Part shown: one piece after another, positions 1 through 64,000 of the stretch
Layout: each line of letters begins with the position of its first letter
Position numbering within the stretch: position 1 is the first letter of the stretch
Assembly: GCF_029266915.1 (NCBI RefSeq)
Contig: NZ_JARIEF010000120.1
Location: 1 to 64,000 of the forward strand
Direction: 5' to 3'
DNA from: Tissierella sp.
GTDB lineage: Bacteria; Bacillota; Clostridia; Tissierellales; Tissierellaceae
DNA length: 64,000 bases
The notes under the pieces: model-generated
What the model saw: only the letters and a program-made list of their open reading frames with translations
What the model was told of the DNA's origin: nothing
Database searches by the model: none
Translations under genes and position numbers: made by a program

Positions 1-5
1 TACTC

Positions 6-869
6 TTATTCTTCTATAATGTCTTCCCTGGTATAGTAGGCAATTCCTATAGCTCCAGGCCCTACATGAAGGCCAATTACAGGTCCTATATCTACTATGG
101 AAACCTCTTTACCCAGCTCAGCCTTCAATCTTTGAGCTAATTCTTCAGCTTCGTCTATACAATCTATATGATGAACTATGATCTCTTTTATAGCATATTT
201 TTCATCATCATCCAAGACTACCTCTAGCATTTCCTTGATTGCTCTTTTTTTAGTTCTCACAGTCTTAAAAGTTGTTGCACTTCCATTTTTCACTGTCAGA
301 ATTGGTATTAGTTTAAGTATATTTCCTATTAATGCGCTAGCATCTCCTATTCTTCCACCTTTTTGAAGATATTTTAAATTATCTGGAATAAATAGGAACT
401 TACTTCTTTTTATATTGTCTTTAACTATTTTCTTAATAGCTTCTATATCCTTACCTTCCTTAGCTGCACGTGCAGCTACTATAGCAGCAAATCCTAGTTG
501 CATGGAGTTGGTTCGGGAATCTATTATATAGATTTTTCTGTCAGGATACTCTTCCATTACTTTTTTACTTACAGCCACAGCACTGTTATATGTACCACTC
601 ATCTCGGAGGATAAAAATACACAAAGTAAATCATCACCCTTTGAAACAATGTTGACCATGGCTTTATATAACTCGCCAAGAGTCGGCTGGGAAGACAAGG
701 GTATGCCTTTTTCTTCCATCATATTATAAAATTGATCATTTTCTATTTCATTTTCTCTGATACTGTCCTCTTCAAAAGAAACATATAGGGATAAAACTCC
801 TATATCCAAGTCTTTTATAATTTTTTCATCTATATAGCTAGTGCTATCTGTCATTATCTTTACGCTCAT
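6..869 (-). CDS. DegV family fatty-acid-binding protein
   Basis: A DegV-family protein of about 287 residues. These proteins bind a fatty acid between two alpha/beta domains and, in Gram-positive bacteria, present it to the fatty acid kinase FakA. The N-terminal motif KIMTDSTSYI and the mid-protein FLFIPDNLKYLQKGGRIG block (lipid carboxylate contact) are typical. An ATG five codons upstream (884) exists, but GGAGAG lies 7-9 bases ahead of the ATG at 869, which begins MSVKIMTDS as in relatives, so 869 is preferred. It stands alone; no FakA/DAK partner is visible in the window. Confidence 0.93.
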   Translation of the reverse strand: MSVKIMTDSTSYIDEKIIKDLDIGVLSLYVSFEEDSIRENEIENDQFYNMMEEKGIPLSSQPTLGELYKAMVNIVSKGDDLLCVFLSSEMSGTYNSAVAVSKKVMEEYPDRKIYIIDSRTNSMQLGFAAIVAARAAKEGKDIEAIKKIVKDNIKRSKFLFIPDNLKYLQKGGRIGDASALIGNILKLIPILTVKNGSATTFKTVRTKKRAIKEMLEVVLDDDEKYAIKEIIVHHIDCIDEAEELAQRLKAELGKEVSIVDIGPVIGLHVGPGAIGIAYYTREDIIEE

Positions 870-1098
870 AAATCTTCTCTCCATTTCAACATTTTCAATA
901 TTTATTAATATATACTATATCATCTTTTAAAGTTTATTTCCAAAGTAAAAGCTAATATAGACTATCTATTCATTATATATCTTAACTGCTGATTGTGAAA
1001 CTAAAATTTTATTTCTTATATCTATAATTATACTCACCTTATAAATTGAAATATAGCTTAGAATAAGGATCTATTTTAAGCTACATAATTGCTTAAAT

Positions 1099-1764
1099 CT
1101 AAGCCCTGTAAAGTCCTAAGGTTCTATTTACGTCAAGCGTAAATAAGATTCCTGCGCCGGGCTCAGTTAACTTCAACATCTCTTCTATCTTATCTACTAT
1201 TTTATCCATATTTTCTTCCTTAGATAAGATAAGTACTACATCTTTTTCTGGTTCTATTTCTATATTAAATAATTTCTCCTTTTTTTCCGATCCGGAGCCT
1301 CGTGCATGAATAACAGTTCCGCCTTTAGATCCAGCAGCTTCAGCTGCATCTAACACATCATCAGATAAACCTTTGTTTACAATAACAAATATTGCTTCAT
1401 AGTCCATATCTTTCACACCTTTCTTAGCAGTGTTTGATTTATATTTATCTCCATTAATTTTTAAAGCACTCTTTAGAGGCAGAGAAAAAGCAATTCCATG
1501 ATTTGATTTATTTAAGTGAAATTTCTTTGATATTTCATCATATAAATCATCTTCTAAGCTATCGTCAATAATAGTTATAAATATTTCCTTTCTTACATCC
1601 AATACCCCTAAACGATTTAACAGTTCATTTTTAACACTGCCTTTACCTAAAAAGATTGTTCCTCCAAATGCTCCTACTCTTTGGGCTATCTTTAAAGCTT
1701 TGCTTCCTTTTCCAAAATCTAAAATACAGCAAAACAATGTTAGTTTATCAATATTAAGACTCAT
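1099..1764 (-). CDS. Tandem PII-like regulator partnered with DUF1538 protein
   Basis: About 221 residues made of two PII-like (GlnB-fold) halves. Each half carries the beta-turn signature GGT followed by a Gly-rich stretch: VGAFGGTIFLGKGS in the first, GSKGGTVIHARGSG in the second. PII proteins sense adenylate nucleotides or 2-oxoglutarate and gate transporters or enzymes. The ATG at 1764 overlaps the end of the upstream DUF1538 gene by 11 bases (ATGAGTCTTAA) behind an AGGAG site, so translation is coupled. The open frame continues upstream to 1827, but that part lies inside the DUF1538 gene and is not used. Likely role, by context: controlling the partner membrane protein. The ligand is unknown. 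Confidence 0.85.
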   Translation of the reverse strand: MSLNIDKLTLFCCILDFGKGSKALKIAQRVGAFGGTIFLGKGSVKNELLNRLGVLDVRKEIFITIIDDSLEDDLYDEISKKFHLNKSNHGIAFSLPLKSALKINGDKYKSNTAKKGVKDMDYEAIFVIVNKGLSDDVLDAAEAAGSKGGTVIHARGSGSEKKEKLFNIEIEPEKDVVLILSKEENMDKIVDKIEEMLKLTEPGAGILFTLDVNRTLGLYRA

Positions 1765-3238
1765 AAGTTTTCGACTCCTTTTCTGCTTGTATTTTGAATA
1801 TAAGTCCCAGCAATTGTATAGCAACAAGCGGCATCATAGCTACCATTGCGATTACTCCAAAACCATCTATCAATACATTTGCAGTAGGAATAACAGCAGC
1901 AGCTCCCTGAGCAAAGGCTAAAACAAATGTAGCTGTCATGGGCCCCGATGCTACCCCGCCTGAGTCATATGCAATACCAACAAATATAGGAGGTACCCTA
2001 AAGCTTAAGAAGGCTGCAAGACCAAAGCCTGGCAATAAGAAGTGCCATAGTTTAAGAGCCGGTATCATGATCCTCAGCATGGACATGGAAACAGCAAAAG
2101 CAATTCCCAGCGATAAGGTGGTTAGGATTATTTTTTTCTTTATCCTTCCAGCAGTAACTTCTTCAACTTGTTCTGTTAAGATATAAACTGCCGGTTCAGC
2201 TAATACAACCAGCATGCCTAGTAAAAATCCAATCAATGGCAGTATCCATGTATATTCTGACGATGCTATGCCCTGTCCCATTTCTCTACCGACTTCCATA
2301 AAACCAGCATTAACCCCAACTAAAAATAGAGTCAGACCCAGATAAGTATAAAGAAGGCCTTTTAATATAGTAGTCTTATTTTTCTTATTTAAATGAAATC
2401 TAGTTTTATCAAATATTAAAAAAAGTATCAATAATGGTAAGAGAGTTATTATAGACTCTTTTAAGAGTTGGGGAATTATTTTTATATAAGGGCTTATTAT
2501 TCCGACATTGGGAATGTAAGCTTCTACCTCACCTTGAATATTTGTAATTCCAGAAACTATACTCATCACCATAATGGCAAAAATTGGTCCTGCTGATGCA
2601 AGTCCTACCATTCCAAAACTGTCTTCTTCTGAAGTTTTACCTCCCTTAAGCTGAGAAACACCGTATCCCAAGGCTAGGATAAAGGGAGTTGTCATAGCTC
2701 CAGTTGTTGCACCTGATGCGTCTACAGATATTGCTAAAAACTCTTCGCTTACTATCATTCCCAGTAATAATATTATCCCATAGGTTATTACAAAAATCTT
2801 GTTTAAAGGTTTTCCATATAAGATTCTAAGAAGGCCTATTCCTACCATAAGTCCTACTCCTATTGATACAACTACCAAGATAAGAGTGCTTCCTATAATT
2901 CCTCCTGATGCTAAATTTACCTGATCTGCAAGTATTTTAAGATCTGGTTCAGCTATTGTTATCAAAAAACCTAAGATAAACCCTAAGATACCAACTATAT
3001 AAGACTTGTTGGTTTTAGCAATTGTTTGACCCATTAAGTTTCCGATAGGACCTATACCTATGTGGGCACCAAATAAGAATATTCCAAGTCCAAGTATAAC
3101 AAATACAGCTCCTATTAAAAACCTGGCCATCATTTCTCCTTCTATTGGAACTAGGGTGAAATTTAAGATAACAACTAAAATTGTTATAGGTAAAACAGAT
3201 AGGAGTACTTCTTTTATTTTTTCTAAAAGTATATTCAA
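1754..3238 (-). CDS. DUF1538 family membrane transporter-like protein
   Basis: A 494-residue polytopic membrane protein (about 12 hydrophobic segments) built from two repeats. Each repeat carries an acidic-proline motif in a membrane segment: TIAEPDLKILADQV near residue 100 and VVLAEPAVYILTEQV near 350. This is the DUF1538 family, of unknown substrate, regularly found next to PII-like genes. The start is a TTG at 3238, 5 bases after AGGAGGGG; no better ATG exists near the N-terminus. It is followed directly by the tandem PII-like gene. The two-repeat transporter paired with a two-repeat PII protein suggests matching symmetry, which is inference. Confidence 0.88.
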   Translation of the reverse strand: MNILLEKIKEVLLSVLPITILVVILNFTLVPIEGEMMARFLIGAVFVILGLGIFLFGAHIGIGPIGNLMGQTIAKTNKSYIVGILGFILGFLITIAEPDLKILADQVNLASGGIIGSTLILVVVSIGVGLMVGIGLLRILYGKPLNKIFVITYGIILLLGMIVSEEFLAISVDASGATTGAMTTPFILALGYGVSQLKGGKTSEEDSFGMVGLASAGPIFAIMVMSIVSGITNIQGEVEAYIPNVGIISPYIKIIPQLLKESIITLLPLLILFLIFDKTRFHLNKKNKTTILKGLLYTYLGLTLFLVGVNAGFMEVGREMGQGIASSEYTWILPLIGFLLGMLVVLAEPAVYILTEQVEEVTAGRIKKKIILTTLSLGIAFAVSMSMLRIMIPALKLWHFLLPGFGLAAFLSFRVPPIFVGIAYDSGGVASGPMTATFVLAFAQGAAAVIPTANVLIDGFGVIAMVAMMPLVAIQLLGLIFKIQAEKESKTYES

Positions 3239-3421
3239 ACAATCCCCTCCTTTGAAACTTTCATCTTTAAATTTACTTGTTTTATATATTATTTATTTTA
3301 TATATTGTTTATTTCAATTGTTTATTTTAATATATAGCTTGATAAATATATTAATCTTATTATATCTTAAGTAACTAGTTTTTAGAATACAATTTTACGC
3401 TAAGCCATATGCCTATGTACT

Positions 3422-3460
3422 AAAAAACCGACAGATTTAGCTATTTGCTTAATCTACCGG
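3422..3460 (-). terminator. Rho-independent terminator after the VTE5/VTE6-like gene
   Basis: On the minus strand a CCGGTAGATT arm pairs with AATCTGTCGG and is followed by a run of T. It closes the 3475-4932 gene. Confidence 0.8.
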
Positions 3461-3474
3461 CTATAAATCAAAGA

Positions 3475-4932
3475 TTACTTGAATATAAAGAACATAAACA
3501 ACTGACCTGTAATCATAATTAAACTTAAAGTTATAAAGTTAACTGCATTGTTGCTCATTATCTTTAAACCTTTTACAGGTTTATCATCTCTTATATTCTT
3601 TTTGTCTTGAAGTTGACCATTTTCTCCTAAGTACTTGCTTTGAAGAAGCACTCCTATAATGCTGTCCAATATAGAACCTAAAAAGCCTAATACGGCTATA
3701 ATAATAAATCCTCTACTGCCAAACTGCGGAAGGGCAAATGTCGAAAGTAGAAGGCTTCCAACTAAACCTGCAAGAAGACCGGCAAAAGATACACCGCCGG
3801 AGAGACCTCCAGGCATTGTTTTTCCATTTAGTATATTAAATACTCTGCCCTTGGTCATCATTCCAATTTCTGAAGAAAAAGTATCCGCTGCTGCTGCTGA
3901 GAAAACTGCAAAAGCAGGCAGAAGTATAAAGTTTTTATCCGGCAGTAAGTAGGCAGCCCAGACTATAATGCAAGCTGGAAGAGAGTTGGCCAGGACTTGT
4001 TTCCAATTTCTAGCACCGCTATCATCTTGAAGAGATTCTGCCTTTATTTTATAATCATTTTTTATTTTACTTATTAGACTACCCAAAACAAAAAATACCA
4101 ATAAACTTACAGCTATCCAAACTCCTCCTAGACTATAAAGAGTCAGAGCTGTAAAAAAAGCAGCTAACATACCATCTGGAGTTATTGACCTGAGCTTAAA
4201 AGCTGCAAGCAATATAATTGAAGCTACCAGCATATAGATTACTAATCCTATGCTTCCAAATTGAAGAGCAAGCGTCGCAAACAAAGAGCTTCCTATCGGT
4301 AGACTTAAGTTATCACAACCTCCCTCTCCTATGAGTTCTATAAATGTTGAAACTATAGAAGTTAAGAAGGCAATAAATATTATCGCTGGAAGACTTACTT
4401 CTCTAAGCGTTCCACTACCTTGAAAAACATATAGGCAGACAGATGTAACTATAAAAGATACAAGCAGAACCATCATGCTTCCTTCTAGTGTTTTATCAGG
4501 AGCAAAGGAGAAGGCTTTTATCCTGCCCCATTTTTGTCCAACTACTGCCGCAAGCCCATCTCCATAAGCCATGGTGAGGAGTCCTATAAAGGGCAAGGTC
4601 TGCCAGCCAAGAAGAAATCCTGCCCCCGATAAGAAAAGCATGCTTATAGGATAGTAAACTGTTCCCAGACTATCATCTTCCCGTTCCATAGCTGATATTA
4701 TATTGTGTTTGAGACTGAGTATATTTACAGGAATAAATACCAGAGGAACTATTATAAGAGGCCAGAGTTTAGTAAAAAAGGGCGTAAAAAATACCCAATT
4801 TCCTAAAAATATATGTACAAACTTTCGTGAGATTTCTGATGAGCCTTTGTTTATTCGTGCTATGATTGTGCCAACAGCAAGTACAATTCCTATATAGCAT
4901 AGTGACCATGCTATAACTTTAATATTTTCCAT
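3475..4932 (-). CDS. Fused prenol kinase (VTE5-like) / DUF92 (VTE6-like) membrane protein
   Basis: A 485-residue integral membrane protein with two domains. Residues 1-245 resemble the CTP-dependent dolichol/phytol kinase family (VTE5), with the diagnostic RKFVH at 36-40 and the glycine/aspartate block AYGDGLAAVVGQKWG near 125. Residues 250-485 are a DUF92 domain, the family of plant phytyl-phosphate kinase VTE6 (motifs GGVSFAGLLAG, GFLGSILDSIIGV). Together they could take a prenyl alcohol through its monophosphate to the diphosphate, an isoprenoid salvage path. The ATG is preceded by AAGGAGAAAGTA. It lies next to the heliorhodopsin remnant; a functional link is speculation. Substrate not determined. 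Confidence 0.82.
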   Translation of the reverse strand: MENIKVIAWSLCYIGIVLAVGTIIARINKGSSEISRKFVHIFLGNWVFFTPFFTKLWPLIIVPLVFIPVNILSLKHNIISAMEREDDSLGTVYYPISMLFLSGAGFLLGWQTLPFIGLLTMAYGDGLAAVVGQKWGRIKAFSFAPDKTLEGSMMVLLVSFIVTSVCLYVFQGSGTLREVSLPAIIFIAFLTSIVSTFIELIGEGGCDNLSLPIGSSLFATLALQFGSIGLVIYMLVASIILLAAFKLRSITPDGMLAAFFTALTLYSLGGVWIAVSLLVFFVLGSLISKIKNDYKIKAESLQDDSGARNWKQVLANSLPACIIVWAAYLLPDKNFILLPAFAVFSAAAADTFSSEIGMMTKGRVFNILNGKTMPGGLSGGVSFAGLLAGLVGSLLLSTFALPQFGSRGFIIIAVLGFLGSILDSIIGVLLQSKYLGENGQLQDKKNIRDDKPVKGLKIMSNNAVNFITLSLIMITGQLFMFFIFK

Positions 4933-5031
4933 TACTTTCTCCTTTTAATGAATCTTATTTAACTTAATCTATATAAAAACTTCCAAAATATATTGTAGCA
5001 TACTTTTATAAGTTTTAATTATATTTAAAGC

Positions 5032-5077
5032 AAAAAACACCCCTTCTATTTTAAATTCAAGCAGAAGAAGTGTTTTT
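5032..5077 (-). terminator. Terminator just after the heliorhodopsin stump
   Basis: An AACACTTCTTCT arm pairs with AGAAGGGGTGTT and is followed by T on the minus strand. It sits 7 bases after the stop codon of the heliorhodopsin remnant, as expected for that gene's original terminator. Confidence 0.7.
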
Positions 5078-5083
5078 ATTTTT

Positions 5084-5251
5084 TTAAGGCTGCATAACTC
5101 CACCAAATGCTATCCAGGCTAGGACAGATTTTGCTACTAAACTTAAAACTATATATGCTTTTTCTCCATATATATAATCTTTCCATTTTCCTACTCCTTT
5201 GTATTGCAGGATCATGTTGATTGGAAATCCTTCATATACATACTTGACAAA
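5084..5251 (-). pseudogene. C-terminal remnant of a heliorhodopsin gene
   Basis: Reading the minus strand from 5251 to the TAA at 5084 gives 55 residues: the end of helix 6, the loop QYKGVGKWKDYIYGE, then helix 7 AYIVLSLVAKSVLAWIAF. The loop and the helix-7 AKSxLAW motif, with the retinal-attaching lysine (codon 5129-5131), match heliorhodopsins, which normally have about 250 residues and seven helices. A TGA at 5252-5254 stops the frame upstream and no start codon or N-terminal helices exist; the next sequence is the leader of the divergent MATE gene. It is therefore a 5'-truncated relic whose terminator survives. Family assignment is from memory of conserved motifs, not from a search. Confidence 0.72.
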
Positions 5252-5343
5252 TCAATTCTAAATTTACGTCTAGATAAGTCCTATCAAATGTGATATGGTA
5301 TCCAATAATCAAAGCATAAAATTTATAAGGAGATGTGAATTAA

Positions 5344-6756
5344 TTGAAGCAAGTAAAAAAAGAAAATGATTTAAATGAAGTAATAGAAGAAAATGAAATG
5401 GAAAACGGTAAAATTTATAAATTATTATTAAAATTTTCTCTCCCTGCTATAGTAGGCATGTTGGTAAATGCTTTATATAATGTAGTTGATAGTATCTTTA
5501 TAGGTCGTGGCGTAGGTGATTTAGCACTTGCAGGAGTTACTGTGGGACTGCCTTTAATGACTATTTTCATGGCCTGTGTTATGCTAATTGGTATGGGTGC
5601 AACCTCACTTATATCTATACGAATGGGCCAGAAAAAAGAAGAAGAAGCTGAAGTTATAGTAGGCAATGCCTTGGTATTATTTATAGTAATTGGTATTACA
5701 CTGACCGCTTTAGGATTAATTTTTATTAAGCCTATACTTAGATCCTTTGGAGCAAGTCCTGCTACTCTACCCTTTGCAGTAGATTATATGAGGATAATCC
5801 TCCTGGGAAGTGTCTTTATGGCAATAGGTCTTGGTATGAACAACTTTATCAGAGCAGAAGGAAATCCAAAGATAGCAATGAATACTATGCTTATAGGTGC
5901 AATTACTAATATTATTTTAGACTACATATTTATCTTTATATTTAAATGGGGAATAAAAGGAGCCGCAATAGCAACTATAATGTCTTATATGGTTACTAGT
6001 ACTTGGGTGATCTATCACTTTATCTCTGGCAAAAGTAAACTTAAGATTAAAAGAGATAACCTAAAGCTAAAAGCTCTGATGGTTAAAAGTATTCTTATTA
6101 TAGGTTTTCCAACCTTTGCTATGCAGATAACTAGCAGTATACAGCACTTGATCCTCAATCGTAGCCTGGCTCACTATGGAGGAGATATGGCTTTAGCTGC
6201 AATCGGTATAATCATGAGTGTATCAACCCTCCTAGTTATGCCCGCAATGGGTATCAGTCAAGGTGCCCAGCCTATCATAGGCTATAACTATGGCGCTAAG
6301 AGATATGGCCGGGTAAAAGATACACTTAAACTATCTCTGGCCGCTGCTTCTATAATAGTTACTTTAGGATACTTGGTTTCAAGGTTTTGGCCAGCCCAGC
6401 TGATCGGTCTCTTCAATCAAAAACCAGAATTGGTAGAACTTGGAACTCACGCCATAGGAATTTTCTTTAAATTCCTGCCTCTAATAGGTGTTCAAATCAT
6501 GAGTGCTAGTTACTTCCAAGCAGTGGGTAAGCCTCGACAAGCTACCATCTTAAGTTTATCCAGACAGGTATTTATATTTATACCTCTTCTGCTTATCCTC
6601 CCTCTTAGATGGGGATTAGAGGGTATATGGTGGTCAGGTCCACTTTCAGATGTAGCAGCTTTTGTCTTAACTGGTGTATGGTTATGGTTTGAGATACGAC
6701 ACTTAACACGTACTGAAGATTTATATAAAGATAGTACTGCCGAAATAAGAGCTTAA
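5344..6756 (+). CDS. MATE family efflux transporter (first of three)
   Basis: A 470-residue, 12-segment MATE exporter (Na+ or H+ antiport of drugs and cationic toxins). The two homologous halves begin KLLLKFSLPAIVGMLVNALYN (near 26) and ILIIGFPTFAMQITSSIQ (near 250); the RAEGNPKIAM and GAQPIIGYNYGAKRYG blocks are typical. The assigned start is a TTG at 5344, about 11 bases after AAGGAG, which is long; an in-frame ATG at codon 18 (MENGKIYKLL) is the alternative. A strong bidirectional terminator follows. Substrate unknown. Confidence 0.9.
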   Translation: MKQVKKENDLNEVIEENEMENGKIYKLLLKFSLPAIVGMLVNALYNVVDSIFIGRGVGDLALAGVTVGLPLMTIFMACVMLIGMGATSLISIRMGQKKEEEAEVIVGNALVLFIVIGITLTALGLIFIKPILRSFGASPATLPFAVDYMRIILLGSVFMAIGLGMNNFIRAEGNPKIAMNTMLIGAITNIILDYIFIFIFKWGIKGAAIATIMSYMVTSTWVIYHFISGKSKLKIKRDNLKLKALMVKSILIIGFPTFAMQITSSIQHLILNRSLAHYGGDMALAAIGIIMSVSTLLVMPAMGISQGAQPIIGYNYGAKRYGRVKDTLKLSLAAASIIVTLGYLVSRFWPAQLIGLFNQKPELVELGTHAIGIFFKFLPLIGVQIMSASYFQAVGKPRQATILSLSRQVFIFIPLLLILPLRWGLEGIWWSGPLSDVAAFVLTGVWLWFEIRHLTRTEDLYKDSTAEIRA

Positions 6757-6768
6757 TGTTTTAATATC

Positions 6769-6827
6769 AAAAAACCTCTCCGCCTAGTAAGATTAAACTA
6801 TCTTAATAAGCTAGAGAGGTTTTTTTA
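6769..6827. terminator. Bidirectional terminator between MATE gene and VOC gene
   Basis: AAAAAACCTCTC pairs with GAGAGGTTTTTTT around a 30-base centre. It can serve the plus-strand MATE gene and the minus-strand VOC gene, whose stop codon lies in the T/A run. Confidence 0.85.
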
Positions 6828-7175
6828 TAGAAATTTTTGTATTTCAAGCGTGTAGCCATTGTTGTCTTTTAAAAAGAAGTGGTAGATATTAAACTTTTTA
6901 TTTTCTTTAGGACCCTCTTCAATATCTATTCCTTTTGCTTTAATCTCTTTATAGACTCTATCTACATCATCTGTTACTAGAGTTATAATAGGACTTTTTT
7001 TCTCTGGTGTAGGTTTTATATGATCGCAAAAACCAAGACAGGCTGAATCATTTACCCTGTATATCCTGCATGTTTTCTGGTCTTTATAGAGCTTTAAACC
7101 CAATACTTCCGAATAAAACTTATCTGTTGCTTGTAAATCCTCTGTACCTAGGAATATTATAAATTCATTATACAT
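6825..7175 (-). CDS. VOC superfamily (glyoxalase-like) protein
   Basis: 116 residues with the beta-alpha-beta-beta-beta pattern of one vicinal-oxygen-chelate module pair: LGTEDLQATDKFYSEVLGL at the N-terminus and FFLKDNNGYTLEIQKF at the C-terminus, where the Glu of the final strand is a usual metal ligand. Such proteins include glyoxalase I, fosfomycin/bleomycin resistance proteins and ring-cleaving dioxygenases; the small size does not decide between them. It is followed upstream in the same direction by an unrelated gene at 7204, 28 bases away, so the two may be co-transcribed. Confidence 0.8.
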   Translation of the reverse strand: MYNEFIIFLGTEDLQATDKFYSEVLGLKLYKDQKTCRIYRVNDSACLGFCDHIKPTPEKKSPIITLVTDDVDRVYKEIKAKGIDIEEGPKENKKFNIYHFFLKDNNGYTLEIQKFL

Positions 7176-7203
7176 GATGATTCCTCCTTTTTATTCCGTA
7201 TCC

Positions 7204-7905
7204 TTAATTTTCTAGTTCTCCTATCCTATCTATATAATCTTTTTGACCATGTTTTGGATTATAGTCTGCCCTGAAGAATACTTTAAACTCCATGGCATCA
7301 AAACCATATTCTTTTAGGATCTTAATCAATAAGTCCCTGAACTGATTGGCGTTGAAATCTGTATTTATATAAATTTTATCTCTTAGTTTTATTGGAATTT
7401 CTATTTCCTCCTTAGTTTTAGCAAAATAGTTTATCCTTTGACCGTTCATATTTGTTTTATTTTCAAAGCTTCTAAATAGTTCTTCATCTAATTCTACAAA
7501 TAGCTCACAAGCTTTTATATAGAGCGCTTTCCAGCTTCTGGCTTGGACGAGTTCTTCATCTAAAAACTTAAATCCGAGTGGTTTTATATAGGTAAAGTTT
7601 TCCAAAAGACTGTGGGGTATCTTACTGTCAACCCTGTAATCATCTTGTGCAGCTTTTATATCATCTTTTATTTCTTCTTCTATATTAATCTCTAAAAGAT
7701 TTAACTGCCCAAAACCAAGACTCATTTCTTCTTTGATATGTGATATCCTTCCATAGATGTGATCTAGATTTTCAGGGAGATATCCTTCTGATATAAAATG
7801 CTCAACTATAAGCTCGATTTCTTCAAGAAGTTCTTGCAATATATGACTTATTCTAATTGAGTTTTCAGGCAGCTGCACCTTTATAGCTTCTATTATTTCA
7901 TCCAT
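7204..7905 (-). CDS. Hypothetical protein, acidic and helical
   Basis: A 233-residue soluble protein that I do not recognise. The N-terminal half is rich in Glu/Ile/Leu and predicted helical (ILQELLEEIELIVEHFISEG); the C-terminal half is mixed, with INTDFNANQFRDLLIKILKEYG and FKVFFRADYNPKHGQ. No signal peptide or membrane segment. Start ATG at 7905 has GGAGGGATATT upstream. It lies between the Ntn hydrolase (53 bases upstream) and the VOC gene (28 bases downstream), all on the minus strand, so a three-gene transcription unit is possible. Confidence 0.7.
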   Translation of the reverse strand: MDEIIEAIKVQLPENSIRISHILQELLEEIELIVEHFISEGYLPENLDHIYGRISHIKEEMSLGFGQLNLLEINIEEEIKDDIKAAQDDYRVDSKIPHSLLENFTYIKPLGFKFLDEELVQARSWKALYIKACELFVELDEELFRSFENKTNMNGQRINYFAKTKEEIEIPIKLRDKIYINTDFNANQFRDLLIKILKEYGFDAMEFKVFFRADYNPKHGQKDYIDRIGELEN

Positions 7906-7958
7906 AATATCCCTCCGATTTATCTCTTAATCTGGTCCAGATACAAGTTTTCTAAGTT

Positions 7959-8897
7959 CTATATTAACTTTTCTGAAGTAAATTCTTCATTTATGATAAA
8001 TTCCTGTCTCTTTGTTTCATCTTTTATATCATCAAAACCAATTTCATAAACTGTTGGATTGGTATGAGACTTTACAGTCAGGAGTTTTTTATGTGTATCA
8101 TACCCACAAGTATATCGAGTAAAAGTAGTTTCTTGGTACTTTTTATTCTGAACAAAACCCTCCGGCATGACCATAGAATTCATTATATTGTAAAAATGTG
8201 AAAAAGCTTCTTTAGAGTTTTCAGAGCCTTTATTTCTTTTAACTAAATAAAATGATTTAATAAATCTCGAAAATGGATCATATCCCCCTGGTAGGTCTTT
8301 AGAAGAATTAAAGTCTTCAAGTTTTTCCATATCATAATACTTATGGAGCCTTTTTACATGTGAATCAAACCTTGGAGAGTTTGTCATTACATTATAAGGA
8401 TTTTCATAGTAAACAATCTCACCTTTTTTTGGCTCTACTACTATACATCTCTTGGTAGAATCAGAAAACATAAAGTGGAAATCTGGCGTTATAACCTTAT
8501 TACCCCTATGGTCCCTGCTTGAGAAGTGTATGTTTGGAATATCTTCTATCAACTCTTCTACAGATTTGTAGTGTGTTAAGCAATAATTAAAATAATCTAA
8601 ACTAGATATATTTATCTTGCCTTCTTTAACCTTATCGTCATAGAGATTAAAGCCTGTAAATGTATTTGTTATTCCAGCTAATCCATACTCATTTACTCCA
8701 TCTTTTAAGGGATCTTTATTAGCAAAACAAACTCCTAGAGCCTTATATTTTGAATGGAGGGGCTTACCCATTAAATCATCACAAAAATTATATCCTCTTG
8801 GAAAATAAAGCGCATTATAAGTTACCGGAACTTCAAAATCCATAGTTCTTCCAATAACTGAGCCTCTGTCATAATCTATTTTTATACCTGTACACAT
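7959..8897 (-). CDS. Linear amide C-N hydrolase (choloylglycine hydrolase / penicillin V acylase family)
   Basis: A 312-residue Ntn hydrolase. The initiator Met is followed directly by the nucleophile Cys2 (MCTGI), with Arg17 and Asp20 in GRTMDF, an Asn in GLAGITNTFTG, an Asn in MTNSPRFD and an Arg in FTRYTCGYD, the usual active-site set. Members cleave bile-salt amides, penicillin V or N-acyl homoserine lactones; motifs alone do not settle the substrate. There is no signal peptide, so the enzyme is cytoplasmic. It is the most upstream gene of a possible three-gene unit running down to the terminator at 6769. Confidence 0.9.
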   Translation of the reverse strand: MCTGIKIDYDRGSVIGRTMDFEVPVTYNALYFPRGYNFCDDLMGKPLHSKYKALGVCFANKDPLKDGVNEYGLAGITNTFTGFNLYDDKVKEGKINISSLDYFNYCLTHYKSVEELIEDIPNIHFSSRDHRGNKVITPDFHFMFSDSTKRCIVVEPKKGEIVYYENPYNVMTNSPRFDSHVKRLHKYYDMEKLEDFNSSKDLPGGYDPFSRFIKSFYLVKRNKGSENSKEAFSHFYNIMNSMVMPEGFVQNKKYQETTFTRYTCGYDTHKKLLTVKSHTNPTVYEIGFDDIKDETKRQEFIINEEFTSEKLI

Positions 8898-9175
8898 TTA
8901 TCTATCACTCACTTTATATATTTTTAAGGAATATTCTATTATTTTTATATTGTTTTTATATTGTTTTAAACCTATATTGTTTTGTATTGTTTTGTATTCT
9001 TTTTTCAAGCCCTTATATATCAGGTTCTTATATTTTATTAATAATCTTGTAGAATTTAAATTTATATAATTATATCATTTTATCTTTTTCTATATATTAT
9101 TACTATTAATTGTATCCTAATTCCCCTTTATTTCATAGTGAATTCAGCTTTGCTTGGGGAGATATATTTCTATAC
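8898..9175. other. AT-rich intergenic region with TATTGTTTT repeats
   Basis: About 280 bases without a plausible gene. Near 8945-9000 it holds several imperfect copies of TATTGTTTT/ATTGTTTTGT. It should contain the promoter of the Ntn hydrolase gene; no convincing -35/-10 pair was chosen. Confidence 0.5.
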
Positions 9176-9220
9176 AAAAACAAACCTCTCAACGGATAAA
9201 AGCCTGTCAAGAGGTTTGTT
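9176..9220 (-). terminator. Terminator of the 57-residue ORF
   Basis: CAAACCTCTTGACAGGC forms a stem with GTTGAGAGGTTTG on the minus strand, followed by T residues. It sits about 30 bases after the stop codon of the 9249-9422 gene. Confidence 0.75.
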
Positions 9221-9248
9221 ATATATTTTCTTAATTAATAATCTTATA

Positions 9249-9422
9249 TTAGTATTGAATTCCTCTACCAATATTTCCTGTATTAACTTCATTTAAAGCT
9301 TGATTAACGTCAGAATTCTTGTAGTAAAAAGTACTCTCGTAATCGTTTGAATATTTAATATCAGTTTTATTCTTTTTATTGTTCCACTGTTTTATTGTTT
9401 GAACTATTTTATTTAAACTCAT
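9249..9422 (-). CDS. Small hypothetical protein (57 aa)
   Basis: A small basic, Asn/Lys/Tyr-rich protein starting MSLNKIVQTIKQWNN. The frame runs upstream to 9452, but the ATG at 9422 has the strong site AGGAGGG about 6 bases ahead and is the likely start. It has its own terminator, which supports expression. No family recognised. The N-terminal helix could be amphipathic. Confidence 0.6.
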   Translation of the reverse strand: MSLNKIVQTIKQWNNKKNKTDIKYSNDYESTFYYKNSDVNQALNEVNTGNIGRGIQY

Positions 9423-9760
9423 TTTTAAAACCCTCCTTCTGGCTAATGCCAATTTATATTATGTAGTTGTTAAACTGTAGTTTTATTTTTATGGATCTTA
9501 TTGCTTATTGGCAATAAAATAAGAGCATCTACCTCTCATCTCTCTTCCGTAAAGAAGTATAACATGGATTAATCTAATAATCAATACGGTTTCCGAAAGA
9601 AATTAATGTTGTTATCTTGCCAATTGTGTGACTTTTCTCTACTATGAATTCAGTTTTTTTCTGTCTTTCTACTATTGGACCATTTAGGCTCTATATGCAT
9701 GTTTAAGTCAATATTATGCAAGAAATATTTAAGCAAAGCATCATTTTTCAGAGTTTTTTT
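9423..9760. other. Intergenic region ahead of an orphan plus-strand terminator
   Basis: About 340 bases with no ORF of note. It contains a small TTATTGC/GCAATAA hairpin near 9510 and ends at a plus-strand terminator that no annotated plus-strand gene uses, so a small RNA transcribed rightward is possible. Confidence 0.4.
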
Positions 9761-9805
9761 CAGTAAAATATTATAAATAAAAAATAATATTTTACTGTTT
9801 TTTTT
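9761..9805 (+). terminator. Orphan plus-strand terminator
   Basis: A perfect 14-base inverted repeat, CAGTAAAATATTAT and its complement, with a 9-base loop, followed on the plus strand by eight T. On the minus strand the hairpin is followed by A, so it does not terminate the neighbouring minus-strand hydrolase gene in the usual way. Confidence 0.65.
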
Positions 9806-9822
9806 AATATAAGTCTATAAAA

Positions 9823-11151
9823 TCATTTAAGCTCTATAATTTCAACAAAATCATATTTATCTGCTATTTCTTTTAAATCTTTTTCCTCTTCTTCCCCTTC
9901 ACCCGCTCTTAAATTATCCTCAAAGAAATTAAGAATAAACTCTCTTTGCACCTTTGAAGAAACTCTGCCGCCTAGTTTTCCTGTAAATCCAATATACTTT
10001 GTTATAGGCGAATACATGTAAGACATAGAAAAGTCTACATGGTTGGTATCGTTCATCTGTATTAAACTAGCTCGATCTGAGTTTTTTACTAGATTTATCA
10101 AGGGTTTATTGTTAGGTCCCTTGCTCCACTGCTCACTCCTTAAGAAAAGAGCAGGTATAGCTAACTTTTCATCTCTTATTTCATTTTGAATTGGTTCCAC
10201 CCATGCGTCCAGTCCAAGCAATGTTTTTATTCTAGGATCTTTTAAGCTAGCATGGACAATTCCTCCGCCTCCAGTTGAGTGGGCAAGAGCTCCTATTGAG
10301 TCTAAATCAAGCTTGCCTTTAAATATCTCATCATCTTTATTTAGCTTTTCTATATCATCTAGCACTGAAACTACGTCTTCTCCATAAGTCTTTACAAGTA
10401 GATTTGAGTTTTTGATAGCATCTTTTTTTATATCTATGGTAGTTCCATCTTCAAACTTAACTCCCTGGGAACCATAGCTATGATCTATGGATGCAGCTAT
10501 AAATCCATTTGAAGCTAGCTCTTCTGCGTAATCAGTGTGCAGCTCTCTAAATCCGCTCCAACCATGAGATATAATAACTATAGGGTATCTATCTAAGCTA
10601 GTATCTACTGGAGCTTTAAGATAGGAATTAGAGTTTATCTTACTTGTATGGTCCAGCATAAAGCTTGGCATATACATACTGCTGGCAAGTTGTCTTGTAA
10701 GGTACTTCCCGTCGTAAATCCATTTGGCTCTTTTATGGCCTTTAGTCTTTTCTGCTGGATACCAGACTTGATACTTGATTTTTCTCTTATCATTTTTATC
10801 TGCTGTATACTTCTCTTCCCTAGTTTTGTCTTGTAAGTCATAAGTTACAGTTCCTATTTTGTAGTTTCCGCTTGGTTTAGGAAGTTTTTCCATGGGAAGA
10901 ATAATGATTAAAATTATTGAGATAATTATTAGCAACAATCCAATTCCCATCATCCACTTAGATACAGGAGGATTTAAGTTTAATATATTAAAATAATTTA
11001 ATAAAATCATCACTAGATAAACTAGTCCTACAAAATAAATAGGATAATATTGCCATCTAGATTTGCCTGAGGCTATGTGAGCTACAATTCCAAGTATAAC
11101 AAACAGGCCTAAAAATTTATATTTCTCTAGTATAAGTTCCATCGATCTCAT
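9823..11151 (-). CDS. Membrane-anchored PAF-acetylhydrolase-like alpha/beta hydrolase
   Basis: 442 residues. Three hydrophobic segments lie in the first 90 residues, followed by an alpha/beta hydrolase domain similar to platelet-activating-factor acetylhydrolase isoform II: the oxyanion-region IISHGWSGFRELHTDY, nucleophile elbow AHSTGGG, acid LGLDAWVEP, and the catalytic His in NDTNHVDFS. This predicts an esterase or phospholipase A2-like activity at the membrane. A Glu-rich tail (GEGEEEEKD) ends the protein. The start ATG at 11151 has a weak GAAG site; ATG at codon 4 is an alternative. Single gene. Confidence 0.82.
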   Translation of the reverse strand: MRSMELILEKYKFLGLFVILGIVAHIASGKSRWQYYPIYFVGLVYLVMILLNYFNILNLNPPVSKWMMGIGLLLIIISIILIIILPMEKLPKPSGNYKIGTVTYDLQDKTREEKYTADKNDKRKIKYQVWYPAEKTKGHKRAKWIYDGKYLTRQLASSMYMPSFMLDHTSKINSNSYLKAPVDTSLDRYPIVIISHGWSGFRELHTDYAEELASNGFIAASIDHSYGSQGVKFEDGTTIDIKKDAIKNSNLLVKTYGEDVVSVLDDIEKLNKDDEIFKGKLDLDSIGALAHSTGGGGIVHASLKDPRIKTLLGLDAWVEPIQNEIRDEKLAIPALFLRSEQWSKGPNNKPLINLVKNSDRASLIQMNDTNHVDFSMSYMYSPITKYIGFTGKLGGRVSSKVQREFILNFFEDNLRAGEGEEEEKDLKEIADKYDFVEIIELK

Positions 11152-11225
11152 CTTCTTACATCCCTTCTTATAAATAATCTATCTACTTACTACCCTTTTA
11201 TTATTTTTTCTAATTTATATTTCAC

Positions 11226-11268
11226 AAAAAAAGGATCTATGACATGTGAATATCCATAAATCCTTTTT
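11226..11268 (-). terminator. Terminator of the YtxH-like gene
   Basis: AAAAAGGATTTATG pairs with CATAGATCCTTTTTTT on the minus strand. It lies directly after the stop of the 11286-11567 gene. Confidence 0.8.
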
Positions 11269-11285
11269 ACTAAACTATTATTTTA

Positions 11286-11567
11286 TTAGACTTCTTCTGC
11301 TTTAAGAAGATCTTCTTCCTCTTCTTCCTCTTGATCTCTTAGAGTAAAGTTTTCATAAACTTCATACTCATCTAATTCTTCATATTCATCTTCATGCTCT
11401 TCAAGTTTCTTCTTTCCATATATAACTCCCGCTGTAACTAAAACTCCTACTGCCGCTCCTATTGTAAAGCCCATTTTAAATCCTACTTCCCAACCTTTTT
11501 TGCCGCCCATGCCAGCTCCTATAATAGAGCCACCAGCTGCTGCAGCTATAGTACTTTTTATATTCAT
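11286..11567 (-). CDS. Small glycine-zipper / YtxH-like membrane protein
   Basis: About 93 residues: an N-terminal Gly/Ala-rich hydrophobic stretch (AAAAGGSIIGAGMGGKKG, then GFTIGAAVGVLVTAG) that could form a membrane hairpin, then a strongly acidic tail (LEEHEDEYEELDEYEVYE and EEEEEED). This is the general layout of YtxH-like stress/envelope proteins, but no firm family is claimed. The ATG at 11567 follows GAGGTGATAAAG; a GTG three codons earlier is also possible. It lies 39 bases downstream of the LapA-like gene and likely shares its transcript. Confidence 0.65.
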   Translation of the reverse strand: MNIKSTIAAAAGGSIIGAGMGGKKGWEVGFKMGFTIGAAVGVLVTAGVIYGKKKLEEHEDEYEELDEYEVYENFTLRDQEEEEEEDLLKAEEV

Positions 11568-11605
11568 CTTTATCACCTCATCTCCTCTATACCCTTTTTT
11601 TAAAA

Positions 11606-11980
11606 TTAGAATTGCTCAAGTTCATTTTTTCCTATCTTATCAGCAATCCGCATAGTATCTTTTATTTCCTTAGCTTCCATATATTCATCTTTTTCTTCTA
11701 TTACTTTTTCTAAACGATATATTTCAGCTTGAAGACTTTCTTTTTCAATTTCTTTCTCTGCTTCTACTTGTTTTATATTCTTTTTAAGCGAATGCTGACG
11801 TATGCCACCAAATATACTGGCAATAATAGCTCCCAAGAGAACACATATAAATATAACTATAGCTTGAGACAACTCTACTTCTGCAAATACAAAATTAATA
11901 GGAACAACTGCATTATTACTTATTGCAAATATACCAATTATAATAGCTAAAACAAGTATAAAAATAAATCCTTTTTGCAT
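11606..11980 (-). CDS. LapA-domain (DUF1049) membrane protein
   Basis: About 124 residues: two transmembrane helices (GFIFILVLAIIIGIFAIS and AIVIFICVLLGAIIASIFGG) linked by a short NNAVVPINFVF loop, then a coiled-coil C-terminus rich in Lys/Glu. This is the LapA-like DUF1049 architecture, seen widely in bacteria of both envelope types. The frame opens earlier (12049), but TAGGAGGGATTAGG precedes the ATG at 11980. Function in Gram-positives is unknown. Confidence 0.8.
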   Translation of the reverse strand: MQKGFIFILVLAIIIGIFAISNNAVVPINFVFAEVELSQAIVIFICVLLGAIIASIFGGIRQHSLKKNIKQVEAEKEIEKESLQAEIYRLEKVIEEKDEYMEAKEIKDTMRIADKIGKNELEQF

Positions 11981-12074
11981 CCTAATCCCTCCTATGGTAT
12001 TTTTATCTATTATAGTGAATAATACCCTGAGCTTTGAGTTTCCAACCACTTCTCCTTAAATCTAATCCTGTCTA

Positions 12075-12815
12075 TTATTCCTTCCACTCATCGTGAATTT
12101 TCCATTTTTTATTTCTGCTATTATACTCTAAATAGATTTTCATATTTGTAAACCATTTCTTTCTTTTAAGAACATCATATATGGCATCATAATTATAATT
12201 TTTTCCTAATTTATAGATATCTAGAAAGGTTTTTCCGTCATAAAACTCAATACTTTCAAAATCAAATAAAATTCCATCTCTCGAATGTTCAAATATATAA
12301 TCTACTATCTCTTCTGGCAAAGCTTCCATATGCTTTTTTCTGCCTCTCATGGCATCTAAGATTTTACCATGCATTACAGGCTTATAGTCATTTATATTCT
12401 TCATAAATATTTTGCTATAAAAATCATCATCATGGGCTGTATACACATACTTATTATTCAGCCATTTCATATTTGCTTCTTTTAAAGGTTGGAACATATG
12501 ACCTAGATATAATAGTTCAGCTAATTCCATCTTATTCATATTTTCTATCCTTTTTATATCATCATAATCCACCCAACAAAAATCACCATAATCATATACA
12601 TCATCATTTATAAGTTCCTTCATATTATCAGCGTCTACATAATCCAAGTATATATCATTATTCCATTTGCCATCTCCAAAAAAAGCCTTTAGAAGAAGTA
12701 TATTCTCGGGCTTATCTACTATGAACTTCATAAAATCAAAAAATGTAGCTCCACAAGCAAAAACTTCATTTTTTTCAAAATCGGAGACCATATAATAAAA
12801 ATTTCTTAGTTTCAT
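12075..12815 (-). CDS. Conserved hypothetical protein of clostridial type
   Basis: About 246 residues, soluble, rich in aromatic and acidic residues (MKLRNFYYMVSDFEK, DDVYDYGDFCWVDYDDI, AELLYLGHMFQPL, YVYTAHDDDFYSKIF). I recognise the pattern as a family common in Clostridia and often mislabelled as an oxalate:formate antiporter; it has no membrane helices, so that label is wrong. The ATG at 12815 follows GGAGGGACAGTT; the upstream Met at 12830 overlaps that site. No function proposed. Confidence 0.7.
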   Translation of the reverse strand: MKLRNFYYMVSDFEKNEVFACGATFFDFMKFIVDKPENILLLKAFFGDGKWNNDIYLDYVDADNMKELINDDVYDYGDFCWVDYDDIKRIENMNKMELAELLYLGHMFQPLKEANMKWLNNKYVYTAHDDDFYSKIFMKNINDYKPVMHGKILDAMRGRKKHMEALPEEIVDYIFEHSRDGILFDFESIEFYDGKTFLDIYKLGKNYNYDAIYDVLKRKKWFTNMKIYLEYNSRNKKWKIHDEWKE

Positions 12816-13057
12816 AACTGTCCCTCCCATCTATAGTTTTTGATATTATTTAATTCCAATTTTATCCTATTTTCGTATAATATGCTATTTTTATAATTTT
12901 TTTATTAACTTTATTATTTAACATTGGCATTGATCATATTACTATGATTATATAAAAATAAAATATTTATCTCTCATTAAATATTTCACTTAAAGAATAT
13001 AATATGCTATTATTAAAGGTGCTTAAAATTTAAAATTAATTAATTGGAAGTGATTTC

Positions 13058-14425
13058 TTGGAAAACAAAAACAATTTAAACTATTATAGAAGTCAAACTA
13101 TAAAACTGACCATACCAGTCTTTCTAGAACTTCTTATAAGCAGCCTCTTTGGAATGGTAGATATGATGATGGTGGGTAACAGCGGCGTCCCAAGCATAGC
13201 TACGCCTTCAATAGCTGCAACTGGTATAACTAATCAAGTGATGTTTATAGGTATCGCTATGGCTCAAGCTATGAGCGCTGGAGGCACGGCTATGATTTCT
13301 AGATATTATGGTGCTGGCGAAGAAGAAAAGATTCCAAATGTAGTAAAACATCTTCTTGTTTTAATGGTTATAATATTAATCATTCCCTTTGTTACTATAA
13401 ATCAGCTTATACCCGAGAGTATAATGCGGTTTATCGGAGCTGAGCAAGATACTATTAGAATAGGACTTAATTATTTTAAAATTATAATATTTGGATTTAT
13501 ATTTCAATCTCTTAACCTATCTATATTTGCATCTATGAGGGGAGCTGGAGATACTAGAACGCCCATGCTTATAAATATATTTGTTAACCTTTTAAACGTA
13601 ATTGGAAACTATATCTTGATCTTTGGTAAGATGGGATTTCCAGCTCTTGGAGTTACAGGAGCTGGTATATCTACTTCACTTTCCCATGTAATAGCCTTTC
13701 TTATCTTGATAGTGATGCTTTTAAATAAGAAACATCTAGTTAAACTAGACCTTAATCGTGGATTTAAATTTAACAAACCTATCATGCAAAACTTATTTAA
13801 AGTTGGAGGCCCTGCGGCTCTTGAACAGGTAGGTTTTAGAGTAGGAGTTGTAATGTTTATCAGAATAGTTTCAGGTCTTGGAACTGTAGCTTACGCAACG
13901 CACCAAATTGCATCAAACATAATCAGTCTATCCTTTGCTCCCGGACAAGCCTTTGGTATAGCGGCCTCTACTTTAGTTGGTAAATCTCTTGGTCAAAAAA
14001 GAGTAGACCGAGCCGATACTTTTATTAAAGAAACCAATAGATTAGCCCTAATATCATCTGCCTTTTTTGCAGCTATATTTTTCTTCTTTGGGCCCACCCT
14101 GGTAGGACTATATACAGACGATCCAAGTGTAATAGCAATTTCAGGCAACATTATGAAGATAATAGCCCTTATTCAACCCTTTCAGGCATCTGCATTTGCA
14201 ATCTCAGGAGGTCTAAGGGGGGCAGGAGACACGGTATCTACTTTGATAGTCACTATCATAGGGGTCTTTGTTATAAGGCTTGGTATAGCTTATGTGCTGA
14301 TAAATATATTAAACTGGGGACTGGTAGGAGCTTGGATTGCTATGCTCTCTGACCAGATAATCAGATGGATCGGTATAACAATAAGGTATCGAACCGGCAA
14401 ATGGAAAATGATTAAATTAAACTAA
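13058..14425 (+). CDS. MATE family efflux transporter (second of three)
   Basis: A 455-residue MATE exporter of the NorM/DinF-like type: TIPVFLELLISSLFGMVDMMMVG at the N-terminus, SMRGAGDTRTPM near 165, KVGGPAALEQVGFRVG near 250 and GGLRGAGDTVSTL near 390. It differs clearly from the other two MATE proteins here. The start is a TTG at 13058 behind GGAAGTGAT. The next gene, a small selenoprotein, begins 17 bases after its stop behind its own GAAGGTGATC site, so the two are probably one transcript ending at the 14753 terminator. Confidence 0.9.
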   Translation: MENKNNLNYYRSQTIKLTIPVFLELLISSLFGMVDMMMVGNSGVPSIATPSIAATGITNQVMFIGIAMAQAMSAGGTAMISRYYGAGEEEKIPNVVKHLLVLMVIILIIPFVTINQLIPESIMRFIGAEQDTIRIGLNYFKIIIFGFIFQSLNLSIFASMRGAGDTRTPMLINIFVNLLNVIGNYILIFGKMGFPALGVTGAGISTSLSHVIAFLILIVMLLNKKHLVKLDLNRGFKFNKPIMQNLFKVGGPAALEQVGFRVGVVMFIRIVSGLGTVAYATHQIASNIISLSFAPGQAFGIAASTLVGKSLGQKRVDRADTFIKETNRLALISSAFFAAIFFFFGPTLVGLYTDDPSVIAISGNIMKIIALIQPFQASAFAISGGLRGAGDTVSTLIVTIIGVFVIRLGIAYVLINILNWGLVGAWIAMLSDQIIRWIGITIRYRTGKWKMIKLN

Positions 14426-14442
14426 AATAAGAAGGTGATCTT

Positions 14443-14736
14443 TTGAATATTGTTATTAACTCTGATGTACAAAGTTATCTTAGAAATATGGGCAGTAAAA
14501 ATATTACTATCTATCGTGAAATGATGAGCGGTTGCTGAGGCTGCCAGCATGAGATATTTGTAAATCTCAAGGAGCCAGTGGTTCCTACTGAATATAGAAA
14601 GCATGAAATAGAAGGCATAAATATTTATCTCTACAAAGATGCGGTGATCAAGAATGATCTAATAGAGATAAGCCTTGCAAAATCTGCATCTGATTTTGCA
14701 AATAAAGATTTTGATATAACTGGATTGGAAATATAG
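14443..14736 (+). CDS. Small selenoprotein with Cys-Sec-Gly-Cys motif (CC/Se-motif family)
   Basis: TTG start at 14443, 5 bases after AAGGTG. The frame runs 97 residues to TAG at 14734 with a single in-frame TGA at 14536-14538 (codon 32). Around it the protein reads EMMSGC-U-GCQHEI, a Cys/Sec/Cys cluster in a HesB/IscA-like small domain. Coding continues for 65 residues after the TGA with no other stop, and a hairpin follows the TGA immediately. I recall an NCBI family called CC/Se motif (seleno)protein with this layout. Redox or metal binding is likely; the actual role is unknown. Ordinary gene callers truncate or miss it. Co-transcribed with the MATE gene. Confidence 0.82.
14536..14576 (+). 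promoter_or_regulatory. Putative bacterial SECIS element of the small selenoprotein
   Basis: Directly after the TGA, GGCT (14539-14542) can pair with AGCC (14573-14576), and inside it GAGAT pairs with ATCTC around an AT/G-rich loop. Position and size fit a SelB-binding hairpin. Folding was judged by eye. Confidence 0.6.
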
Positions 14737-14752
14737 AATATTATTTTAAGAT

Positions 14753-14790
14753 AAAAAACCTGATCAAGTAGGAGCTGATCAGGTTTTTTT
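14753..14790 (+). terminator. Terminator after the small selenoprotein
   Basis: AAAAAACCTGATCA pairs with TGATCAGGTTTTTT around a 9-base loop; it can also act on the minus strand for the DUF4153 gene. Confidence 0.9.
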
Positions 14791-14911
14791 ATACTCATGC
14801 TTCCTTAAATTATTTCTCTATCTAATATCCTATCTGTTAATCTTAGTTCCCTATAAATTACTTTCTCTATAAGGTGTTTTATTGCTAATTTATCTTATTC
14901 TTAAGGCTGTC

Positions 14912-16750
14912 TTATTCCTTCTCTCTAACATAGATTCCTTGGAAATCTAGATAGTATTCTTTTTTATTTTTATTTTGATCATTGATATTTATATTAGAAA
15001 ATACAAGAAGGATGGCAATATTTTCATCTTCTAAAACCTTACTCATATCTTCAAATGGAAGTTCAATCTGCTCTCTTTCTTCTAAAGGATATTTTAATAA
15101 GAGCTCTTCTATATATTGGCTTAGATTTTCTTCTATTATCTCCTCGCCATTAAGCTTTACTAAGACTGTTGGAAGACCTGTTGATTCATTTGTAATGTTT
15201 ATTTCATAGCTTCCAGCTTTTCCTTCAAACTTGTCTGCGGTATCATTTTGCTCATTAGGCCTTATATTCAAGCTCAAATTATATCCACTTATATCTATTG
15301 GACCTTCTTTAAGATTAAGATTAGTTGAAAAATACTCTCCTTCATTACCATCATACACTCCATAAGTTTTTTCAAAACCAAATGTATCTCTGAAGACTTC
15401 CTCATCATTTAAATTTCCTTTAAACCAAGCCGGAGTGTTTTTCTTTTGGGAGGACCATATAAAATCTACAGAATTTGTAATCTCTCCTCTTTTCTTATAC
15501 TCAATCTCTCCATCTTTAGCTTGTATCTTATTATCTACTAGTAGACCTTGATCGTTTAGTATATCCTCCAGTCTGTTTACCTGAGAATTAAAAGTTATAT
15601 CCCTATAGCCAACAATTGGAAGTACATATATTGCAGCTAGAACCATTGCTGCTATTGCTATTTTCCTGTAGGATTTATCCTTTAATACTATCAAGAGCAA
15701 GACGGAGATCATTGCAAATATCCAAATCATAAGGAAAGAATACTCGGCAGTTTTTAAACCAAATTTATTGATCTGCTCAAACAAGGCCCAAGCTTCAAAT
15801 ATCAAAATTAATATTCCCGCAAATGGATATGCTCTTTTATAAAACTCTGCTAATTTACTATGATGATTTGCTACCATTATATGAATCCATATACCTATAA
15901 TTACATAGGATGATGCTATGCCTGATAGTTGATTAAAAGAAACATCCACTCCTTTTAAGACCACTCTTAGCGACCATATCAAAAGAACTACTGTCAGAGC
16001 CATCAATATAGGTACTAGGATATATTCAAAAAGTACATATATAAATCTAGGTTGTTCTTCTATTCTTTCAACTTCTTCTTTATTTTCTATGGGTTTGAAA
16101 CTTGGAAAATATCCTAAAAATATAGTGTAAGTCAAAAATCCAACTATTACTCCTATATATTCATAGATACTAGGATTTAAAGCTCTATATACCAAGGCCT
16201 GGAATGCCCCTACTACTCCAGATGTTCCTATCATTATTACAAATCCATAGATAGCTGAAATTATAAAAGCTCTATGAGTGATAAAAAATGCATCACTAAA
16301 ACTATCCACCCATTTAGCTTTTGAAACTATATATATAAATGCTACTATAGATATAAACACTCCGGAGCTCACCCTTGCCATTGCAATATCTGATACCTGG
16401 GACACTCCATCTATCCCAACTATTCTGCCGTAAAAATATACAAGTAGGAAAGTTATTATAGCTACGACAAGGCCAGATATATTGGCTATTAAAAATGATG
16501 ACTTTTGCTTGCTATATCTAACCTCTGCTAGGGCTACAGCCGCCATAGAAAATACGGCACCTAGTAGGAAGGATATTTGTAGGCTATTAAGCAATAAACT
16601 ATAGGAATCTACTGCTTCCCACCCCACTCTTATCCTTACTATTGCAGTTATACTTATAATAATAGCACTTAAAATAGCTGCTGGAAATCTAGAAAAGGAT
16701 CGCCCAGCCCCTTTAAATATTTTTTCTATTGTAAATCGTAAATTATCCAT
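14912..16750 (-). CDS. DUF4153 polytopic membrane protein
   Basis: About 612 residues. Roughly the first 400 are hydrophobic, with 11-13 predicted membrane segments; residues beyond about 420 form a soluble, probably extracytoplasmic domain (YRDITFNSQVNRLEDILNDQ, GNEGEYFSTNLNLKEG). The arrangement and the SAKWVDSFSDAFFITHRAF block fit the DUF4153 family, which has no assigned function. The start is the ATG at 16750 (MDNLRFTIEKIF) behind GAGGAGTTGAAATT; the frame is open upstream to 16825 but without such a site. Single gene. Confidence 0.8.
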   Translation of the reverse strand: MDNLRFTIEKIFKGAGRSFSRFPAAILSAIIISITAIVRIRVGWEAVDSYSLLLNSLQISFLLGAVFSMAAVALAEVRYSKQKSSFLIANISGLVVAIITFLLVYFYGRIVGIDGVSQVSDIAMARVSSGVFISIVAFIYIVSKAKWVDSFSDAFFITHRAFIISAIYGFVIMIGTSGVVGAFQALVYRALNPSIYEYIGVIVGFLTYTIFLGYFPSFKPIENKEEVERIEEQPRFIYVLFEYILVPILMALTVVLLIWSLRVVLKGVDVSFNQLSGIASSYVIIGIWIHIMVANHHSKLAEFYKRAYPFAGILILIFEAWALFEQINKFGLKTAEYSFLMIWIFAMISVLLLIVLKDKSYRKIAIAAMVLAAIYVLPIVGYRDITFNSQVNRLEDILNDQGLLVDNKIQAKDGEIEYKKRGEITNSVDFIWSSQKKNTPAWFKGNLNDEEVFRDTFGFEKTYGVYDGNEGEYFSTNLNLKEGPIDISGYNLSLNIRPNEQNDTADKFEGKAGSYEINITNESTGLPTVLVKLNGEEIIEENLSQYIEELLLKYPLEEREQIELPFEDMSKVLEDENIAILLVFSNININDQNKNKKEYYLDFQGIYVREKE

Positions 16751-16991
16751 AATTTCAACTCCTCTCATTATGCAGTTAAGTTCCTTATAGATATTATACC
16801 CCCATATAGGATAATATCTTCCCAAGCTATAATATTTAAAAATATATTTATAGTTTAGCTAATATCCCTAATATGTCATAGTAAATAAACTAGAAGTATA
16901 GATAGATTAATGATAAAATAGAACTATAAAGACTAAATGATAATAAATTTTATATTATGAATAATTATCTCGAGATTGAAAGGAGAGTATT

Positions 16992-17741
16992 ATGGATAAG
17001 AAAGATATTAGAAAATCTATCAATGACTTTTACGATGAGGTAGCTGGAGAAGAAGTAAAGGTTAAAGGTGATATAGATAAGTTAAATAAATCTCTTGGCT
17101 ATTCCAAGGAAGACTTAGAGAATATACCAGAAGAAGCCCAGTTAGGTCTTGGATGTGGTAATCCTCAAGAACAAGGACAACCGAGCCCTGGAGAAGTTGT
17201 AGCAGATCTAGGTTCAGGACGAGGAATGGACTCATTTTTAGCTTCAAAAGCTGTCGGAGAATCAGGCCGAGTTATAGGAATTGATAATAATTATAAGATG
17301 CTTGAAAAAGCTAGAGAAATAGCTCATAAGAAGAATTTTACCAATACCGAGTTTAGACTAGGCGAGATAGAATATATACCTATTGCTGACAATCAGTTAG
17401 ATTTATTGATGTCAAACTGTGTAATCAACCTGTCTACAGATAAGTCACAAGTTTATAGAGAGATATACAGAAGCTTAAAACCTGGTGGAAGAATAAGTAT
17501 TTCAGATATAGTATTAAAAGAAGAACTTCCAGAGGAAATAAAGGCAGATCCAAATGTTCACGGAACTTGAGTCGGCGGTGCGATCTCTCTTGAAGAGATA
17601 AAGACAATGCTTGAGTCCACTGGATTTAAAGATATAACCATAGTAATGGATCCAGTAACTGATGAATATGCAAGAAAATGGGGCTATGGCCTTGAGATAA
17701 AAAGATTTATTGCCAGCGCAGCAATTTTAGCTTATAAATAA
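16992..17741 (+). CDS. arsM: Arsenite S-adenosylmethionine methyltransferase, selenocysteine form
   Basis: 249 residues when the in-frame TGA at 17568-17570 is read as Sec193. The SAM-binding motif VADLGSGRGMDS (near 74), LGLGCGNP with the first conserved Cys, SNCVINLS with the second, and LKPGGRISISDIV are those of ArsM. The next conserved Cys, normally CVxGA, is here U-VGGA; the frame continues 56 residues to TAA with the expected EYARKWGYG tail. ArsM methylates As(III) to volatile or less toxic species using three cysteines to hold arsenic. ATG preceded by AAAGGAGAGTATT. No arsR/arsB neighbours. Reading the TGA as a stop would remove the arsenic-binding end of the enzyme. Confidence 0.88.
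17568..17605 (+). promoter_or_regulatory. Putative SECIS hairpin in arsM
   Basis: ATCTCT (17583-17588) pairs perfectly with AGAGAT (17594-17599) around a 5-base loop, 12 bases after the TGA. This is the distance expected for a bacterial SECIS. Judged by eye. Confidence 0.6.
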
Positions 17742-17742
17742 T

Positions 17743-17777
17743 AAAACCTTGGAATTATTCATAATTCCAAGGTTTTT
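17743..17777. terminator. Terminator between arsM and the TPR gene
   Basis: AAAACCTTGGAATTAT and its near-perfect complement around a 2-base centre, followed by T on the plus strand and, read the other way, also by T; bidirectional. Confidence 0.9.
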
Positions 17778-17897
17778 CTAGTTTTACTTGCATTTTTTAA
17801 TAATTTTATTTTTGTTTTTCTACTGGTTTATTTATATTTACTTGCCAGTTTTCTTCTAACTTTATTTTAGCAGATTGGTTCTCCATCTTCATGCTAA

Positions 17898-19184
17898 CTA
17901 ATCTGCTAAAATTGCTCTTACCTTTGAGTTTATAAACTCGCTGGAAGGTTCATCTACTTTAAGCTTGTTTAAGATTTTCTTAGCTCCCTTTATATCACCA
18001 TTTTCATGAAGCATAAGTCCATAGTTATATAGGGCATCGTCATAATAACTTCTTTTCCTATAGTTATCTATATAGGCTTTATAATATTTAGCTGCCTCTT
18101 TAGGTTTCTTTTCTATTTCAAAAGAAAGGCCTGCAAAATACATGGATTCTGATATCAAGTCATCATTAGAGCTTTTCTCTATTAAATATTTAAATCTTTT
18201 AGTCGCAGCCAAGTAATCTTTTTTTCGGAAAAAGTTCATAGCATCTAAAAGAACATCTTCTTCTCTACCGCTGAAGCTTAGTTCTTCTGGTTTTTCTTCT
18301 GATTGTTTTTCTACTTCTTCTTTTTCTACGGGTTCTTTTTCTACTTCTTCTTTTTCATCTTTTTCCGGTTTTTCCGATTCTTTATTATCATCTACAGCTA
18401 AAACTGGCTCCTCTTCATCTTTGTTTTTAAGTTGTTCCTCTAATTTACTATTTTCAGTTTTAATCTTATCTAATTCATTGCTTATATTCTTCATATCTTT
18501 AGTATATTTTTGATAAAAGAATATTCCTCCAATAAGTATTAGTGCTGCAAGAGGGAGGGCTAAGACTTTATAGTTAAACTCTTTGCTCTTGGGACTTGAA
18601 TTATTACTTTTAGCTTTACTTGACTTGCTATCCATAGGCATACTACCATTAACCTTATTTAAGTATTTTAAATACTTGATATTATCTACATCTCGGCTTA
18701 AAGCTTTTTCTAAGTATTGCTTTGCTAATTGGTTTTCTCCTAATGCATTATAGCTGATCCCAATTATTGCATAAGGATCAATTAAATCTTTATGAGTCTT
18801 ATTAATTTGAATTAGAAGTTCTATGGCATCTTTGTATTGGAATTTATCAATATATAGAAGGGATAACTTATAGTACTCTATAAAGCTCTTGTATTCATCA
18901 CTATTTAAAGTTTCAAGATAGTATCTGGCCCGGTTAGATTCAAGCTCAAGTTTCAAACTTTTAGCCCAATATGCTGATGCCTTATCAAAATTACAAAGTA
19001 TGTAGTGACAAAGTCCTATCAGATTTAATATATCTCCATCTTTATCATCAAACTTTAAGCTCTCTTCCATTACTTCTACAGCTTTAGATATATTACTAGC
19101 CCTTACAAGTTCTAGAGCATCATTATATTTTATATTTGCAGATTCTTTTTTTAATCTTTTCAGTTCTTCTTGTAAAGAAATCAC
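17898..19184 (-). CDS. Membrane-anchored TPR protein
   Basis: About 428 residues in four parts: N-terminal tetratricopeptide repeats (residues 20-175, for example VEVMEESLKFDDKDGDILNLIG and NQLAKQYLEKAL), a Ser/Lys linker, one membrane helix (VLALPLAALILIGGIFFYQ, near 215), a Glu/Lys-rich coiled linker with KEEVEKEPVEKEEVEKQ-type repeats, and C-terminal TPR/tol-pal-like repeats (FFRKKDYLAATKRFKYLIEKS, KEAAKYYKAYIDNY). It should span the membrane with TPR scaffolds on both sides. Two GTG starts are possible; the one at 19184 has AAGGAG 8 bases ahead, while at 19193 the site would abut the codon. Partners unknown. Confidence 0.82.
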   Translation of the reverse strand: MISLQEELKRLKKESANIKYNDALELVRASNISKAVEVMEESLKFDDKDGDILNLIGLCHYILCNFDKASAYWAKSLKLELESNRARYYLETLNSDEYKSFIEYYKLSLLYIDKFQYKDAIELLIQINKTHKDLIDPYAIIGISYNALGENQLAKQYLEKALSRDVDNIKYLKYLNKVNGSMPMDSKSSKAKSNNSSPKSKEFNYKVLALPLAALILIGGIFFYQKYTKDMKNISNELDKIKTENSKLEEQLKNKDEEEPVLAVDDNKESEKPEKDEKEEVEKEPVEKEEVEKQSEEKPEELSFSGREEDVLLDAMNFFRKKDYLAATKRFKYLIEKSSNDDLISESMYFAGLSFEIEKKPKEAAKYYKAYIDNYRKRSYYDDALYNYGLMLHENGDIKGAKKILNKLKVDEPSSEFINSKVRAILAD

Positions 19185-19362
19185 TCTACTCACTCCTTGG
19201 ATATTAAAGATAAAGTTTATATCTTTTATTATATATTCAATTATATCATAATCTCAGGTGCATAGGAAAAATAGACAAAGGAATATCTTCTTCCTGCCTA
19301 TAAAACACATCTACTTTGAAAAGCAGATTTAAAGTAGATAGTAACTTTTATTTTAACTAGAA

Positions 19363-19390
19363 ACAAGGACTGGTTTCCCAATCCTTATGC
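19363..19390 (-). terminator. Terminator of the small Sm-like gene
   Basis: AAGGATTGG-GAAA-CCAGTCCTT with one mismatch, followed by GTTTCT on the minus strand. A second stem (ATCTACTTT/AAAGTAGAT) lies 20 bases further on. Confidence 0.6.
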
Positions 19391-19445
19391 CTATATTTAA
19401 TATATATCATTATCATCTCTACTGATTCTAGGATCTTATTTGAGC

Positions 19446-19637
19446 TTAAACTATCTCTATCTTTTTTATTTCATTTTCGTATATTTCGTAAATATCTCCC
19501 TTTACTTTTACATCTATACTTGCTATTTCCGGGTCATTGTATATAGCCTTAGTAAATTCCATACATTTACCAACTATAAACTCATCTTCATCCAAGGTAA
19601 TTTTAACTTGCTTGCCGCAGTATTCATATAATTTCAT
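19446..19637 (-). CDS. Small Sm-like (LSM-type) hypothetical protein
   Basis: 63 residues, MKLYEYCGKQVKITLDEDE at the start and VKGDIYEIYENEIKKIEIV at the end. The strand pattern, a short barrel with a final IYENEIKKIEIV strand, resembles the small Sm-fold proteins found alone in Firmicutes genomes; this assignment is by pattern only. The ATG follows CCAGGAGGCGAAGAT, a strong site. RNA binding is possible but not shown. Confidence 0.65.
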   Translation of the reverse strand: MKLYEYCGKQVKITLDEDEFIVGKCMEFTKAIYNDPEIASIDVKVKGDIYEIYENEIKKIEIV

Positions 19638-19685
19638 ATCTTCGCCTCCTGGTTTTAATTATATCATAAACTCTAAGTTTTTCTA

Positions 19686-20432
19686 TTAAAACACTTGCTC
19701 TCCAAGCCATCCAACCATCTTGTCTTCTCTTTGAAAAGAGCTTACTCCATCGTACTTTCCTAAGTTTATTTCATCCTTAATATTTCCATCAGAGAGGAAA
19801 ATAACCCGGTCTGCTCTAGCGGCAACTTTTGCATCGTGAGTTACTAAGATTACAGTAGTTCCCTGCTTATTGATCTCATTTATAATATCCATAATCTCTT
19901 TTGAAGCTGATGAATTAAGAGCTCCAGTTGGTTCATCTCCAAAAATAATCTCCGGACTATTTATCAATGCCCGGCATATAGCCGCTCGTTGAAGTTGTCC
20001 ACCAGAAACTTTACTTATCTCCCTATCTTTAATAGCTTCAATGCCCACTCTTTGCATTAGTTCTTCTGCAAATAAATTGACATCTTTTCTAGTTTTTATC
20101 TTTGCTTTAAAAGCCGGGAGAACTATATTATCTCTTATGGAAAGTGTTTTAAGAAGATGTGACTTTTGAAACACAAATCCCATCTTCTTTAATCTTATCT
20201 TACTCATTTTTTCATCATCAAACTTTGAAATATCTTCTCCGTCAAAACATACAAGACCTTCGCTTGGAGTATCCATTCCGCTTATATTATATAAGAGAGT
20301 TGATTTACCTGAACCTGACTGACCCATTATAGCTACAAATTCTCCATATTTTACCTGCAAATTGATTCCCCTTAAAATTTTAATCTCATCAAATTCTTTA
20401 AATAAGCCCTCTACTTTTAAAATAGTTTTCAT
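19686..20432 (-). CDS. ABC transporter ATPase (MacB/LolD type)
   Basis: About 248 residues with Walker A GQSGSGKST, signature VSGGQLQRA, Walker B IIFGDEPTG and the H-loop LVTHD, typical of the ATPases that work with FtsX-type permeases. The ATG at 20432 (MKTILKVEG) is preceded by AAGGAGGAGTGTGAG; the Met at 20453 overlaps the permease stop and has no site. It begins 14 bases after the permease gene and completes a three-gene operon, tetR-permease-ATPase. Likely role: mechanotransmission export or resistance to a membrane-active compound. Confidence 0.93.
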   Translation of the reverse strand: MKTILKVEGLFKEFDEIKILRGINLQVKYGEFVAIMGQSGSGKSTLLYNISGMDTPSEGLVCFDGEDISKFDDEKMSKIRLKKMGFVFQKSHLLKTLSIRDNIVLPAFKAKIKTRKDVNLFAEELMQRVGIEAIKDREISKVSGGQLQRAAICRALINSPEIIFGDEPTGALNSSASKEIMDIINEINKQGTTVILVTHDAKVAARADRVIFLSDGNIKDEINLGKYDGVSSFQREDKMVGWLGEQVF

Positions 20433-20445
20433 CTCACACTCCTCC

Positions 20446-22800
20446 TTACTCATTTATTAGAGCAATTATGTTATACTCATCTATTCCTCTAGTACTAATC
20501 CAGGTCATAGTTAATACACATATAATCAGTCCTAGAGGTAATGCTATAAAAATTATGCCCGGATTTATAATAAAGATAAATTTACTTATACCTAAACCCA
20601 TAATACTAAATACTAAACTTATAATCTTTTCCCCCACAATATTTGAAACTAGTATGCCCAAAATAATTCCAAGACTTGAAATTATTCCTATCTTATATAG
20701 GTATTGTTTTCTTACATCTAAATCTGTAAAGCCTATAGATTTAATTCCTGCAATTTCACCTCGATCTTTTGCCAATCTTAATTTCATAAATAGGACTACT
20801 ATAAAGCCGCTCATTACTATTCCTATTAAAACTACTACTATTACCATAAGACCTATTTGTCTTGAGACTACTCCAAGCGTTTGATCGATGAATTTATCCA
20901 TAGCTTGAATATCGTATCCCTTACCTAGCTCCTGGCTCCACTGGGCTGCTTTTTCTTCTATGTCCACCTGATCCTTAAGTTCTATTATAAACTCATACTT
21001 TTCTGCATCTAAAGCTTCAAACTTGTTTATAGCTTTTGCAGTCATGCCACCACTTGTAAGGTCTTGGTAAATTCCAGAGATTATAAAATCTGCCTCTATT
21101 TCATTAAATCTTAACTTAACCTTATCTCCTCTCATAACTCCCATCTCATCTGCATTGAGTTTGGAAACTGCAAGTTCATCGTTTTTTAAAGGCCTTTTAC
21201 CATCAGTGTATTTTAATCCTTTGCCAGAATCCTCTCCACTTCCTATTTTAAGATTCATCCATCCACCATCTGAGTTAAACGTTTCAACCCTAACTCTTCT
21301 AATTTCTTGATGTTCTTTAATATCTTTATTTCTGTTTATAAATCTAACAAGATCACTATAGCTCGTCTCTAAGTTTTCTCCGGAGTCAATTTGTATTAAT
21401 ATATCCGAAACTGGACTTCCCATATACGGAATAAATTCTTTGGATCCCAATGTATTTAAAAGATTCATAGGCACAACTATAATACTTGCGATAATAAACA
21501 TAGCAATAAATATAATGATAAATCCTTTAAAATTATATAAAATCTCCCTTATGCCTAGCAAGGAGTTCATCTTCATCCTTTTAGATTTATATAGTCCATC
21601 ACGAACCAGGCTCCTTTTATGGAAGCCTTTGCCTAAAACAAGAGCATCTACAACAGTTACAGATTTAATCTTCTTAAGTATTTTCTTGCAATAGTAGCTA
21701 CTTATCAAATAAATAAGTATTGCTGATAATATGGATACTCCTACGGTCACAATTGAAAAGGGCTGTTTTCCAAATGTTTTATCAATATGAATTGTAAATA
21801 TATTTGACAGGATAAGAGCTAATATATAACCTAAAAATACTCCTAGGCCTATAAGTATTTTATATTTTCCAAGATATAAGCCTCTTATGTCCTTATAGGT
21901 CATTCCTATAGCTTTCATAGTACCAATTTCTCTAATCTCTTCTTCTAAGCTCGCCATTAAGGTATATTTTATACTTATAAGAGCTACTATAATCAATAAA
22001 ACACTTACTAGGATTATAATTATAGCCAATAAAATATCTACAAATGCGCTTATAAGTATTATTTGATTGTAGGTAATAGCTGGTCCACTTTGGGGAAGTC
22101 CTGAGTTTTCATAGGCTGTTTGAAATTTTGTGGCCATAGATTTATCCGTAAAATAGCTTTCAATAAGGTATTCACTCTCTCCTATTTTACCGAATAACTC
22201 ATCAAAATCTTCCTCGCTTAATAAGATTCTAGTAGAAGAAACAAGGGTAGAATTCATTTGAGCATCATAGACAAAAGAAGTCACCTGAAACTTCTCTTTT
22301 ATTCCATTACCTGTTAACTCAACTTTGTCCCCAATATTTATATTATAGGAATTTAAAATAATATTCGGTATAGCTATTTCACCTTTTTTTAAATCTATTA
22401 TCTCTCTATCTGAATCCAAGAGCAGGTCATATTCTTTATTTTGTTTGACTAAACTTATGCCAAGCTTAGAATCTTCAAGGCTAAACCCTTTCTCTCCAAG
22501 CACCTTAATATCGTCTCCATAGATATTAATCATAGGGGAGGTTTGCCAAGCCTTTACTCCTTCAAATGATCGATTAAATTTATCTATCTCATCTTGGTCT
22601 ATTTCTCCTTTGTGCATCTGGAGAAAATGTGGCGGCTGGGCTATACTATACATCTCTCCTATAGAACTTGTAAGCTGAACTATTATTATACTAGCTGCAA
22701 CAACTAGTGTTACTGAAAGTGTCATAAATAAAATCAAAGCTATATTGCCTGCTGAGTTTCGCTTAAAATCATTTTTAAATCTTTTTAGTTTTACATTCAC
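20446..22800 (-). CDS. ABC transporter permease with two FtsX domains
   Basis: 784 residues: an N-terminal membrane helix, a MacB-type extracytoplasmic domain (about 45-240), three helices of a first FtsX domain (about 250-390), a second helix plus periplasmic-type domain (about 420-640), and a final FtsX domain (about 655-780). ISIKYTLMASLEEEIREIGTMKAIG and KLRLAKDRGEIAGIKSIG are the coupling helices. GTG start at 22800 follows GAGGTGATAGCTC. Such permeases of the LolCE/MacB class transmit ATPase motion to extracellular substrates instead of forming a channel. Controlled with the neighbouring TetR gene. Confidence 0.9.
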   Translation of the reverse strand: MNVKLKRFKNDFKRNSAGNIALILFMTLSVTLVVAASIIIVQLTSSIGEMYSIAQPPHFLQMHKGEIDQDEIDKFNRSFEGVKAWQTSPMINIYGDDIKVLGEKGFSLEDSKLGISLVKQNKEYDLLLDSDREIIDLKKGEIAIPNIILNSYNINIGDKVELTGNGIKEKFQVTSFVYDAQMNSTLVSSTRILLSEEDFDELFGKIGESEYLIESYFTDKSMATKFQTAYENSGLPQSGPAITYNQIILISAFVDILLAIIIILVSVLLIIVALISIKYTLMASLEEEIREIGTMKAIGMTYKDIRGLYLGKYKILIGLGVFLGYILALILSNIFTIHIDKTFGKQPFSIVTVGVSILSAILIYLISSYYCKKILKKIKSVTVVDALVLGKGFHKRSLVRDGLYKSKRMKMNSLLGIREILYNFKGFIIIFIAMFIIASIIVVPMNLLNTLGSKEFIPYMGSPVSDILIQIDSGENLETSYSDLVRFINRNKDIKEHQEIRRVRVETFNSDGGWMNLKIGSGEDSGKGLKYTDGKRPLKNDELAVSKLNADEMGVMRGDKVKLRFNEIEADFIISGIYQDLTSGGMTAKAINKFEALDAEKYEFIIELKDQVDIEEKAAQWSQELGKGYDIQAMDKFIDQTLGVVSRQIGLMVIVVVLIGIVMSGFIVVLFMKLRLAKDRGEIAGIKSIGFTDLDVRKQYLYKIGIISSLGIILGILVSNIVGEKIISLVFSIMGLGISKFIFIINPGIIFIALPLGLIICVLTMTWISTRGIDEYNIIALINE

Positions 22801-22841
22801 GAGCTATCACCTCAAATTTCTTTTTTCTTTTTAAATAAAAC

Positions 22842-23486
22842 TTATGAGTAATATACTTCCACCATATCCCAAAACTCTCTATCCCTGACTCCAAGCATTT
22901 TTTCAAGTAAAGAAACTAAGGCCCTGATGATCTTTTGTTGCTCTTGTGGACTAGTTTTAAATATCCCATCATCTAAGAGTGTCATTGTAGAAGTTAAAAA
23001 AATCTGTAAATATTGTTTGGGAAAATCAGATTTAAAACTGCCCCTACTTATTCCCTCCTCGACAATCTTATCCAGTATGGGGGTAATTGTTACTAGCATT
23101 AGTCTTAAGGATTTTTGATGGGTAAGTGCATTTTCCGGCTTATGAATTCTTGTCATAAAATCATTATCTCGGTCACTTTCAACTCTCATAGAAAGAATTG
23201 CCTTTATAAGCTTTTCTTTGGAAGAAAGATTTTTATCCTCTGCAATAGCTTCAACTCTTTTAAATACCATCTGAGTAACTCTATCTATGATTGAATCTAA
23301 TACTTCTTCCTTGGATTTAAAATAATAGTAAAATGTTCCCTTTGCTATCCCTACTTTTTCTAAAATATTATTTACACTACACTTTTCGTATCCTTTTGCT
23401 GTAAATAAAATCTCCGCAGCATCAAGTATCTCATTTCTTTTTTCTATATATTCCCGGTTCATATCCACTGTATTACCTCTTTTCAT
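22842..23486 (-). CDS. TetR/AcrR family repressor of the FtsX-type exporter
   Basis: About 214 residues. The helix-turn-helix is complete: EILDAAEILFTAKGYEKCSV, then ILEKVGIAKGTFYYYFKSKEEVL, with a ligand-binding C-terminal half. It is the first gene of the operon with the FtsX-type permease (41 bases downstream) and its ATPase. The promoter in front of it carries a perfect inverted repeat at the expected transcription start, so autorepression with release by the exporter's substrate is likely. Start choice: ATG 23486, GTG seven codons in (behind AGAGGTAATACA), or ATG at codon 9 are all possible. Confidence 0.92.
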   Translation of the reverse strand: MKRGNTVDMNREYIEKRNEILDAAEILFTAKGYEKCSVNNILEKVGIAKGTFYYYFKSKEEVLDSIIDRVTQMVFKRVEAIAEDKNLSSKEKLIKAILSMRVESDRDNDFMTRIHKPENALTHQKSLRLMLVTITPILDKIVEEGISRGSFKSDFPKQYLQIFLTSTMTLLDDGIFKTSPQEQQKIIRALVSLLEKMLGVRDREFWDMVEVYYS

Positions 23487-23548
23487 GTTTCATCTTTATT
23501 TATATCTAAATATTAATATTTAATCTTTTATTATAATAATTCTCAATT

Positions 23549-23601
23549 CTATAGACCACCGGTCTATAGTTATTTATATAATATATGCTAACTTTTGTCA
23601 A
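23549..23601 (-). promoter_or_regulatory. Promoter and TetR operator of the exporter operon
   Basis: On the minus strand TTGACA (23596-23601), a 17-base spacer and TATAAA (23573-23578) form a near-consensus sigma-A promoter. Four bases further lies CTATAGACC-N3-GGTCTATAG (23549-23569), a perfect palindrome with 9-base arms at the transcription start, 60 bases before tetR. The size and placement fit a TetR-family operator. Confidence 0.88.
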
Positions 23602-23719
23602 TGGGTAGTTTCATATGTTTTTTGATATATGATAAATATTTATTTTTATTATACAAATATCCTCTTAGACATATGATTTATTAGCCAATTACTTAGATAC
23701 TTCCCTCTTAATTCCATCT

Positions 23720-23785
23720 TTTAGACATAAAAACACTCCCCTTTAATATCAGATTTCTTATCTAATATCCAAGAGGAGTATTGAT
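23720..23785 (-). terminator. Probable terminator of the metal operon
   Basis: An imperfect long hairpin, ACTCCTCTTGGATATTAGAT against ATCTGATATTAAAGGGGAGT with TTTTTAT after it on the minus strand, about 25 bases past the stop codon of the HMA gene. Confidence 0.6.
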
Positions 23786-23809
23786 GCTCTAGCTTTTACT
23801 TTATTTTAT

Positions 23810-24037
23810 TTATCTTGCTTTGGCACTCTCAACTTCATAGCCTACTTTAGTTATAGCCGCTTCTATCTCTTCTAATGAAGTTTTTTCTTCATCAAAATCT
23901 AATTTTACCTTGCTTGAATTAAATAGTACCTTGATTGTATCATCTTCAACACCTTCTAATTTTTTTACTGCACCTTCCACCTTTAGTGTACAAGATGGGC
24001 ATGTTAGAGTTTCAAGTTGAATTGTAGCTTTTTTCAT
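23810..24037 (-). CDS. Heavy-metal-associated (HMA) domain protein
   Basis: 75 residues forming one ferredoxin-like HMA domain: LETLTCPSCTLKVEGAV with the metal-binding Cys13 and Cys16, then VEDDTIKVLFNSSKVKLDFD and ITKVGYEVESA. Usually such proteins shuttle Cu+, Zn2+ or related ions to or from a P1B ATPase. The partner ATPase gene lies 100 bases upstream and lacks its own N-terminal HMA domain, so this free-standing protein could supply that function. SD AGGAGAATAATT before the ATG. Confidence 0.92.
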   Translation of the reverse strand: MKKATIQLETLTCPSCTLKVEGAVKKLEGVEDDTIKVLFNSSKVKLDFDEEKTSLEEIEAAITKVGYEVESAKAR

Positions 24038-24138
24038 AATTATTCTCCTCTCTTTTATTTTTAATTTTCATATTTTTTATATGTTTTTATTGTTTATATC
24101 TCAATGTTATATTTTTTATATTGTTTATATTTTCTATC

Positions 24139-25989
24139 TTACTTTAGCCTGTATCTCAATAGTCTCATACCATTGAGTATAACAACTAATATGCTTCCTT
24201 CATGAACTAGCATCCCTATAGACATATTCATCCACTGGCTAAAGAATACGGCTGCAAGAAGTATAAATACAACCCCTACTGCTATAACAATATTCTGAAC
24301 CATGTTTCTTGCTGTAGCCTTTGTAAGTCCTAAAGCGTGTGGTAATCTATTAAAATCTGAATTCATAAGAACAATATCAGATGTTTCAATAGCAACGTCT
24401 GTACCGCTACCCATTGCAATACCAACATCTGCAAGAGCAAGGGATGGACTGTCATTTATTCCGTCTCCTACAAAGGCAACTATTCTACCCTCTTCCTTAA
24501 TAGTTTTAACATATTCTGCCTTGTCTTCAGGCAACATATTACCGTGGGCCTCTGTAAGTCCAAGTTCACCACTTACAACATCTACTGTTCCCTGATTATC
24601 TCCAGATAGCATAATCAAGTTCTTTACGCCTAGGGCTCTTAACTGCTGGAGATTCTCTTTAACATTGGGTCTGATCTGATCACGAATACCCATAATTACT
24701 TCGATTTTCCCGTTTATAGCAGTTATGACCAATGAATTGCCTTGTTTTTGTAATCTATCTATATCAGACCTTAGTTCTCCTTCAATCTTTATATCTTCCA
24801 GGTCCATAAGTGCCTCGTTGCCTACAGCTACTTTATACCCCTTAATATTAGCTGTAACACCTTTTCCTTTAATTACCTGTGTATTTTCAACTGGAGAAAA
24901 AGTTGTCTCTCCTATCTCAGCTAAAACTGCCTTGGCTAGCGGATGGTCTGATTCTCTCTCTATACTTGCTAGATAACCCAGTGCTTCTTGAGTATTTTCG
25001 CTATAATATTTTGTTTCTGAAACTGACGGATTACCTAGAGTAAGGGTACCTGTTTTATCAAATATAATTGTATCTACTCTTGAAAAATCATGAATAACTT
25101 CACTACCCTTTAAGAGTATTCCATGACTTGCACCATTACCTATACCTGAAACATTTGATACTGGTACTCCTATTACTAAGGCTCCAGGACAACCCAGAAC
25201 TAAGATTGTTATAGCAAGCTCAATATCTCTTGAGAATAGCCATACTATAAATGAAAGAACTAAAACAGCTGGTGTATAGTATTTGGAAAATCTATCTATA
25301 AATCTTTCAGCTTCTGATTTTGAGTCTTGTGCTTCTTCTACAAGCTCTATAATTCTTCCAAAAGTAGTGTCTTCTCCAACTCTATCTGCAATAATTTGAA
25401 TTGTTCCATTTTCAAGTATTGTGCCAGCAAATACTTTTGAACCAGCCTCTTTATCTTGAGGAATAGACTCTCCTGTGATACTCGCTTCATTTATATAACC
25501 TTCACCGCTTAATACTCTTCCGTCTACAGGTATTTTTGCACCTGTTTTTACAAGTAATATATCTTCTACATCTATATCGTCAACTTCTACCTCTTCAAAC
25601 TCTCCGTTTTCCATTTGCTTGAGTGCGCTTTCAGGTGCCATCTGGGTTAATTCCTTAATAGCTGACCTGGTTTTATTTAGTGTACGCATCTCGAGGTAAG
25701 CACCAAAGAGAAATAGAAATGTAACAATAGCTGATTCTTCATAGTTCTTAATTATAAATGCACCTACAACTGCTATGGTTACTAAAACATCAATACTAAC
25801 TACCTTTACTCTTAAAGCCTGATATGCCTGAAGAGCAATTGGAGCTAGTCCTAATATAGAAGCTATTATCAAGGCCCATTCTGAAATCCTTATATCGGAT
25901 CCCCACCAATGATTTCCAAAAGCAATAGCTATTAGGATTCCACTTGCCACCATAATCTGATTTTTTTTACCTAAAATATATCGTTGCAT
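24139..25989 (-). CDS. Heavy-metal P1B-type ATPase (CPG motif)
   Basis: 616 residues with eight membrane segments. The actuator motif TGES is at 172-175, phosphorylation DKTGTLT has Asp311, the HP motif is ESDHPLA and the hinge is GDGIND. The metal-site motif in helix 6 is CPG (267-269) instead of the CPC of Cu pumps, and the last helix carries HEGSILVVILNGMRL. This combination points away from Cu+ export and towards a divalent ion (Zn, Co, Fe or Mn), but specificity is open. No N-terminal HMA domain; a separate HMA gene follows. The gene for a small helical protein precedes it by 40 bases. Confidence 0.92.
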   Translation of the reverse strand: MQRYILGKKNQIMVASGILIAIAFGNHWWGSDIRISEWALIIASILGLAPIALQAYQALRVKVVSIDVLVTIAVVGAFIIKNYEESAIVTFLFLFGAYLEMRTLNKTRSAIKELTQMAPESALKQMENGEFEEVEVDDIDVEDILLVKTGAKIPVDGRVLSGEGYINEASITGESIPQDKEAGSKVFAGTILENGTIQIIADRVGEDTTFGRIIELVEEAQDSKSEAERFIDRFSKYYTPAVLVLSFIVWLFSRDIELAITILVLGCPGALVIGVPVSNVSGIGNGASHGILLKGSEVIHDFSRVDTIIFDKTGTLTLGNPSVSETKYYSENTQEALGYLASIERESDHPLAKAVLAEIGETTFSPVENTQVIKGKGVTANIKGYKVAVGNEALMDLEDIKIEGELRSDIDRLQKQGNSLVITAINGKIEVIMGIRDQIRPNVKENLQQLRALGVKNLIMLSGDNQGTVDVVSGELGLTEAHGNMLPEDKAEYVKTIKEEGRIVAFVGDGINDSPSLALADVGIAMGSGTDVAIETSDIVLMNSDFNRLPHALGLTKATARNMVQNIVIAVGVVFILLAAVFFSQWMNMSIGMLVHEGSILVVILNGMRLLRYRLK

Positions 25990-26029
25990 AATATTTCACC
26001 GCCCTTATTTGCTAAATTCTCTTTATATC

Positions 26030-26323
26030 TTACTCAGTATACGCTTGGTCCATTTCCGACAGCATATTGTATACTGCTTCATAAGTTTCACATGTATCTT
26101 CGGGAACCCTATAGTTATCTGTAATCCTTCTAAGTTCTTGGAACTCACCATCTAATTCGGGTCTTTGAGAACCTGCTTGATTTATTTTTTCTATCATTTT
26201 ATCATATTCTTTAACTACATTATGAAACTCCGGATGACTCTCACCATGAACACGAGCTACAACTGGAACATATAATTCTAACCTCTCAAGATATACCTCA
26301 TCAAATCCTTCAAACTTTGTCAT
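26030..26323 (-). CDS. Small helical protein, possibly hemerythrin-like
   Basis: 97 residues, MTKFEGFDEVYLERLELYV, then VARVHGESHPEFHNVVKEYDKM, rich in helix formers, His and Glu. The HGESHPEF segment recalls ligand-bearing helices of small hemerythrin-like proteins, but only a few His are present and I do not claim the family. It is the first gene of the operon with the P1B ATPase and HMA protein, downstream of a palindrome-bearing promoter region. A role in metal storage or sensing is inference. SD GGAGAGAGATTAAT. Confidence 0.65.
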   Translation of the reverse strand: MTKFEGFDEVYLERLELYVPVVARVHGESHPEFHNVVKEYDKMIEKINQAGSQRPELDGEFQELRRITDNYRVPEDTCETYEAVYNMLSEMDQAYTE

Positions 26324-26370
26324 ATTAATCTCTCTCCTTTTAATCTCTATTTTTATCTTATAACTTATTT

Positions 26371-26430
26371 TAACATGTAACTCTATAAAAAGAATTGACC
26401 TGGGTCAAAATTTCAATTTTAAATATAAAT
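26371..26430. repeat. Duplicated regulatory segment, copy 1
   Basis: About 60 bases that match 26520-26579 at roughly three quarters of positions without gaps (offset 149). Each copy starts TAACAT and is centred on a TTGA(C/T)-N4-GTCAA palindrome. Confidence 0.7.
26395..26408. promoter_or_regulatory. FNR/CRP-like palindrome 1 upstream of metal operon
   Basis: TTGAC-CTGG-GTCAA, a perfect palindrome of the TTGAN-N4-NTCAA type bound by CRP/FNR-family dimers. It is 72-85 bases ahead of the 26323 start codon. On the minus strand its TTGACC half could itself be a -35 element. Confidence 0.65.
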
Positions 26431-26519
26431 CTATAATTTTGTTCTTAATTAATATAAAATCTAATTTTTATAGTTGTAATTTATCTGACTGAAGGTATTT
26501 CTTACCTTATAGATTATCC

Positions 26520-26579
26520 TAACATACAATTTTAAGAAAATAATTGATCCTAGTCAAAGTTTTAATATTAACTATAAAA
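26520..26579. repeat. Duplicated regulatory segment, copy 2
   Basis: Second copy of the 60-base segment, nearer the divergent MATE gene. It ends close to a TATAAT-rich stretch near 26605 that could be the MATE promoter. Confidence 0.65.
26544..26557. promoter_or_regulatory. FNR/CRP-like palindrome 2 upstream of MATE gene
   Basis: TTGAT-CCTA-GTCAA, the same operator type as at 26395 with one arm changed by a C to T substitution. Confidence 0.6.
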
Positions 26580-26736
26580 TAAAACATAATAATTTTATTT
26601 CTGTTATAATATACTAAGAATATACATAAATATGTACATGCATAAGTTGAATTATCTTATTTCTATAGCAATTCTATTTAAATATTGCTAGGAAAATATT
26701 ATTTAATCATAATTATATGAAATTTGGAGGCAAAAT

Positions 26737-28116
26737 ATGGAAAGTCTTAGAACAAAGTTTTCACCAAAAGATCTTACAGAAGGAACACCCTGGAAAAGAA
26801 TTGTAGAATTTGCCGTTCCCATGTTAATCGGAAATGTAGCCCAGCAATTATATAATACAGCTGACTCAATTATTGTCGGAAGGTATATAGGAGATAATGC
26901 TCTAGCAGCAGTTGGAAGCGCTTCTCCTATACTCAATCTTCTGCTAGTTTTATTTGTAGGTATCTCTGTTGGAGCCAGCATAATGGTCTCTCAATACTTT
27001 GGTGCCAAAGATAGAGAAAACCTTTCTCGGACAATTGGAACCTGTATATCCTTAACCGCCATAGCATCGGTGCTTATTATGATAATAGGACCGCTTCTTG
27101 CAAGGCCACTTCTTTCTCTACTTAATACACCAGAATCTATTATAGATTGGTCTTCTAGCTATTTAAATATATTTTTTATAGGAAGCGCCGGTTTTGCCTA
27201 CTTTAATATCCTATCTGGAATTTTAAGGGGGCTTGGAGATTCAGTTTCAGCACTTGTATTTTTGCTAATCTCAACTGCTTTAAATGTAGTACTAGATATA
27301 ATCTTTGTTGCAAAGTTTAATATGGGTGTTCCCGGAGTTGCACTTGCAACTATAATAGCTCAAAGTTTCTCAGCAGTTCTTACCCTTAGAAAGCTGATAA
27401 AAAATAAAACTAGTTTTGATTTGAACTTTAAAATGCTAAAACTTAATAAAGAGTATTCTTATAAACTGATGAAGCTTGGACTTCCATCAGGGTTAACCCA
27501 GGCTATATTCTCTCTTGCAATGATAATAGTTCAGTCTTTAACTAACAGTTTTGGAGAAATGGTAATAGCTGCAAATGTTATAATTATGAGGGTAGATGGA
27601 TTTGCTATGATGCCGAATTTTTCTTTCGGCGCGGCTTTAACAACCTTTACTGGTCAAAATATCGGAGCTAAAAAAATGGAAAGAGTAGAAAAAGGTATAA
27701 AACAAGGAACCCTAATAGCTTTAGGAGTTTCTACCATACTTACTATTTTACTTTTAATTTTTGGTAAATATTTGATGGCTGTTTTTACTGATACAAGCGA
27801 GCTAGTTGATTTAAGTATGCATTTGATGAGAATCCTTGCCTTTGGATATATTGCAATGGCTGTAACTCAAAGTCTATCAGGTGTTATGAGAGGAGCGGGA
27901 GATACCTTAACTCCTATGTGGATTTCGCTTATAACTACTGTTATTGTAAGAGTTCCTATAGCCTATGGAATAGCTTTTTTTACTAGAAGTGAAGCCTATC
28001 CAACTGGAAGACCAGAGTCAGTTTTTATCTCCCTTTTAATGTCATGGACGATTGGAGCTATTGTAACTATTATATTCTTTAGACGAGGTACTTGGAGGAA
28101 AAAAACTATAGTTTAG
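26737..28116 (+). CDS. MATE family efflux transporter (third of three)
   Basis: 459 residues, 12 membrane segments: RIVEFAVPMLIGNVAQQLYNTADSI at the start, SGILRGLGDSVSALVF near 160, MKLGLPSGLTQAIFSLAMI near 245 and GVMRGAGDTLTPMW near 385. ATG with TTGGAGGCAAAAT ahead. It is divergent from the metal operon and shares the duplicated regulatory region with it, so co-regulation is possible. The substrate cannot be read from the sequence. Confidence 0.92.
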   Translation: MESLRTKFSPKDLTEGTPWKRIVEFAVPMLIGNVAQQLYNTADSIIVGRYIGDNALAAVGSASPILNLLLVLFVGISVGASIMVSQYFGAKDRENLSRTIGTCISLTAIASVLIMIIGPLLARPLLSLLNTPESIIDWSSSYLNIFFIGSAGFAYFNILSGILRGLGDSVSALVFLLISTALNVVLDIIFVAKFNMGVPGVALATIIAQSFSAVLTLRKLIKNKTSFDLNFKMLKLNKEYSYKLMKLGLPSGLTQAIFSLAMIIVQSLTNSFGEMVIAANVIIMRVDGFAMMPNFSFGAALTTFTGQNIGAKKMERVEKGIKQGTLIALGVSTILTILLLIFGKYLMAVFTDTSELVDLSMHLMRILAFGYIAMAVTQSLSGVMRGAGDTLTPMWISLITTVIVRVPIAYGIAFFTRSEAYPTGRPESVFISLLMSWTIGAIVTIIFFRRGTWRKKTIV

Positions 28117-28130
28117 TATTTCTACAGAGT

Positions 28131-28182
28131 AAAACACCCATAGAACAACACTTTTTCAGTGTCTATTCTATGGGTGTTTTTA
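28131..28182. terminator. Bidirectional terminator between MATE gene and nth
   Basis: AAAACACCCATAGAA pairs with TTCTATGGGTGTTTT; an inner ACACT/AGTGT stem caps it. It serves both converging genes. Confidence 0.9.
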
Positions 28183-28235
28183 TTTATTTACTTTTGCCTA
28201 TTTTTCTCTTTTTATCCTATTTTATTTCTCATATT

Positions 28236-28862
28236 TTACTTTTTATGCTTATCTTTTATTTCATTTAAGACCTCGTATATATCTCTCTTATCCCTTGCGG
28301 TAGAATTATACCTTCCAAAAAGAAGCAACTGGTGGTGAGCTTGAGCCCATCTGTTCTTTGGTATTTTATCCATTAGCTTGCTTTCAATCTCTAGCACTGA
28401 ATCCCCTTCATCCGCCCAGCCCAGTCTCTTAGCAGTTCTAGATACATGTGTATCAACTGCAATAGCCGGAATTCCAAAAGCTTCAGCTAGTACTACATTA
28501 GCAGTCTTTCTTCCCACCCCTGGCAGAGTCATTAGTTCTTCTCGGCTATTTGGAACTTCTCCCCCAAAATCACTTACTATCTTTTTTGATGCCTCTATTA
28601 TAAACTTTGACTTATTTTTATATAAACCAATACTTCTTAAAATTTCCATAACATCATCTCTATCTGCCTTTGCCAAGCTATATACATCTGGATAAGCTTT
28701 AAATAGAGCTGGAGTAATTTTATTAACTGAGACGTCAGTTGCTTGAGCTGATAGTACCACTGCTATTAAAAGATTAAAGCTAGATGAATAGTCTAATTCT
28801 GACTTAGGACTAGGATATTCCAAGGCCAAGATATCTAATACTTCTTCTACTTCCATTTTCAT
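28236..28862 (-). CDS. nth: Endonuclease III lacking the [4Fe-4S] cluster
   Basis: 208 residues. The helix-hairpin-helix LPGVGRKTANVV with catalytic Lys119 and the acid in AVDTHVSR (Asp137) are intact, so DNA glycosylase/AP-lyase activity on oxidised pyrimidines is expected. In ordinary Nth a C-x6-C-x2-C-x5-C loop follows HGRxxC; here the region reads LLFGRYNSTARDKRDIYEVLN and has no cysteine, so the cluster cannot form. The protein ends in a basic KDKHKK tail. ATG behind GGAGGAAGTGC. Cluster-less Nth is uncommon; loss could lower sensitivity to oxidants. Confidence 0.93.
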   Translation of the reverse strand: MKMEVEEVLDILALEYPSPKSELDYSSSFNLLIAVVLSAQATDVSVNKITPALFKAYPDVYSLAKADRDDVMEILRSIGLYKNKSKFIIEASKKIVSDFGGEVPNSREELMTLPGVGRKTANVVLAEAFGIPAIAVDTHVSRTAKRLGWADEGDSVLEIESKLMDKIPKNRWAQAHHQLLLFGRYNSTARDKRDIYEVLNEIKDKHKK

Positions 28863-28955
28863 GCACTTCCTCCATAAAATTTATATTTTCCATCTGTAAA
28901 TCTTTTTAATTAAATTATATTGTAGTATATTGATAATTCAAGGACAATTCATTTC

Positions 28956-28990
28956 ACAAAAATAAGAGCAGCATTTAAAAGCTGCTCTTC
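28956..28990 (-). terminator. Terminator of the catalase gene
   Basis: AAGAGCAGC and GCTGCTCTT around an 8-base loop, followed by ATTTTTG on the minus strand. Confidence 0.85.
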
Positions 28991-29017
28991 TTGATTATAT
29001 TAGTATATTCCTATACT

Positions 29018-30748
29018 TTATAGCAGCCAAGGATCATCCTCTGGTTCTATAAAGTCTCCTATATTTGTTTCTATTTCTACTCCAGAATCAACTGGCTCTG
29101 TAGGCACATTTAAATCTGGATGCATATTGTTAGCCTTCTTTAAGTTTTCATGAGAATCTTTTTTAGGAAGATCTAAATCAACATCTTCAATTGATATATT
29201 CATAGCTTTAGCAACACCTTTTCCGTACTCAGGATCTGCCTGATAGCAGTTATATATATGTCTATGCTTTATCTGAAGAGTTGAGTCACCCATGTTTCTT
29301 GCAGTATTATCAAATAAAACTTGTTTTTGCTCATCTGTCATAGCATTAAACAGAAGTCCTGGTTGAGTATAGTAGTCAGAGTCGTCTTGTCTAAAGTCAT
29401 ATCTATAAACGTCTCCACCTTTTTCTGATGGTAGATTGTCCTCTGGACTATCTTTCCAGTTACCATAACTATTAGGCTCATAATGAAGCTCACTTCCTAG
29501 ATTTCCGTCCACTCTCATTTGCCCATCTCTGTGGAAGCTATGAGGATTTTCAACGCCCTTAGGAGAGTTAACAGGTATTTGATGATGATTTACACCAAGT
29601 CTATATCTTTGAGCATCTGAATAAGCAAATAGCCTTCCCTGAAGCATTCTGTCCGGAGAAAAACTTATTCCTGGAACTATATTTGAAGGACTAAAGGCAG
29701 CCTGTTCGATTTGTGCAAAATAGTTATCTGGGTTTCTATTTAATTCAAATTCTCCTACTGGAATAAGTGGATAATCTTCCTTAAGCCACATTTTAGTTAA
29801 GTCAAAAGGATTGTTCTCCATAGCATCGGCTTCCTCTTCAGTCATAACTTGAATATACATCTTCCATTTAGGATACATTTCTTGCTCTATAGCTTCGTAA
29901 AGATCTCTTTGATGAGACTCTCTATCCATAGCTACTACCTTACCTGCTTCTTGATCGGTTAAGTTTTTTATTCCCTGTTGGCTTCTAAAGTGGAATTTTA
30001 CCCATGTTCTTTTGTTTTCAGCACTAATGAAACTATAGGCATGAGAGCTAAATCCGTGCATATGTCTATAAGATGATGGAAGTCCTCTATCACCCATTAT
30101 AATAGTTACCTGCAAAAGTGCTTCCGGCAGCGAACTCCAAAAGTCCCAGTTTGTATTTGGGCTTCTCATATTAGTACGAGGATCTCTCTTAATAGCATGG
30201 TTTAAATCTATAAACTTCATTGGATCTCTAAAGAAAAATACTGGCGTGTTATTTCCAACTAAATCCCAGTTACCTTCTTCAGTATAAAATTTTAAAGCAA
30301 ATCCACGAATATCTCTTTCCGCATCTGCTGCTCCTCGCTCACCTGCAACGGTTGAAAATCTTGCTAGCATTTCTGTTTTTTTACCTATTTCTGAAAATAT
30401 TTTAGCATCAGTGTATTCTGTAATATCATGAGTTACAGTAAATGTACCAAATGCTCCCGATCCCTTTGCATGCATTCTACGCTCTGGTATAACTTCTCTG
30501 TTAAAATGAGCGTGCTTTTCCAATAACCAAACATCTTGCAGAGAAACAGGTCCTCTTTTTCCAGATGTCATTGAATCTTGATTGTCTGTTACTGGAGTTC
30601 CAGCAGCTGTTGTTATATTAGGATTGTCACCAACATTTTGATTACGACTGGGACTATGCTTGCCTAACTTGTTTTTATCCATCGGATTTTTATTATCCAT
30701 TTCATTTTTCTTCTTATTTTTTTCATTTAAATCTTTCTTATTATCCAT
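29018..30748 (-). CDS. Monofunctional haem catalase
   Basis: 576 residues. After a 60-residue polar, Asn/Lys-rich N-terminal extension comes the catalase core: [16 protein letters not shown] with distal His93, [27 protein letters not shown], and the proximal haem Tyr in [16 protein letters not shown]. The enzyme converts hydrogen peroxide to water and oxygen. There is no signal peptide. The C-terminal 70 residues are acidic. ATG behind AAGGAGGAAAAAA. The leader contains several TCAAGCT half-sites that may be regulatory. Small-subunit type without the large-subunit flavodoxin-like tail. Its presence suggests an aerotolerant anaerobe. Confidence 0.96.
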
Positions 30749-30840
30749 TTTTTCCTCCTTAAAATATTTTAGTTAGAAATAATTTTATAAAACCCATTAT
30801 ATAGTTGTATATCACTAACTCTTATAATTAATTTCTCTAC

Positions 30841-30872
30841 TCAAGCTTAAAACATTAGCTTGACATCAAGCT
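30841..30872. promoter_or_regulatory. TCAAGCT half-site cluster in the catalase upstream region
   Basis: TCAAGCT (30841-30847), then the perfect palindrome AGCTTGA-CA-TCAAGCT (30857-30872), with another AGCTTG near 30915. The array is about 100 bases before the catalase start codon and may bind a dimeric regulator. It does not match the PerR box. Confidence 0.5.
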
Positions 30873-31203
30873 AGTCACGTAAATACTTATCTAGCCTATA
30901 AGGCTTTTGCCTCCAGCTTGTATGTAGCATTCTTTATAACAGGCTCTATTATATAGACATATTATATATACCCTTCTTCTTATAAATATATCTGTTTGTT
31001 ATTTCTTTTGATTTTAAATCTTGAGTTTTACATGCCTATAAGGATATTTAACTAGAAATGCAATTTATAATCATTTCAATAACAATTATTTTAAATTTTC
31101 TTAAATTCCTAACTCTTTTAAGCAACCAAGAATTTGATAAGCTTTTATAGGGTATAAACTTATTGTATCGATTCTATAAGTTACTTTGAAAGAAGGTGTT
31201 CAT
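30873..31203. other. Divergent intergenic region, catalase / 31204 gene
   Basis: AT-rich with a small AGCCT/AGGCT hairpin near 30893-30905. It should hold the promoter of the plus-strand membrane protein gene. No further element recognised. Confidence 0.4.
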
Positions 31204-31875
31204 ATGCCAAAGATTTTTAAAGTTATAAAAGAAGAAATTAAAACAGTTTACTCAGGAAATACATTGGACACTGTATTTCCGTCTATAATTTTTGTCATAG
31301 TTCAAAGCAAAACCAGTCTGATAAATGCTATTATATTTGCGGTTTCTATTGCTTTAATCCTAGCTCTATACAGATTCTTCAAGGGCCAAAAATCTATTTA
31401 TGCTTTTGGAGGAGTCCTTGGAGTTGCTTTAGCCGGCGGCTATTCTTATTATATGGGAAATGCAGCAAGTTACTTTTTATCCAAGCTTTTAAGTACCGGC
31501 TTTTTAGCTGGCCTATCCTTTATATCCTTGCTGATAGGCCGGCCTATAGCAGCCTATCTTAGTCATCTATCTAGAGGCTGGCCTATTGAATGGTTTTGGC
31601 ATAAGAAAGTAAAACCAGCCTACAATGAAGTTACCCTTGCTTGGGGAGTTCTTTTTAGCTTGAGATTACTTATACTATTTATTGCATATAGGGATGAAAA
31701 TGTATCAGCGCTCCTTTGGTTATCCACGCTGCTTGGAACCCCCTCTACTATAATTATTCTTATATTAACTTTTTTATATGGAACGTTTAGACTTAAAAAT
31801 CTTAAGGGTCCGGGAGTTGAAGAATTTATAGCAAAAAAAGATCCTCCTTGGGAAGGTCAAACTAGGGGATTTTAG
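31204..31875 (+). CDS. DUF3159-like membrane protein
   Basis: About 223 residues with five or six membrane segments. Motifs include SGNTLDTVFPSIIFVIVQ, RFFKGQKSIYAFGGVLGV, IGRPIAAYLSHL and NEVTLAWGVLFSLRLLI, the layout of DUF3159/VC0807-like proteins, which are uncharacterised. The frame opens with TTG at 31186, but that codon sits inside the ribosome site GAAAGAAGGTG, so the ATG at 31204 is the start. Single gene. No function proposed. Confidence 0.75.
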   Translation: MPKIFKVIKEEIKTVYSGNTLDTVFPSIIFVIVQSKTSLINAIIFAVSIALILALYRFFKGQKSIYAFGGVLGVALAGGYSYYMGNAASYFLSKLLSTGFLAGLSFISLLIGRPIAAYLSHLSRGWPIEWFWHKKVKPAYNEVTLAWGVLFSLRLLILFIAYRDENVSALLWLSTLLGTPSTIIILILTFLYGTFRLKNLKGPGVEEFIAKKDPPWEGQTRGF

Positions 31876-31882
31876 GATTGAT

Positions 31883-31933
31883 AAAAAATCTCCTTATGGC
31901 ATCAGATTATTTTAATCTCTATTCCATAAGGGG
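31883..31933 (-). terminator. Terminator of the 32004 gene
   Basis: CCCCTTATGG pairs with CCATAAGGAG across a 28-base centre and is followed by ATTTTTTAT on the minus strand. Confidence 0.7.
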
Positions 31934-32003
31934 TTAGTATAAGTTTTAGTCTTTTTTATAAATTTTAGATACAATATATTCTAAATTTATAGATCGCTAT
32001 AAT

Positions 32004-32855
32004 TTACTTATATATTATTCCTCCTGCCACTCCAAGTTTATCTAGATTTTTATAGGCAGTTTTCTGTAGACTAGATTTTTTCTCCATTTTTTTAATCTCA
32101 TCTAAATCATCACTTCCATATATACGATCAAGTGCCTGCTTGGTATTTTGATTTTGGGAGATTGTTTTAAATCTTTTTGAAAAAGAAGCAATATTGCTGT
32201 CTTCACTTAAGATATCCATAGTTGGTTTATATAGCATCCAGGTTCTGCAGACAAATGCCTTATAATCATGCTCTGGAAAGTAATCCTTGAAAAATTCACG
32301 CGCTAACTTAAATGACTTATCAACCTTACCAGGACTTAAATCAGTATCTTTTAAAATATGAATTGTAATGATAGGAGTTCCTTCTGGAAATTCATCCTTC
32401 CACTTTTGCTCTAAGTGCATATATTGGTAATCGCTTCTTTGGATCTCTTTACTAGAAAATCCAGAAATTTCAAAACGAAGAGATCCAAGGTCAAATATCT
32501 TGCCCCTATAGAGTGAACTAAGCCAACGCGTGTCCCACTCACTTAGTCCATAACTACCATGATTATCATAATAACGCTCTACTCTATAATTAAGATCATA
32601 GATACTCCTATAAAGATGAGCTAATGGAATACCCTTATCTGCATAATATTTTTTTAAAGAGATTAGCTGAGCCAAGGATTCAATTAGACGCTCTTTAGGA
32701 TCTAATTCTAGTAGGGGGTTATCTGAATATTCCTTGTGGTAGGGCTGATTGAACTTCTTCTTATAATTTTCTGGAAAGTTAACCACTACATAAGCTATTA
32801 ACTCTTTTGTAAACTGAGCCTTATCTAAGATATCAATAATAATATCTTTATTCAT
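32004..32855 (-). CDS. Acyltransferase-like (GNAT-related) hypothetical protein
   Basis: About 283 residues, soluble. Features: an N-terminal helical half, a central LGSLRFEISGFS strand, TIHILKDTDLSPGKVDKSFKLAREFF, CRTWMLYKPTMDIL and SNIASFSKRFK. These match a family of clostridial proteins annotated as acyltransferase-domain proteins with an atypical GNAT fold. No catalytic residues are known to me. ATG at 32855 behind AAAGGTGATCATT; an in-frame Met three codons earlier overlaps that site. Isolated between two terminators. Confidence 0.65.
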   Translation of the reverse strand: MNKDIIIDILDKAQFTKELIAYVVVNFPENYKKKFNQPYHKEYSDNPLLELDPKERLIESLAQLISLKKYYADKGIPLAHLYRSIYDLNYRVERYYDNHGSYGLSEWDTRWLSSLYRGKIFDLGSLRFEISGFSSKEIQRSDYQYMHLEQKWKDEFPEGTPIITIHILKDTDLSPGKVDKSFKLAREFFKDYFPEHDYKAFVCRTWMLYKPTMDILSEDSNIASFSKRFKTISQNQNTKQALDRIYGSDDLDEIKKMEKKSSLQKTAYKNLDKLGVAGGIIYK

Positions 32856-33046
32856 AATGATCACCTTTATTAAGTTTTATTCCTTTTATCACAGCTATAG
32901 CAGAAAATATTTCTTTCACTTTTATTCCTCCTTATTTTATTTCTCTTAGCTATATTTTTAAGTTAGTAAAGTTTTATATAATTCCCTATCCAATGGTTTA
33001 TCACGGACATATAAGCTCATTATTTAATACTAGTATATCAAATAAA

Positions 33047-33090
33047 CACAAGAACAGGAATTGATATTAAGTCAATTCCTGTTCTTGATT
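33047..33090 (-). terminator. Terminator of the giant-protein operon
   Basis: A perfect 16-base inverted repeat, CAAGAACAGGAATTGA with a 7-base loop, followed by TGTTTATTTG on the minus strand. It closes the 33114/33433 gene pair. Confidence 0.8.
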
Positions 33091-33113
33091 GAAGTTTTAA
33101 TTGTTTGTTTATT

Positions 33114-33431
33114 TTATCTGCTCTTATTTAATATATCCTGTAAAAGTTCCTTAATTACCTCTTCTGTTAAATCAGGAGCATAATCATTTGGAAATCCGAG
33201 TGCAGAAGATACTAATTGTTTAAGCATAGTGTGCTCATTTTGCTTCGCTAATAAATTATAATAACCTCCTACTTCTGTTATATTAAGTGGGGCAGGTATT
33301 CTAGATGCATTAACATCTCCAGCCATAGCAACTCTTAGCATGATAAGTTGTCTGATCTTCAACATTTCTTCTGAAGTCTCTTGTTCTAATAATTTTTTAG
33401 ATAAAGTCTGATAATCAATTGTATCTGTCAT
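33114..33431 (-). CDS. Small partner of the 1534-residue protein
   Basis: 105 residues, helical, no cysteine, no signal peptide: MTDTIDYQTLSKKLLEQET, KIRQLIMLRVAMAGDVNASR, then ITEVGGYYNLLAKQNEHTM and DYAPDLTEEVIKELLQDIL. I do not recognise it. Its ATG is one base after the stop of the large gene, behind AGGAGGGAGAATAAT, so the two are co-translated and probably interact. The pair is followed by a strong terminator. Confidence 0.75.
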   Translation of the reverse strand: MTDTIDYQTLSKKLLEQETSEEMLKIRQLIMLRVAMAGDVNASRIPAPLNITEVGGYYNLLAKQNEHTMLKQLVSSALGFPNDYAPDLTEEVIKELLQDILNKSR

Positions 33432-33432
33432 A

Positions 33433-36400
33433 TTATTCTCCCTCCTTTACAGGTTTTTTCTTCCCTTCTTTATCTGTACTTTCTCCAGAGGCTTTACCTT
33501 TATCTGGATTTTTTTCATTTTTTTCACTTTTCTCTGAATTTGATTTTTCTTCCTTTTTACTTTCTTCTGCAGCTTTTGCAGCTTTTCCAGCTTCTTCTAT
33601 AGCTTTTTTAGTTAAATCCCTACTTCCTTCTAAAACATCATTTCTTCCCTTAGCTGCTGTATCCTTATCACCATTAAGCAAGCTCTTTATCTTATCAAGT
33701 CCTGTAATATTATCAAAATTTGGTGTTTGCTTAGCAATTAGTGCTGATACTAAATCTGCCGTTGTAACAGATCCTGTTGCACCTGATGATGAGCCCTGGT
33801 TACTATTAACTGAGTTATCTTTCATCCCCTTACCTGCTAAATAATCAGTATTACTTAGATAGGTGCTATCTAAAGACATATTATCAATAGGTGAATCTTT
33901 CCAGTTCCAGAAACGAGTAAGGTCGATTTCTTCACTTACATTTGTTTCTCCAAGAACTGCTTCTCCGATCATACCATCCGTTGGCATAGAAATTACGGTA
34001 GAGGGAACACGGAAATAATTAGTATGATAATTATAAAGAGAATCTTGTAACTCTACAGCTGTTTTATCTACATTTTCTGAGAATTTCTTAGGAAAAGTAA
34101 ATGGAAATAGCATACAATTTCCATAAAATCCTAAAAGTTTTTGAACATTAATACAATTAAGCAAAGGTAATGATGATCTGTCATTCTTATCGACTTTTTC
34201 TGTGTTATCGATATTTTTATTGTCATCCATATCAATTGTATACTGCTCTAGCATCAAGGCACGCTCATCTGAAGATAAGGATCCCCAAATTACTTGTGAA
34301 TACTTCATTGTATTTGATACAATGTGATGAACTGTTTGTTCAATTTCTTGTAATTGAGAATATCTCAATGTCGGCATATCAGTTGAGATTGTAAGATAAA
34401 TAGATGGTAAAAGAGTACTGCTAGAACTCATTGCAGTTAGTTTATTATTAGCTGAGTTCGTTAAATCTATATCTGATATTCTTAGTCCACCTAATAACTT
34501 CAATTCTCTAGAAGTAATTGTGACATTAGGAGCCAACCATGATTCTGGTAACATTGCCTTATAATATTCTATATTTTTTATATCTCCAGCAGAATTATCA
34601 TTATCTTTTGCTAGGTCTCTTTGTTTGTGCATCATAGAGAATCTAACATCTGATAGCATTGTTTTATTAACCGTACCATCTTTATCTAGTCCTTCTACTA
34701 CAACATTTTCAGCATGTAAAACATATTTTAATTCATCACAAGAATGCTCAATTACAACATAAGATAAATCATCATCTGTAACATTGCTTGGAAGAGTAAA
34801 CTCACATTCACATTTTACTAAATTAGTATTTTGATTTCTAAACTTTTTAATTGCTTCCTTGATATCACTAGTGGTTTCATGTTTTTTGTACAATTCTTTT
34901 CTTTCATATCTAACATCTCCAGCAATTATGCCTTTACCATTCTTTAAGATCATAGTAACATTTATATCATCAAAGGATAAGAATAACCCCTTAAAAGATA
35001 ATTTGATTCTTCTTTGAGATGAACCAATACTCTCGAATTTCCACTTTGGATAAGAAGCATACTTTGTGATGAGACTTAAACCATTTTTATATTTATTAGG
35101 TAATCTTCCTTCCAAAGCATCCGCAAATTTTAAAATAGTCCTATATCTATTATTGAATTGACTCCTATCAAAATCAGATGATTCTAATTGGTATTCTTGA
35201 TTTTTAAGAAAGTTGATTAGTTTTAATGGAACAAATAAAACAAGATCAACGCTATCAACACATGTCTCTAAGCGATAAAGTCTCATTACTTCCCAATATT
35301 GAATTGTCATAGAATGAGAGTGATTATGATTTGCAATAATTCTTGTTGCAACTGAATCGCTCTCATTTGCTGTCGCCATACTTATATTTAAACGGTTAGC
35401 ATTAGAAAGTCTTTCAGAGGAAGTTTTAATTTCATGTTGAAATCCTTGAGCAGCATTTGATGCTTCATTGTGAGCGTTAGATTGAGATGCTGCTGAAGAA
35501 GCTTTTCCACTAGTTTTGGAGAAACCTCCAGAGAGTCCTAACATTGCTCCTCCATAACTTGCTCCAGCTTGCATACCAAAAGATGAAGTTTTACTGCTAT
35601 AATTATAGTTAGAATCTCCTGATGTCATTTGACCTAAAGCATATTCATAGGCAGCAGTAGTGTTGTCAAATTGTGAAGTACTATAATTCTGAAATACTGA
35701 ATCTGAACCATCCATTTTATCAGTAACTGAATAGCTTTGAGATTTTTCTCTTACAACTAATCGCTGTTCTTCGCCCGGTGCTAATACTAAAGAATATAGT
35801 AAATTACCTAAAGCAAATCCATCAGGTATCCATGCTTGATGCATATTCAATACATAACCAATCCCTAAAGATGACATTTGTGGCCAAGTTTCAGGTGATT
35901 TAGAAATTTTTTCCTTAAAATCCATTACGTCTATACCTTGATTCATGGAAACTCTAGCCTTGCCCCTAATTGGATCAGCCAAAGGAGATATAGCAGGTTC
36001 TACCAACCTTTGAAGCATTGAATAGTTAAAAACTCTTGAAGGTGCTATATCAGTAGGGAGATATATTGACTTATTATTATTTTCCATAAGTTTAACACTT
36101 GGAAGAACTTTTTTATGGTCTGATCTATATCCTTTAAAAATATTCTCATTTAACACAAATGGCTCAGCACTAAAATCTGAAACTAAATTCTCACATAGAG
36201 TTAAGTTTCTTAATATCCGCTCTAGATCAGTTGTAGTATCATCTGACTCATTTATAAATTCTTCTATCTCTGCTTTTTGCTTTTCTAAAGAGGTGATTTC
36301 TGTATCAATTTCATGTTTTTTAGGCAAAAGTAGTTTATATCTAATTTCTTCTTCATTAGTTGCTGGCCTTTCCTTATTATTAATATCTTTTCTTATCAAT

Positions 36401-38037
36401 ATTTCATTATTATAACTTATACTTTCAATAAATTTTTGTTTCTCTTTAGATTCTTGAATATCTGAAACTATTACATCTAATTTATTATACAATTTCAAAA
36501 TCTTTTGTTTATCCACATGATTGATAATATCTGATGCTCCTAGGATAAATTTTTGTTTATTACTTCCCTTTGAAATAACAATTGTAACAGCTTCTTGCAT
36601 ATTATATTTATCTGGCATCATAATTATAAAATTACCCTTACTATCAGTATATCCCTGTGGATTACTACTATCTTCTGTTTTATCCTCAGATGAACTTGAG
36701 ATTCCAATAACTTCAACTAAGGCATCATATAAGGCATATTCATCTCTAGCATTTAGATTATCTGGCAATGTTTCACCACTTCTTAACATATATATGGTTC
36801 CTCTCAAGGTTCTAGGTAGAGGTAAAGTTAACTCTATTTCTTGTAAATAGCCCAAGCCTTTTTGAATTACTTCAATACTATCGGTCGTATTTTCTAAAAA
36901 ACTATCATTTATATTATCTCTAAAAAGAAATGTTGGCGCGGGATCATCACATTCTATAGAACTTACACCAATAATATCATCAATAGTTATTCCTAGTAAT
37001 AATTTTTTAAATCTTTGTATCTCAAGTGATTCTCTTGATCTATTTCTAACCTTACGTGTTGAAAGTTTTTTTCGGAAAGATTGATCTAGTTTTTCAATAA
37101 ATCTTTCTTGATATTCAAAATTTCCAGAATTTTTTTTAGAATTACTTATAAGATTTTCTAATTTCTCTAATGTTATTAGCTTAAACTCTGGCTGACTATT
37201 GTGTAAAACTGTCATTATATCGAAAGCCTTTTTTCCATCAACCTTAATCAAATCTTCAATATGTCTTACTCCTAATTCAACTAGCAAATATGCTGTATCA
37301 AAATCCATTTCACGAATTCCCCATAGGTTTATTTGTTTCACCCAGGAACTTACATATTTTTTATATCTTTCATTCCATAAATTAAAATTTTTATCTCCTT
37401 TTTGAATTCCAATCTCCATATTCATTATATCTAATGCAATACTCTTACGTTGCTCAATAGTACGTCCCCTTTGTAATAAATCTAATGATGATTTAATACC
37501 AATTTGATTTAAGTAACCTCTTCTCTTTACATCAATACCTTTAACTGGTATTAAAGAATTGTCTTCATTGTCATTTAGAGGCGGTTTGTCTTGATTGTCG
37601 CCTTGACCAACTGTTGTGCTAGGCGTTGGCCTTGTATAAGTAGGCGTTGGGCTTGTCTGAGTAGGGGTTGGTCTTGTATAAGGGGGAGTTGGACTTGTCT
37701 GAGTAGGAGTTGGTCTTGTGTAAGTAGGAGCTGGTCCTGTCTGAGTAGGAGTTGGTCTTGTGTAAGTAGGAGCTGGTCCTGTCTGAGTAGGGGTTGGTCT
37801 TGTGTAGGCTCCCGTTTCTGGTCTTTGATCATTAGGTACTGGTCTGACAAATGTTGGTGAAGATGTGGTATTAATATTTGGTCTGATAAACTCTTTAGTT
37901 TCTATAATCTCCCCTTGCGAATTATGTGTAATACCTTTCTTTGGTGTCCTAATACTCTTTTGCTTATTTTTATTTTCTTCTGGTGACTGATTTATTTTAT
38001 TATCTTTGTTCGTTGGATTATTCTTTTTATCAGTCAT
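33433..38037 (-). CDS. Giant multidomain protein with repeats and DUF4332-like domain
   Basis: 1534 residues, no signal peptide. Order: Asn/Lys-rich start (1-60); five 14-residue Pro/Thr repeats (78-141); a helix-hairpin-helix module resembling DUF4332 (about 165-300: VKGIDVKRRGYLNQIGIKSS, YLLVELGVRHIEDLI); a beta domain like carboxypeptidase-regulatory domains (about 400-495: GYTDSKGNFIIMMPDKY); a coil (540-620); a conserved-looking core (690-960) with LAPGEEQRLVVREKSQSYS, a Ser/Ala/Gly-rich stretch and NHNHSHSMTIQYWEVMRLYR; a long C-terminal part; and a Lys/Glu tail (1460-1534). ATG behind AAGGAGGAAAAT. Function unknown; a large structural or surface-associated assembly is one guess. Confidence 0.8.
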   Translation of the reverse strand: MTDKKNNPTNKDNKINQSPEENKNKQKSIRTPKKGITHNSQGEIIETKEFIRPNINTTSSPTFVRPVPNDQRPETGAYTRPTPTQTGPAPTYTRPTPTQTGPAPTYTRPTPTQTSPTPPYTRPTPTQTSPTPTYTRPTPSTTVGQGDNQDKPPLNDNEDNSLIPVKGIDVKRRGYLNQIGIKSSLDLLQRGRTIEQRKSIALDIMNMEIGIQKGDKNFNLWNERYKKYVSSWVKQINLWGIREMDFDTAYLLVELGVRHIEDLIKVDGKKAFDIMTVLHNSQPEFKLITLEKLENLISNSKKNSGNFEYQERFIEKLDQSFRKKLSTRKVRNRSRESLEIQRFKKLLLGITIDDIIGVSSIECDDPAPTFLFRDNINDSFLENTTDSIEVIQKGLGYLQEIELTLPLPRTLRGTIYMLRSGETLPDNLNARDEYALYDALVEVIGISSSSEDKTEDSSNPQGYTDSKGNFIIMMPDKYNMQEAVTIVISKGSNKQKFILGASDIINHVDKQKILKLYNKLDVIVSDIQESKEKQKFIESISYNNEILIRKDINNKERPATNEEEIRYKLLLPKKHEIDTEITSLEKQKAEIEEFINESDDTTTDLERILRNLTLCENLVSDFSAEPFVLNENIFKGYRSDHKKVLPSVKLMENNNKSIYLPTDIAPSRVFNYSMLQRLVEPAISPLADPIRGKARVSMNQGIDVMDFKEKISKSPETWPQMSSLGIGYVLNMHQAWIPDGFALGNLLYSLVLAPGEEQRLVVREKSQSYSVTDKMDGSDSVFQNYSTSQFDNTTAAYEYALGQMTSGDSNYNYSSKTSSFGMQAGASYGGAMLGLSGGFSKTSGKASSAASQSNAHNEASNAAQGFQHEIKTSSERLSNANRLNISMATANESDSVATRIIANHNHSHSMTIQYWEVMRLYRLETCVDSVDLVLFVPLKLINFLKNQEYQLESSDFDRSQFNNRYRTILKFADALEGRLPNKYKNGLSLITKYASYPKWKFESIGSSQRRIKLSFKGLFLSFDDINVTMILKNGKGIIAGDVRYERKELYKKHETTSDIKEAIKKFRNQNTNLVKCECEFTLPSNVTDDDLSYVVIEHSCDELKYVLHAENVVVEGLDKDGTVNKTMLSDVRFSMMHKQRDLAKDNDNSAGDIKNIEYYKAMLPESWLAPNVTITSRELKLLGGLRISDIDLTNSANNKLTAMSSSSTLLPSIYLTISTDMPTLRYSQLQEIEQTVHHIVSNTMKYSQVIWGSLSSDERALMLEQYTIDMDDNKNIDNTEKVDKNDRSSLPLLNCINVQKLLGFYGNCMLFPFTFPKKFSENVDKTAVELQDSLYNYHTNYFRVPSTVISMPTDGMIGEAVLGETNVSEEIDLTRFWNWKDSPIDNMSLDSTYLSNTDYLAGKGMKDNSVNSNQGSSSGATGSVTTADLVSALIAKQTPNFDNITGLDKIKSLLNGDKDTAAKGRNDVLEGSRDLTKKAIEEAGKAAKAAEESKKEEKSNSEKSEKNEKNPDKGKASGESTDKEGKKKPVKEGE
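37615..37806 (-). repeat. 42-base tandem repeat encoding a Pro/Thr linker
   Basis: Five in-frame copies of a 42-base unit encoding variants of YTRPTPTQTGPAPT and YTRPTPTQTSPTPP. The repeat is a flexible spacer and is prone to copy-number change that would keep the frame. Confidence 0.9.
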
Positions 38038-38271
38038 ATTTTCCTCCTTGTGATATTTTAATTTTATACTTTATCATAAATAGATTAATCCTATCCCTTT
38101 CATCTCCTTTTTTAAAAAAATATTTTGTTTATGTTAAATATCACTTACCCATTGTTTGAATTTTCATTCAATTGTATATATTATGAATACAGCTTCATAT
38201 GTGATAAATTTAAGACTTTAATATAACCCTTGCACACTAAACATTAGGCTAGTAATATGATAATTTACAAG
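38038..38271. other. Leader region of the giant-protein gene
   Basis: About 230 AT-rich bases between the start codon of the giant gene and the terminator at 38272. No RNA structure or gene recognised. Confidence 0.4.
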
Positions 38272-38315
38272 AAAAAAAGTTTTGAAATCTATATTATAAA
38301 GATTTCAAAACTTTT
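38272..38315 (-). terminator. Terminator of the alpha/beta hydrolase gene
   Basis: AAAAGTTTTGAAATCT and AGATTTCAAAACTTTT with a 9-base loop, followed by T on the minus strand. Confidence 0.85.
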
Positions 38316-38364
38316 CTATAGTACTATATACATTTCAATCTTACTTATAAACTTAAATCAGTTT

Positions 38365-39123
38365 CTATTTTCTGTCGAAGTTTTCTAGCCAAGCACACAG
38401 GATTTCTCCAATATATATGGAGTCTTTTTTCTCACTCGCTAAATGATCTACATCCTTTAAAGTTATGAAGCTTTTCTCAGAACTAATCTTATCAAATAAT
38501 TTGAGACCATCTTCATAGTAAACTGTGCTGTCTGAATCCGAGTGAAACATGATTATGGGCTTGGTAAATTGTTTAATAATTTCATCCATATTTTCTTCCC
38601 TAGCATCTTTAAGATATTCTAGTCCAAGATTTATATCTCTTCCTGCCAGCTTAACAACTAAATTATCATTTTGGATCAATTCATCTTCATATCTAGAGAA
38701 AAGTCTAACCACATTCTTAAAGTCGGATGGACTTCCAACTGTTGCAACCCCCTTAACCCCTTCTAATATATTAGCTGTTTTTATCGATACCAAGCTTCCA
38801 ATAGAGTGTCCTAATAGGTAGCTGGGCGTTTTATATTTTTCAGCTATATAATAATAAACAGCTATTAAATCCTCAACATTAGTAGAAAAACTAGTTTTGC
38901 TAAAATCTCCCTCGCTACTTCCAAGTCCCATAGCGTCATACCTTACAACCCCATATCCTCTTTCTACAAGTAGCTTTGATATATTATTATATAATTTATA
39001 AGACTTAGAACAGGTAAAACAGTGACTGATAATTATAAAGTCTTTTATGTTATCTTTGGGTACTTCTATAATTACAGATAAATTTTTATTATAATTATTT
39101 TTAATATTTATTTTTTTCTGCAT
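38365..39123 (-). CDS. Alpha/beta hydrolase (dienelactone/esterase type)
   Basis: About 252 residues of alpha/beta hydrolase fold: oxyanion loop IISHCFTCSKSY, GYGVVRYDAMGLGSSEGDF, nucleophile elbow LLGHSIGSLVSI, acid region MFHSDSDSTV and the catalytic His in LKDVDHLASEK. The SHCFTC segment is typical of the OsmC-associated hydrolase group, though no OsmC domain is attached here. The ATG at 39123 follows AAGGAGATGGATTT; the 28 upstream codons (to 39207) lack such a site. Substrate unknown. Confidence 0.85.
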   Translation of the reverse strand: MQKKINIKNNYNKNLSVIIEVPKDNIKDFIIISHCFTCSKSYKLYNNISKLLVERGYGVVRYDAMGLGSSEGDFSKTSFSTNVEDLIAVYYYIAEKYKTPSYLLGHSIGSLVSIKTANILEGVKGVATVGSPSDFKNVVRLFSRYEDELIQNDNLVVKLAGRDINLGLEYLKDAREENMDEIIKQFTKPIIMFHSDSDSTVYYEDGLKLFDKISSEKSFITLKDVDHLASEKKDSIYIGEILCAWLENFDRK

Positions 39124-39222
39124 AAATCCATCTCCTTGTAAACTTGCTATAAAATATCTACTCAGTGAAGCAATACTTAAGAATAACTGACCTGATAAAG
39201 ATAGCAAATTCCTAGTAACTTT

Positions 39223-39852
39223 TTATTCTCCGATAACTATTTCAATCAGGTCATCAGGTTTTTCAAGAGTATAGTTTGGTTCTACTATCTCATCTCGATG
39301 GAAGCTTGCCCACTGTGCAAAAGCAAAGTCCATTCCAGCATTCTTTGCAGACTGGAAGTCCGAGAGAGAGTCTCCTATATATAAGCATCTCTTTGGATCA
39401 ACACCTAATATTTCAGCGCAGTGCAAAAGAGGCTCTCCATGAGGTTTATGATTTTCAGTATCTTCTAGCAAAACTATAGCCGAAAAATAATCATGGAGAT
39501 TTTTACCATCTATATCAATCATATACTGCTCTCTTTTCTTTGAAGAAACAACTGCCTGGGTAACTTTACCATCTAGACTTTGGATCACTTCATCAAAGTT
39601 ATAGTAAACTTTTGCTCCACCTTCATACTCATTTACATACTTTACCCAACGCTCATAGACAGCTGGAATATTTTGTATTCCCAGTATTTCCAGACTCTTA
39701 AGCCCCGGAATTGAAGTATAAGGCGTTAGCTCATTATAATCCATATCAACTCCAAGTTCTTCTTTAACAATCTCCATAAGAGGATAAATATTCATATCAA
39801 AAGTATTAAGAACTGTTCCGTCTAAGTCATAAATAACTGCATCATATTTCAT
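39223..39852 (-). CDS. HAD-superfamily hydrolase (phosphoglycolate phosphatase-like)
   Basis: 209 residues with HAD motif I YDLDGTVLNTFD, motif II VVSSKK, a helical cap in between, and motif III/IV HKPHGEPLL with YIGDSLSDFQSAKNAGM. This is the layout of Gph/PpaX phosphatases, which remove phosphate from small metabolites; the specific substrate cannot be read. Its ATG lies 16 bases after the stop of the FAD-binding protein gene behind AAAAAGGAG, so the two share a transcript. Confidence 0.9.
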   Translation of the reverse strand: MKYDAVIYDLDGTVLNTFDMNIYPLMEIVKEELGVDMDYNELTPYTSIPGLKSLEILGIQNIPAVYERWVKYVNEYEGGAKVYYNFDEVIQSLDGKVTQAVVSSKKREQYMIDIDGKNLHDYFSAIVLLEDTENHKPHGEPLLHCAEILGVDPKRCLYIGDSLSDFQSAKNAGMDFAFAQWASFHRDEIVEPNYTLEKPDDLIEIVIGE

Positions 39853-39868
39853 AATTTTCTCCTTTTTA

Positions 39869-41314
39869 TTAAATTCTGTCGTCTATATCTTCTACTGCAA
39901 CTTTGGCACTTTCAGAAATTATATCTACTGAGTTGTTCCCAAACTCTATTCCAGAGATTAAGGGCCCGTGCACTTTAAAGTTTTGCATAACTCCGTACTT
40001 TTGACTTATAGCACTTAGTTCTGGAACAGTAACCTGAACTCCTCCAAATGTTTCAGGTTGAAGAATTCTATCATCTAGCAATTGTTTAAGAAGCGGCCTT
40101 CTCTTAATATCAAATGAGACATTTATTTCAGTGCCTACAGCATTGATAATATAGTCCACCCTATGGGACTCTCCATTGTTTAAGATTAATTCAAAAGAAT
40201 CTTCTTCTTCTTCTTCTTTAATCTCAATCAAGCCGTTAAAAACACAGATAGTTCCATCTTCCCAAGCCTTTAGAAGCTGCTGACCGGAAACAACTGGAAA
40301 TGTACTTCTAAGCTTATTCCATTTGCCATGGTATGTTTCTATAAAGTTTTGCTTGTCGCTTTCTCTCATAGACATCCATAAATCAGTTAGCATTCGGTCC
40401 ATGCCAAGAAGCAAGCTTTGTATAACTCCAATATCCTCGGGCTCTTCCAGGTTGTTCTTGATGCTCTGGAGGGATCCAAACTCTTCATCTAGCCAGTCTT
40501 CTTCCATAGATAAACCTTGAGCATCCATCTCACCTTTAAACCATTTTATATAAGTTTCAAGCTTTATAAAACCATTGCCTTCTTCTTTAGCTTTTTCTAT
40601 ATTATCCTTTGTAAAATATTTGTACTCAAATGGTTTAGCCAGACCTCTAATTGATTTAAAGTTTCCAGATCTTGAGAAAAAATCTATTTTTAAATCTGGT
40701 CTTTTATCTTGAGCATACCTTAAAATATCAAGACTTGTTAAACCAGTACCCAAGACACCAATCCTAGCACCATGAGGAATCAATGGGAAATTCTGCTCCA
40801 TTGGAAAGGGGTTTATCATAAATTTCGGACTTCCAAATAAGTCGTATGGGTCATTGTAGGGAAGGTTTCCCATACATAGGTGGACTGCATCAAAATCTTC
40901 TTCTTTCGATCCCCAGGTTAAACGAAACTTATTATCTGGAAGTGGGGAAATGGTCTTAACCTTTTCTTTTACAACTCGAGATCCTGATTCTTCTATCCAA
41001 CCCTGCATTCTGTCTTTTAAGTAAGCGCCAAATATAGGTCGGGGAGAATAAAGAAGTTTTGGATGATCTTTTCCTTGAGTCATTTGAAACCAATCAAAAA
41101 AATCATCCTCTTCTTCAGGAATAATAGTTGCCAATTCTGCAGGTTGATTCATTATTAAAATGGGATCATCTTTTTGATAAGGCGCACCGTTTCCAAATGT
41201 AGCTTCATCTCCAAATAAGGTTAATTCTATCTTACTATTTTTAGACTTTTTCCTTGTCCACTCTCTTAGTACACTGATACCAGTTACACCCATTCCTATA
41301 ATAGCAATTTTCAT
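39869..41314 (-). CDS. FAD/NAD(P)-binding oxidoreductase
   Basis: About 481 residues. A dinucleotide-binding motif starts the protein (KIAIIGMGVTGISVLREW) and a second Rossmann motif GVLGTGLTSLDILRYAQD lies near 195. FGDEATFGNGAPYQ and the C-terminal NAVGTEINVSFD match the NAD_binding_9 type of flavoproteins, uncharacterised hydroxylase-like enzymes. Start ATG 41314 behind GGAGATAAAA; a GTG four codons earlier lies inside that site. Co-transcribed with the HAD gene downstream. Reaction unknown. Confidence 0.85.
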   Translation of the reverse strand: MKIAIIGMGVTGISVLREWTRKKSKNSKIELTLFGDEATFGNGAPYQKDDPILIMNQPAELATIIPEEEDDFFDWFQMTQGKDHPKLLYSPRPIFGAYLKDRMQGWIEESGSRVVKEKVKTISPLPDNKFRLTWGSKEEDFDAVHLCMGNLPYNDPYDLFGSPKFMINPFPMEQNFPLIPHGARIGVLGTGLTSLDILRYAQDKRPDLKIDFFSRSGNFKSIRGLAKPFEYKYFTKDNIEKAKEEGNGFIKLETYIKWFKGEMDAQGLSMEEDWLDEEFGSLQSIKNNLEEPEDIGVIQSLLLGMDRMLTDLWMSMRESDKQNFIETYHGKWNKLRSTFPVVSGQQLLKAWEDGTICVFNGLIEIKEEEEEDSFELILNNGESHRVDYIINAVGTEINVSFDIKRRPLLKQLLDDRILQPETFGGVQVTVPELSAISQKYGVMQNFKVHGPLISGIEFGNNSVDIISESAKVAVEDIDDRI

Positions 41315-41551
41315 TTTTATCTCCACCCTATTATTTTATTTGTTTTCCTATTCTTATCCTTCTTAATATCCCAATACCAAATTATTCTATATCTAGTGAT
41401 AGAAAATCTTCTTCTTATAATCTACCCTTCTTTATTTCTTTTAAATATTATCTTTTCCTTTAAAGATTTAAAGATATTTTTAAATCTCAGTGTATTACTT
41501 CCTATAAAGATTGTTGATCTATCTTGCTTATTAATCTTCTGCTTTTAATAT

Positions 41552-41953
41552 TTAACCTATCATCTTAAGTATAAAAAATGAAAGGGTAGAAACAATAGCG
41601 CTCATGGAGCCTCCCCAGATCAAGTCTACAATAGTAACTTTTAAAGGCCAGCCTTCTAAATTAGCATGATTTGTAAGGTCATAGGTGGAGTAAGTTACTA
41701 AACCAAAAAAGATACCAACAAGCAGGGCATATTGCCAACTATCCTTTAAAAGAGCTGGTTTAATTACAAAGAAAACTAGTCCAATAACAAATACTAAAGA
41801 AAAAACAACTGTTGGTATTAACTTTGGACTCTTTGACATAATATAACCTATTTCTTTTTTATAGAACTCCTTTGCAACAACTACTAGCCAAATTCCTTCT
41901 ACAAGCATAAATACTACAAACGCTACTAAAAACATCTTTATAAAGTCCCACAT
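41552..41953 (-). CDS. DUF2177 membrane protein
   Basis: 133 residues with four membrane helices and the family signature GLVTYSTYDLTNHANLEGWP followed by VDLIWGGSMSA. DUF2177 proteins have no known function. Here the gene follows a lipid-kinase-like gene by 6 bases, so a membrane-lipid connection is possible but unproven. Confidence 0.88.
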   Translation of the reverse strand: MWDFIKMFLVAFVVFMLVEGIWLVVVAKEFYKKEIGYIMSKSPKLIPTVVFSLVFVIGLVFFVIKPALLKDSWQYALLVGIFFGLVTYSTYDLTNHANLEGWPLKVTIVDLIWGGSMSAIVSTLSFFILKMIG

Positions 41954-41959
41954 AACCTA

Positions 41960-42859
41960 TCACTCCTCTTCTTTAGAAATTACGCTTATATGACCTTGTA
42001 AAACTTTTATATCTAGAGGAAGCTCGGGCCCCTTATCGCCATCTATATTACTTTCATACTTTTCTCCATCAAGAGTATCTATCCTAAGAGTTTTAGTCTG
42101 GAAATATTCTATATTGTCAGATTGCGTGATGCTTCCAAAAAGAAGTTCGGGAGCTAGCCCTATTAATTTTCCAACATTTAATTTTTTAATAGCAAAGATA
42201 TGCATCATACCGTCGCCTATCTCTACTTCTGAAACAAGTGATTTAACTCCTCCAATAGAATCAAGCAGGGCTATGATTATAACTGCAATATCTCCTTGCC
42301 ATACTTCTTCATCCATCTCTAGAGTAACCGGGAAAACATCATCATTTAAAATTTCTTTTCCAACTGCCATTATATAGGCAAAAGGTCCATATTTTGTCTT
42401 TTCTTCAATATTTACGTCATAAACAGCTCTTGCAGCTGGACCAATGCCTAGAGTATTAGTCCAGTACATATCGTTTGCCAAACCTACATCAATCTTTTTA
42501 TGATAGCTCGATTTTAAAAGTTCTATAGCTTCTAGCGGATTATCAGGGATATTTAAAGCTTTAGAAAGATTGTTAACTGTTCCAAGGGGAATGATACCCA
42601 GAAGAGGAGGATTTTTAAAACCAGCAAGTCCATTTACAGTTTCGTTGACTGTTCCATCTCCTCCTAGGCATACTACAAGATCAAACTTGTCTTGACTTGC
42701 TTCTTTAGCAAAGCTTGTAGCATCGCCCTCGCCCTTGGTGTATTTTATTACTATCTTATATTCATCTTCTAGTTCTACTTGAATTTTCTCTTCATAAGAA
42801 GATGCTTCTTCTTTTCCTGCTGTAGGATTAATTATAATCATGGCAGTTTTTTCCATAGT
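41960..42859 (-). CDS. Diacylglycerol kinase-like lipid kinase (DgkB/YegS family)
   Basis: About 299 residues: IIINPTAGKEEASSYEE, the nucleotide-binding GGDGTVNETVNGL (near 65) and GIIPLGTVNNLSKAL, and NTLGIGPAARAVYDV. This is the soluble DgkB/YegS/BmrU family that phosphorylates diacylglycerol or related lipids with ATP. The ATG at 42859 follows GGGGAGGAGTACT. An array of eight TTCTATC heptamers lies 31 bases upstream in the leader, where slippage could change expression. First gene of a pair with the DUF2177 gene. Confidence 0.9.
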   Translation of the reverse strand, partial: TMEKTAMIIINPTAGKEEASSYEEKIQVELEDEYKIVIKYTKGEGDATSFAKEASQDKFDLVVCLGGDGTVNETVNGLAGFKNPPLLGIIPLGTVNNLSKALNIPDNPLEAIELLKSSYHKKIDVGLANDMYWTNTLGIGPAARAVYDVNIEEKTKYGPFAYIMAVGKEILNDDVFPVTLEMDEEVWQGDIAVIIIALLDSIGGVKSLVSEVEIGDGMMHIFAIKKLNVGKLIGLAPELLFGSITQSDNIEYFQTKTLRIDTLDGEKYESNIDGDKGPELPLDIKVLQGHISVISKEEE

Positions 42860-42889
42860 ACTCCTCCCCTTCATATTCTACTATTTCTC

Positions 42890-42945
42890 TTCTATCTTCT
42901 ATCTTCTATCTTCTATCTTCTATCTTCTATCTTCTATCTTCTATC
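42890..42945 (-). repeat. Heptanucleotide microsatellite (8 perfect copies) upstream of the lipid kinase
   Basis: Eight uninterrupted copies of TTCTATC (GATAGAA on the coding strand). It is the only perfect short tandem repeat of this length in the window. Confidence 0.97.
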
Positions 42946-43166
42946 TTTTAATTATACCCTCTCTAAGAGATGTATACCCAATCATACTAGACTGAACTTA
43001 AAAGATGTAGTAGATTGACTTTAAGTTTTTTAAAATATTCTATAATTTTATTTAGTTTCTTAGTTATCCACTTAAATCTATCAAGTTAGTATCTATAGAA
43101 ATTCATTTTGTTAGTTTATACCAAATAAGGGTAAATTCATAAAACAAAGATCTTAAGGAGGATATT
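42946..43166. other. Divergent intergenic region, lipid kinase / FMN reductase
   Basis: AT-rich; probably contains both divergent promoters. Nothing else recognised. Confidence 0.4.
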
Positions 43167-43718
43167 ATGCTTAATTTTGGAATATTAGTAGGAAGTTTAA
43201 GAAAAGAATCTTATAATATGAAACTCGCAAACTATCTTATAAAGAGATACAGCGACAAGGCTAATATGGAAATAGTAGATATCAAGGAGTTTCCTTTATT
43301 TAATGAGGACTTAGAGAAGGATGTTCCTGAAGCTGTTCTTGAATCTAGAAGAAAGTTAAAGGAAAAAGATGGTGTTATAATTGTTTCACCAGAATATAAC
43401 TATTCTATACCCGGAGTTATGAAAAATGCTTTAGACTGGTTTTCACGCGATGATTATGTAATGATGAAAAAGCCCTATCTTTTGATGGGTGCATCCAATG
43501 GTTCTATCGGAACTGCAAGAATGCAGGCTCATATTAAACAGATTTTAAGTGCAGGTGCTTTTCAAATGTATAGCCAGCCCTATAATGAGCTTTTATTTGC
43601 AAGAATTCAAGATAATATAGATAAAGATGGAAATATAACCAATCAAGGCAGTATTGAAAGATTGGATAAAAAAATAGATGACTTTATCGATTTTACAAAT
43701 TTAATAAATAAAAAATAA
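43167..43718 (+). CDS. NADPH-dependent FMN reductase family protein
   Basis: 183 residues of flavodoxin-like fold: ILVGSLRKESYNMKLANYL binds the FMN phosphate, VIIVSPEYNYSIPGVMKNALDW is the family signature, and LLMGASNGSIGTARMQ follows. Relatives reduce quinones, azo dyes, chromate or FMN with NAD(P)H. ATG behind TAAGGAGGATATT. Single gene with its own terminator. Confidence 0.92.
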   Translation: MLNFGILVGSLRKESYNMKLANYLIKRYSDKANMEIVDIKEFPLFNEDLEKDVPEAVLESRRKLKEKDGVIIVSPEYNYSIPGVMKNALDWFSRDDYVMMKKPYLLMGASNGSIGTARMQAHIKQILSAGAFQMYSQPYNELLFARIQDNIDKDGNITNQGSIERLDKKIDDFIDFTNLINKK

Positions 43719-43724
43719 AAATCA

Positions 43725-43770
43725 TAAAAAAATGCTGAACCACTCAATTTGAGTGATTCAGCATTTTTTA
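43725..43770. terminator. Bidirectional terminator after the FMN reductase gene
   Basis: AAAAAATGCTGAA-CC-ACTCAA and its complement with two mismatches, tails of A and T on either side. Confidence 0.9.
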
Positions 43771-43806
43771 TAATAATCTATGTAGCTCTAAGTTTACATT
43801 CAAATA

Positions 43807-44133
43807 TTATCTTCCTATGTCAATAACATTTTGTATCAGCGCCTGGCACCTTCCGCAATCTTTTTCAGTTCCGGCTTTTGTAACTATACCAACCTTCTCT
43901 ACAGTATCAGCTCCATTTCTTATTGCTTCAAGAACAGCTTCAAGTGAAACTTCCTTACAGCCGCACACCGAACTAAGTATAGCTTCTAATTCAGTCTCGC
44001 AACCTTCACACGAATTACAAACTCCCGCTAATTCTACTATTTCATCTTTAGTTCTTGCTCCCTCAACCATTGCCTTCCTTATAGATGAATAGTATACCTT
44101 GTTTTTATTACATATTATTCTATCTTCCGCCAT
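43807..44133 (-). CDS. Double BFD-like [2Fe-2S]-binding protein
   Basis: 108 residues with nine cysteines in two helical BFD-like halves. The first has ICNKNKV near the start and GVCNSCEGCETELEAILSSV; the second has AIRNGADTVEKVGIVTKAGT and DCGRCQALI. BFD-like domains bind [2Fe-2S] clusters and mediate electron transfer or iron mobilisation; the two-domain free-standing form is found in anaerobes. The second half has fewer cysteines and may only bind a cluster together with the first. Single gene. Confidence 0.85.
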   Translation of the reverse strand: MAEDRIICNKNKVYYSSIRKAMVEGARTKDEIVELAGVCNSCEGCETELEAILSSVCGCKEVSLEAVLEAIRNGADTVEKVGIVTKAGTEKDCGRCQALIQNVIDIGR

Positions 44134-44397
44134 TATTATTCCCCTTATTATATATATTTACAACTCTTATATTATAGCATATATAATATTTAAAATATTA
44201 TTAAAGTATTTTTCTAAGTTTATTTCTTATTTTATATACTTCAAATTTGAGCCTATTAATTTCTTTATTAAACTTAGCTAAATCTTATATAAAAAATGTA
44301 ATTTAAAATTTTGGAAAAAAATGATGTGACTTTCAATTATATAATTTAAAGTCACATCATTCTACTATTTAAAAGTAATTTTATTTTCTATATAGCC

Positions 44398-44997
44398 TTA
44401 TTTATATACTACTACTCTGTGTTCTAAAGAATCAAACTCTTTATCACCTGGATTTGACATTGGTTTTCCAAATGGCATTTGTGCTCTCATCTTCCATGAT
44501 GCGGGCATATTCCACTCTTTCTTTACTTCATCTTCTATAAGTTCATTGTAATGCTGAAGTGATGCTCCATAGCCTTCCATGTCTAAAGCTGTCCATATAT
44601 TAAGCTGGTTCATTCCGCTTGATTCCATTGACCATACAGGGAAGTTATCTTTGTAGAGAGGAAATTCTTTTTGCAGCGATTCAACGGTATCATAATCTTC
44701 AAAAAATAGTATAGTTCCATATCCTGCATCAAAAGAATTTATCTTTTCTTCTGTCGGAGCAAAGCTACCTTCAGGAACCACCTTTCTTAAAGCTTCTTTA
44801 GTTATATCCCATAATTTAGCATGACTTTTACCTAAAAGCAATACCACTCTTGCTGTTTGTGAGTTAAATGCAGATGGAGTATGTTTTACTGCATGTTGTA
44901 TTATCTCTTCAAGCTTATCATCTGATACTATGGGATCCTTGCTGATTGCATAATATGATCTTCTTTCTTCAACTGCGTCATAAAAATTCTTTTCCAT
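44398..44997 (-). CDS. Nitroreductase family protein
   Basis: 199 residues: DAVEERRSYYAISKD at the FMN-phosphate site, HTPSAFNSQTARVVLLLG, and near the C-terminus MPFGKPMSNPGDKEF. This is the YodC/HBN1-like type of FMN nitroreductase, acting on nitro compounds and quinones with NAD(P)H. The gene lies 189 bases beyond an HxlR regulator transcribed in the same direction. The AAAAGTAACGAA motif at 45063-45074 in its leader recurs ahead of wrbA. Confidence 0.9.
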   Translation of the reverse strand: MEKNFYDAVEERRSYYAISKDPIVSDDKLEEIIQHAVKHTPSAFNSQTARVVLLLGKSHAKLWDITKEALRKVVPEGSFAPTEEKINSFDAGYGTILFFEDYDTVESLQKEFPLYKDNFPVWSMESSGMNQLNIWTALDMEGYGASLQHYNELIEDEVKKEWNMPASWKMRAQMPFGKPMSNPGDKEFDSLEHRVVVYK

Positions 44998-45062
44998 TTT
45001 TATTCCTCCGTTTTATATATTGTATTTTTATCTTTATTTATAGTTATAATATCAAGTGAAGG

Positions 45063-45074
45063 TTCGTTACTTTT
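45063..45074 (-). promoter_or_regulatory. AAAAGTAACGAA motif ahead of the nitroreductase gene
   Basis: 12-base motif on the coding strand, 66 bases before the nitroreductase start codon; the core AAAGTAACGAA recurs in the same orientation before wrbA. Probable operator of the HxlR protein encoded between them. Confidence 0.5.
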
Positions 45075-45186
45075 AATCACTTAGTATATTTATATTATTC
45101 CATATAGATTTTTATATGTCAAGTATAAATTCTGATAAAAATAAGAAACCTCTACTGTGAAATAAAGGTCTATTATTTTTATCTCT

Positions 45187-45498
45187 TTAGTCCATCCATT
45201 TTTCAGCCCAATTCTGAATCTCATCCATTGCTTTGCTAAGATCTTTTCCCTTATCTGTAAGTTCATATTCTATTCTTACTGGTGTCTCGGGATACACAGT
45301 CCTAGTTACTATTCCACTATGCTCTAATTCTTTAAACCTCTCTGTCAACATTCTTGCACTCATATTAGGAATGGCAGCTGATATATCTGAGAAACGTTTT
45401 TGTTTATTTAATAGTGTCCTTATAATTAAACCTGTCCATCTTTTGCCTAACAATTCAAATGCATCTTCAAACTTGGGACATAAATGATATTTTTCCAT
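45187..45498 (-). CDS. HxlR-family regulator with N-terminal redox cysteine (YodB/CatR type)
   Basis: About 103 residues: MEKYHLCPKFEDAFELLGKR, RFSDISAAIPNMSARMLTERFKELEHSGIV, then the wing TVYPETPVRIEYELTDKGKDL. The single conserved Cys7 corresponds to the thiol by which Bacillus YodB and CatR sense quinones and diamide. ATG 45498 behind AGGTGGTGATTTTC; a GTG four codons upstream falls in the site. It lies between the genes of a nitroreductase and WrbA, both quinone reductases, which it probably represses. Confidence 0.92.
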   Translation of the reverse strand: MEKYHLCPKFEDAFELLGKRWTGLIIRTLLNKQKRFSDISAAIPNMSARMLTERFKELEHSGIVTRTVYPETPVRIEYELTDKGKDLSKAMDEIQNWAEKWMD

Positions 45499-45675
45499 GA
45501 AAATCACCACCTACTTAGATTATAACATAGTTAGTATATTAAAGTAAGTCAATCTTGTAATATTATTTATATAATAGATATTTTTTCAAGAATATTAGTA
45601 TTATCTTAAATATGAAAAATACTTAATATAATAATTTTATTTATTTGAAGGTTATTAATTTATTGGGGTATACTT

Positions 45676-45687
45676 AAAGTAACGAAG
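45676..45687 (+). promoter_or_regulatory. AAAGTAACGAAG motif ahead of wrbA
   Basis: Same 11-base core as at 45063, here part of AAGTAA-CG-AAGTAA, a direct repeat 40 bases before the wrbA start codon. Confidence 0.5.
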
Positions 45688-45726
45688 TAATTAAAATGTT
45701 TTAAATATATTTTAGGAGGAATTTTT

Positions 45727-46347
45727 GTGAAAAATGTTAAATTAGCAATAGTATACTACAGTATGACGGGTACAAACTTCCAACTTGCATCTTGGGCTAA
45801 AGAAGCAGCTGAAGAAGCAGGAGCTGAAGTAAGAATGGTAAAGGCTCATGAGCTTGCACCTAAAGATTCAATTCAAAACAATCCTGCCTGGTTAGCTCAG
45901 GTAGAGAGAGAGAAAGATATTAAAGAAGCAACTTCAGACGATTTAGTGTGGGCAGATGCAATAATATTCTCATCACCGACACGTTTTGGAAATGTAGCAG
46001 CTCAGATAAAGCAGTTTATGGATCTGCAAGGAGGAATATGGGCTCAAGGTCAATTGGTAGATAAGGTTGTTTCAGCTATGAGTTCAGCTCAAAACCCTCA
46101 TGGCGGACAAGAACAAACTATACAGGCAATCTATACAACTATGATGCACTGGGGTGCTATAATAGTTCCTACAGGATATACTGACGACAGCATCTACGGA
46201 GCAGGCGGAAACCCTTATGGTACTTCTGTAACAGCTGGAAGAGATGGTATGGTAGAAGATGTAGAAGCAGCAGTAAGACACCAGGCTAAGAGAACAGTAA
46301 AAGTTGCCGGACTCTTAAAACTAGGTAAGGAAAATCAAAATATCTAA
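45727..46347 (+). CDS. wrbA: NAD(P)H:quinone oxidoreductase, WrbA type
   Basis: 206 residues. YYSMTGTNFQLASWAKEAA binds FMN phosphate, SPTRFGNVAAQIKQFMD is the WrbA signature, and SSAQNPHGGQEQTI with GAGGNPYGTS complete the flavin site. WrbA performs two-electron reduction of quinones, avoiding semiquinone radicals. GTG start behind TTAGGAGGAATTTTT. It is transcribed away from the HxlR regulator and carries the shared motif in its leader. Confidence 0.95.
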   Translation: MKNVKLAIVYYSMTGTNFQLASWAKEAAEEAGAEVRMVKAHELAPKDSIQNNPAWLAQVEREKDIKEATSDDLVWADAIIFSSPTRFGNVAAQIKQFMDLQGGIWAQGQLVDKVVSAMSSAQNPHGGQEQTIQAIYTTMMHWGAIIVPTGYTDDSIYGAGGNPYGTSVTAGRDGMVEDVEAAVRHQAKRTVKVAGLLKLGKENQNI

Positions 46348-46380
46348 TTTTATTAAAATTAAATAAATAGTAGCTAAATA

Positions 46381-46446
46381 AAAAGAAGAACCTAATATAT
46401 AAGATCGGCCCAAGGGCATGCCTTATTAGGTTCTTCTTTTTCTTTT
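46381..46446. terminator. Terminator after wrbA
   Basis: AAAAGAAGAACCTAA pairs with TTATTAGGTTCTTCTTTT; the 30-base centre contains a further GGC/GCC stem. Confidence 0.88.
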
Positions 46447-46593
46447 CTTTATAAAATCCCATACTATCTCCTCCTGATTATATATTTCTCATTTTTTACA
46501 AGAGCAGAACAATGAATTAACGGCACCAATTTGTAAAAGGCCATCTCTTAGTTTATACTTATACTAGCAGAGCTACTTATGAAAGGGGATTTT

Positions 46594-47151
46594 ATGGCAA
46601 ATATCATTTTAATTTTAGTATTACAGCTAGTTTATGTTCCGCTCCTGACACTGAGGACCATATTTTTAGTTAAAAACATGACAGTTATAGCTTCACTTCT
46701 TGGCTTTTTAGAATCGCTTATATATGTATTTGGCTTGTCTCTTGTCTTCAGCGGAGAACAAGGACCGCTTGCAATGTTTGTATATGCTCTTGGGTTTGGA
46801 ATCGGCATACTTATAGGAGGCGCTGTTGAAAACAAACTTGCTATAGGCTACAACAACTTTTCAGTAAACCTTATGGAAAAAAACACTGATCTGATTACCA
46901 GATTAAGAGATGAAGGGTTTGGCGTTACAGTCTATGACGGAGAAGGAAGAGACGGTAAAAGATACAGACTTGATATACTTACAAAACGCAGCAGAGAAGA
47001 AGAACTTTTAGACCTAGTAGATGTATATGAGCCAAAAGCTTTTATAGTTTCCTATGAACCTCGAAGATTTAAAGGCGGTTTCTTAGTCAATTCAATGAAG
47101 AAGGCCCGAAAAACAAAGTTAGGAGCTAAAGAAAAAACTTCAAAAAATTAA
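46594..47151 (+). CDS. DUF5698/DUF2179 (UPF0316) membrane protein
   Basis: About 185 residues: three membrane helices in the first 90 residues (including LTLRTIFLVKNMTVIASLLGF) and a small cytoplasmic DUF2179 domain (LRDEGFGVTVYDGEGRDGKR, LVDVYEPKAFIVSYEPRRF). This is the UPF0316 layout known from Bacillus YebE-like proteins, without an assigned role. The ATG at 46594 follows AAAGGGGATTTT; an upstream Met lies in that site. Basic C-terminus. Single gene. Confidence 0.85.
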   Translation: MANIILILVLQLVYVPLLTLRTIFLVKNMTVIASLLGFLESLIYVFGLSLVFSGEQGPLAMFVYALGFGIGILIGGAVENKLAIGYNNFSVNLMEKNTDLITRLRDEGFGVTVYDGEGRDGKRYRLDILTKRSREEELLDLVDVYEPKAFIVSYEPRRFKGGFLVNSMKKARKTKLGAKEKTSKN

Positions 47152-47251
47152 AAATATAAATAGCTGTCAAGGGAAATAAAAGCTTTTAATAACTAAACAG
47201 CTATTTTAAAATAGTTTTAAATATTTTAAATAAGACTTAGAACTTTATAAA

Positions 47252-47294
47252 ATATAAGCACCTGATTATTAATAATCGGGTGCTTATATTTTTA
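47252..47294. terminator. Bidirectional terminator before the mhqD-like gene
   Basis: ATAAGCACCTGATTATT and AATAATCGGGTGCTTAT, near-perfect, with T on both outward sides. Confidence 0.88.
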
Positions 47295-47319
47295 TGATTT
47301 TTTATTTACAATTATAATT

Positions 47320-47922
47320 TTATATAGAAGAATACCACTTAGCCGCGGCCTCTACTTCTTCCTTGGTCAGCTGATGACCTTTATCTTCCCAGTGTAGTTT
47401 AACTCCTGCACCAGCTTTTTCCAACAATTTCTCTAGTTCCACTGATTCCTCAGGCGAGCATATAGGGTCATTAGTCCCCGCACCTATAAATATATTTTTA
47501 CCAGATAAATCAGGAAGTTCTATTCCTCTTCTCGGAACCATGGGATGATGAAGAATAGCTCCTTTTAAGGCATCCTTATAGTGAAATAATAGACTGGCAG
47601 CAATATTTGCCCCGTTTGAATAGCCAACAGCAACAATATTATCTCTGTCAAAACCGTACTTCGAAGATGCTTCATCAAGAAAATCATTAAGTTCCTCAGT
47701 TCGAAAAATCAGATCCTCTTCATCAAAAACACCTTCTTCTAATCTTCTGAAAAATCTAGACATACCATTTTCTAGGACATTTCCCCTTACACTTAAGACA
47801 GATGCTTTCTCATCTATTCTTTGAGCAACTGAGAGTAGATCCTTCTCAGTTCCTCCTGTTCCATGGAGCAGGAGCAAGGTTGGCCTATCAAGATTTTCTC
47901 CTTTATTAAATATGTGCTTCAT
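47320..47922 (-). CDS. mhqD: MhqD-like carboxylesterase/phospholipase
   Basis: 200 residues of the small carboxylesterase family: LLLLHGTGGTEKDLLSVA, nucleophile elbow VAVGYSNGANIAASLL, acid in GAGTNDPICS and the catalytic His in WEDKGHQLTKEE. In Bacillus the homolog MhqD is induced by methyl-hydroquinone and catechol and encoded next to the ring-cleaving dioxygenase MhqE, as here (30 bases downstream of the dioxygenase gene). The name is by context and similarity of pattern. Confidence 0.85.
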   Translation of the reverse strand: MKHIFNKGENLDRPTLLLLHGTGGTEKDLLSVAQRIDEKASVLSVRGNVLENGMSRFFRRLEEGVFDEEDLIFRTEELNDFLDEASSKYGFDRDNIVAVGYSNGANIAASLLFHYKDALKGAILHHPMVPRRGIELPDLSGKNIFIGAGTNDPICSPEESVELEKLLEKAGAGVKLHWEDKGHQLTKEEVEAAAKWYSSI

Positions 47923-47952
47923 TTATTGTCCTCCTCTTGTAGAAACTGTTTA

Positions 47953-48891
47953 TTAATCTAATGTTCTTACCTCAACGGGCATAAGAATTCCTTCTATTTT
48001 TTCTCTTTGCGGTTCATATTGTTTAGGAAGCATAAGATTTTCTCCCATAGTTTCCTGAGATTCATCGTGTGCAAATCCAGGAGGATCTGTTGCAATCTCA
48101 AATAATATTCCTCCATACTCCCTGAAATAAATCGCGTTAAAATAATTTCTGTCTATTACCGGAGTTACTTTATATCCAGCGCTTTCAACATGAGCTTTCC
48201 AATCAAGCTGATCTTCATTATCGCTAGCTCTCCATGCTATATGGTGTACTGTACCTACTCCCATTTGTCCTCTTTCTGTCTCTGTAAATTTTAGGTCAAT
48301 TATATTTCCTATATCAGATGAAGAACTAAAACGTATTAACTCTCCCTCTTCTCCTATTCTTTCAAGACCCATTACATTTTCTAAAAGATCTGCTGTTTCT
48401 TCAGGCTCACTTGATAAAAGTGTAGCTCCTGCAAATCCCTTAATAGCTGATTGGGACTTAATTCCTCCAAAATTCCTGGTATTTAAAGCTCCATCTTCTC
48501 TTTCAACTATTTCCAATCTTAATCCATGTGGATCGTCAAATTCAAGATATTTTTCTCCAAATCTTTCAGTTTTACTGATTTCTATATTAAAAGATTCTAA
48601 TCTCTCTTCCCAAAAGCTCATCGCTCCTTTTGGAATAGCGTAGGAAGTAACCCCTACTTGTCCTGATCCAATCTTACCTTGACTGGCATCAGCCCATGGA
48701 AAAAAGGTAATAATAGTTCCAGGATTACCATCTTCATCCCCGAAATACAGGTGATAGGTACCCGGATCATCAAAATTTACAGTTTTTTTAACTAATCTTA
48801 GCCCAAGAACACCTGCATAAAAGTCTACATTTTCCTGGGGATTGCCTACAATTGATGTTATATGGTGAAGTCCCATTGTTTTTTTAGTCAT
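47953..48891 (-). CDS. Ring-cleaving dioxygenase, VOC family (MhqO/MhqE-like)
   Basis: 312 residues with two pairs of VOC modules: LHHITSIVGNPQENVDFYAGVLG at the start with the first metal His, VHHIAWRASDNEDQLDW in the second half, and GILFEIATDPPGF with the Glu ligand. PYridine-free, non-haem iron enzymes of this group cleave hydroquinone-type rings. ATG behind AAGGAGTTGGATTAA. It lies between a flavin-reductase-like gene and the mhqD-like gene, forming a three-gene quinone-detoxification operon. Confidence 0.9.
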   Translation of the reverse strand: MTKKTMGLHHITSIVGNPQENVDFYAGVLGLRLVKKTVNFDDPGTYHLYFGDEDGNPGTIITFFPWADASQGKIGSGQVGVTSYAIPKGAMSFWEERLESFNIEISKTERFGEKYLEFDDPHGLRLEIVEREDGALNTRNFGGIKSQSAIKGFAGATLLSSEPEETADLLENVMGLERIGEEGELIRFSSSSDIGNIIDLKFTETERGQMGVGTVHHIAWRASDNEDQLDWKAHVESAGYKVTPVIDRNYFNAIYFREYGGILFEIATDPPGFAHDESQETMGENLMLPKQYEPQREKIEGILMPVEVRTLD

Positions 48892-48955
48892 TTAATCCAA
48901 CTCCTTTATTTATTTACTTATTTACTTTATTTGCTTATTTACTTTATTCTTATTT

Positions 48956-49561
48956 TTACTTTGGTCTGTCAATAGAAAAAATCTTTCCTATTTCGGCATA
49001 ACTTGATCCTGCCAGGCGGCTTATAGCATTTAGTCCTCTAGGGTCTATTCTTCCATTTTCATAAATCTCTTCATCTATATGAAATCTAACTATCTCTCCT
49101 ATAAACAAGTCGCTTCCACTCTTTCCCTCACCTAAAGAAACTGCTTTTACAAGTTTACATTCCATCCTTATCTTTGCTTCTTTTATTGCAGGAACAGATA
49201 TAACCTCGCTCTCTATAAGTGTCAGATCAGTTAGCTCTATCTCACTTTCATCCTTAGCTAATGAGGCAGCTGTTTTATTAACTTCAGCTACATTTTTATC
49301 ATCTACAATATGAACTACAAATTCCTCTTTTTTATAAATATTTCTGGCAGTATCTTTCATCCTGTCTTCAGGTCTTTGAACAGATACTGATATCATAGGA
49401 GGATTTGAAGAAACGATGTTGAAATAACTAAAAGGCGCTGCATTTACAACTCCTTATTCCGACTGGCTTGTTACAAAAGCAATAGGCCTTGGGATTATGC
49501 TGCCAATTAAAAATTTATAATTATCTCTTTCAGTGTTTTTTGATGGATCTATAGAAATCAT
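48956..49561 (-). pseudogene. Flavin reductase-like protein interrupted by a TAA codon
   Basis: Reading from ATG 49561 (behind AAAGGAGTGAATTA) gives MISIDPSKNTERDNYKFLIG and SIIPRPIAFVTSQSE, then TAA at 49454-49456 (codon 36), then GVVNAAPFSYFNIVSSNPP and on to the normal end at 48956. The total of 201 codons is the full size of the flavin-reductase-like FMN-binding split-barrel family, and the stop falls in the turn just before the conserved NAAPFS. There is no frameshift. An internal ATG at 49396 could restart, but without the FMN-binding N-terminus. TAA is not a selenocysteine or pyrrolysine codon, so this is a nonsense mutation or a read error. Confidence 0.85.
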
Positions 49562-49737
49562 TAATTCACTCCTTTTTTTTATAATATAAAATTTTATCTA
49601 TCTCTTTTAACTATATATCTCCTATAATCTAGAAGGATATAAGAGTTATTTTTATCATGCCAGGTTATCTTTAATAACCTACGTACTATTCATACCCAAA
49701 TATAAAAAATAATATCTCTTCTTTTAAGAAAAATAAA

Positions 49738-49784
49738 ACAAAAAGATATGATGAGTTAGAATTTCCATCTCATCATATCTTTTA
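49738..49784 (-). terminator. Terminator of the cardiolipin synthase gene
   Basis: AAAAGATATGATGAG and CTCATCATATCTTTT around a 13-base loop, T run on the minus strand. Confidence 0.9.
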
Positions 49785-49843
49785 AAGTAAGCAAAATAAT
49801 CATTCAAACAGAGTCCCCACACTTAATCCTTAAACTATAATTA

Positions 49844-51418
49844 TTAGAGTAAGGGAGCAAATATTTTTATTATTCTTGCGGTAAAAGTCATAAAAACATT
49901 ATAATTTTTAATATCATCTAGGCTAACTCTGTGAGATATTTCTAAGGTATTCTTAAAATCTAGTTTAATATCTGAGATAGCACTTGTCCCTTCCATATAT
50001 AAACCACATTCAAAATGGTGGTATAAACTCCGGTAGTCAAGATTAACTGTTCCAACAACAGCCTTCTTGTCATCACTTAGAAACTGCTTTGCATGCATGA
50101 ATCCTGGTGTATATTCATAGATTTTAACACCAGAATCTATCAATTCTTTGTAGTGACTTCTGGACTGAGCAAAAACAAATTTCTTATCTGCTATATGAGG
50201 CAGTATGATTTTCACATCCACTCCCCTTCTTGCTGCAAATTGAAGGGAGGTTACCATCTCTCCATCTAAGATTAGGTAGGGAGTCATAATATAAACATAA
50301 TCCTCTGCTCTATTTAATATATCCATATATATCATCTGGCCTACCTTATCATTGTCTAGAGGAGAGTCACCATAGGGTATTACATAGCCTCTTTCTTTTA
50401 CAGCTAACTCTTTTGATCCATATGAATCCATCATATAAGTTCTATTTTCTTCGCTAGTATTCCATAACTGCAAAAACATTATGGTAAAACTTTCTACTGA
50501 TTGTCCTTTGATCATAATAACCGTATCTTTCCAATGGCCATATACTTCTATTTCATTTATATACTCATCTGCAAGGTTTATTCCTCCAGTAAAAGCAACT
50601 TCTCCGTCCACTACCAATATCTTGCGGTGATCCCTGTAATTATAATGAGTTGAAAGAAAAGGACGAATTGGTGAAAACACCTTACACTGGATACCAAGTT
50701 TTCTTAATTTATCAGGATAGCTATGAGGCAATAGGGCAAACTCATTAGTCCCATCATACATAAACCTTACTTCAACACCTTGCTTTACTTTATCAGATAA
50801 GATTTTTAAAATCTGCCCCCACATAACTCCTTCATCAACAATAAAATATTCCATAAAAATAAATTTTTCCGCTTTTTCTATCTGTATTAACATTTCTTTA
50901 AAGGCATCTTCCCCTAAAGGAAAATATTTTGTGCTTGAGTTTTCATATACCGGATATCCTCCAGATTTACCAGTATAAGTAGCCAGATTATACAGTCCTT
51001 TATTTTCTATTTTTAATCTATCCATTAAATCTTCTTGGTCACTAAATTCACTCTGAGTTTCCTTCACTATCTTTTTAACTCTCTTTTTGATAGTTCTGTG
51101 TCCTATATCTGTTTGTATGAAAATATAGAGCAAGCCCCCAAATCCAGGCAAGAGCATAATAAGTGTAATCCAGGATAACTTAACGCTTGTATTATGTTCT
51201 GAATTTATTACATATAAAACCATAATTATTGTAAAGATTAATAAAGTACCAACAGTAAAGGGGATTAAACCTTCTAAAAACCTAAATATCCTAATTAAGG
51301 CTAGGATCTGAACAAATAAAAGAAGAAATACAATTCCAGTTCTTCCGATTACTATTCTGAGTATACCTCGCTTACTTCTCTTTAAAAGCAAAATTTGATT
51401 GGATTTATTTGCACTCAT
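49844..51418 (-). CDS. cls: Cardiolipin synthase (PLD superfamily)
   Basis: 524 residues: two N-terminal membrane helices (near 20-40 and 45-75), then two phospholipase-D domains with HxKxxxxD motifs HRKILVVDG (near 265) and HAKQFLSDD (near 445). Bacterial Cls joins two phosphatidylglycerol molecules to cardiolipin and glycerol at the membrane. ATG behind AAAAAGGAATGAAAAT. Single gene with its own terminator. Confidence 0.95.
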   Translation of the reverse strand: MSANKSNQILLLKRSKRGILRIVIGRTGIVFLLLFVQILALIRIFRFLEGLIPFTVGTLLIFTIIMVLYVINSEHNTSVKLSWITLIMLLPGFGGLLYIFIQTDIGHRTIKKRVKKIVKETQSEFSDQEDLMDRLKIENKGLYNLATYTGKSGGYPVYENSSTKYFPLGEDAFKEMLIQIEKAEKFIFMEYFIVDEGVMWGQILKILSDKVKQGVEVRFMYDGTNEFALLPHSYPDKLRKLGIQCKVFSPIRPFLSTHYNYRDHRKILVVDGEVAFTGGINLADEYINEIEVYGHWKDTVIMIKGQSVESFTIMFLQLWNTSEENRTYMMDSYGSKELAVKERGYVIPYGDSPLDNDKVGQMIYMDILNRAEDYVYIMTPYLILDGEMVTSLQFAARRGVDVKIILPHIADKKFVFAQSRSHYKELIDSGVKIYEYTPGFMHAKQFLSDDKKAVVGTVNLDYRSLYHHFECGLYMEGTSAISDIKLDFKNTLEISHRVSLDDIKNYNVFMTFTARIIKIFAPLL

Positions 51419-51562
51419 ATTTTCATTCCTTTTTATTGTAATTTTAAAATAATAATTGGACCTATCATATCATATTTCATCTAGCTTTCTCAGATTTATT
51501 TAATTATTTCTTAGTGGATTTTTATTCTAGTATTTTTTTAATATGCTTTTATTAGTAATTAT

Positions 51563-51608
51563 AAAAAAGTCTTTCTCTAGGTAAAAAAACTTTGAGAAAG
51601 ACTTTTTC
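51563..51608 (-). terminator. Terminator of the MFS gene
   Basis: AAAAAGTCTTTCTC and GAGAAAGACTTTTT, T run on the minus strand. Confidence 0.88.
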
Positions 51609-51616
51609 TATTCTTT

Positions 51617-52810
51617 TTATAAAGCTGAATTAGCTTGTTTTTGTTTTAATCCACTTAAAGCTAAAATCATTACAAGAGAAATCAAGGCTAGAATTATAAG
51701 TCCAAGATTAAAATTTCCTCCTGTTTTATCAAGAAAAAGACCAAAAACTGAAGGACCTGCTGCAATACCAATATTTGAAGCAGCAGTCAGTATTCCCAAA
51801 CCCATACTCATTTGCCTAGGATTAATAAGCTCTGGCAAAAGCGAGAATACAAAAATTGGAATAGGTGTAAATCCCAAACCCAGTGTAAATGCCCATATCG
51901 GCAAGCCAGCTGTTCCTCTTCCAATTAGAATAAATGAAATTGCCATAATAATACTTCCAATTAAGAGCAGTCTCTTCTTCCATCCTGTCTTATCAATGAT
52001 TATTCCAACAATAGGACCAAGAAAAATTGGAACTAGCATAATAAAACTAACTAAGAATCCAGCCCTCTGAGCAGTCATGCCCATATCTTGAAAATACTGT
52101 GGAACAAATGTTACGTAAGATAGAAGCTGACTGTTTCCTAATGCCCAAATTAAGGCAAGTAGCCAAAGACTTACATTAGATAAAAGTCCGCCTGAAGCTT
52201 GGTTTGAGTTAGTATCAGGGCTAGAAGTCTTCTCTTCTTTTGGTAAATGAAGCTTAAATATATTCATAAGCATAACTATTCCTGCAAAAACTGCTATCCC
52301 TAAAATTATATTTCTCCAGTATATCCGCTCTCCTAAAATTCCGAATAAATTAGCCGCTATTACAGTTCCAAGAGGGACTGCCGTGTTAAATATTCCCATT
52401 GCAATACCCATATTTGTTTTGTCAAAAAACATAGTAACCAATAAAGGTGCCAAAACTACCAAAGCAGTAGCCCCTATACCCGCTATTACTCTATAAACCA
52501 GTAAAGCTGAGAAAGATCCCGCCATAGAAAAAGCTATCAGTCCAGAAATTGATATTAATAAAGCGATAAGTATAATAGATTTTTTATTATACTTGCTTGC
52601 TAGAAAGGCTATTAGAAATGGAATAAAAATTCCCGGTACAGCATACGCTCCCATCAACATACCCGACTGCGAAGTAGAGAAATCTATATCATTTTGAATC
52701 TTATCAAATATCGGCGGCAAGGATTGCAGTGATATAGCAAACACTAGCATAAGTGAAAATGAAATACCAAGCACCACCCATTTATACGAATTATTTTTTT
52801 TAACAACCAT
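51617..52810 (-). CDS. MFS transporter (CynX/NimT-like)
   Basis: 397 residues, 12 membrane helices. QNDIDFSTSQSGMLMGAYAVPGIFIPF, the loop-2/3 stretch FLASKYNKKSIILIA and RVIAGIGATALVVLAPLL in helix 4 are typical of the CynX/NimT branch of the major facilitator superfamily, which carries cyanate, nitroimidazoles or organic anions. A hydrophilic loop (KEEKTSSPDTNSNQASGG) separates the halves. ATG behind TAGGAGGAATAAT. Substrate unknown. Confidence 0.88.
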   Translation of the reverse strand: MVVKKNNSYKWVVLGISFSLMLVFAISLQSLPPIFDKIQNDIDFSTSQSGMLMGAYAVPGIFIPFLIAFLASKYNKKSIILIALLISISGLIAFSMAGSFSALLVYRVIAGIGATALVVLAPLLVTMFFDKTNMGIAMGIFNTAVPLGTVIAANLFGILGERIYWRNIILGIAVFAGIVMLMNIFKLHLPKEEKTSSPDTNSNQASGGLLSNVSLWLLALIWALGNSQLLSYVTFVPQYFQDMGMTAQRAGFLVSFIMLVPIFLGPIVGIIIDKTGWKKRLLLIGSIIMAISFILIGRGTAGLPIWAFTLGLGFTPIPIFVFSLLPELINPRQMSMGLGILTAASNIGIAAGPSVFGLFLDKTGGNFNLGLIILALISLVMILALSGLKQKQANSAL

Positions 52811-52893
52811 ATTATTCCTCCTATAAAATTATAATTCCAGTTTTAAATCTTCCCTATAGAAATATAATCAATCTACTATATCTATAGAATGAA

Positions 52894-52934
52894 ATGGATA
52901 TTATTCCTTCATTGTATTAAGAAATAATATCCAT
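52894..52934. terminator. Possible terminator of the fetAB-like operon
   Basis: ATGGATATTATT and AATAATATCCAT, a perfect 12-base stem with a 17-base loop, but only a short T-rich tail. Confidence 0.5.
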
Positions 52935-52974
52935 ATTTTATACTAAGTTAAAAAATTTTAAAAATAAGAATAGC

Positions 52975-53760
52975 TTACTCCTGTACCTCCAATTGACTTT
53001 CTTTATTAAAGAAGCTCTTGTAAGCCATATTAACAAATATAATAAGAGTTAAGGAGACACTCCCTAAAATTCCCAGCATTATAGCTATCTGATACTTAAT
53101 AGCACTGATAGGTGATAAACCAGCTAGGATTTGTCCTGTCATCATTCCAGGTAAAAAGACTATTCCCATACCCAGCATTGAATTGATGGTCGGAAGTATT
53201 GCTGAATCAAAAGCACTATCTACAATACCTTTAACAGCAGTCTTTGGTGTAGCTCCTAGCATCAGAGCTGCTTCAATTTGATTCTTGCTAGACTCAATCC
53301 CACCTGCTAGTCTAGAGACCCCAAGTGAAATCCCTGTCATTGAGTTTCCAATTAACATTCCAGTTATAGGTATGAAGTATCTAGGATTATACCATGGACT
53401 TACCCTTATAACTATAAATAAGAAATATATCATTGTTACTAGATTTCCAACTATCATAGACAGGGCAATAACCTTTTTCAGGCTTGGTGATATTTCTTCT
53501 TTAACACGTTTAAAGATATTTATTATTGCAAAGGCCTCCATTAATATGATAAATATTATGGTGTAAAACGGACTTGGATTATCAAATATATAAACAAGTA
53601 CATAGCCAATTAGTCCTAACTGCAGGGTCATTCTAACAGATGCCAGCAATATTTCTCTTTCACGATTTATACCCCTGTGCCTGACAATAAATAAAAGTAT
53701 AACTACAAAGATATAGGCTGAAGCTAATTGAATCAAAGTAAGATCAATATTAGGGTCCAT
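52975..53760 (-). CDS. fetB: ABC exporter permease, FetB/UPF0014 family
   Basis: 261 residues with seven membrane helices. MLIGNSMTGISLGVSRL and the cytoplasmic ALMLGATPKTAVKGIVDSAF and MLGMGIVFLPGMMTGQILAG are the UPF0014 signatures. FetAB of E. coli exports iron and helps resist oxidative stress. The ATG overlaps the last base of the ATPase stop codon (TAATG), so the two are translationally coupled. Confidence 0.92.
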   Translation of the reverse strand: MDPNIDLTLIQLASAYIFVVILLFIVRHRGINREREILLASVRMTLQLGLIGYVLVYIFDNPSPFYTIIFIILMEAFAIINIFKRVKEEISPSLKKVIALSMIVGNLVTMIYFLFIVIRVSPWYNPRYFIPITGMLIGNSMTGISLGVSRLAGGIESSKNQIEAALMLGATPKTAVKGIVDSAFDSAILPTINSMLGMGIVFLPGMMTGQILAGLSPISAIKYQIAIMLGILGSVSLTLIIFVNMAYKSFFNKESQLEVQE

Positions 53761-54398
53761 TATAAATCCTCCTTCAAATTAGCATCTTTATTTTTTATTT
53801 CAATTATAAAATCAGAAAACTCTCTTCCTATATCTAGTGAATGGGTCACCATAATTAAGGTTTTATTATTTTCCTTGCTATAGTCAGCAAGAGAACTAAT
53901 AATCAGGTTTTCTGTTTTACTGTCTAAAGCTGATGAAGGCTCATCTAAGAGAAAGACCTGGGGATCAGCAATTATTACTCTTCCTAGGGCAACTCTTTGT
54001 TGTTCTCCTCCTGATAAATTTGAAGCCTCTTCATTTAAAGATTTATTTAATCCTAGTTTTTTCAGCATAGCAGTAAGTTCTTGATCGGGCAAAGCTTCTT
54101 TACCTGAAAATTTCCTGCCTATGAGTAAATTATCTCTTATATTTCCGGGGAAAATTGCTGGAGTTTGGCCTAACATTATAACTTCTCTTCTTAATTGAAC
54201 TGCATCTATCTCTTTTATATCTCTATTATTGTAAAGAATAGACCCGCTGTCTGGAGTGATCATTTTATTGAGCATTTTTAAAAATGTTGTTTTCCCACTG
54301 CCGCTTTTACCTACTATTGAAGTAATCTTATTTTCTTTTATCTTTAAGTCATGTATATTTAAAATTGATTTAAATTTTAGATCTTTTATCTGGAACAT
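53760..54398 (-). CDS. fetA: ABC exporter ATPase, FetA-like
   Basis: 212 residues: Walker A GKSGSGKTT, Q-loop LGQTPAIFPGNI, signature LSGGEQQRV, Walker B VFLLDEPSSAL, H-loop MVTHS. It is paired with the UPF0014 permease, as in FetAB (YbbL/YbbM) iron exporters. An 11-base direct repeat array lies about 110 bases upstream. ATG behind GGGAGGTACT. Exporting excess iron would match the catalase and redox enzymes nearby; this is inference. Confidence 0.92.
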   Translation of the reverse strand: MFQIKDLKFKSILNIHDLKIKENKITSIVGKSGSGKTTFLKMLNKMITPDSGSILYNNRDIKEIDAVQLRREVIMLGQTPAIFPGNIRDNLLIGRKFSGKEALPDQELTAMLKKLGLNKSLNEEASNLSGGEQQRVALGRVIIADPQVFLLDEPSSALDSKTENLIISSLADYSKENNKTLIMVTHSLDIGREFSDFIIEIKNKDANLKEDL

Positions 54399-54504
54399 AG
54401 TACCTCCCTAATTTACAGTTTTTAGGATTAACAATATAAATATTATACTGTTAATCCCATTTTTTAAATATCTTCATAATTACATCTACAAGAAAGTTAA
54501 GGTA

Positions 54505-54545
54505 TGTTTTCTTGATGTTTTCTTGGTGTTTTCTTGGTGTTTTCC
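54505..54545 (-). repeat. 11-base direct repeats upstream of fetA
   Basis: Three tandem copies of TGTTTTCTTGR plus a partial fourth (CAAGAAAACAC type on the coding strand). The period is one helical turn, so A-tracts or protein sites would fall on the same DNA face. Confidence 0.8.
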
Positions 54546-54568
54546 TTATCCTTACTTCCTAGTAGCTT

Positions 54569-55210
54569 TTAAAGACTATTTATATCTTCTTCATTTATAA
54601 TCCTATCCAGCATTTGTTCTATCTTAGCTAATGGCTGAGCTCCGTTTAAACCATGCTTTCCATCTACTACTAAAAAGGGCACACCGCTTATCCCATATGC
54701 TCTTGCCAGGCTTAGTTCCTTATTGACCTCTTCCAATGATTTTGGATTTTCGTAAGCTTCTTCCCATTTTTTAATATCTATACTAGTCTTTAAAAGAGCT
54801 TCTTTTATAACTTCAAACTCCTCTACATTTTTATTCTCAACAAATAAGGCATTTTGAAGCGCATCAAAAGCATCCCAGGCTATCCCATCGCCTCCTACTC
54901 TTTCAGCTGCTTTAACTGCTCGCAGAGCAGGGATAGATGTCGGAAATAAGAAGTCTGTCTCCCTTAAGCCTTCAATATTAAACCGGTGTAAATCATCATT
55001 TTCATTAGCATGTTCCCAATGCAAGGAAATTTCAGCTTTAGCTTTTTCTCTGCTTCCAAACATCTTATCAAAAGCTTCTTCTTCTGGAACCAAGGCAAAT
55101 GATCTATGAATAATCTCAAGTTCCGGTCTTTTTTCTTTTAATTGCCTCATTCGGTATGACATTGGAAAACAAAAACTGCATATAACATCATGAAAAAATT
55201 CAATTTTCAT
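54569..55210 (-). CDS. DsbA-family thiol oxidoreductase (FrnE-like)
   Basis: 213 residues, cytoplasmic. Thioredoxin-fold active site CSFC (Cys11, Cys14) in FFHDVICSFCFP, a helical insert, and the cis-proline loop SGVPFLVVDGKHGLNGAQP. This is the FrnE/2-hydroxychromene-2-carboxylate isomerase-like branch of DsbA. FrnE-type proteins act as thiol-disulfide oxidoreductases in oxidative stress. ATG behind GAGGAGAGATAGT. Single gene. Confidence 0.92.
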   Translation of the reverse strand: MKIEFFHDVICSFCFPMSYRMRQLKEKRPELEIIHRSFALVPEEEAFDKMFGSREKAKAEISLHWEHANENDDLHRFNIEGLRETDFLFPTSIPALRAVKAAERVGGDGIAWDAFDALQNALFVENKNVEEFEVIKEALLKTSIDIKKWEEAYENPKSLEEVNKELSLARAYGISGVPFLVVDGKHGLNGAQPLAKIEQMLDRIINEEDINSL

Positions 55211-55425
55211 ACTATCTCTCCTCGTATAATATGTTTAGAAGAACTTTTTATCAATTCTTCAAAACATATTTTTTATATTTTCTATTTGAGATATTCTAAT
55301 TCGGTAATTTAAGTGAAGAACTGCCTGCATTTAAGTTTGATGTTCCTTTAACAATACTTTTATACCCTATACTTATATTTTCAACTCTAAAACCAATAAT
55401 GTCTTTGCCAAATTTATAAAATAAG
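55211..55425. other. Intergenic region with a coding-like relic
   Basis: Minus-strand reading from about 55429 to a TAG at 55296 gives 43 codons ending GTSNLNAGSSSLKLPN with no start codon. It overlaps the pta terminator stem. It may be the tail of a lost gene or chance. Confidence 0.3.
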
Positions 55426-55466
55426 GCCCTCTATCTCTAATCAGACTAGATGGCCTTATTAATTAA
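55426..55466 (-). terminator. Terminator of pta
   Basis: AATAAGGCC and GGCCTTATT with an inner TAGA/TCTA stem, about 95 bases after the pta stop. Confidence 0.75.
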
Positions 55467-55557
55467 TAAATCCTTTAAATATTTACACTCTATGACAATA
55501 AATCTCTACTTACTCTTTGACTTTTAAAGTGAAAGTAAATTATTTAAATACAAAATC

Positions 55558-56559
55558 TTATTTGTTTTGATCAATAGCCTGAACAGCTGTTATAGCTACA
55601 ACTCCTACTATATCTTCAAAACTGCATCCTCTTGAAAGATCGTTTACAGGTTTAGCTATTCCCTGGGTTACAGGTCCGTAGGCTTCCGCCTTAGCTAATC
55701 TTTGAACTAACTTATATCCAATATTTCCAGCATCAAGATCTGGGAATATAAGAACATTAACATTACCCGCGACCTCATTGCCAGGAGCTTTTGCCTGTCC
55801 TATACTTGGAACAATCGCAGCATCAAGCTGGAACTCTCCGTCAATAGCGTACCCTGGATAAGCTTCTTTTGCTAAGCGTGTAGCTTCTACTACCTTGTCA
55901 ACATCTGCGTGATTTGCGCTTCCCATAGTTGAATGTGATAGCAGTCCTACAACTGGCTTTTCTTCAACTAGTATTTCAAATGATCGCGCTGAACTTCCAG
56001 CAATTGCTGCTAATTCTTCAGCATTTGGATTTTGAACTAATCCGCAGTCTGAAAATACAAATGTTCCATCAGAACCATACTCACAGTTTGGCACAACCAT
56101 AACAAAAAATGTTGAAACCAGCTTTGTTCCCGGCGATGTTTTTAAAATCTGAAGTGACGGACGAAGTACATCAGCTGTTGCATTTGCAGCTCCAGCTACC
56201 ATACCGTCTGCCCTACCTTTTTTTACCATCATAACGCCTAAGTAAAGTTCATCTTCTAATAAAATCTCTCTAGCTTTCTCTGTGGTCATGCCTTTCTTGC
56301 TGCGAAGTTCTGCAAATAATTCAACATAAGCATCCATTTCATCAAAACTATTAGGGTCAACAATTTTAGCTCCTGAAATATCTAAGCCATCTGCTTTTTC
56401 CATAATCTCTTTTTCGCTTCCTATCAAGATAATATCTGCAATTTTTTCCCTAAGTATTTCTTCAGCTGCCTGCAGTGTTCTTATATCAAGTGCTTCTGGA
56501 AGTACAATTGTCTGAACCTTGTTCTTTGCTCTGTCTTTAATGTTTTCAATAAATCCCAC
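55558..56559 (-). CDS. pta: Phosphate acetyltransferase
   Basis: 333 residues, the usual size of short (domain-only) Pta: IVLPEALDIRTLQAAEEI at the start, ADGMVAGAANATADVLRPSLQ, LLSHSTMGSANHADVDKV and AGNVNVLIFPDLDAGNIGYK near the end. It interconverts acetyl-CoA and acetyl phosphate, the step before ATP-yielding acetate kinase in fermentation. ackA, often adjacent, is not in this window. ATG behind GAGGGGGAAATTAAAG. Confidence 0.97.
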   Translation of the reverse strand: MGFIENIKDRAKNKVQTIVLPEALDIRTLQAAEEILREKIADIILIGSEKEIMEKADGLDISGAKIVDPNSFDEMDAYVELFAELRSKKGMTTEKAREILLEDELYLGVMMVKKGRADGMVAGAANATADVLRPSLQILKTSPGTKLVSTFFVMVVPNCEYGSDGTFVFSDCGLVQNPNAEELAAIAGSSARSFEILVEEKPVVGLLSHSTMGSANHADVDKVVEATRLAKEAYPGYAIDGEFQLDAAIVPSIGQAKAPGNEVAGNVNVLIFPDLDAGNIGYKLVQRLAKAEAYGPVTQGIAKPVNDLSRGCSFEDIVGVVAITAVQAIDQNK

Positions 56560-56706
56560 TTTAATTTCCCCCTCTATATATTATGGTCTAATCATATCAT
56601 CAATTTTATTTATAGTAAATACTTCCATGGAGTATCGGACTAACTATTTCTATTCGCAAAGTTCACGGTTAAATATTATAAGCCCGACTTAAGAGAGCAT
56701 GACACT

Positions 56707-57000
56707 TTAGATTGTAAAATAGAATCTAAGCACATAAAAATCCATTATCAGCTCTACTTTTATAGTATAGCTGATAACGGATTGATCTACATCTTCTGAA
56801 TTTATAACTAAATCTTTACCAGCTTTTGCTAGTTTTTCTCCAGATTCTTTTAATGGATTGTTTAAATAATCCAGCTTTAATTTTAGTGTTTCAGTATCCT
56901 CAAGAACTTCTTATATCTGAACTTGAACTTGATCTGTATTCACACCATCTAAGTTTTTAACTGTACTGTCAAAACTTAGATGGTATAAGGGTTTTAATAT
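56707..57000 (-). pseudogene. Decayed small gene downstream of the YdaT-like gene
   Basis: From about 57000 the minus strand reads in one frame SFDSTVKNLDGVNTDQVQVQI, then TAA at 56911-56913, then 67 codons with a protein-like composition (EVLEDTETLKLKLDYLN, KAGKDLVINSEDV, SYTIKVELIMDFYVL) to TAA at 56707. No start codon with a ribosome site exists in either part. A gene broken by a nonsense codon is the simplest reading. It could also be chance, since no homolog was checked. It lies just after the YdaT-like gene in the same direction. Confidence 0.5.
56944..56984. repeat. Perfect 14-base inverted repeat
   Basis: ACCATCTAAGTTTT and AAAACTTAGATGGT separated by 13 bases, with no T run on either side, so not a standard terminator. 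It overlaps the 5' part of the decayed gene at 56707-57000. Confidence 0.85.
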
Positions 57001-57016
57001 CTTTTTATATTTTTAT

Positions 57017-57439
57017 TTATTCTGTTTTTTTGTATGATCTTACCTTAACTCCTTTGTTTTCAGCTATTTCTTTAGCTCGTTCTTGGGCTTGTTTTTTGGT
57101 TTTATGTTTTGAATCTGCTCTCTTTGCACCTTCTGTAATTACCATCCACATTTCTTCCTCTCTGTCATATCTAACCTCTACATCTTTATCCTGCAGCCTA
57201 GAAGAAGTGTCTTTGGGATCATTCTTGTGATTGGTAATATCCTTGTCTTTGAGTTCTCTTTTAGCCCCTTTATCTGCATCTTCAACCCATTCCTTAGCCT
57301 GAGAAATAGAAATCGGTATAGCTCGATCTTCTTCATAGCCTTCTTTTACCATGGCATTTGCAATATCAATAGCCTTTCTCCTTACTATAGAATCTAGATT
57401 TTTCATTGAAGCGGGATAATCTTTTTCATTCCAAGGCAT
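57017..57439 (-). CDS. YdaT-like protein with C-terminal DUF2188 domain
   Basis: 140 residues. The N-terminal MPWNEKDYPASMKNLDSIVRR block and IDIANAMVKEGYEEDRAIPIS match Bacillus YdaT and ChaB-like proteins; the C-terminal 50 residues (VRYDREEEMWMVITEGAKRAD, then KTKKQAQERAKEIAENKGVKV) are a DUF2188 domain. Relatives belong to general-stress regulons; molecular role unknown. ATG behind TAGGAGGAGATAGT. Confidence 0.88.
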   Translation of the reverse strand: MPWNEKDYPASMKNLDSIVRRKAIDIANAMVKEGYEEDRAIPISISQAKEWVEDADKGAKRELKDKDITNHKNDPKDTSSRLQDKDVEVRYDREEEMWMVITEGAKRADSKHKTKKQAQERAKEIAENKGVKVRSYKKTE

Positions 57440-57496
57440 ACTATCTCCTCCTATTTAACTTTATTATTTAAAGTTACATTTATCTTTAAATATACT

Positions 57497-58390
57497 TTAT
57501 AAATTAATAGGCTGGCCTCCGGTAACTCCGTATATCTGTCCTGTTACGTAACTACTCTCTTGGGATGCTAATAAGACATAAATCGGTGCTAATTCTACAG
57601 GCTGACCTGCCCTTTCAAGCTCTGAACTCTGTCCAAACTCCGGAAGAGCTCCTTCAGGCTGACCATGGTCGAGTTGAAGCGGAGTCCAGATAGGTCCCGG
57701 CGCTACGCCGTTTACTCTTACTCCTTTTTCTGCAAAGTAGCTTGATAAGTTAACTATAAAGTTGCTTATAGCTGCCTTGGTAGCTGCATAATCCAGCAAA
57801 GGAGAACTTGGATTAAATGACTGAACTGAAGAAGTTGCAATTATAGTGCTTCCTGGCCTTAAGTGTTCTTCAGCAGTTTTTACAGTTTCAAACATACTGA
57901 TAATATTTACCTTAAATGTATCTTCTACCTGCTTGATAGAAAGATCGCTCAAGGATGTATGAGCTATCTGCTGGGCAGCATTTAAAACTAATATATCCAG
58001 CTGACCAAAAGCTTCAAGAGTTTTTTCAACGATTTCACTTGCTGCTCCCTCTTCTCTGAGATCATATGGAAGTAGGAGAACTTTTCTTCCAGCCTCTTCT
58101 ATATGATGCTTAACTTCCTGGGCATCTTCTTCTTCACCCGGGAAAAATTGTATAGCCACATTGGCTCCCTCTCTTGCATAAGCTATAGCTGCAGCACGTC
58201 CAATTCCAGAGTCTCCCCCGGTGATGAGTGCATTTCTTCCCTCTAATCGATTGTGCCCTTTATAACTTTCCTCCCCACAGTCCGGCTTAGGGTCCATATA
58301 TTTTTGCAGAGCAGGTGTGCCCTGTTCCTGATCTGGAAACTTTTCAGTATAATACATCTTTCTCGGATCAGTTAAATTATTATTTTTCAT
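57497..58390 (-). CDS. General-stress type short-chain dehydrogenase
   Basis: About 297 residues. The N-terminal 45 residues (DPRKMYYTEKFPDQEQGTP) are the extension typical of the YhdF/YdaD/GspA-regulon-type SDRs. Then come the nucleotide motif TGGDSGIGRAAA, NAAQ, the catalytic Ser in ATSSVQSF, YAATK with Tyr and Lys, and a C-terminal VTGQIYGVTGGQPINL. NAD(P)-dependent oxidoreductase, substrate unknown. Start ATG 58390 behind GAGGAGTTGGTTTTA; a GTG three codons upstream is unlikely. It lies near other stress-type genes (YdaT-like, DUF4385). Confidence 0.93.
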   Translation of the reverse strand: MKNNNLTDPRKMYYTEKFPDQEQGTPALQKYMDPKPDCGEESYKGHNRLEGRNALITGGDSGIGRAAAIAYAREGANVAIQFFPGEEEDAQEVKHHIEEAGRKVLLLPYDLREEGAASEIVEKTLEAFGQLDILVLNAAQQIAHTSLSDLSIKQVEDTFKVNIISMFETVKTAEEHLRPGSTIIATSSVQSFNPSSPLLDYAATKAAISNFIVNLSSYFAEKGVRVNGVAPGPIWTPLQLDHGQPEGALPEFGQSSELERAGQPVELAPIYVLLASQESSYVTGQIYGVTGGQPINL

Positions 58391-58494
58391 TAAAACCAAC
58401 TCCTCAAATTATTTTATACCTTAATATTTTAGAAACAGCTTAAACTCTATTTCCATATATTTATACCCACAAGGGGACTTATTTAAAATTTTAT

Positions 58495-58941
58495 CTAACT
58501 GTATCTCTTTTGATGTGCTTTTTTAAGCTTCAGATAATATTCATCTTCTCTTGCCATCTTCCATTTTTCTTGAAAGATTTCAGCAGACTTTGCCTTTTGC
58601 GGATCAAAGTCTATTTCTTTGACCTCTCCATCTTTATCATACTTTGTTCCGCTCTTATGGTTAGCATATCTTCTTGATCTGGTGTAGCCCATCTGAAGGA
58701 ATTTTCTGGCCATATCCATACCCACAAAATCATCTTTCCCCTTATACTTTAAAAACATATCATAAATCTTTTCAGAAGACTCTCTTGCAATTTCTGGAGT
58801 TTTAAATCTCCAGTGAGGCAGGATCTCACCCTTATAAGGCTCAACCAAAAGTACTCCTTGCTCTCCCCTGCCTACCCTGTAGAGTTCAGGTTGGGCGCGA
58901 AAATCTATTTTATCAAAATCTAAATCATAATCAAAGGCCAT
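58495..58941 (-). CDS. DUF4385 domain protein
   Basis: 148 residues covering the whole domain: MAFDYDLDFDKIDFRAQPEL, GRGEQGVLLVEPYKGEILPHW, DFVGMDMARKFLQMGYTRSR. DUF4385 proteins are small, basic and uncharacterised, frequent in halotolerant and stress-exposed bacteria. ATG behind AAAAGGAGGTTGTGAA. Same direction as the SDR and YdaT-like genes but separated from the SDR gene by 104 bases. Confidence 0.88.
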   Translation of the reverse strand: MAFDYDLDFDKIDFRAQPELYRVGRGEQGVLLVEPYKGEILPHWRFKTPEIARESSEKIYDMFLKYKGKDDFVGMDMARKFLQMGYTRSRRYANHKSGTKYDKDGEVKEIDFDPQKAKSAEIFQEKWKMAREDEYYLKLKKAHQKRYS

Positions 58942-59160
58942 TTCACAACCTCCTTTTCTCTTTAAATTTAATAAACTTTTATATTTTTAATTATTTTACC
59001 CATTTTTTATAATACAAAATCCAAAGTATTTACATATTTAGTTTATTTTTTGGTAACATTATATATAAAATCTTATTATTTGATTTAATATTTCTTTCAC
59101 TAAGTCGATATAAACTATAATAGAATTAATATATAAAATATTATAAAAAAGGTGATAGAG

Positions 59161-59691
59161 ATGAAGATTGAAAACTACAATGCTTTTAACCTAAAAAAAG
59201 ATTTATCAAATACTAAAAATAAGTTAAATGATACTAAAACTGCTTCAGAGCTTTTGAAAATCAATAAAACTCCTGCTAAAGATAAGGTCTATATTTCAAA
59301 AGAAGCTAAAATTTTTTTAGAGGAGCAGTCACTTATAGAAAAAGATGATAAAGACAATGAAGCTGAAATGTTTAAAGATATGCTCAGACAAGTCAAAGAG
59401 TCCTCAGATCCAAAAAATAATCCTTACAGCGGTATGATGAAATGCATCGAGATAGCCGCTAGAATAATAAACGGCGATAAGGTTCCTGCTAAAGATGAAC
59501 AGTTTCTTATGGAAAATGAGCCTAAAATGTATACAAGCGCAGTGATGCTAAGGCAGCAAAAAGAAAGCCCTAAAAAGTATGACAGCTTGTTAGAGGATGA
59601 AGATAATAAAGATATCACCTCACAGGCCGAAGCTGATATTGAGTCCTTATCAGTTGAAATCTCCTCTTCAGAAACTGAAATAAGCGAATAA
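59161..59691 (+). CDS. Hypothetical protein, FlgM-like at the N-terminus
   Basis: About 176 residues, highly charged, no membrane segment. The N-terminal part (NKTPAKDKVYISKEAKIFLEE) recalls the short unstructured stretch of FlgM-type or flagellar-operon proteins (KDKVxISxEAK), followed by a helical domain (AEMFKDMLRQVKESSDPKNN, MMKCIEIAARIINGDKVPAKD) and a Ser/Glu tail. No family is claimed. ATG 59161 behind AAAAAGGTGATAGAG. It is a lone plus-strand gene between minus-strand genes. Confidence 0.72.
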   Translation: MKIENYNAFNLKKDLSNTKNKLNDTKTASELLKINKTPAKDKVYISKEAKIFLEEQSLIEKDDKDNEAEMFKDMLRQVKESSDPKNNPYSGMMKCIEIAARIINGDKVPAKDEQFLMENEPKMYTSAVMLRQQKESPKKYDSLLEDEDNKDITSQAEADIESLSVEISSSETEISE

Positions 59692-59709
59692 AAACATTTA
59701 CTTGATATT

Positions 59710-59750
59710 AAAAAACCTTTAACCCCATTGAAGCTGATGGGGTTAAAGGT
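59710..59750 (-). terminator. Terminator of the 5'-nucleotidase gene
   Basis: ACCTTTAACCCCAT and ATGGGGTTAAAGGT around an 8-base loop, followed by TTTTTT on the minus strand. Confidence 0.92.
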
Positions 59751-59822
59751 CCTAGGAATCCTTCTTGCTCTTGTAAAGCTACAGGAATAATATTCAATCT
59801 ATAAATATCATCCTTGTAGCTT

Positions 59823-61295
59823 CTATTTTCTATAGACTAAGCGCCCTTCTATCTCCTCATTAACATTGGAGTGGGTTCTTAGCCACTCTTCAATAACATC
59901 ATAATCAGAAGTACTGACAACTTTTCCAAGCCCCAGAGCTTTAAGTTCTTCTGCGTCTAGTCCTATGTTTTTCTTAGAATTTGCAGCGTGATATCCTTGG
60001 ATTGTAAGAGTATACTCTTTATCATTAACAACTTCCCTATTATTTACCTTTAGAGACTCGAGTCTTTTCTTGGACTCTGAATAAATCGCTTCTATATTTT
60101 TATTGACCTGAAAATACTCACCTTCACCATTTCTATTTTCTGCCTGCATAATATGATTGAAAATAATCTTAACCTGCTCTCCTGTTACGCAGTACTTTAT
60201 AAGGCTGTCTTCATAAGGATATCCGGCCTTTAAACTTCCAAGAGTAATAACCGGTCCTAATTCATTGGACCTTATTGAACCTGAACCCAAAAGCATAATA
60301 TCCGTCTGAGCTACGTCTGCCAAGGCATCTGCAAACAGATTTCCTAGGGAAGTTTCTTCTTCTCTTGAAGGATGGGTAAGTTTCTTTGATAGCCTTGATA
60401 TTATAACATTATACTTCTCATCTACCCGATCCTTATAACCGTGTAAAAACTCCTCCAAACTTTCATCAACTTCAGCTGTTTCACTATTAATTGGAACCAG
60501 TTCCCATTTCCACTCGCTGATTGAATTTGTCTTTTCATCTACTACAATATCAAAGCGTCCTATTTGGTCTGTACCGTATCCAGCCTGGGCAATGATAATA
60601 TCATTAACAATCTCTGGTTGGTCTAATACAGTGTGGGTGTGGCCTCCCAGAATCATATCTACTCCCCACTCTGGCTTTAGAAGCTCTGCAAGTTTTAAAT
60701 CTGATTCAAAGCCAATATGAGTTAGAGCTACAGTTAAATCTATATCATGATTTTTATAAGCATTACATATTTTTCCTACCTCTTCAGCCGCATCTTCAAT
60801 CGATACAAAGGTTCCGATTAATTTATCAAGGGCTATCTTGTCCATTACCATTTCAGTAATAATACCGATAAACATTATATCAAATCCACCTACATTTATA
60901 ATCTTATAGGGTGTCATCAATCTTTTTCCATAGTGTTTAATATAAAGGTTGGCATTAACAATAGGAAAGTTTGCCACCTTTTCAAGAAACAATAGGTGAG
61001 GCAGACCATAGTCCACTTCATGGTTTCCAAGCGTTGCAACGTCAGGTGATAGAAAATTCATCAGCTGCATAGTTGAAACCCCTTTGTACTCTGAATCAAT
61101 AATAGAGCCTTGGATCATATCTCCAGAAATCGTATAGATAACATTGTCCTCTTGTGCTCTGACCTTATTTATATAACCAGAAAGCAAACCCAGCCCGCCT
61201 ATAAGTTTTTCACTTCCTTCTTCTGTTTCAGCCATAAAATCTCCATGCATATCATTAGAATGGAGTATTGTAAACTTCTGCTCCTTCTTTTTCAT
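59823..61295 (-). CDS. Cytosolic metallophosphoesterase/5'-nucleotidase (YunD-like)
   Basis: 490 residues. Metallophosphatase motifs in order: ILHSNDMHGDF, GDMIQGS, TLGNHEVDYG, VALTHIGFE and GGHTHTV; then a C-terminal 5'-nucleotidase domain (GNLFADALADVAQTDI, GSGSIRSNELGP). There is no signal peptide, unlike UshA, so the enzyme is cytoplasmic, as Bacillus YunD. It hydrolyses nucleotides or nucleotide-like phosphates with two metal ions. ATG preceded by AGAGGAGGCTGAAG. Confidence 0.93.
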   Translation of the reverse strand: MKKKEQKFTILHSNDMHGDFMAETEEGSEKLIGGLGLLSGYINKVRAQEDNVIYTISGDMIQGSIIDSEYKGVSTMQLMNFLSPDVATLGNHEVDYGLPHLLFLEKVANFPIVNANLYIKHYGKRLMTPYKIINVGGFDIMFIGIITEMVMDKIALDKLIGTFVSIEDAAEEVGKICNAYKNHDIDLTVALTHIGFESDLKLAELLKPEWGVDMILGGHTHTVLDQPEIVNDIIIAQAGYGTDQIGRFDIVVDEKTNSISEWKWELVPINSETAEVDESLEEFLHGYKDRVDEKYNVIISRLSKKLTHPSREEETSLGNLFADALADVAQTDIMLLGSGSIRSNELGPVITLGSLKAGYPYEDSLIKYCVTGEQVKIIFNHIMQAENRNGEGEYFQVNKNIEAIYSESKKRLESLKVNNREVVNDKEYTLTIQGYHAANSKKNIGLDAEELKALGLGKVVSTSDYDVIEEWLRTHSNVNEEIEGRLVYRK

Positions 61296-61512
61296 CTTCA
61301 GCCTCCTCTTATCTAAGTTTTACTAACCTTGCTTTATCCGACACTTCATCTAGTTTCTGCTAAAACTACTTGTTTTTTGTCTTGATTGTATATTATCATA
61401 ATTTATCTTTCATCAAACAATAGAATTCTTCTTTTTAAATTGTTTTATAGAAAGCTATTGCATCTACTTCGGACCTTAAATCATTGGATTAATAACATAT
61501 ATAGAAAATAGT

Positions 61513-61548
61513 AATAAAAAATAAGAAGAGGGCAAAATTCCCTCTTCC
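61513..61548 (-). terminator. Terminator of the second MFS gene
   Basis: GAAGAGGG and CCCTCTTC with a 7-base loop followed by TTATTTTTT on the minus strand. A separate palindrome, CATTGAG-TG-CTCAATG, lies between it and the stop codon. Confidence 0.88.
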
Positions 61549-61581
61549 AGCCTATCATTGAGTGCTCAATGGAGTTTAGTT

Positions 61582-62877
61582 TTATTTAGTATAAATATTT
61601 TTACATTTTGTTTCAGTAACTAAAAAAGAAAATACTAAAGCTATTAGAGCTGAAACTACTACTGCTATAAATGCGTTTGTATAAGCAGCATCAACACTTA
61701 AATCTTTTGCAAGATTTATGTCAATTATTTTTCCAGAAATCAACATAAGAATTGCTGCAAAACTAAATCCTACTGTATTTACTATAGACATTGCCATCCC
61801 TGAGAGCTTAGGATCACTAACCTCCTTGCTCACTGACCAACACAAGACTCCTATTGATGAAGAAAAACCAACTAGAAATATTAGTATAGCCATTATAAAT
61901 ACCGGCGGCTTTAGAAAAACCAATAAAGACCAAGCAAGGACTGTGATAGCTGCAAGTATTATGGTAGGAAGCTTTCTCCTTTTAAGTTTATCTGATATTC
62001 CTCCGATAATCAGATTCGATGCACCCGCTAGTAATAATACGGCTGAAATAAGATTCGCTGCATAAGTTTTGCTAAGACCATAAACCGAAACAATATATGA
62101 AACTCCAAATGTTCCAGTAAAGAGTAAGAAACCTCCGATAACTCCTCCAAATACAAAAGCAGGATACCAAACCTTAGGATTCTTAACCACTTCTAGCAGC
62201 TGAGATGATAGACTTCTGCTATCAATTTCGGTCTCTTTTTCTTTCTCCTGAGGATTTACTGGTTCAAATCCCATTTCCATAGGAGTATTTTTAACAAATA
62301 TTCCAGCTAAGACGGCAAGTATTAAGGTTATAACACCCATGGCTACAAAAGAACTTCTCCATCCTATAAGTCCCACCAATATTATAAGAGGTGTCTGGGC
62401 AAGCAAGCCTCCAAGACTTCCTATAAAGCTTGTCAGACCACTCATAGACGCAAACTTATCGGCAGGATACCAGTTGGATTGAATCTTAAGTATACATAAA
62501 AATACTACAGATACTCCCACTCCAACTAAAAGTCTGCCAAAGTAAGCCATTGGTATATTCCTCGACAGGGCAAATATTATAGAACCTATAGCTGCAACTA
62601 CAGAACCCATTATAACCGTTTTCTTAGGACCTAAACTATCTGCTAGAACACCTGCAGGTATCTGCATTATAGTGTAGGCATAAAAATACATCGCTCCTAA
62701 ATTTGCAATCTGTGTAGATGTCATTCCAAATGATTTGTTAAGATCATCTACTATAACCCCAACTGAAAGTCTGTGAAAAAATACTATAAGATAAATAGCA
62801 ACAAGTATACCCCAAACCATCCACCTATAAAAGTTTATGCTCTGCTTCTTTTCCATAGATTTATTTTGTAAATCCAT
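61582..62877 (-). CDS. MFS transporter
   Basis: About 431 residues, 12 membrane helices: FHRLSVGVIVDDLNKSFG, MQIPAGVLADSLGPKKTVIMG (the helix 2/3 loop signature) and GRLLVGVGVSVVFLCILK. The central loop is charged (NPQEKEKETEIDSRS). It resembles sugar-phosphate/organic-acid or multidrug carriers of the ACS-like type; substrate unknown. ATG 62877 (MDLQNKSMEK) follows GGAGGAGATATGG; the Met at 62892 lies ahead of that site. It is divergent from an M20 peptidase gene. Confidence 0.88.
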   Translation of the reverse strand: MDLQNKSMEKKQSINFYRWMVWGILVAIYLIVFFHRLSVGVIVDDLNKSFGMTSTQIANLGAMYFYAYTIMQIPAGVLADSLGPKKTVIMGSVVAAIGSIIFALSRNIPMAYFGRLLVGVGVSVVFLCILKIQSNWYPADKFASMSGLTSFIGSLGGLLAQTPLIILVGLIGWRSSFVAMGVITLILAVLAGIFVKNTPMEMGFEPVNPQEKEKETEIDSRSLSSQLLEVVKNPKVWYPAFVFGGVIGGFLLFTGTFGVSYIVSVYGLSKTYAANLISAVLLLAGASNLIIGGISDKLKRRKLPTIILAAITVLAWSLLVFLKPPVFIMAILIFLVGFSSSIGVLCWSVSKEVSDPKLSGMAMSIVNTVGFSFAAILMLISGKIIDINLAKDLSVDAAYTNAFIAVVVSALIALVFSFLVTETKCKNIYTK

Positions 62878-63214
62878 CCATATCTCCTCCATAATCTATA
62901 TTTAATGTTTAATAATACCATATTTAGAAGATTTTCAAAGTTTAAAGAGAAATTTGTCTATCTAGAATAGATTATTACCCCATTATATAAAAATCAATAC
63001 TATCAGATAGATTTATAATTTTAAAAATTCCAGCATTATTCGATCCTATTATTTTCTCTATCCAATAATCCTTAGATATTTTCTTTATCATTTTGGGTAG
63101 TAGTATATTATAGCTTAAAATAAAATATTAACTAGCCAACAAAACCATTTTTTATAAAAAATATAATAGCTGCCTTTTATTAGGTGGGATAATAACAAGA
63201 TGTTTTAGAGAATT
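62878..63214. other. Divergent intergenic region, MFS / M20 peptidase
   Basis: Very AT-rich, includes ATTTTTTATAAAAAAT near 63148. Both promoters should be here. No gene seen. Confidence 0.4.
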
Positions 63215-63239
63215 TTGATTATTTTTCTAAAATAATCAA
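63215..63239. promoter_or_regulatory. Perfect palindrome ahead of the M20 peptidase gene
   Basis: TTGATTATTTT-TCT-AAAATAATCAA, 11-base arms, 67 bases before the start codon. It looks like the operator of a dimeric regulator; there is no T run for termination. Confidence 0.65.
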
Positions 63240-63305
63240 TTAAAACAACAAATAAAGAATCAGAAGTATTGAAAAATACTAGTTGATTTAAAGAGGAGGA
63301 TCACT

Positions 63306-64000
63306 ATGGATAAAAACGAAAGAATAGAATTTCTACAAGATATAGTCAGAATGAAAACAGAAAATGATAATGAAGCTGAAGTTGCCCATTATATTCAGAA
63401 ATTATTATCAAAACATGGTATAGATTCTAAATTGGTTGAATACAGCCCTGGGAGAAGTAACCTAGTAGCTGAGATTTCTAATGGTCAAGGAAAGGTTCTA
63501 GGAATATCCGGCCACATGGATGTAGTAGCTGCGGGAGACCAAAGTCTTTGGAGTCAAGATCAATACGGAGCTGATATAGTTGACGGCAAACTCTATGGAA
63601 GAGGCTCTACAGATATGAAAAGTGGTCTTGCAGCTTTAGTTGTAGCTATGATTGAAGCAAAGGAAAAAGGTAACTATTCCGGAACTATCCGTCTTTTAGC
63701 CACAGTTGGAGAGGAAAGCGGAGAAGTAGGTGCAAGGCAGCTGACTGATTTAGGATATGCTGATGATTTAGATGCCATAATAGTAGCCGAGCCTTTTAAC
63801 GGACGAATTTTATATGCTCACGGTGGTTCCTATAACTATAAGATAAAATCACACGGTATATCAGCTCATAGCTCAACACCTCAACTGGGAGAAAATGCTA
63901 TCCATCATCTTCGAGATGCCATGGTTGCGGTTCAAGAGTCTATGGATAAAATAATTGAAAAATATGAAAATCCAAAGCTTGGACGAACTATTCACAGCGT
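63306..64000 (+). CDS. M20 family peptidase/deacylase (ArgE/DapE type), partial
   Basis: The first 231 residues of a gene that runs out of the window. Metal-ligand motifs: SGHMDVVAAGD (His and Asp near 70), GRGSTDMKSGLAALV (bridging Asp near 103), ATVGEESGEVGA (catalytic Glu near 138) and IIVAEPFNG (Glu near 163), then the start of the dimerisation domain (GGSYNYKIKSHGISAHSS). This is the ArgE/DapE/ACY1/CPG2 family of zinc hydrolases; the substrate cannot be set from a fragment. ATG behind GAGGAGGATCACT, downstream of a perfect palindrome. Confidence 0.93.
   Translation, partial: MDKNERIEFLQDIVRMKTENDNEAEVAHYIQKLLSKHGIDSKLVEYSPGRSNLVAEISNGQGKVLGISGHMDVVAAGDQSLWSQDQYGADIVDGKLYGRGSTDMKSGLAALVVAMIEAKEKGNYSGTIRLLATVGEESGEVGARQLTDLGYADDLDAIIVAEPFNGRILYAHGGSYNYKIKSHGISAHSSTPQLGENAIHHLRDAMVAVQESMDKIIEKYENPKLGRTIHS

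Follow-up and report, generated by a model that had tools for sequence, protein, structure and literature searches.

A predicted selenocysteine at an As(III)-ligand position of an ArsM-type arsenite methyltransferase from Tissierella sp.

Results

The window analyzed here, a stretch of 64,000 nucleotides from Tissierella sp. (contig NZ_JARIEF010000120.1), carries on its forward strand a gene, arsM, for a 249-aa protein with a putative selenocysteine at residue 193 (positions 16992 to 17741). The gene begins with an ATG at 16992, with a Shine-Dalgarno-like stretch, AAGGAGAG, immediately 5' in the window sequence. A single in-frame TGA lies at 17568 to 17570, corresponding to residue 193, and the frame is otherwise open; downstream of this codon, 56 codons encode an ArsM C-terminus, followed by a TAA at 17739 to 17741. 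With a cysteine substituted for the selenocysteine, the protein reaches 266.6 bits with the arsenite methyltransferase model NF008823/PRK11873, above the curated cut-off of 263 bits and along nearly the whole profile (positions 3 to 266 of 272). Pfam methyltransferase domains are also matched when the TGA is read as a residue, and a TGA stands at the same codon in the best homologue from Tissierella creatinophila (79% identity), whose strain DSM 6911 is the nearest named relative. Under the standard code (table 11) the TGA is a stop, and annotation with that code would cut the product at residue 192. A preliminary description of this DNA, which had placed a TGA at 17568 in an ArsM frame, 56 further open codons with the expected C-terminus and a 6-bp hairpin 12 bases past the TGA, was accurate in all of these coordinates.

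The stop codon of arsM is followed on the same strand by a probable terminator, read from the sequence as the hairpin AACCTTGGAATTATTCATAATTCCAAGGTT and a run of T residues (17745 to 17780). The scanned neighbors encode MATE transporters, a TPR protein, a TetR regulator, a CopZ-like protein and a heavy-metal P-type ATPase, and no ars operon gene was recognized among them. As a probable terminator follows the stop codon and no ars gene was recognized among the scanned neighbors, arsM seems to be expressed alone. The CopZ-like heavy-metal-binding protein adjoins the heavy-metal P-type ATPase on the minus strand, 6 to 8 kb from arsM (23810 to 25989). Divergent to arsM is a minus-strand gene (14912 to 16825) for a 637-aa protein without a Pfam or NCBIfam match, whose numerous hydrophobic segments point to a membrane protein.

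A second gene with an in-frame UGA had been proposed 2.5 kb away, and it is real: positions 14443 to 14736 of the forward strand encode a 97-aa member of the CC/Se motif family of (seleno)proteins, scoring 58.6 bits against NF041239 (cut-off, 40). This gene has a TTG start preceded by GAAGGTGAT, and its TGA (14536 to 14538) would encode Sec residue 32 within the motif SGCUGC. Standard-code annotation would miss or truncate it.

The genes for selenocysteine decoding were sought in the window's genome (2.15 Mb in 122 contigs, 88.9% complete, 6.8% contamination), with family searches for selA, selB and selD. All four genes that the preliminary description had named for checking are present, so that SelA, SelB, SelD and tRNA-Sec are encoded, as in a bacterium that makes selenoproteins. 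They lie on one strand of one contig (C99:23761-29105) in the order selD (23761-24687; 401 bits), selA (24825-26195; 621 bits), selB (26238-28130; 359 bits) and the tRNA-Sec gene selC (29013-29105; 73.3 bits against a gathering score of 47), in what looks like an ordinary sel cluster. The selD gene itself has one in-frame TGA, and SelD of this genome is probably a selenoprotein, as is common for this protein. Because the sel genes and the window are on different contigs of a fragmented, partly contaminated assembly, tRNA-Sec was also sought in other ArsM-bearing genomes; it was found in all 15 tested, the window's own included. One of the same genus (99% complete, 1% contamination) has both tRNA-Sec and an ArsM that is 79% identical and carries the same TGA, which answers most of the objection from contamination and separate contigs.

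For comparison across species, we assembled 41 homologues, comprising the window's ArsM, its relatives and matches in 391 genomes drawn from the class. At the column of residue 193, TGA occurs in 21 and TGT or TGC in the other 20, with no other residue in any; exchange of an in-frame TGA with cysteine in homologues is a mark of bacterial selenoproteins. The TGA is thus shared with 20 other homologues, from many genera and down to about 41% identity, each with an open frame downstream, and the C-terminal 56 codons are conserved among relatives in the alignment. Since the same codon is TGA in those 20 sequences, its presence at codon 193 is not due to chance. The possibility, raised at the outset, that relatives would mark the TGA as a null mutation found no sign in these data; the exchange between TGA and cysteine occurs at this single codon. 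In a maximum-likelihood tree a single branch (support, 100/97) separates all Sec forms from the Cys forms; the tree is rooted at its midpoint and sets no direction for the change between cysteine and selenocysteine.

The suggestion that the TGA replaces a conserved cysteine is borne out by the structurally characterized CmArsM (PDB 4kw7 and 4fr0), against which ligand positions were counted along the alignment. Cys72, Cys174 and Cys224 of CmArsM are conserved arsenite-binding residues (PMC5552862). They align, respectively, with Cys55 (codon at 17154 to 17156), Cys143 (17418 to 17420) and the putative Sec193 (17568 to 17570), so that all three As(III)-binding positions are kept, the third as selenocysteine rather than cysteine. 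The other two ligand cysteines are invariant in 41 of 41 homologues, Cys143 by construction, as the NC[VI]xN motif that contains it was used to fix the frame. Among N-terminal cysteines, the Tissierella protein has no equivalent of CmArsM Cys44, and its clade lacks both this residue and the CC pair seen in many Cys-type relatives.

The SECIS-like hairpin, ATCTCT-CTTGA-AGAGAT (17583 to 17599, forward strand), starts 12 bases after the TGA, and a hairpin shortly 3' of the TGA is expected of a bacterial selenoprotein gene. An Rfam scan of the window matched no family. Taken alone, the window's hairpin does not differ significantly from what synonymously recoded sequences give (P = 0.13), with values for single Sec sequences ranging from 0.002 to 0.34; we therefore used a comparative test. 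All Sec forms have a stem-loop whose apical loop lies some 18 to 28 bases past the TGA; in the Cys forms the stem is weaker (median score, 14 for Sec versus 8 for Cys forms; Mann-Whitney P = 2.4e-8, an optimistic value as the sequences are related). In a set consisting of the window's sequence and seven Sec relatives, picked for a shared stem register, the helix is paired in 95.9% of cells compared to 41 to 55% for slid controls, four of seven pairs have changes on both sides, and none of 500 shuffles reached the observed covariation score. Pairing above the slid controls, changes on both sides and the outcome of the shuffles indicate that compensatory change has kept the stem intact, as would be expected for a bacterial SECIS element.

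Discussion

Our results suggest that arsM of this Tissierella strain is, almost certainly, a true selenoprotein gene, predicted to encode an ArsM-type, S-adenosylmethionine (SAM)-dependent arsenite methyltransferase in which UGA193 is decoded as selenocysteine. SelB and tRNA-Sec would decode the UGA, steered by the hairpin just 3' of it. Homology to CmArsM suggests that As(III) would be held by Cys55, Cys143 and Sec193, that is, by two thiolates and one selenolate that stands in for the third thiolate ligand, and that the arsenic so bound would receive its methyl groups from SAM. The decoding half of this mechanism is strongly supported by sequence comparison; the frame, the homology, the position of the TGA, its exchange with cysteine, the decoding genes and the conservation of the hairpin are direct observations. 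By analogy with CmArsM, we infer that As(III) would be bound through the selenolate and methylated with SAM, while the insertion of selenocysteine itself, and any advantage that it may bring, such as the changed As(III) affinity and methylation kinetics proposed in the preliminary description, are predictions from sequence.

It could be argued that the TGA simply terminates translation or is a null mutation, leaving arsM as a truncated gene of 192 codons or a pseudogene, since the standard code reads it as a stop and the evidence is at the level of sequence. However, the same TGA with an open frame beyond it in 20 other homologues, some of only about 41% identity, the conservation of the 56 C-terminal codons, the presence of the decoding genes and the covariation of the hairpin leave this reading with a negligible probability; indeed, with the TGA and the frame beyond it conserved in many genera, a pseudogene or null mutation can for practical purposes be dismissed. 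Mere read-through of the UGA would also yield an open frame, and the codon might then be read as another amino acid, whether as tryptophan through a general change of code or through near-cognate decoding. This is very improbable, if slightly less so than a stop, as the column alternates with cysteine only and the selenocysteine machinery is complete. The remaining genes of the window have normal ends when read with table 11, and in-frame TGA codons are not a general pattern among them; a general reassignment of UGA is thereby ruled out.

A different question is whether a real selenoprotein of the ArsM fold acts on As(III) or on another physiological substrate, such as a different metalloid or an organic thiol. 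The lack of recognized ars operon genes among the scanned neighbors, the apparently monocistronic arrangement of arsM and the loss from its clade of the Cys44 equivalent and the CC pair all speak for another substrate. Against this, the three As(III)-ligand positions are kept as Cys/Cys/Sec and the score exceeds the cut-off of the arsenite methyltransferase model, and we consider a substrate other than As(III) unlikely. We are equally doubtful that the Sec-ArsM lineage has a distinct biochemical role enabled by the selenolate ligand, such as methylating arsenic anaerobically in the absence of the N-terminal cysteines or acting on a different metalloid. Whatever its role, the predicted selenoprotein and its Cys-type relatives form a clear-cut Sec/Cys pair, provided by nature, at a position that binds a metalloid, and this pair could help to test what selenium contributes to arsenic chemistry.

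Selenocysteine-containing arsenite methyltransferases are already included among the prokaryotic selenoproteins in reviews of 2022 (PMC9312934) and 2026 (PMC13188914). Table 1 of the latter gives the family as NF008823 with a UxxG motif, one Sec and WP_011987699.1 as the representative, citing Fomenko et al. 2007, under the heading "Experimentally verified." Since the Sec-type ArsM is thus a catalogued bacterial selenoprotein family, a point that the preliminary description had overlooked, the Tissierella ArsM is a well-supported member of a known family rather than an enzyme of a new kind, and it adds no family to those already listed for selenoproteins. It shares with the listed protein the family model, the single Sec and the UxxG motif (UVGG here); it comes from a different organism, and nothing else that was compared differs. 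The same review also lists the UxxG motif for multi-Sec ArsM fusions. The ArsM-like parts of the NCBIfam models for ArsM/DUF2284 (NF041536), ArsM/AhpD (NF041537) and methyltransferase/UXPK-star (NF047649) fusions match the Tissierella protein at 139.6 to 155.5 bits, far under their cut-offs of 460 to 575; unlike these fusions, it has one Sec and no fused second domain, ending after the ArsM region. With CmArsM of Cyanidioschyzon (PDB 4fr0, 4kw7 and 5eg5) it has in common the methyltransferase core and the three As(III)-ligand positions, whereas its C-terminal part is shorter, the Cys44 equivalent is absent and the place of Cys224 is taken by the predicted selenocysteine.
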